Positions 1 through 7,865 of a stretch of 7,865 nucleotides of DNA are shown in pieces; the stretch's first letter is position 1, and every line of letters begins with the position of its first letter. Position numbers and translations under genes: made by a program. Source of the DNA: Candidatus Heimdallarchaeota archaeon (GTDB lineage Archaea; Asgardarchaeota; Heimdallarchaeia; Heimdallarchaeales; Kariarchaeaceae). The DNA lies in contig JAAFKL010000333.1 in the NCBI GenBank assembly GCA_021399405.1, positions 1 to 7,865 on the forward strand. The letters are read 5' to 3'. The notes beneath the pieces were generated by a model, which saw only the letters and a list, made by a program, of their open reading frames with translations, was not told the DNA's origin and ran no database searches.

Positions 1-252
1 ATTGATATTGAATGTCAGTTAATTCGGGAATTCAGATTCCAGATATTTGAATATTACATAAATGGTGTTATTTCGAATTATCGTTACCACATTATGGATG
101 TTGAGGGTAAATTACTTGTTCGTTGGGACAATGCTCCTCATTTTCCAGATTTGGAAAACTTTCCACATCATAAACACTCAGTTGTTGAAGCGATTACTTC
201 TAATCAACCTACCTTGATGCAAATATTAAACCAAGTCTCTGATATTTGGTAA
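1..252 (+). CDS. tumE: TumE-like toxin (DUF6516 family), 5' end outside the window
   Basis: The frame is open from the first base to TAA at 250-252, giving the last 83 residues of a protein that starts upstream. The visible part has the hallmarks I associate with the TumE/DUF6516 toxin family: YRYH at residues 27-30, followed by a short turn, RWDNAPH at 41-47 and FPHHKH at 54-59, with a C-terminal helix (TLMQILNQVSDIW) that ends where this family normally ends. TumE proteins are small toxins of type II toxin-antitoxin modules reported to act as ribonucleases, and they are neutralised by a TumA antitoxin encoded next to them. The stop codon overlaps an ATG (TAATG at 250-254), but that second frame runs for only 11 codons, so no intact antitoxin lies downstream. 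It may lie upstream, outside the window. Family assignment is by motif recognition only. Confidence 0.8.
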   Translation: MDIECQLIREFRFQIFEYYINGVISNYRYHIMDVEGKLLVRWDNAPHFPDLENFPHHKHSVVEAITSNQPTLMQILNQVSDIW

Positions 253-278
253 TGTCAAATAAATCAATGAGAACTGTG

Positions 279-478
279 AAAAATTAAAGCACCAAATAAT
301 TATAATTTAAGAGGTCTAGTGAGTAAATAACACATTTAGTTTTTGTTTTAAATTAATTGTACTTTCAACAAATAATAGACTAAATGATCATGTTGTGATG
401 ATCTGTTTTTTTCTGAAAAAACATTTGCACACTCGTTACTTGGTTACATTGCTTTGGTTTGTATTGAGAACCACTTCC
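279..478 (+). repeat. Intergenic structured element, copy A
   Basis: This copy is about 200 bp and begins 26 bases after the tumE-like stop. It matches the other copies through a left block (attaaagcaccaaa, then ataatttaagaggtctag), an A/T-rich middle, the core taaatgatcatg, the right block cacactcgttac and the tail gaaccacttcc. The outer stem pairs 318-328 (AGTGAGTAAAT) with 423-433 (ATTTGCACACT). It has one U-G wobble and one A-A mismatch, so it is the weakest outer stem of the four. The inner hairpin is GATCAT 386-391, loop GTTGTG, ATGATC 398-403. A second hairpin is a T-run at 406-412 and an A-run at 416-421 around CTG. The tail GGTT...AACC can form a further small stem. I see no open reading frame in it. 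Together with the promoter before 590 it fills most of the gap 253-589. Confidence 0.85.
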
Positions 479-560
479 ATTTTGTCTAAAGTCATTTTTA
501 AGGTTTTACTAAAAGAAGAATGATTGATCCGAATCATTTGAATCATCGATCACCAAGCAT

Positions 561-581
561 TTTTTATATATTACAAAGGAG
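561..581 (+). promoter_or_regulatory. TATA-like box and ribosome binding site of the 590-811 gene
   Basis: A T/A-rich stretch ending in TATATA (561-570) is followed by AAAGGAG at 575-581, then an 8-base spacer to the ATG at 590. AGGAG is complementary to the anti-SD sequence of the 16S rRNA at the right end of the window. The TATA-like stretch is too close to the ribosome binding site to be the promoter of a leadered message, so only the ribosome binding site is well supported. The real promoter may lie further upstream. Confidence 0.5.
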
Positions 582-589
582 TAATTATT

Positions 590-811
590 ATGAAATCATC
601 TGATCTATCCATTGATTACGAATTAGTAAATACAATTAAAGAAAGGTGGAAATCAAAAATTCACAAGATTAGGTCATCGCCGCTTGACAGGGAGCATGTA
701 ACAAGGGGTATCCACGATCAAGCAAACCGGTTAACTAACTTCTTACTATTCAAAGAACACCGATTTGTGTTACTCATATTTCCTTTTCAAAATAGAAAGA
801 TTCGCAATTAG
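590..811 (+). CDS. Small basic protein of unknown function (73 aa)
   Basis: I do not recognise this protein. Its ATG is preceded by a clear Shine-Dalgarno sequence (AAAGGAG, 8-base spacing), which is the main reason to call it a gene. The product is 73 residues and basic. An N-terminal, probably helical half (DYELVNTIKERWKSKIHKIR) is followed by a charged stretch (DREHVTRGIHDQANR) and a hydrophobic C-terminal patch (FVLLIFPF). No signal peptide or metal-binding motif is visible. Its last 42 bases overlap the 3' end of the convergent surface-protein gene, so the C-terminus may be read-through into a neighbour and the gene could be a truncated remnant. It could also be a spurious frame, although the ribosome binding site argues against that. 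Confidence 0.45.
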   Translation: MKSSDLSIDYELVNTIKERWKSKIHKIRSSPLDREHVTRGIHDQANRLTNFLLFKEHRFVLLIFPFQNRKIRN

Positions 812-2794
812 TAGCAAAGCGACCAATACTGGTAAAGGAGATAATCCTACAGGTAGACCACCTGAACCTTCATCTGAATTTGTAAATTTAATCTTTAAAT
901 GAATTTTAGCCTCGAAATCATTATTTATTATTTGTACAACATAGGTACTTGGTGAATTAATATCAACCGAATAAATCTTACTAGTAATATCTTCTGTGTA
1001 AAGTAATGAATCTGCAGGATCATCATCATCGGGGTCAAACCAACCAAAACTATAGGTAGTACTCACAAAAACTATCAAATCCAAAACCTTTGTACTGAAA
1101 ATTTCTATTGTAATTTCAAGGGTTCCTTTTGCATCAATTTCTATTTCTCGTCGTGTACCCCCAAAGGCTAGAACTGTTATATCCTCATCCAAGATATATT
1201 CAGAAGTTGTACTTGTTAAACTGGATGACTTGGTTGATTCTATTGTAGACCTGGTAGATGTGGATTCTATCTGAATTTTATCTTCGATTATTAGTAGATG
1301 TACGCTATATTCCTTAATTAAATCTGAAAAGTAGCCAGGTGAAATTTCCAATGTGTATGTCCCAGGAGATAATGTAACCTGGACTCCCGCCCATAATCCA
1401 TTGTAATCATCATTGTACTTTATTGAATTTTCTGAAGAATCATACAACCTCATCTGATTATCTCCATCATTACCATCAGTCTCTATAGAAACCGTTGAAG
1501 GCTCATTTACATTGAATTGAAAATAATCAACATCATCCGCAGGAATGTGATTATGAATTTGTAGGGTATCGTTTAGGAGCTGAGTAGCTGTATCAAATGA
1601 GTCATTTGGTTCGTAAATATCTGCAGATATGGGGGCTATAGTTAAGTGCATTTCATAGTTTTCCACATAATCGAAAAGACCAAGTTGCGTAACAAGTACA
1701 AAATAACTCCCTGAATCTAAATATACCTCCATACCTGCCCATAATCCACTATAATCATTATTACTTTCGATCACATCATTTGAATCAGATAAAATCATAA
1801 ATGTATCTCCTAATGTACCTGCTGTCCAGATATCCACTTTGGCAAAAGAATCTGTTGAGAAGCTGAAATAATCTAGATCACTTGAAGGGGATAGATTGTG
1901 AAATTGTGTAATTCCAGGTAATAACGGAGTTGCAGTATCTTGGGAATTATTTGGTTCGTAATTATCAGGTTGAGGAAGGAGGGTATATTGGATGTAATAT
2001 TCTCCATATGCGGCAAAATAATATTCAGATACTTCGACATAGTATGTTCCTGCTTCTAAGCTAATGCTTAGGCCTGAGTAGCCATCACTATACTCTATAT
2101 CATCATTATAATCCATTTCTACCATATTAACATCGTATAACCACATTTTAGTGTCTGCCAACATATCACTTGTCCCACTTGTCCAAATTTTTATCACCTC
2201 GGGTTGTGAAAGTATAATACTGTAATAATCTACATCACCAATAGGGACTAAATTATGTAGTTGAGAGACATCAACTATTAAAGATGTTGCGGTAGCAGCT
2301 GTATCGTCGGATTCATAAGTATCAGCACTTAATGGGGAAACTAACAAATGTATATTGTATGAATTGATTATATCGAATGAATAATATGCTTCTATTGCGA
2401 CAGAATAGATTCCTGGATCTAAATAAACTAATAACCCTGCCCAAGATCCATCATACTCATCATTGTAGTCAACTAAAGTTCCTTCAGAATTATATAACAT
2501 CATGTAAGTATCTCCTGATGGTCCTGAGGTCATAATTGATACTTCTGATAATTGAGTTATTGTGAAATTGAAGTAATCAATATCTGCAGCAGGATTAATA
2601 GCATGAGTTTGTATTGAATCGTGAACTAAAATGTTTGCTGTATCAATTGAATTGTCTGGTTCATATGAATCAGCAATTACTGGAATTACACCTATATGCG
2701 ATATTGTAATAGACATAATTAGAATAAATAATAGCAAAAATTGATAAGAGTGTAACGATTTCATTTTTATTATTTGAGAGTTTTTAATTTTCAT
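770..2794 (-). CDS. Secreted, C-terminally anchored surface protein with four PPC repeats
   Basis: The 674-residue product is built for the cell surface. An N-terminal signal or anchor helix spans about residues 17-40. Four repeats of about 110 residues follow (about 43-153, 159-272, 278-388, 393-503). Most open with YEPxxSxDTA, carry D-x-DYF at 71-75, 187-191, 306-310 and 421-425, and end in G-x-Y. This is the pre-peptidase C-terminal (PPC) beta-sandwich pattern, usually found appended to secreted enzymes or adhesins. A Ser/Thr-rich stretch (510-532, probably a glycosylated stalk) leads to a further beta-rich domain (537-638). The protein ends in GSGG, a 652-669 membrane helix and KRKYE, like archaeal C-terminal sorting or anchoring tails. 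No protease or other catalytic domain is present, so a structural, adhesive or binding role is inferred. The start at 2794 lacks a strong Shine-Dalgarno; Met11 (2764) would leave a more standard signal peptide and is a real alternative. Confidence 0.85.
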   Translation of the reverse strand: MKIKNSQIIKMKSLHSYQFLLLFILIMSITISHIGVIPVIADSYEPDNSIDTANILVHDSIQTHAINPAADIDYFNFTITQLSEVSIMTSGPSGDTYMMLYNSEGTLVDYNDEYDGSWAGLLVYLDPGIYSVAIEAYYSFDIINSYNIHLLVSPLSADTYESDDTAATATSLIVDVSQLHNLVPIGDVDYYSIILSQPEVIKIWTSGTSDMLADTKMWLYDVNMVEMDYNDDIEYSDGYSGLSISLEAGTYYVEVSEYYFAAYGEYYIQYTLLPQPDNYEPNNSQDTATPLLPGITQFHNLSPSSDLDYFSFSTDSFAKVDIWTAGTLGDTFMILSDSNDVIESNNDYSGLWAGMEVYLDSGSYFVLVTQLGLFDYVENYEMHLTIAPISADIYEPNDSFDTATQLLNDTLQIHNHIPADDVDYFQFNVNEPSTVSIETDGNDGDNQMRLYDSSENSIKYNDDYNGLWAGVQVTLSPGTYTLEISPGYFSDLIKEYSVHLLIIEDKIQIESTSTRSTIESTKSSSLTSTTSEYILDEDITVLAFGGTRREIEIDAKGTLEITIEIFSTKVLDLIVFVSTTYSFGWFDPDDDDPADSLLYTEDITSKIYSVDINSPSTYVVQIINNDFEAKIHLKIKFTNSDEGSGGLPVGLSPLPVLVALLLIANLSILKRKYE

Positions 2795-2853
2795 TTTTCA
2801 GGATCCTCTGTCATCAGTATTAGATATAATGACCTATCCACAGATTGTTTTGA

Positions 2854-2870
2854 TTCTTATATAAATAAAC
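2854..2870 (-). promoter_or_regulatory. Probable TATA box for the PPC surface-protein gene
   Basis: Read on the minus strand, this is GTTTATTTATATAAGAA, a good archaeal TATA-like sequence about 65 bases before the start codon at 2794. A transcription start about 25 bases downstream would leave a leader of roughly 40 bases. The 13-base core GTTTATTTATATA recurs exactly upstream of the other minus-strand membrane-protein gene (5319-5331). Confidence 0.5.
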
Positions 2871-2995
2871 AAACTTTATCAAAGTGAATATAGTGAGTTT
2901 GAATGATCTCCAATGCAATACTGATTTGAAAAAGGGAAAAGTTTCTATTCGAAAGATGAGAATATCATCTAATTATGAATAATTTTGATTATATT

Positions 2996-3158
2996 AAAAA
3001 ATTAAGAAACCAATACAATTATAATTCAAGATGTCTAGTGTGTAAATAACACAAATATTATTTTTATTAAAATTTTACTTTCAACTAATAATAGCCTGTT
3101 TGATCATGTTGAGATGATCTGTTCTTTTTTTAAAAAAAACATTTTGCACACTCGTTAC
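2996..3158 (+). repeat. Intergenic structured element, copy B
   Basis: This copy lies in the divergent gap between the PPC surface protein (-) and hicA (+). The left block (ataattcaagatgtctagtg) is almost identical to copy D. The outer stem pairs AGTGTGTAAAT at 3037-3047 with 3141-3152, with one U-G wobble and one extra T in the right arm. The inner hairpin is GATCAT 3102-3107, loop GTTGAG, ATGATC 3114-3119. A T-run (3125-3131) is followed directly by an A-run (3132-3139). After the right block cacactcgttac (ending 3158) the conserved tail GGGTTTGAAAACCACTT is missing; only a diverged GTTGG remains. Upstream, 2954-2970 holds a separate small inverted repeat (AGATGA/TCATCT). Because it sits between two promoters, this copy cannot be acting as an ordinary terminator. 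Confidence 0.85.
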
Positions 3159-3210
3159 AAAAGTTGGTTGACAAGTAAGTGTTTTGGGTCAAATTAAATA
3201 TCGTGAGTAT

Positions 3211-3220
3211 TTTTTATATC
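3211..3220 (+). promoter_or_regulatory. TATA-like box of hicA-hicB
   Basis: TTTTTATATC ends 29 bases before the hicA ATG at 3249. This is the usual archaeal TATA-to-start distance for a leaderless or very short-leadered message. No Shine-Dalgarno sequence precedes the ATG, which fits. The promoter lies just outside structured element copy B. Confidence 0.45.
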
Positions 3221-3248
3221 TAATTTTTGATTATACAATGTTAGCTAG

Positions 3249-3524
3249 ATGGACTCTAAGCTTCAATCCAAACGGAGAAAAGCATATTCGAAGTTATCTA
3301 GATCGAACAAGAGTATCAGTTTCAAGGAATTATTTAAAATGGCTAATTTATTTGGTTTCACATTAAGACGAGTTAAAGGTAGCCATCATTTGTTCAAACG
3401 AGAAGATATTAATGAAAAATTGAATATACAAAAAAATCCAAATGATAAAAATAAGGCAAAACGATATCAAGTAAAGCAATTATTAAATATAATTAATACC
3501 TACGAGTTGTTAGAGAATGAGTAA
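3249..3524 (+). CDS. hicA: HicA-family mRNA interferase toxin
   Basis: The product is 91 residues, slightly longer than minimal HicA proteins because of a basic N-terminal extension (residues 1-20). The HicA core is clear. It has a helix FKELFKMANLFGF (25-37), the strand and loop LRRVKGSHHLFKR (39-51) with the conserved GSH motif whose His46 is the expected catalytic residue, a strand KLNIQ (57-61), and AKRYQVKQLLNIINTYELLE (70-89) as the last helix. HicA toxins have a double-stranded-RNA-binding-like fold and cut mRNA when not bound by HicB. The gene overlaps the downstream antitoxin gene by 8 bases, so the two are translationally coupled. The ATG at 3249 has no Shine-Dalgarno but a suitable TATA box upstream. 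The longer N-terminus with the LNIQ-x-KAKxYQV arrangement matches a HicA subgroup I recall from cyanobacteria. Confidence 0.88.
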   Translation: MDSKLQSKRRKAYSKLSRSNKSISFKELFKMANLFGFTLRRVKGSHHLFKREDINEKLNIQKNPNDKNKAKRYQVKQLLNIINTYELLENE

Positions 3525-3735
3525 TGAATCTAAATATCCTATTGAAATACACTGGAGCGAGGAAGATAAATGTTATATTGCTTCAGCTCCTGATCTGAAA
3601 GGTTGTACTGCACATGGATACACAAGAGAGGATGCTTTAGCAGAAATTCAAACTGCTATTGAACTGTGGTTAGAAACTGCCATTGAAGATGGGGAACAGA
3701 TCCCAATTCCTGGCAAGAAACAGATTATCGCTTAG
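3517..3735 (+). CDS. hicB: HicB-family antitoxin
   Basis: The 72-residue product matches the HicB/UPF0150 partial RNase-H-like fold. A first strand (YPIEIHWSEEDKCYIASAPDLKGC, 7-30) contains the signature Y-x-x-x-x-PDLxGC-x-x-x-G. A helix follows with EDALAEIQTAIELWLETA (38-55), and the ending is GEQIPIPGKK. It would bind and block HicA and normally represses its own operon. This version stops right after the core and has no added helix-turn-helix or ribbon-helix-helix domain, so direct DNA binding would need another contact. The ATG lies inside the last codons of hicA (8-base overlap). Structured element copy C begins 53 bases after the stop codon. Confidence 0.9.
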   Translation: MSNESKYPIEIHWSEEDKCYIASAPDLKGCTAHGYTREDALAEIQTAIELWLETAIEDGEQIPIPGKKQIIA

Positions 3736-3787
3736 GTTTAATTTACGGAATTCCTGTATCCTATATGCTAAGCTAAATTGAAATTAG

Positions 3788-3966
3788 AAAAATATTAAGG
3801 ACCATATACAACCAATTAAGATTTGGTGTGTGTAATTGACAATATCTCTTCTAAAATCAAAAAAGCCTAAATGATCAAGTTGAGATGATCTGGTCTTTTT
3901 GGCGAAAAACATTCGCACACTCGTTACCCATGGCTATATGATTCAGTTGGGTTTGAAAACCACTTT
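3788..3966 (+). repeat. Intergenic structured element, copy C (most diverged full copy)
   Basis: This copy follows hicB. The left block is diverged (accaattaagatttgg), but the core cctaaatgatcaagttgag, the right block cacactcgttac and the tail GGGTTTGAAAACCACTT are preserved. The outer stem is GGTGTGTG at 3825-3832 with CGCACACT at 3914-3921. All eight positions pair in RNA, even though both arms differ from the other copies. The inner hairpin is 5 bp here (GATCA 3873-3877, TGATC 3886-3890), with an A-A mismatch at the loop-closing position. The T/A hairpin is TTTTT 3896-3900, loop GGCG, AAAAA 3905-3909. Its stems make this copy the best evidence for conserved RNA structure. Confidence 0.82.
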
Positions 3967-4027
3967 GGTGTTAGTTTCATTTTTGGGTTATATTAAATTT
4001 TATATTAGAGAAATAAAAATTAACTTG

Positions 4028-4052
4028 ACATAAAATTATATTATTTAAATAA
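4028..4052 (+). promoter_or_regulatory. Probable TATA region of the 4074-4643 gene
   Basis: The stretch holds two overlapping TATA-like runs (ATAAAATTATATT and TTATTTAAATAAG). The second ends 22 bases before the ATG at 4074. There is no ribosome binding site between them, so a leaderless message is likely. The rest of the gap from element copy C to the gene (3967-4073) shows nothing else I can name. Confidence 0.4.
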
Positions 4053-4073
4053 GAATCATAATAATTATCTTGT

Positions 4074-4643
4074 ATGTATGTTTCTGAATCTGAAAAACAA
4101 ATAAAGCCTAATCATCAGGAATTGCTAAACACAGTTGACACGTATCCCTTTCCTTTTGAGTTAACAGTAAAATGCAAAAAAAGTGATTTAGGTCGCAAAG
4201 GATTAACAATTCAATATTCAACCCAGAAAGGGACCACATCGTTCCCTGTCAAGGTTCCAAAGGAGGGAAAACATCGATTCAATGTAACTTGTATGAATTG
4301 TGGGGTTTTATTAAATTTTCATGCAGTATCCTTGGAAAAAGAAAAATCTGAAAAAAGAAGAGCGAGGCAAACTGAATTTACACCATACATAGCCTTAAGT
4401 CTTTTTTTTTTCTATCTTTCGGGAATTGGGATAATATTAGGGGCATTCTTTGCAATAGCCGCATTTGGATTTTATAGGTCACGTGATATTCAAAGAATAT
4501 TTTATATAAGACATCCTTTCAAATTTATTGGTTCAGAACATCCATTTGAAATTAAAGACATCCTGACTGGGCAGATTGCACGTGATAGAATCAATTCAAG
4601 GTTTCTTGCAACGTGGGTTACTCGTAGACCGATTGATGTTTAA
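4074..4643 (+). CDS. Single-TM membrane protein with CxxC motif, unknown function
   Basis: I do not recognise this 189-residue protein. A soluble N-terminal domain (about 1-98) is beta-rich (FELTVKCKKSDLG, LTIQYSTQKGTTSFPVKVPK, HRFNVTCMNCGVLLNFHAVSL) and contains Cys34 and a Cys73-x-x-Cys76 pair. These could bind a metal or form a disulfide; only three cysteines are present in all, so a complete four-Cys zinc site would need a partner. A basic segment (91-98) precedes one long membrane helix (about 104-133). A C-terminal part of about 55 residues (RSRDIQRIFYIRHPFKF...) is basic. By the positive-inside rule, both basic flanks make the topology ambiguous. It is convergent with the next membrane-protein gene, with 32 bases between the stop codons. 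Start choice rests on the TATA spacing; there is no Shine-Dalgarno. Confidence 0.7.
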   Translation: MYVSESEKQIKPNHQELLNTVDTYPFPFELTVKCKKSDLGRKGLTIQYSTQKGTTSFPVKVPKEGKHRFNVTCMNCGVLLNFHAVSLEKEKSEKRRARQTEFTPYIALSLFFFYLSGIGIILGAFFAIAAFGFYRSRDIQRIFYIRHPFKFIGSEHPFEIKDILTGQIARDRINSRFLATWVTRRPIDV

Positions 4644-4675
4644 TTTCGTCACGAAGCATGATTAACCTTACGACG

Positions 4676-5164
4676 TTATTCGTCATAGTATTCCCATTCA
4701 TTATCATCCAATTCATCGTCTGACCATTCTCCTTCCTCCCATTCGTATTCTTCTGGAATTTCGCTTCCTTTTCTCATAAATCGTCTTCTCCTCATTTTGC
4801 TTTTATCTTTACGGGTTATAAGATAAATCCCAATAATTACTAGAATAATCCCCCCAAATGACCAAAGTACGAATCCTGTCACAATTAGAATCCAGCCATT
4901 ACGTCTATCATTTGGTTTAATGACACCTCTGTCTATATGATCTTGTCGTTGCCATACTTTATCAACTCTATGATTGCCATAACTATTACCCATGTCATCA
5001 AATGTCCATTTTATCCCCATAAAAAACAATCCTACCCCATAAATTATCAGAAAATAACCCAGGAAGATAAAAAGGAGGACACTTCCCACTCCAATGAAAA
5101 TTATTGACCACAATATAGCATGGAGACCTGAACTATATTCACTACGGTCATAAAGAATCGTCAT
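4676..5164 (-). CDS. Small membrane protein with acidic C-terminal tail, unknown function
   Basis: I do not recognise this 162-residue protein, but its start is well fixed by an ideal Shine-Dalgarno (AGGAGGA, 8 bases before the ATG). It has a hydrophobic glycine-rich region at about 15-50 that can form a helical hairpin. A polar loop (51-89) includes WTFDDMGN and WQRQDHIDRG, and a third membrane helix lies at about 90-117. An abrupt charge pattern follows: a very basic stretch (RKDKSKMRRRRFMRK, 118-132) and then a strongly acidic tail rich in Glu, Asp and Trp (138-162). The basic patch suggests that the tail lies in the cytoplasm. A tail of this kind could bind basic proteins, nucleic-acid-binding proteins or cations, but that is inference. 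Confidence 0.75.
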   Translation of the reverse strand: MTILYDRSEYSSGLHAILWSIIFIGVGSVLLFIFLGYFLIIYGVGLFFMGIKWTFDDMGNSYGNHRVDKVWQRQDHIDRGVIKPNDRRNGWILIVTGFVLWSFGGIILVIIGIYLITRKDKSKMRRRRFMRKGSEIPEEYEWEEGEWSDDELDDNEWEYYDE

Positions 5165-5172
5165 TCATTAAT

Positions 5173-5179
5173 TCCTCCT
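5173..5179 (-). promoter_or_regulatory. Strong Shine-Dalgarno sequence of the 4676-5164 gene
   Basis: On the minus strand this reads AGGAGGA, 8 bases before the ATG at 5164. It is complementary to the CCTCCT tail of the 16S rRNA in this window. It selects the ATG at 5164 over an out-of-frame ATG at 5168. Confidence 0.75.
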
Positions 5180-5314
5180 ATCATTTATTTTGTAAAACCT
5201 AAAATTTGAAGACCAAATTTCTATAATAATAAATTTTGATGTTGTGTTTAGTTGAATACTATTACTTCTTTTATCATTGATAACTGAATGTTTCATAATC
5301 AGGGTCTTTCCCAA

Positions 5315-5331
5315 TTTATATATAAATAAAC
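5315..5331 (-). promoter_or_regulatory. Probable TATA box of the 4676-5164 gene
   Basis: On the minus strand this reads GTTTATTTATATATAAA, about 155 bases before the start codon. A transcript starting about 25 bases downstream would have a leader of about 130 bases, long for an archaeon. The 13-base core is identical to that before the PPC surface-protein gene. The gap 5165-5467 otherwise holds the Shine-Dalgarno above and the fragmentary element copy E. Confidence 0.4.
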
Positions 5332-5395
5332 CAAGAATCGTGGGGATGGTTGAACTATGAAAATCGGTAGTGGGAAAAAAAGTAATATCAATATC

Positions 5396-5445
5396 TTATT
5401 TTTTATTTAAGTTTTATTTCAACAAATATAGCCTAAATGATCATG
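5396..5445 (+). repeat. Truncated structured element, fragment E
   Basis: Only the middle of the element is preserved: the T-rich stretch, then tttcaacaaatatagcc and taaatgatcatg. The match ends abruptly at GATCATG, where the loop of the inner hairpin would begin. Neither arm of the outer stem, nor the right block cacactcgttac, is present. The fragment is in the same (+) orientation as the full copies and lies 22 bases beyond the vapC stop codon. Confidence 0.7.
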
Positions 5446-5467
5446 CATAGCTTTTTGGATGTTTTAA

Positions 5468-5902
5468 TTATTGGATAATATTTATTTGTTTTTTGAAGGA
5501 TAAAAACTCACTTTCAAAAGAGGCTACATGCTTAATATTTAATTCCAAAGCAGTAGCAATTATAACACAATCAGTAAAGGATAGTGGTTTTCTCCCAGTT
5601 TGGTTTTGAAATAGTTGCCATGCTTGTTTAAAGAGTAATTGGTTAATCATTATGAATTGCAAAATGTCCTCTGTGTCCCTCATAACTATAGATCCCAACT
5701 CTGTAGCTTTTTTATTAGAATTAGATCTTGATTGAACCAAGGTAGCTAATTCGTCAAATACATAATCAAGAAGAATCGGTTTTCCATATTGGCCATCCAA
5801 AATTTCGCTGTAAATGGTTCTTGCCCTTTGATGATCGTTATCATTTGCGTTATAAAAGGCATAAAAAAAATTTGTATCAAGAATAATCAATTGATCACCC
5901 AT
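5468..5902 (-). CDS. vapC: VapC-family PIN-domain ribonuclease toxin
   Basis: The 144-residue protein has the PIN nuclease signature. LDTN at 8-11 gives catalytic Asp9. DYVFDELATL (46-55) gives the second acidic position, most likely Glu51. LSFTDCVIIATA (107-118) gives Asp111. The last motif, normally F-D-x-D-F, is FESEF (129-133), with Glu in place of Asp. These acidic residues would hold Mg or Mn ions for RNA cleavage. VapC toxins cut tRNA, rRNA or mRNA at specific sites when freed from VapB. The frame stays open for 15 codons further upstream, but the ATG at 5902 is preferred because LDTN then falls at the usual distance from the N-terminus. That start also gives an 8-base overlap with vapB, typical of coupled pairs. 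Confidence 0.88.
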   Translation of the reverse strand: MGDQLIILDTNFFYAFYNANDNDHQRARTIYSEILDGQYGKPILLDYVFDELATLVQSRSNSNKKATELGSIVMRDTEDILQFIMINQLLFKQAWQLFQNQTGRKPLSFTDCVIIATALELNIKHVASFESEFLSFKKQINIIQ

Positions 5903-6155
5903 ACAATTCTTCATCAATCGATTCTGAATTACTTGGGGGGAAATCAAATGTAGTCCTCATCACCCTCTTTTTGACTTTTGTACTAACTCCTTTGAACAAT
6001 TCATTTTCTAAGACAGTAGGATGGGTTTCTGCAATTGTAACCAGTAAATCGATTAGGTCTTCCTGATTTAATTTTCGACCTTTAAGTAATTGTTGTGCTT
6101 TAAGTCGATCCAGGCGTACTTTTGTCTCATCTCGAACCTTAACTGTTGTCACCAT
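5895..6155 (-). CDS. vapB: VapB-family ribbon-helix-helix antitoxin
   Basis: The 86-residue protein begins TTVKVRDETKVRLDRLK, a ribbon-helix-helix pattern with the DNA-binding strand at about residues 2-8 and helices at about 10-22 and 31-45 (LNQEDLIDLLVTIAE). The C-terminal 40 residues, ending in an acidic DEELYG, should be the part that wraps the VapC toxin. As a dimer it would also repress its own promoter, which lies immediately upstream. The start is the ATG at 6155: a TTG two codons earlier is in frame but less likely, and the TATA box stands at the right distance for a leaderless message from the ATG. It is followed by vapC with an 8-base overlap. Confidence 0.85.
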   Translation of the reverse strand: MVTTVKVRDETKVRLDRLKAQQLLKGRKLNQEDLIDLLVTIAETHPTVLENELFKGVSTKVKKRVMRTTFDFPPSNSESIDEELYG

Positions 6156-6177
6156 AATCAATATAGATACTTGTATA

Positions 6178-6190
6178 CTTTTATACCTTT
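6178..6190 (-). promoter_or_regulatory. BRE/TATA promoter of vapB-vapC
   Basis: On the minus strand this reads AAAGGTATAAAAG, a purine-rich BRE-like stretch joined to a canonical archaeal TATA box, ending 22 bases before the vapB ATG. It is followed by the palindrome GTATAC (6173-6178), a plausible part of a VapB operator. The spacing indicates a leaderless transcript. This is the clearest archaeal promoter in the window. Confidence 0.65.
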
Positions 6191-6304
6191 TGCCTATTTT
6201 ATGTCTGTTTAACGCGATAAATTGTAGGGATTTAGGCTATACTTAGACACATATTAGTTTCGATTTATTGGTTTGTACTAAAAACCCTGTCCCTATTGAT
6301 AATC

Positions 6305-6448
6305 ATGAGTTTACAATATATTATGGGTACATTTGTGCTTGTCATTTTACTTGACGCTAATTTCTCATACTTTTTAGGAATAGTAACGTTCAATAATTTT
6401 CTTATACCTCTTATCACCAATTTGATAGGATTTTGGGTTGAAAACTGA
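6305..6448 (+). CDS. Possible 47-residue hydrophobic peptide (weak)
   Basis: An ATG at 6305 opens a 47-codon frame ending in TGA at 6446-6448. The product is mostly hydrophobic, with two potential membrane segments (about residues 4-16 and 20-44, the second broken by NN and P). There is no Shine-Dalgarno, and no good TATA box at a fitting distance, so this could be chance. It occupies the middle of the 320-base divergent gap between vapB and the toroid-protein gene, where I see nothing else except short AT-rich promoter-like runs near both ends. Confidence 0.22.
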   Translation: MSLQYIMGTFVLVILLDANFSYFLGIVTFNNFLIPLITNLIGFWVEN

Positions 6449-6506
6449 TTTGTGCAAATATTAGGATTGATTGATCCAGATAAAACTTTATTTATTGTGG
6501 GGTTAG

Positions 6507-7475
6507 ATGGAATTCAGCGTTCTACCAGAACATGACATACCAAACAAAGTGTTAAGCTGGCTGTTGGAACCTTCTAACCCTTCGGTGCGCTATCGAACAT
6601 TAATTGATTTACTAAATTATCCACCTAACGACCCAGAAATTCAACTATCTTATAACGAGATTATGAATTGGAAACCCGTATTGAAAATAAAAAATGCGAT
6701 GCATCCGGAAGGTTACTGGCAAGTCAAAGTAGAAAAGGGAAAAATCGTCGGTAAAGATACGGATTATCGGACTTTTAATACAACTCATTGGGTATTAGGA
6801 TACCTTGCGGAATACGGGCTCGCCCGCAAGGAAGAATTTATCAATCTTGCTAGCAATCGTTATTTAGATCTACAAAAAAGTGATGGGGATTTCTGGCAGC
6901 ATTTATCTTGTCTCTATGGCTTAAATCTTTATACATTTTCCAAACTCGGTTTCGAACCAGACCCCCGAATCCAAAAAACCATTGATTTGGTTGCTTCATC
7001 AATTAGATATGATAACGGTTATTTATGTGATATTCATGAAGGTAAGAAGCGTAAAGGGAGATTAGTCAAGAGCTGCTTTAGGGGAACCCTCAAAGTGTTA
7101 TTTGGACTAACTGAATTCCCATCAAAATGGAATCATCCTAGTGTAAAGACACTTGTGGACTATTTCTTAAACCGTGAACTCCTATTTAAGAGGAGTAAAC
7201 CAAAGGAATTGGTAGTAAAAAATTCGGGAGCTTTGGTATTTCCCTTTACTTATCGAGAAGGATTATTGGAAAATCTCTATCCACTTCTCAAAATGGGGTA
7301 CGGAAATCATCCCAAATTTATGAGAGCATGGGAACTCTTCGAATCTAAAAAACTACCGGACGGGAAGTTTCCATTGGAGTGGAATCCGATGAATAGATAC
7401 CTTAAACCCGGCAAAAAGGGAGAAGCAAATAAATGGATTACATTTTATGCTTATCTCCTGTATAAATTAAAATAA
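6507..7475 (+). CDS. Alpha/alpha-toroid (prenyltransferase/terpene-cyclase-like) protein
   Basis: The 322-residue protein is all-helical, with the repeated aromatic and glycine motifs of the six-hairpin toroid fold shared by terpenoid cyclases and prenyltransferases. WLLEPSNPSVRYRTLIDLL lies at 18-36, GYW at 69-71, TTHWVLGYLAEYGL at 92-105, DGDFWQHLSCLYGL at 126-139, YDNGYLCD at 168-175, and FESKKLPDGKFPLEWNP at 278-294. Proteins of this group in archaea and clostridia are usually annotated only by fold, some misleadingly as NifH-like nitrogen fixation proteins. I see no DxDD cyclase motif and no DDxxD prenyl-diphosphate motif, so catalysis of a terpene reaction is not supported. Cys135, Asp173/Cys174 and other polar residues line the repeats, but no full metal site is obvious. 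A TATA-like run (ATAAAACTTTATTTA, about 6480-6494) precedes the ATG; a G-rich GTGGGG lies just before it. Confidence 0.75.
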   Translation: MEFSVLPEHDIPNKVLSWLLEPSNPSVRYRTLIDLLNYPPNDPEIQLSYNEIMNWKPVLKIKNAMHPEGYWQVKVEKGKIVGKDTDYRTFNTTHWVLGYLAEYGLARKEEFINLASNRYLDLQKSDGDFWQHLSCLYGLNLYTFSKLGFEPDPRIQKTIDLVASSIRYDNGYLCDIHEGKKRKGRLVKSCFRGTLKVLFGLTEFPSKWNHPSVKTLVDYFLNRELLFKRSKPKELVVKNSGALVFPFTYREGLLENLYPLLKMGYGNHPKFMRAWELFESKKLPDGKFPLEWNPMNRYLKPGKKGEANKWITFYAYLLYKLK

Positions 7476-7532
7476 ATTAAATGAATTGAAAAATCAGAGA
7501 AAACCACGGTTATCATCAGGAAAAAAGAGTAT

Positions 7533-7712
7533 GAAAAGATTAAAGCACCAAACAATTATAATTCAAGATGTCTAGTGTGTAAATAATACATACATTATAT
7601 ATTTTTCAACAAAATTTTTCCTAAATGATCATGTTGAGATGATCTGTTCTATTTTACAAAATACATTTGCACACTCGTTACTTCGGTTCGGTTGGGTTTG
7701 AAAACCACTTCC
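7533..7712 (+). repeat. Intergenic structured element, copy D (most canonical)
   Basis: This 180-bp copy begins 57 bases after the toroid-protein stop and ends 75 bases from the 16S rRNA 3' end. It has every conserved block. The outer stem pairs AGTGTGTAAAT 7574-7584 with ATTTGCACACT 7665-7675, eleven positions with one U-G wobble. The inner hairpin is GATCAT 7627-7632, loop GTTGAG, ATGATC 7639-7644. The T/A hairpin is TATTTT 7650-7655, AC, AAAATA 7658-7663, in which a T-to-A change is matched by an A-to-T change. The tail hairpin is GGTT 7695-7698, TGAA, AACC 7703-7706. Its left block is nearly identical to that of copy A, 7 kb away. Confidence 0.87.
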
Positions 7713-7746
7713 CTTTAAGGTTAAAGTTAAAAAATGGTGAAACTCA

Positions 7747-7772
7747 TGGGTTCAATCTTGCGACTGAACCCA
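7747..7772 (-). other. Hairpin just downstream of the 16S rRNA
   Basis: TGGGTTCA (7747-7754) and TGAACCCA (7765-7772) are perfect 8-base inverted repeats around a 10-base loop, 14 bases beyond the mature 16S end on the minus strand. It may be a processing signal or a transcription end for an unlinked 16S transcript. There is no U-run directly after it, so a simple intrinsic terminator is not clearly shown. It does not have a tRNA T-arm sequence. Confidence 0.5.
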
Positions 7773-7786
7773 CAAATTCCGTACAT

Positions 7787-7865
7787 AGGAGGTGATCCGC
7801 CCGCACCTTCCGGTACGGGCACCTTGTTACGACTTCTTGCTACTCAAAGAGCACAGACTTGTTCA
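7787..7865 (-). rRNA. 16S ribosomal RNA, 3' end (partial)
   Basis: The minus strand reads AGAAGTCGTAACAAGGTG, the universal sequence before helix 45. It continues with GCCCGTACC-GGAA-GGTGCGGGC, a 9-bp helix 45 with the GGAA loop that is normally dimethylated, and ends GGATCACCTCCT with the anti-Shine-Dalgarno. The gene continues beyond the right edge. The mature end is placed at about 7787 by comparison with other 16S genes. Helix 45 differs from the common archaeal GCCGUAGG/CCUGCGGC, but the differences are paired. No tRNA-Ala or 23S follows within the window: the next items are a hairpin, element copy D and a gene on the other strand. Confidence 0.95.

Follow-up and report, generated by a model that had tools for sequence, protein, structure and literature searches.

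A family of short co-oriented intergenic repeats on a contig with several toxin-antitoxin-type loci

Introduction

What are the similar stretches of ~160–200 bp that recur between the genes of a 7,865-base contig, and is it their pairing or their sequence that has been kept? The whole contig was analysed and is referred to below as the window. A preliminary description had presented the stretches as structured intergenic elements, and had offered two explanations, a new family of non-coding RNA or a small non-autonomous mobile element carrying one. We examined the extent of the family, the distribution of conservation within it, its predicted folding and its occurrence elsewhere, and weighed these two explanations against other kinds of repeated site.

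Small repeats of Asgard archaea seem to be little described, and a literature search on the small RNAs, repeats and mobile elements (insertion sequences included) of Asgard archaea and lokiarchaea found no title that names such a family. Better characterized systems are available for comparison. Excerpts of PMC2759123 describe ERIC (RU-1) of enterobacteria as a 127-bp intergenic, multicopy, dispersed sequence with internal pairing, and the consulted part of PMC10969869 describes miniature inverted-repeat transposable elements (MITEs) as normally intergenic, with one family located mainly in 3' untranslated regions.

Results

Copies of the repeat

The window contains a repeat family with four full copies (A to D) and one fragment (E), listed in Table 1. 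A two-block pattern occurs four times in the window and in none of 200 dinucleotide shuffles, and a profile built from the four full copies detects fragment E, which lies outside the profile; no further copy was found in the window with this profile below E = 1. The coordinates first given for the full copies were thus confirmed, as was the existence of a fragment, although its extent, initially given as 5396–5445, had to be enlarged to the left. All five copies are intergenic and lie on the plus strand, in agreement with the claimed co-orientation, for which the chance is 1 in 16; ORFs and rRNA make up 73% of the window. Three of the four full copies (A, C and D) start 26–59 nt past a same-strand stop codon, and B and E have no same-strand gene upstream. 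Fragment E is separated by 22 nt from the end of a PIN-domain gene on the opposite strand.

The core of the element, measured from the outer stem described below to CGTTAC, is ~109–122 bp long. The tail AACCACTT is found in A, C and D and missing from B, as originally reported. The same description had noted the absence of both an ORF and terminal inverted repeats, and we came to the same result on each point: no long ORF is common to all copies, and in all four full copies the ends match no better than chance (62–97% of 500 shuffles score equally high). The four aligned in-element frames were compared with proteins in case copies had been mistakenly translated, and none of 26 candidates matched at E up to 10.

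Table 1. Positions of the repeat copies, their conserved parts and the toxin-antitoxin-type genes in the window
Feature	Position	Strand	Remarks
Full copy A	279..478	+	26 nt past the stop of the TumE-like toxin gene; tail present
Full copy B	2996..3158	+	ends at CGTTAC; tail not recognisable; between the divergent PPC gene and hicA
Full copy C	3788..3966	+	52 nt past the hicB stop; left half most diverged; tail present
Full copy D	7533..7712	+	follows the 322-aa gene stop by ~59 nt; 72 nt separate it from the 16S rRNA 3' end (16S on −); tail present
Fragment E	5365..5445	+	T-rich middle to GATCATG; similarity then ends inside the central core; E = 2.5e-5
Central dyad GATCAT-GTTGTG-ATGATC, copy A	386..403	+	equivalents start at 3102, 3873 and 7627
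Invariant right block CACACTCGTTAC, copy A	428..439	+	equivalents end at 3158, 3927 and 7681
TumE-like toxin gene, 3' part	1..252	+	upstream of copy A
HicA (3249–3524) and HicB-like (3517–3735) toxin-antitoxin pair	3249..3735	+	Pfam PF07927, PF15919; framed by B and C
PIN-domain gene (5468–5947) and short ORF (5895–6161)	5468..6161	−	adjoins fragment E; VapB-like antitoxin label from position only

Conserved blocks and divergence

Pairwise identity among the full copies is 63–82%, and varies along the element: the core to CGTTAC is 82–88% identical in all pairs, the left part 63–81% and the tail 33–77%. The invariant columns (87 of the 162 free of gaps) are clustered, with runs of 13 (GCACACTCGTTAC) and 9 (GATGATCTG), run lengths that occur together in 0.2% of 20,000 column shuffles, the longest alone occurring in 1.5%. 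The conserved elements are a short dyad, GATCAT-N6-ATGATC, and a block pair, GTGTG...CACACTCGTTAC. In the dyad, 6-bp arms surround a 6-bp centre and the inner 6 bp are perfect in three of the four copies; extended to 11 bp, the arms match at 8, 6, 6 and 8 of the 11 positions. Straight after the invariant CGTTAC the copies diverge in sequence, the tail beyond it being common to three of four. The similarity of fragment E ends at 5445, inside the 6-bp dyad centre and 22 nt before the end of the PIN gene.

The copies show no clear grouping, with only 9 columns pairing them two by two and these split over all three possible groupings. Recombination between copies was considered and rejected, since the informative columns are too few and the left and right halves show no contrast. 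Ten of the 12 flank comparisons are without similarity, which argues against plain segmental duplication; the two exceptions, A compared with D on the right side (2.7% of shuffles) and C compared with D on the left (1%), score marginally, given that 12 tests were made and that the shuffle is approximate. With mostly dissimilar flanks and no clear grouping, the copies look dispersed rather than derived from duplicated long segments. Matches resembling bacterial promoters, seen in the left block of A, B and D on its minus strand, were discounted because the host is probably archaeal.

Predicted folding

It had been proposed that every full copy forms an outer stem enclosing two hairpins. Aligned together, the four copies yield a consensus fold of this kind, with an outer stem of 11 pairs and hairpins of 6 and 5 pairs, and with an energy of −12.8 kcal/mol compared to −4.6 (sd 2.4) for 200 column shuffles, of which one was as low on the plus strand; the consensus fold is weaker on the minus strand, where three of 200 shuffles were as low. 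At the level of single copies the proposal holds in part. The minimum energy fold of A contains the layout both full-length and trimmed, with one outer-stem mismatch, and that of B contains it when trimmed, the longer B forming both hairpins without the outer stem, whereas the single fold of D has the outer stem and lacks hairpin 1, and that of C has no part of the layout. None of the four full copies has a fold energy more than 1.3 sd away from that of dinucleotide shuffles (z = 0.76 for D, −0.14 for A, −0.70 for B and −1.22 for C). For the trimmed cores of A, B, C and D, z is −0.98, −1.89, −0.54 and −1.72 on the plus strand and −0.42, −3.55, −0.50 and −0.59 on the minus strand.

The 22 consensus pairs comprise 13 that never vary, 8 that are broken in one copy and 1 that is compensated, both of its bases having changed. 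Covariation adds an unfavourable +1.62 kcal/mol, and the observed pair measures are reached by 131 of 500 shuffles, all of these being measures on four sequences, with low power. Sliding the partners reduces the paired fraction from 91% to 53% or less, as for any consensus-derived structure. Since most changes in the predicted stems break pairs, it is the sequence rather than the pairing that seems to be kept.

A search against Rfam 15 gave no family above the gathering threshold, either for the whole window (E up to 1) or for the regions of D and B (E up to 5), consistent with the earlier remark that no named archaeal RNA or repeat with this layout was known to its author. As a structured RNA, the repeat would be either a small RNA or, where transcription of the upstream gene continues into it, a 3'-UTR element; the outer stem and both hairpins would form on the plus strand. 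We consider this fairly unlikely. The strand preference of the consensus fold and its advantage over column shuffles argue for it, together with an invariant outer-stem U-G pair that can pair only on the plus strand, the single compensated pair, and the position of A, C and D directly after same-strand stop codons; but B and E lack such a gene upstream, eight of the nine varying pairs are broken in one copy, the covariation term and the 131 equalling shuffles point the other way, and the single folds depart from the layout wholly in C, partly in D and in full-length B. The strand evidence from trimmed cores is likewise divided, as A, C and D favour the plus strand and B folds better against shuffles on the minus strand. 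The absence of a match in Rfam also counts against it. The structured-RNA reading is weaker than first claimed, and the covariation check proposed for a new RNA family leaves that family unsupported on these four copies.

Occurrence outside the window

The pattern ATGATCTGN{14,34}CACACTCGTTAC has five matches in the species contigs of GTDB r220, where ~10 would be expected by chance according to our own uniform-base estimate, and two in IMG/VR, both inside a predicted ORF. These seven loci were rejected as copies, BLAST of the four copies finding only words of 13–19 nt there. Five more pattern scans of IMG/VR gave 0, 4, 0, 13 and 0 matches (17 in all). When all 25 fetched loci were compared with the four-copy profile, the best E-value was 5.2e-4, for two loci with one common 31-nt match around the searched word, which we take to be chance. 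With copy D as the only query, BLAST found two records among plasmids and two among phages, with matches of 25–33 nt only.

The family was therefore not found in the searched collections (Rfam, GTDB contigs, IMG/VR, phages and plasmids), the matches being only weak or chance-like. GTDB r220 includes lokiarchaeal genomes, and since the scan of its contigs required 20 exact bases, diverged copies in other lokiarchaea could be missed. The preliminary description had counted a lack of further copies in relatives against its own proposal; at the level of exact matches, such a lack was seen in the contigs of GTDB r220 and in IMG/VR.

Neighbouring genes

Three toxin-antitoxin-type loci (TumE-like, HicA/HicB, and PIN with a short ORF) lie within 7.9 kb, a striking density. 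The genes between copies run in both directions, with five ORFs between C and D. HicA had only two relatives besides itself in a search that relied on short words in common.

The 322-aa protein (6507–7475) has no Pfam domain and 368 relatives at E up to 0.001, and is 65–88% identical to 11 aligned relatives. Its best named relatives are Promethearchaeota (87% identity to an unclassified member, 81% to Promethearchaeum syntrophicum and 79% to Lokiarchaeum ossiferum); judged from these comparisons, it is a conserved family without assigned function. From the named relatives we take the contig to be probably lokiarchaeal. Eight pattern-matching stretches were found for it in IMG/VR, and none was confirmed.

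A caution to this assignment is that for the 81 bases of the 16S 3' end (7785–7865) the bacterial Rfam model scores best, although the nearest protein gene appears lokiarchaeal; two overlapping clan matches were left untabulated. Between copy D and 16S, immediately beyond this end on the minus strand, lies a hairpin of 19 pairs with a T-run after it (7739–7780), likely a processing or termination signal. The end of ORF 590–811 (73 aa) overlaps the opposite-strand PPC gene, and the ORF may be a truncated gene. It was rejected as a transposase fragment, having no match in Pfam, NCBIfam, PHROGs, PDB or plasmids.

Discussion

A proposed small dispersed repeat

The explanation that we favour, and to which we give an even chance, is a lineage-restricted non-coding dispersed repeat of ~160–200 bp in what is probably a lokiarchaeon, of the same general sort as ERIC, REP and MITE sequences. 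In broad terms the family qualifies as such because it is short, non-coding, multicopy and intergenic in all five places on this one contig, and the small non-autonomous element first offered as an alternative fits it. This reading is favoured by the presence of four full copies and a fragment in 7.9 kb, all between genes, and by the position of A, C and D after stop codons, comparable to that of the MITE family of 3' untranslated regions. The repeat would have been copied around the genome by a mobilising activity acting in trans, after which the copies would have diverged independently. The conserved core is probably protein-binding, and the dyad and the CACACTCGTTAC block are most likely the parts that a protein recognises. 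The blocks may be kept constant by such a protein, whose target could be the DNA itself or a hairpin, formed either when the DNA is single-stranded or in read-through RNA.

The likeness to known dispersed repeats is incomplete. Like ERIC, the family is short, intergenic, multicopy, dispersed and internally paired, but ERIC carries TA at its ends together with TA duplications and forms stable stem-loops, whereas the present repeats have no target duplication, fold no more stably than shuffles, differ in sequence and probably belong to another domain of life. Prokaryotic MITEs, including SM1–SM4 of Sulfolobus, are likewise small, non-coding, multicopy and intergenic (PMC10969869, in excerpt), but the present family differs in having neither terminal inverted repeats nor target-site duplications in any of the four copies, and so falls outside the strict definition of a MITE. 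The best shared words at the boundaries, which are themselves uncertain, are 3–4 nt long and are reached at 73–99% of random places. A parent insertion sequence was not found, nor was an autonomous relative of the repeat, and Pfam shows no transposase among the 10 main ORFs.

Several observations count against a mobile dispersed repeat. Besides the missing inverted repeats, target duplications, transposase and autonomous relative, no empty site was seen, the five copies share one orientation, which a random inserter need not produce, and the blocks are conserved more strongly than a dead repeat would keep them. The marginal flank similarities (A and D on the right, C and D on the left) also count against it, and the consensus fold that beats column shuffles leans towards RNA. 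What the dispersed-repeat reading explains least well is the co-orientation together with the toxin-antitoxin neighbours, and these keep alive a reading in terms of gene cassettes.

A possible recombination site of gene cassettes

The repeat could be a site-specific recombination site, analogous to attC or Xer sites and different in type, that frames movable cassettes in a toxin-antitoxin-rich array. We think this unlikely, and the more specific proposal improbable, namely that the repeats are the recombination sites of an unrecognised integron-like cassette system of Lokiarchaea, whose non-attC site, built from the dyad core and the CGTTAC end, collects toxin-antitoxin modules. The three toxin-antitoxin-type loci, with hicAB framed by B and C, are what such an array might look like, as are the co-oriented copies with three of four placed 26–59 nt past a same-strand stop; but the genes between copies run in both directions, five ORFs separate C from D, and no recombinase occurs among the 10 main ORFs. 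The abrupt divergence after the invariant CGTTAC would suit the end of a site, except that a tail beyond it is common to three of the four copies, and no mosaic signal distinguishes left from right halves.

In attC sites the 5' R box is RYYYAAC. On the plus strand this box is absent from all four copies with 60-nt flanks, and the 3' box GTTRRRY occurs only in the tails of C and D (as GTTGGGT) and never at CGTTAC, so that membership among attC sites was rejected. Read from the sequence, TAACAC lies ~110 nt upstream of the right block end TCGTTA in A and B, with TGAC in C and TAAT in D in its place, and would sit on the inner side of the outer stem. A left word on the inner side is in the wrong order for attC topology.

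The attC site, or 59-base element, was compared on the basis of excerpts of four sources. Its R box at the 3' end is GTTRRRY (PMC9892861), and in vibrios it ends in GCGTTA, 80–150 bp from TAACAA (PMC1382264), which resembles the TCGTTA at the end of the right block and the ~109–122 bp of the core. Co-orientation, nearby toxin-antitoxin genes and the position of three of four copies after stop codons are further likenesses, and PMC9668308 reports that integrons are enriched in Asgard archaea, toxin-antitoxin systems accounting for 10.5% of functionally predicted cassette proteins, which favours a cassette system. Known attC sites vary in sequence and keep their structure (PMC9024848), the opposite of the present family, which on its four sequences keeps sequence rather than structure. 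Together with the absent boxes, this sets the repeat apart from attC.

The inverted arms around a 6-bp centre, inside which the similarity of fragment E ends, also recall Xer/dif and p-dif sites. A Xer/dif site consists of two 11-bp arms of opposite orientation around 6–8 bp. The extended arms of the repeat match at only 6–8 of 11 positions, and the element is about seven times longer.

IS200/IS605 elements are without terminal inverted repeats and use subterminal hairpins. That the copies are remnants of single-stranded-DNA elements of this kind is very unlikely: inverted repeats and target duplications are absent as predicted and a possible GGTT-AACC hairpin can be read near the right end of A, C and D, but no common short target word is obvious by eye at the left boundary, the only Rfam hint is IS605-orfB-II at B (13.8 bits, E 4.9), and the Pfam scan, which covered the 10 main ORFs, showed neither TnpA nor TnpB.

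The significance of the family depends on which of these readings is correct. As RNAs, the repeats would make up a multicopy family not described before. As an ordinary dispersed repeat, the reading that we favour, they would be a handy marker of a lineage and of assembly breakpoints. And if they are recombination sites, they would point to a second route, in addition to that of integrons, through which the archaeal relatives of eukaryotes collect genes.
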